Below are positions 1-7,294 of a stretch of 7,294 bases of DNA, piece after piece; position 1 is the first letter of the stretch, and each line of letters begins with the position of its first letter. The position numbers and the translations under genes were made by a program. The notes under the pieces were generated by a model. It had not been told where the DNA came from. It saw only the letters and a list, made by a program, of their open reading frames with translations, and made no database searches. The DNA comes from JALSIF01 sp026981635 [NCBI: bacterium] (lineage in GTDB: Bacteria > 4484-113 > JALSIF01), in contig JALSIF010000284.1 in the NCBI GenBank assembly GCA_026981635.1, positions 1 through 7,294 of the forward strand, read 5' to 3'.

Positions 1-1373
1 GTGTCCACCTGTCCCCACCTGATTGCAAGGGTCAGCAGGCTGTCACCGCCGGTGGGGACGAGATAGTCAGCTTGAATGTAGTAACCCCACATCTCCGTGG
101 GGAGGTCAGCAGGCGGAGGTGGAGCGTCACCGTTTTCCCCCGGTTCGGTAATGACACTACTTATAGAGGAGAGCCCCGGTCCTTCCTCCGGTGGGACACC
201 GGTAAAGACCTCATCCAAGCTAACGGTCGCGTATTCAGCCCTGATTCTCCAGGGGCTGCGGTCATAGTTGAAGAAGAAGGCCAGGTGGTCCAAAGCATTG
301 CCATCGTTGTCAAAGACTGAGCGATACCAGCTGGCACCCAGGCTCACTGGCTCAGACACTTGATAGTTGAGGGAGGCTAAGAATGCCTTGGCATTGTTAT
401 TGTCCCTGCCTGCACTGGGTCTGGCTCCCCTCAGCCCATCCTGGGTGATGGACTGGTTCATACCCTGAGTGATAAGCAGGCTGTAGTTGAGGTCTCCCCT
501 CTTGTCCAGTTGGCCCATCAGACCAAGTCCTGCCTCAGCCCAACTTGCTGGAGTGATGCGTTCCGCAACCATTGGCATTGAAGTAAATGTATTATTGATG
601 GGAGAGTGGTTGGGGTTGAACCATCCGATGGGCATGAGCAGCTTTCCTGCAATGAAGGAGTTTCTTGCGTTAAGGTCGTAGTTGATGTGGAGAAACTCAA
701 CTCCGACCTCCTCCCCTCCTTCTTCAAACTCAATCTCAGAGAACAGGCTGGTTCTCTCAAAGGGAGTTGCGGTCACCCAGAGTGAGGCCTGATGTTGATT
801 GAAGCGTGAGTCGGAATCTGCCCCATCTTCGTATTCAAGGGACACGTAGCCGTTTATCCTGGCACTCTGTGCGAGGGATTGAAGGAGGCCAGCACTCTCT
901 GACTGTTCATCAGCCAATTCACTGATTTCCTCTTCAAGGTCAGACACCCGCTCTTCCAGCTCTCCCAAATCCCGTGGCGCTTGAGCGCCACCTTGACCTG
1001 ATCTGGCAAGTTGACTCAGTTCGGGGGAATACTCAATCAGCAGGCGCTCAACCACCGAGTCGAGCTCAATGGGTATGTTTTTCCCCGCTTTGCGCCAAAG
1101 GGAAATCTGGGCGAGGGCTTGTGCAGAAATGCGGGCAAAGTCATAGCGGGTAAGCCCCTGGGTTGCCACTTCGCCAGCCCCCAACACACCCTGGCTCTGC
1201 AGGTAGGTGACCGCCTGATAGGACCAGTGTCCCGGCGGCACCACCATCTGGGTGGCGGTCACTACCCCCTGCTCCTCGTTTTCCTCTGCCAGCACGGCAG
1301 GAGGCGAGTAAGCGAAGAGAGCCAACCCCACCGCCAGAGTGACCAAAAGACCTAGAAGTCCTCTTCGGTTCAT
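1..1373 (-). CDS. SLH-domain outer-membrane porin (OmpM/SomA-like), 3' end outside window
   Basis: This is an open frame of 457 codons with no stop before the window edge, so the C-terminus is missing. The ATG at 1373 is preceded by a strong AAGGAGG about 6 nt upstream. Residues 1-29 form a signal peptide (basic MNRR, hydrophobic core, AVLA cleavage before EEN). Residues about 44-90 form one SLH domain, with VPPGHWSYQAV, a QGVL segment and TRYDFA. Residues 136-157 form a leucine-heptad coiled coil. From about residue 172 (INGYVSLEY) alternating beta-strand sequence begins, including AGKLLMPIGWFNPNH and ITPASWAEAGLGL, typical of phosphate-selective-type and general porins. Family knowledge: SLH binds periplasmic cell-wall polymer, so these proteins tether the outer membrane and form a pore. 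It is a clear paralogue of the gene at 1495-2907, with shared blocks such as GASWYRS/GGSWYQT, LDHL, and MWGYYIQ/MWGWYLQ followed by GQVD/GRVD. The solute is unknown. Confidence 0.85.
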   Translation of the reverse strand, partial: MNRRGLLGLLVTLAVGLALFAYSPPAVLAEENEEQGVVTATQMVVPPGHWSYQAVTYLQSQGVLGAGEVATQGLTRYDFARISAQALAQISLWRKAGKNIPIELDSVVERLLIEYSPELSQLARSGQGGAQAPRDLGELEERVSDLEEEISELADEQSESAGLLQSLAQSARINGYVSLEYEDGADSDSRFNQHQASLWVTATPFERTSLFSEIEFEEGGEEVGVEFLHINYDLNARNSFIAGKLLMPIGWFNPNHSPINNTFTSMPMVAERITPASWAEAGLGLMGQLDKRGDLNYSLLITQGMNQSITQDGLRGARPSAGRDNNNAKAFLASLNYQVSEPVSLGASWYRSVFDNDGNALDHLAFFFNYDRSPWRIRAEYATVSLDEVFTGVPPEEGPGLSSISSVITEPGENGDAPPPPADLPTEMWGYYIQADYLVPTGGDSLLTLAIRWGQVD

Positions 1374-1416
1374 GGCTCTTCCTCCTTTTGGGATTGGCTG
1401 AGATTTGCCGAGTGAG

Positions 1417-1422
1417 ATTATA
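1417..1422 (-). promoter_or_regulatory. -10 box of the SLH porin promoter
   Basis: The minus strand reads a perfect TATAAT, inside TTTTATAATC, giving a predicted start of transcription near 1410-1412 and a 5' UTR of about 37-39 nt that includes the AAGGAGG. No good TTGACA lies 17 bp upstream (AGGTCC there). This fits an activator-dependent promoter served by the palindrome at 1446-1461. Prediction from sequence only. Confidence 0.55.
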
Positions 1423-1445
1423 AAATATCTGTCTCTTATGGACCT

Positions 1446-1461
1446 CGTGACCTAAGTCACA
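1446..1461. promoter_or_regulatory. CRP/FNR-family operator, copy 1
   Basis: CGTGACCTAAGTCACA matches the CRP consensus TGTGA-N6-TCACA with one mismatch. It has GTGAC/GTCAC arms and is 14/16 identical to the second copy at 2971-2986. Its centre (1453.5) lies about 34 bp upstream of the centre of the TATAAT box, i.e. near -41 to -44. That is close to the class II activator position (-41.5), overlapping the poor -35. A role as an activator site for the SLH porin is inferred. Confidence 0.6.
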
Positions 1462-1494
1462 AGCACTAATCCGACTCATTTCTCTCTCCCAGGG

Positions 1495-2907
1495 CTAGAA
1501 GATCATCACCAGGGAGGCGAGGAGGCGGTTTTGGGGGGAGGGCAGGGACTGGTCCCAGGTGCGCTGGGCCTCAAGCTTCAGGGTGAGGTTTTGGTCCAGG
1601 GGGAAGTTCAGGCCCAGGGTGAGGCGGCGTTTACGGCCGAGGGAGGGGTCGGAGGAGGTGTCCACTCTGCCCAGGCGGGCGAAGAGCTTGGGGAGGGTGC
1701 CCTGGCGCCAGGCGAGGGAGGGGAGGGGAAGTTCTCCCTGCAGGTACCAGCCCCACATCCAGGAGGGGAGGTCGGGGTTGTCGGCGGAGATGCTGGCGCG
1801 AGCAAACTCGGCCAGGATGCGGTAGCCGTGCCTTTCCCACTGGAGGTAGGCGGAGAGGTGGTCCAGGCGGCCGCCCTGAGAAAAGGAGGTTTGGTACCAG
1901 CTTCCCCCCACGGTAAGCTCCCGGCTGGGCTCAAGCTGGAGGTTCAGGGTGGTGGCCTTCCCGCTGAACTCCTCCTCGCCCCAGCTTGGAAGGGCCTCCC
2001 TGAGACCTTCGTCGGAGATGGAATCTTCAAGTCCTTGGCTGAGGAGAGCGATGATGCGCACCTTGTCGTTGGGCTCGCTGACCAAACCCACGCCCAGTTC
2101 GCTCCAAGCAGCCGGGATGATCCCTTCTGCCATGATAGGCTGGCTTGCCCCGGTGATCTCGTAGGGCTCGTGGTGCATGCCCAGATGACCCACCGGAATT
2201 ATCAGGGCCCCAGCCCGAAGCTTGAGACCTTCGGTTAGCTGGTGATCTATGCGGGCGCGTTCAATCTCTACTGCACCCCCATCTTCTCCCCCCTCAATCC
2301 CTCCTTCCTCCCACTCAATCTCCACGCAGATGTCGTCCAGGGGGGTAACCTGGCCCTCTATCTCCAGACTCACATGGGGGAGGGAGAAGGTGGAGCCTCC
2401 CTCGTCCTTGTTGCTGTTGAAGCGGTAATCAATAAACCCCTTCCACTCAAGACCGTGTTCCTCTTCCTCGTCGTGTTCAAAAGTGCCATGCCCCGGCATT
2501 GATCTCCCCATCTGGTCCGGTTCAAGCTCATCCCCACTGGGCGGGCGGGGCATTCCTTCCATCTCGTCGGCGTAGCTCAGCAGAAGGTGGAATAGAACTG
2601 CCTGGACCGGAGCAGGAATCTGCTCTCCCTGCTCCATCCTACTTGAGGCTCGCTTCAGGGCAGCCATTACTGCCTGGCTGGGTGGCCGGATGAGCTCCTC
2701 GTGAGTCAGCAGGCCGTTTTCGGCCAGGTAGCCTAGCGCCTGGGCGGTCCACTCTGTTGACCTCTCCAACATAGATGAGAGGTGGCTTGATGCAACTTCC
2801 CCTGCTCCTGGGTTAGTGGCCATCGCCCCTAGTGGGGCAGCCAGCCAGGCTGCAGTCAGACCGACGATACCTGACGCAAGGAGTCTTGCTGTTCCTGTTA
2901 CCCGCAT
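1495..2907 (-). CDS. Outer-membrane porin-like protein with degenerate SLH region
   Basis: This complete 470-aa protein starts at an ATG preceded by GGGAGGT, 7 nt upstream. Residues 1-30 look like a signal peptide (LGAMA cleavage before TNP). Residues 51-67 (TEWTAQALGYLAENGLL) align with the SLH start of the downstream paralogue (GHWSYQAVTYLQSQGVL), but the diagnostic TRYDFA is replaced by PSQAVMA, so this SLH looks decayed. Instead of the paralogue's coiled coil there is a His/Asp/Glu-rich linker near residues 140-153 (HGTFEHDEEEEHG). A beta-barrel follows from about residue 155 (GFIDYRF), with LRAGALIIPVGHLGMHHEP and IIPAAWSELGVGL resembling phosphate-selective or general porin sequences. 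It ends LLASLVMIF, the terminal Phe expected of a BAM-recognised barrel. It is the upstream member of a tandem pair, with 121 bp before the next gene and its own CRP-like site. Pore function is inferred; the substrate is unknown. Confidence 0.8.
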   Translation of the reverse strand: MRVTGTARLLASGIVGLTAAWLAAPLGAMATNPGAGEVASSHLSSMLERSTEWTAQALGYLAENGLLTHEELIRPPSQAVMAALKRASSRMEQGEQIPAPVQAVLFHLLLSYADEMEGMPRPPSGDELEPDQMGRSMPGHGTFEHDEEEEHGLEWKGFIDYRFNSNKDEGGSTFSLPHVSLEIEGQVTPLDDICVEIEWEEGGIEGGEDGGAVEIERARIDHQLTEGLKLRAGALIIPVGHLGMHHEPYEITGASQPIMAEGIIPAAWSELGVGLVSEPNDKVRIIALLSQGLEDSISDEGLREALPSWGEEEFSGKATTLNLQLEPSRELTVGGSWYQTSFSQGGRLDHLSAYLQWERHGYRILAEFARASISADNPDLPSWMWGWYLQGELPLPSLAWRQGTLPKLFARLGRVDTSSDPSLGRKRRLTLGLNFPLDQNLTLKLEAQRTWDQSLPSPQNRLLASLVMIF

Positions 2908-2943
2908 CTCTGATACCTCCCTGGGGTATAGCTGACATAACTA

Positions 2944-2949
2944 ATGATG
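2944..2949 (-). promoter_or_regulatory. Possible -10 box of the 1495-2907 porin
   Basis: The minus strand reads CATCAT, four of six matches to TATAAT, centred 32 bp downstream of the CRP-like palindrome centre. That is exactly the class II spacing between a -41.5 activator site and a -10 box. It was chosen mainly on spacing; the box itself is weak and other A/T stretches nearby could serve. Confidence 0.25.
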
Positions 2950-2969
2950 GTGCAAAGTTGCTAACGGGC

Positions 2970-2987
2970 TTGTGACCTGAGTCACAA
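2970..2987. promoter_or_regulatory. CRP/FNR-family operator, copy 2
   Basis: TTGTGACCTGAGTCACAA has perfect 7-bp inverted arms (TTGTGAC/GTCACAA) around CTGA, and contains an exact TGTGA-N6-TCACA CRP consensus. It lies 71 bp upstream of the minus-strand porin start. It is also about 94 bp upstream of the predicted gltX transcription start on the other strand. No T-run follows, so it is not an intrinsic terminator. The paralogous gene's operator differs at only two of the 16 core positions. Binding of a CRP/FNR-family regulator is inferred; which one, and its ligand, cannot be told. Confidence 0.65.
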
Positions 2988-3057
2988 AGCCTTTAGGGAT
3001 TAGGCCTAGTGGGTAGCCCTGGGGTCAATTAGAAAGGAGTGATAGCCTACGGTGGCT

Positions 3058-3066
3058 TGCTAGAAT
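3058..3066 (+). promoter_or_regulatory. Extended -10 promoter of gltX
   Basis: TGCTAGAAT fits the extended -10 pattern TGnTAnAAT. No TTGACA-like hexamer lies 17 bp upstream, which extended -10 promoters tolerate. Transcription would begin about 7 nt downstream, at 3072-3076, practically on the gltX ATG at 3076. Confidence 0.5.
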
Positions 3067-3075
3067 TCCCGCGCC

Positions 3076-4560
3076 ATGGTAGGTACCCCCCGCTTCCGCT
3101 TCGCCCCCAGCCCCACCGGCTATCTCCATGTGGGGGGCGCCCGCACCGCCCTGTTCAACTACCTTTTGGCCAGAAAGCACGGGGGGAGGTTTGTCCTGCG
3201 CATTGAGGACACCGACGAGGCCCGCTCCACCCCCGAGGCCACCGAGCAGATCCTCAGGGCCCTGAGCTGGCTGGGGATCAACTGGGACGAGGGGCCGGGG
3301 GTGGGGGGCGCACCCCTTGAGCCGGGCCAGGTTCCCTCCGACCCTGAGGGGTGTAAGGCAAGCTACTTTCAGTCCGACCGGGCACCCCTTCACCGGGAGC
3401 TGGCCATGCGCCTCTGGCGGGAGGGGAAGGCCTTCTATAGCCACACCGAGCGGGCGGGGGAGCTCAAGTTTGACGAGGTCCACCGCAACCTCACCCTGGA
3501 GGAGCAGGAGAAGCTGCTGCGGGAGCATGGAGGGAGGCTTCCCTTAAAGCTTAAAGTGCCCCGCGATCAGGTGGTGGAGTTTGAGGACCGCATCCGGGGC
3601 CGGGTGCGCTTCAACACCGAGGACATCGGCGACTTCATCATCCTCAAAAGCTCCGGCTCGCCGGTCTACAACTTCGCCTGCGTGGTGGACGACTACACCA
3701 TGGGGATCACCCATGTGGTGAGGGGAGACGACCACCTGGCCAACACTCCCAAGCAGCTTCTGGTCTATCAGGCGCTGGGCTTTGAGCCACCCCAGTTCTG
3801 TCATGTGCCCATGATCCTGGGGCCTGACGGCAAGCGCCTCTCCAAGCGCCACGGAGCGACCGAGGTGCTCCACTACCGGGAGATGGGGATTCTTCCCATG
3901 GCGATGGTCAACTTCCTTGCCCTGATCGGCTGGCACGGCCCCGACCCCGACCGGGAAGAGTACTTCTCCATGACGGAGCTTTTGGCGGAGTTTGACTGGG
4001 AGGGACTGGGCAGAAGCCCCGGGGTCTTCAACCTGGAGAAGCTTCTGTGGCTAAACGGCCGCCACATCCGCCACCTGAGCGACGAGGAGTACCTGGAGAA
4101 ACTTATGCCCTATGTGCCTGCCGGCTGGCGGGAGCGGTTTGAAGAGGCCTACCTAAGAGAGATCGCCCTGCTTGAAAAGGAGCGGCTGAGGACCCTGGCC
4201 GAGTTTGAGGAGAAGACCCGCTACTTCTTTGAGGATAAGTTCCCCTTTGATGAGAGGGCGCTTGCGAAGCAGATTACGGAGAATGAGCGGGCGGGGGAGA
4301 TCTTTGCCGCCCTCCACCAGGCCCTGGGAGAGCTTGGGGAGGAGGAGTTTCAGTCGGAGGAGCGGCTGGAGGAGGTGCTTCGGGGGGTGGCCGAGGAGCT
4401 GGGGCTCAAGTTTGGCAAGGTGGCCCAGCCCCTCCGGGTGGCCCTGACCGGGGGGGCTGCAAGCCCTTCCATCTTTTCCGTGGTGCGGCTACTTGGCAGG
4501 GAGCGAGTGCTCGGGCGGGTAGGCAAATTTATCTCTCCCCAGGGGGAGAATCCCCGGTAG
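3076..4560 (+). CDS. gltX: Glutamyl-tRNA synthetase
   Basis: GltX is a cytoplasmic class Ic aminoacyl-tRNA synthetase that charges tRNA(Glu) with glutamate using ATP. The 494-aa product has the family's usual full length. The Rossmann fold opens with FAPSPTGYLHVGGARTALFN (HIGH-type signature at residues 16-20), followed by LRIEDTD at 41-47. The KMSKS-type loop is KRLSKRHG at 253-260. The C-terminal anticodon-binding region extends to the end, with LTGGAASPSIFSVVRLLGRERVL. The ATG at 3076 is forced: an in-frame TAG lies at 3061 and no other start codon intervenes. There is no Shine-Dalgarno near it; an AAAGGAG at 3033-3039 is about 36 nt away and upstream of the predicted transcript start. One oddity is an extra stretch of about 14 residues at 79-94 between GVGG and YFQSDR, longer than the Thermus-type form I recall. 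Whether it is discriminating or also charges tRNA(Gln) was not determined. Confidence 0.97.
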   Translation: MVGTPRFRFAPSPTGYLHVGGARTALFNYLLARKHGGRFVLRIEDTDEARSTPEATEQILRALSWLGINWDEGPGVGGAPLEPGQVPSDPEGCKASYFQSDRAPLHRELAMRLWREGKAFYSHTERAGELKFDEVHRNLTLEEQEKLLREHGGRLPLKLKVPRDQVVEFEDRIRGRVRFNTEDIGDFIILKSSGSPVYNFACVVDDYTMGITHVVRGDDHLANTPKQLLVYQALGFEPPQFCHVPMILGPDGKRLSKRHGATEVLHYREMGILPMAMVNFLALIGWHGPDPDREEYFSMTELLAEFDWEGLGRSPGVFNLEKLLWLNGRHIRHLSDEEYLEKLMPYVPAGWRERFEEAYLREIALLEKERLRTLAEFEEKTRYFFEDKFPFDERALAKQITENERAGEIFAALHQALGELGEEEFQSEERLEEVLRGVAEELGLKFGKVAQPLRVALTGGAASPSIFSVVRLLGRERVLGRVGKFISPQGENPR

Positions 4561-4570
4561 AATCTACCGG
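4554..4570 (+). terminator. Stem-loop overlapping the gltX stop codon
   Basis: CCGGTAG-AAT-CTACCGG is a perfect 7-bp inverted repeat with a 3-nt loop; the TAG stop of gltX is the last three bases of its left arm. It is followed by TAGGTTC rather than a T-run, so it is not a classical intrinsic terminator. It could be a weak terminator or an mRNA 3'-end stabiliser between gltX and the flagellar genes. Confidence 0.35.
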
Positions 4571-4610
4571 TAGGTTCAGAGCAGGGCCAGCCTTGCCGAT
4601 TGATTAGGGC

Positions 4611-4650
4611 GAGAGCCTGAGCTGGGCTCTCAAGAGCCAGACGGGTCTGG
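4611..4650 (+). promoter_or_regulatory. Overlapping hairpins in the motA leader
   Basis: Three short perfect inverted repeats lie end to end and share bases. Stem A is GAGAGCC/GGCTCTC (4611-4617 with 4625-4631). Stem B is GGCTCT/AGAGCC (4625-4630 with 4633-4638). Stem C is CCAGAC/GTCTGG (4637-4642 with 4645-4650). A and B cannot form together, and B and C compete for CC. Stem C ends 9 nt before the motA ATG, where a Shine-Dalgarno would be expected. This resembles a leader with alternative folds controlling motA translation. No known riboswitch consensus, such as c-di-GMP-I, was recognised. Confidence 0.35.
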
Positions 4651-4659
4651 TACGGACGA

Positions 4660-5427
4660 ATGGATATTGCGACGGTAATCGGCTTGGTGGTGTCCTTTAC
4701 GGGCTTTCTGGGGGGATTCGTACTAGAAGGGGGACATCTCAGTTCCCTGATCCAGATCTCAGCCATGGTCATAGTATTTGGGGGTACTTTTGGTGCAACC
4801 ATGGCATCTTTCCCCTTAGACAAGAGCATCTCACTCCCCATGTTAATGCTCAGGTCGGTTCTTCACACGAGTGAGAACCCTCGTGAGATTATTAGACAGT
4901 TTGTGGCTTTTGCCGACAAGGCTCGCCGGGAGGGTCTTCTGGTACTGGAGGAGGACATCCAGAATGTGCGAGATGATTTCCTCCGTCGGGGAATTCAACT
5001 CGTGATTGATGGCACCGACGCCGAGTTGGTCAAGGAGGTGCTCAAGGCGGAGGTTGAGTACATGCGCCACCGCCATGAGGTGGGGATTCAGTACCTGGAG
5101 ACCTTGGGAGCGTATGCACCTACCTTTGGGATCATCGGAACTGTTATGGGCCTAGTTCATGTGCTCTCCAACCTTTCTGATCCCAGCAGTCTTGGGCCGG
5201 CCATTGCGGCTGCCTTCCTGGCCACCCTCTATGGTGTGGTCAGTGCCAACGCCGTATTCCTCCCCATCGGGAGCAAGCTGAAGATCGTGAGCGCCCACGA
5301 GGCCCACATCCGGGAGATGATCATTGAGGGGGTGCTCTCCATCCAGGCGGGAGACAACCCCCGCATCGTCAAGGAAAAGCTGAACGCTTTCCTGCCTCCC
5401 AAGCAGAGGCTGGGCGAGGAGGAGTAG
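4660..5427 (+). CDS. motA: Flagellar motor stator protein MotA
   Basis: MotA is an inner-membrane protein that assembles with MotB into the ion-driven stator turning the flagellar rotor. The 255-aa product has normal family length. Helices 1-2 cover residues about 3-22 and 30-50, with the typical FGGTFGATMASFP turn. A cytoplasmic loop carries FADKARREGLLVLEED (84-99), including the conserved basic/acidic residues that contact FliG. Helices 3-4 lie at about 147-170 and 180-203, with the two family prolines in APTFGIIGTVMGL (P154) and FLPIGSKL (P202). The ATG at 4660 is the only possible start, since an in-frame TGA lies at 4618 with no other start codon after it. The SD is poor (GGA only), and the leader is full of hairpins. 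motB follows 3 bp after the stop. Proton versus sodium coupling cannot be decided from this view. Confidence 0.96.
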   Translation: MDIATVIGLVVSFTGFLGGFVLEGGHLSSLIQISAMVIVFGGTFGATMASFPLDKSISLPMLMLRSVLHTSENPREIIRQFVAFADKARREGLLVLEEDIQNVRDDFLRRGIQLVIDGTDAELVKEVLKAEVEYMRHRHEVGIQYLETLGAYAPTFGIIGTVMGLVHVLSNLSDPSSLGPAIAAAFLATLYGVVSANAVFLPIGSKLKIVSAHEAHIREMIIEGVLSIQAGDNPRIVKEKLNAFLPPKQRLGEEE

Positions 5428-5430
5428 GAG

Positions 5431-6216
5431 ATGGGCGGACACGGCGGAGGGATGATGCGGTGGCTCATCACCTACGCCGACATGATCACCCTGCTTTTGG
5501 CCCTGTTTGTGGTCTTCTTTGCCATGGCCAACCAGGACCTGCAGAAGTTTGAGGCCCTGGCCAAGAGCCTGCGGCAGGGATTTGCCGGTCCCTCCCTGGG
5601 GGCCACCATTCCCTTTGACGAGGGGGGAGCCCAGCAGCCCATTGAGGGGGGCGGGCTTACCAGGCTTACCACCCCCATCCAGATCTTCAACTTCCCCCGC
5701 TTTGAGCGCCAGCTCCAGGAGCAGCTCAAAAGGATACTTAAGGAGAAGGGGCTCAAAGTAAAGGGGGCAGAGATCAAGTTCTATGTCAATGAGCGGGGAG
5801 TAGTAATAGACATTCACCCAGCAGAGCTTCTCTTTGACACCGGAAAGGCCGATCTCAAGCCCGAGCTGCTGCCCATCCTGGAGGAGATCGCTAAGGTGCT
5901 GAAGGATCTGCCTAACCCCATCGCCATTGAAGGCCACACTGACCCCCGGCCCATAAACACGGTCAAGTTTCCCTCCAACTGGGAGCTCTCCGCTGCTAGG
6001 GCGGCGGCGGTTTTGAGGTTCTTTGAGGAAAAGGGGGTACCCCGCTGGCGGATGCGCATTGCCGGCTACGCCGACACCCGCCCCATCGCTTCCAACGATA
6101 CCACCGAGGGAATGGCTCGCAACAGAAGGGTACAGATTGTGATCCTCAGGGGAGAGACCGCATCGGAAGAGAAGCCGGCTGCAGGCTACCTAGCTACAAC
6201 TGATGATGGGGGCTAA
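5431..6216 (+). CDS. motB: Flagellar motor stator protein MotB
   Basis: MotB is the stator subunit that carries the ion-binding aspartate and anchors the complex to peptidoglycan. The 261-aa product has one membrane helix at about residues 11-33 (RWLITYADMITLLLALFVVF), with the essential Asp at position 17 in the canonical YAD motif. A periplasmic plug/linker follows, then an OmpA/MotB peptidoglycan-binding domain at about 115-238: LLFDTGKADL (133-142), EGHTDPRPI (167-175), SNWELSAARA (182-191), GYADTRPI (212-219) and RNRRVQI. The cytoplasmic N-terminus is short and glycine-rich (MGGHGGGMM), whereas MotB usually has a longer charged segment. The ATG is preceded by GAGGAGGAG embedded in the end of motA, suggesting translational coupling. 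A second start at residue 8 or 9 is possible but would leave almost no residues before the membrane helix. Confidence 0.95.
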   Translation: MGGHGGGMMRWLITYADMITLLLALFVVFFAMANQDLQKFEALAKSLRQGFAGPSLGATIPFDEGGAQQPIEGGGLTRLTTPIQIFNFPRFERQLQEQLKRILKEKGLKVKGAEIKFYVNERGVVIDIHPAELLFDTGKADLKPELLPILEEIAKVLKDLPNPIAIEGHTDPRPINTVKFPSNWELSAARAAAVLRFFEEKGVPRWRMRIAGYADTRPIASNDTTEGMARNRRVQIVILRGETASEEKPAAGYLATTDDGG

Positions 6217-6260
6217 AAAATTTCCTCCGAGAAAGCGTTATAAATTTGTAGAGGAGCGGA

Positions 6261-6620
6261 ATGGCTCGCCGGGGCGATACAAATAGACCTGGTGGTTCCC
6301 ACCCCCGAGAGAGCCGCCTTCCTTCGGGGAGGTGGGTGGCGGGTGCGGTGCTTATGTTTCTGGTTGTAGTGGTTGCTATCTGGGTGGCAACTAGCCGTCC
6401 AGAGATACTAGGTATTCGTCCCAACCCAACCGCTAACTTTGGTGGAAAGTTTGGCGAATTCGTCGGGACCACCCTGGGCATGCCCTACATCGGAGACATG
6501 CGCACCCAGCGCTACTATCGCAACACTCCGGAGAAGAGGAAGGAGATTCCGGAGGACGAGCAGGTCTACTTCAAGAGTCGGGAGGCGGCGGAAAAGCGGG
6601 GCTTCAGGCCCGGCTACTAG
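6261..6620 (+). CDS. Membrane-anchored protein with Ada-type zinc-module-like C-terminus, cysteines lost
   Basis: This 119-aa gene lies between motB (45 bp upstream) and fliL (72 bp downstream) on the same strand. The start is supported by GAGGAG 4 nt before the ATG. Residues 1-24 are basic and polar, and one hydrophobic helix spans about 25-44 (WVAGAVLMFLVVVVAIWV). With positive charges before the helix, the C-terminus should be periplasmic. Residues 76-119 (YIGD..., IPEDEQVYFKSREAAEKRGF, RPGY) resemble the small metal-binding module of Ada and Ada-like proteins (VYF-SREEA-GYRPCKxC). However, no cysteine is present, Gly118 sits where the first Cys of CxxC would be, and the protein ends two residues after RP. 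A zinc role is therefore unlikely. The Ada resemblance is from memory, not a search. A structural or accessory role at the stator is inferred only from position. Confidence 0.75.
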   Translation: MARRGDTNRPGGSHPRESRLPSGRWVAGAVLMFLVVVVAIWVATSRPEILGIRPNPTANFGGKFGEFVGTTLGMPYIGDMRTQRYYRNTPEKRKEIPEDEQVYFKSREAAEKRGFRPGY

Positions 6621-6640
6621 GCCAGCCCACTGGGCCAGGT

Positions 6641-6667
6641 TTACGAAGCGGGGCTTTTGGCCGATAA
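6641..6667 (+). promoter_or_regulatory. Sigma-28 (FliA)-type promoter before fliL
   Basis: GCCGATAA at 6660-6667 is an exact match to the sigma-28 -10 consensus. The -35 region at the right spacing (TTACGAAG at 6641-6648, against TAAAGTTT) matches poorly. Transcription would start near 6674, inside or just after a T7 run (6668-6674), leaving a roughly 20-nt leader with AAGGGGG before the fliL ATG at 6693. The flagellar context makes it plausible; the weak -35 lowers confidence. Confidence 0.4.
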
Positions 6668-6692
6668 TTTTTTTCAAGGGGGACAGCCAGCC

Positions 6693-7294
6693 ATGCCCGA
6701 GGAAGAAACGGTTGAGGTTGAAGAGGTAGCCCCGAAGAAGGGCCCCAATGTCCTCATCGTGGCCATCGCAGCCGCCCTACTTGCGGTGGTGCTCTCGGTG
6801 GGAGCGATGCTGGTCATCCTGCCCAGGGTGGTAGGCGGCAAGGGCGAGGCGGCCAAGGTGAGGGGGGAAGAGAAGGTGGTGGAGCTGCCTGAGGAGGTGA
6901 TGGTGAGCCTGGAGGAACAGGCCACCTACTACGTCTCGCTGGGGGACTTTCAGGTAAACCTCAAGGATGACTACTTCCTGAAGACCGAGGTTAGTCTGAA
7001 GCTACTGGACTACTCCCGGCTCCACGAGCTGGAGGAGAAGTACAAGACCGAGGGCAAGTCGCGCAAGGCAGAGCTTCCCCCTGAGTACCGCTTCACCTTG
7101 GCAGTTGGGGGAGGGGGCGGGGGCGGGGGTGAGGAGGAAGTCGCTGAACCGCCGGTGGTGCTCATTGTACGCAAAAAGATGCCTGAGATACGGGATCTGG
7201 TGATTGATGTTTTCAATGAGACCACCTCCGATGAGCTGCTCAGCGCAGAGGGCAAGGAGAAGGTTCGGGAGAAGCTTAGAAAGGACATTGATGA
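6693..7294 (+). CDS. fliL: Flagellar basal-body-associated protein FliL, 3' end outside window
   Basis: FliL is a single-pass inner-membrane protein whose periplasmic domain surrounds and supports the MotAB stator. Two hundred codons are visible and the frame is open at the window edge. Residues 1-18 are an acidic/basic cytoplasmic tail and 19-44 the membrane helix (NVLIVAIAAALLAVVLSVGAM). The FliL domain starts with ATYYVSLGDFQVNLKDDYFLKTEVSLKLLD (77-106) and resumes with KKMPEIRDLVIDVFNETTSDEL (161-182) and SAEGKEKVREKL (184-195). Between these blocks, residues about 108-157 form an insertion, including Gly139-146 followed by EEE, that ordinary FliL proteins (about 150-180 aa in total) lack. 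The start is supported by AAGGGGG 10 nt upstream. It follows the motAB cluster; by analogy fliM is expected downstream, but that is outside the window. Confidence 0.93.
   Translation, partial: MPEEETVEVEEVAPKKGPNVLIVAIAAALLAVVLSVGAMLVILPRVVGGKGEAAKVRGEEKVVELPEEVMVSLEEQATYYVSLGDFQVNLKDDYFLKTEVSLKLLDYSRLHELEEKYKTEGKSRKAELPPEYRFTLAVGGGGGGGGEEEVAEPPVVLIVRKKMPEIRDLVIDVFNETTSDELLSAEGKEKVREKLRKDID
7107..7130 (+). repeat. Four G5 runs with 1-nt spacers encoding Gly8
   Basis: The coding strand of fliL has four G5 runs separated by A, C and C, then T, read as eight Gly codons (ggg gga ggg ggc ggg ggc ggg ggt). This fits the canonical G-quadruplex pattern with minimal loops. The last three units are near repeats of GGGGGC. 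Gain or loss of one 6-bp unit would keep the reading frame and change the linker by two glycines, whereas slippage of a single G would frameshift. Confidence 0.85.

Follow-up and report, generated by a model that had tools for sequence, protein, structure and literature searches.

Periplasmic proteins that assist the flagellar stator and are encoded together with the stator genes have precedents (PMC10954123). In alphaproteobacteria, MotC is encoded downstream of motB; MotE and MotK are periplasmic proteins that interact with MotB2 and are required for the motor to rotate (PMC10954123). One accessory of this kind has different effects in different phyla, according to a review of the E-ring (PMC13023049). 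Flagellar motors differ between lineages in their periplasmic add-ons and the proteins involved are often unknown. Here we describe a concrete candidate for one lineage, the stator-operon gene ORF X, found in the window (the whole stretch of 7,294 nucleotides that was analysed). It has homologues across the class to which the window belongs and gives an Ada/sunset-type module a flagellar setting.

ORF X and its locus

The plus strand of the window carries gltX, motA, motB, ORF X and fliL, with motB upstream and fliL downstream of ORF X (Table 1). The small gene that an earlier note had claimed at this place is indeed present, and Pfam confirms both of its neighbours. Its start lies 44 bases after the motB stop, preceded by a Shine-Dalgarno-like GAGGAG (recognised by eye), and its stop is 72 bases from the likely fliL ATG, which was favoured, also by eye, over a TTG at 6657. 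The FliL encoded in the window contains a run of eight glycines (7107-7130) inside the region that the FliL profile matches. Four of the five loci from relatives have a lipoprotein-like gene after fliL, which may be a further gene of the class with a link to the motor. On the minus strand there are two adjacent paralogous genes (3-1373 and 1495-2907, identical in 126 of 471 columns) with leader-like starts and beta-rich, porin-like, secreted-looking products; by eye the start of the former is SLH-like, and a Pfam scan gave no match above the cut-off for either.

Table 1. Coordinates of the features discussed. Positions are those of the window, except for the lipoprotein-like genes, which are numbered within the named loci of relatives.
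Feature	Position	Strand	Basis or remarks
motA	4660..5427	+	PF01618, PF20560
motB	5431..6216	+	PF13677 (5.7e-18); OmpA, PF00691 (5.2e-20)
ORF X (stator-operon ORF)	6261..6620	+	119 aa, ATG start, no Cys
Predicted membrane helix, residues 24-45	6330..6395	+	AlphaFold2 helix; regional pLDDT about 60-80
Juxtamembrane FGxxxxxF stretch, residues 60-67	6438..6461	+	Family alignment
Cysteine-free Ada-like module (predicted), residues 75-119	6483..6617	+	AlphaFold2, structure search, hhalign
Tyr86, first ligand (His/Cys) position	6516..6518	+	Alignment with Ada-like modules
Pro90, second ligand (Cys) position	6528..6530	+	Alignment with Ada-like modules
Gly118-Tyr119-stop, where relatives carry CxxC	6612..6620	+	Alignment
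fliL	6693..7294, runs off window end	+	PF03748 (2.6e-11)
Lipoprotein-like gene after fliL, L002	1-786	-	
Lipoprotein-like gene after fliL, L003	2439-3177	+	
Lipoprotein-like gene after fliL, L004	1-498	-	
Lipoprotein-like gene after fliL, L006	1-499	-	

The ORF X family has eight copies (E up to 0.01) in six of the ten genomes sampled from the class, as single genes in G000, G001, G005 and G007 and as tandem pairs in G002 and G004; the tandem pairs occur in one family of the class and lipoprotein-like versions in another. The linkage to motB and fliL is well supported: all eight copies, and so every homologue in the class at this threshold, sit between the two, and in each of the six genomes Pfam identifies the neighbours as MotB and FliL. 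ORF X was found in the six class genomes with MotB (PF13677) and the export protein FlhA (PF00771) and in none of the four without them. The odds of such a pattern under random assignment, calculated by hand, are 1 in 210, although its true weight is lower because three of the four negatives belong to a single family and the genomes are in several cases incomplete (seven of the ten are less than 92% complete, and the fourth negative, G008, is 84% complete).

MotB was detected in 164 of 385 genomes overall and in 158 of the 375 outside the class, and in these 158 there was no match of the family profile beside motB at E up to 0.01. At the same threshold the profile matched in 12 genomes outside the class, five of them with MotB. 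The matches in G044 and G189 are about 265 and 80 kb away from the listed MotB, while those in G087 and G291 are on other contigs. The fifth match, in G075 (E 0.0099), was rejected: judged by eye it is a triosephosphate isomerase, and the 3.1 kb read there contain no MotB. A scan of 51 MotB-type loci outside the class, comprising 27 of MotB (with 1.5 kb flanks) and 24 of MotB relatives (some of them incomplete), returned nothing at E up to 5. Within the class, G007 gave one further, weak match (C37, E 0.22), which covers residues 3-60 only and was put down to chance.

An Ada-like module without metal ligands

Taken as a single sequence, ORF X provides evidence for a relation to Ada that is sub-threshold and only suggestive. 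The Pfam profile Ada_Zn_binding (PF02805) matches residues 85-117 at E 0.15 and 12.5 bits (cut-off 23), and of the eight family members it matches just one at E up to 10, again below the cut-off. The NCBIfam model named sunset (NF051437) matches residues 101-117 with 18.4 bits (cut-off 27) and E 0.0016, which is its best value among the two of eight members found at E up to 10, and the NCBIfam model for the ArfC sunset domain variant also finds two of the eight (best E 0.00036). An HhH profile (PF21704) matched residues 59-81 with an E value of 0.022, better than that of Ada; being sub-threshold and confined to one of eight members, this match was treated as chance.

It is the homologues, the shuffled profile comparison and the structure search together that put the resemblance to Ada well above chance. 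With hhalign, the alignment of the eight family sequences reaches a probability of 97.5% against five cysteine-bearing Ada-like modules. When the module alone is compared with the same five, the profile-profile score is 53.9 (against 14.8 for the best of 200 column shuffles and 9.7 when reversed), a value that is flattered because the five were picked among matches of the window protein and of the family profile. The comparison with 12 sunset modules, which were gathered with the NCBIfam model and so are free of this selection bias, gave 30.3 (best shuffle 16.5, reversed 15.2). These 12 were taken from 16 rows above the cut-off, after dropping L104 (already a match of the family profile), L108 (a fragment) and L111 and L126 (both in the cysteine-bearing set). 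Ada was not found when PDB sequences were searched with the family profile; most of the 18 sequences returned up to E 10 were triosephosphate isomerases, and even the best of them (E 0.17) was taken as chance. A protein search of the phage collection with ORF X gave no match.

AlphaFold2, run on the family alignment, predicts residues 71-119 with block mean pLDDT of 87-96. The module appears as strands at 76-79 and 84-87, a helix at 90-95, a strand at 101-104 and a final helix at 107-112. In a Foldseek search of the PDB the first match was the Ada structure 1u8b (probability 0.93, E 0.56) and the second was 1wpk (E 1.6), with none below E 0.001. Realignment with VIA against seven chains put three Ada N-terminal domains on top (1u8b Z 5.9, 1wpk 5.0, 1zgw 4.1), followed by RNase H1 at 2.4. 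With the lipoprotein-like G005 relative at its head, a second model has an equally confident module but a weaker resemblance to Ada, on a level with the ribosomal-protein matches of its N-terminal helix: Z was 4.4 for 1u8b, 3.5 for 1wpk and 3.1 for 1zgw (ranks 3, 22 and 23 of 25 rows), and all Foldseek matches had E above 0.7, with 1u8b seventh. The remaining 22 of the 25 rows are nearly all ribosomal proteins, aligned to the N-terminal half or the helix and not to the module. By the structure tool's own guidance, Z values of this size are no proof of homology by themselves, and it is because of the Z values and the profile result together that we take the Ada fold as established at the level of prediction. 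An Ada-like fold of the ORF X C-terminal domain is therefore well supported by modelling, and the earlier note, which had seen an Ada-type module in residues 76-119, was borne out by both profile and structural matches for residues 75-119.

The metal-binding domain of Ada, a zinc-binding DNA-repair module, has four ligands, which are either all Cys or one His with three Cys (identities as in E. coli Ada). The cysteine-bearing relatives of ORF X display an early H-x3-C and a terminal CxxC. None of the four ligand positions is kept in ORF X, where they are taken by Tyr86, Pro90, Gly118 and the end of the chain, which comes two residues after Pro117, at the site of the relatives' CxxC. The same earlier reading, that all metal-binding cysteines are gone and that the protein stops where CxxC is expected, thus holds, and it extends to the class: across the eight family members the first position is occupied by Tyr or Trp and the second by Pro, Asp or Ala, CxxC is present in none, and no homologue has a cysteine at a ligand position, as the only cysteine in any of the modules (G004 copy a) is located elsewhere. 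The module is nevertheless the best conserved part of the protein, with a mean pairwise identity of 40% versus 22% for the rest, so that "remnant", the word used in the earlier note, describes it poorly. Five columns are invariant in the family, four of them in the module (Tyr85, Ile96, Asp99 and Val102) and one, Gly61, before it.

Membrane anchor and location

The single membrane anchor claimed for ORF X agrees with the helix predicted by AlphaFold2. Six arginines are found in residues 1-24, and because of this basic N-terminus the positive-inside rule would place the C-terminus outside the cytoplasm. The other helix-anchored members of the family have basic N-termini as well, while the members from G005 and G007, and less clearly that from G001, have a cysteine after a hydrophobic leader and look by eye like lipoproteins. 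From the basic N-termini and the lipoprotein-like relatives together we infer that the module is periplasmic, held at the inner membrane by the helix and, in one family, perhaps by a lipid. Between the helix and the module, the whole FGxxxxxF pattern is retained in five of the eight members, its glycine in all of them.

Relation to sunset and to cysteine-bearing modules

The earlier note regarded a metal-free remnant fold put to use in the motor as new; for the metal-free fold itself a precedent exists, since cysteine-free Ada-like modules are already catalogued as NCBIfam sunset. Across the 385 genomes the sunset model returned 31 rows at E up to 0.01, with no match in the nine other genomes of the class. 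Among the 29 sunset-profile modules examined (all except the window's own and one row lacking a locus), 22 have no C-terminal CxxC and eight have no cysteine at all in the counted stretch. In our reading, an Ada-like module without the C-terminal CxxC is what marks the sunset family, and by alignment ORF X carries this mark too. What appears to be new, as far as we searched, is the class-wide, flagellum-linked use of a cysteine-free Ada-like module: we found no paper that connects sunset or Ada-like modules with flagella, and no functional paper for an Ada/sunset-type module by name in the open-licence literature.

In a tree of 33 modules the stator family forms a clade with support 0.99 and groups with cysteine-bearing modules, not with sunset (split support 0.84), although the tree covers a subset of the modules seen, is midpoint-rooted and has low deep supports. 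Because of this grouping the stator family may have lost its ligands separately from sunset, a weak indication. The cysteine-bearing modules found in the class itself (L055-L058 and L060) are not supported as the source of the stator family, as the four of them in the tree (L058 was left out) belong to a separate, shorter subtype.

Cysteine-free modules are also present at the C-terminus of other proteins (L104, in the same place as L079, as well as L105 and L109), with no flagellar genes nearby in the sequence read; L079 has a staphylococcal-nuclease (SNase) domain and L109 looks like an SNase. These cases suggest that ligands were lost repeatedly in Ada-like modules. At L107, L127 (G272) and L110 (G136), a 458-aa open frame combines a nuclease-like part with at least two sunset-profile modules per chain. 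The strongest match outside the class (E 1e-7) comes from G214, a genome without a MotB match; this protein (L077, 1468-2181, minus strand), which belongs to no Pfam family, has an intermediate module, with only the first cysteine kept and a basic tail in place of CxxC. The match in G087 (L080, 603-1490, minus strand) is an SNase protein with a cysteine-bearing Ada-like module, at 28.5 bits above the PF02805 cut-off, and it is divergent from a gene of the MotA/TolQ/ExbB family (1802-2287, plus strand) that is probably not flagellar.

Proposed role and alternatives

What is the role of ORF X then? Since it is a small, anchored and probably periplasmic module, whose gene lies between fliL and motB, the gene for the peptidoglycan-binding stator subunit, and is retained only alongside flagellar genes, the best reading is that of a class-specific periplasmic accessory of the stator and FliL, with the metal-free domain serving as a binding surface, to which we assign a probability of about 0.6. 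The domain would be a metal-independent binding module contacting MotB and/or FliL through their periplasmic part, and ORF X could thereby help to recruit, hold or activate the stator, by analogy with MotC, MotE/MotK and MotX/MotY. Of the earlier proposal of a periplasmic MotAB/FliL accessory, the periplasmic motor role is the part made likely by the conserved position between motB and fliL.

A general sunset- or Ada-like envelope protein, binding the cell wall or another envelope component and merely co-transcribed with the stator genes, could look similar. Sunset-type and cysteine-bearing modules do occur in varied proteins, with no visible flagellar link in those examined, and several are fusions with a staphylococcal-nuclease domain, which Pfam confirms in two cases. 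However, a general envelope function would be expected to remain where flagella are absent, and no copy turned up in the four genomes lacking MotB and FlhA; with the position invariant in all eight copies as well, we consider this explanation unlikely. Slightly less probable still is a chaperone-like factor for the assembly or stability of the stator or FliL, acting transiently and not as a lasting structural part. Its appeal lies in the small size, the one anchor and the position directly after motB, and in MotE, which has been proposed to act in this way towards MotC (PMC10954123); the tandem copies of two genomes speak slightly more for a structural part that is hetero-oligomeric.

The loss of all ligands and the chain end at the CxxC site would also be expected if an Ada-like protein, zinc-binding or methyl-accepting, had lost its function and were decaying. 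Such decay is very improbable and largely refuted by conservation: all eight frames are open even though the other seven copies are only 25-32% identical to ORF X, the module is better conserved than the rest and has a confident predicted fold, and the gene is retained where flagellar genes are retained. A fuller history, which we offer tentatively and at somewhat less than even odds, is that the class recruited an Ada-like module, which lost its ligands independently of sunset and became a fixed periplasmic stator component with family-specific versions, namely a single helix-anchored protein, a tandem helix-anchored pair and a lipid-anchored form. The three natural versions (one copy, tandem and lipoprotein-like) represent a built-in comparison.

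Comparison with known systems

The sunset modules resemble ORF X in being Ada-like, in mostly lacking CxxC and in lying, as a rule, near the C-terminus, but ORF X is under the model cut-off and, as noted, most of its family escapes the model. By profile (with the biased choice described above) and in the weakly supported tree, the closest relatives are the cysteine-bearing modules at the C-terminus of nuclease-like or secreted-looking proteins (for example at L008, L080 and L060). The module of L008 can be aligned by eye with ORF X over 42 residues without a gap, sharing the string VYFKSR, and what separates the two groups is that H-x3-C and CxxC are replaced in ORF X by Tyr, Pro, Gly and the chain end. 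With the N-terminal domain of Ada itself (PF02805; 1u8b, 1wpk, 1zgw), residues 75-119 have the predicted fold in common. Unlike Ada, ORF X lacks the ligand cysteines, the methyl-accepting cysteine and any further domain, falls below the Pfam cut-off, and is membrane-anchored and probably extracytoplasmic. Among motor proteins, MotE is described as largely coiled coil and MotK as AMIN-like and TPR-like (PMC10954123); the likeness to ORF X that is proposed here is one of role. Its proposed role would be analogous to those of MotC, MotE/MotK, MotX/MotY and FliL, and several of these also resemble it in gene position, near the stator genes (PMC10954123).
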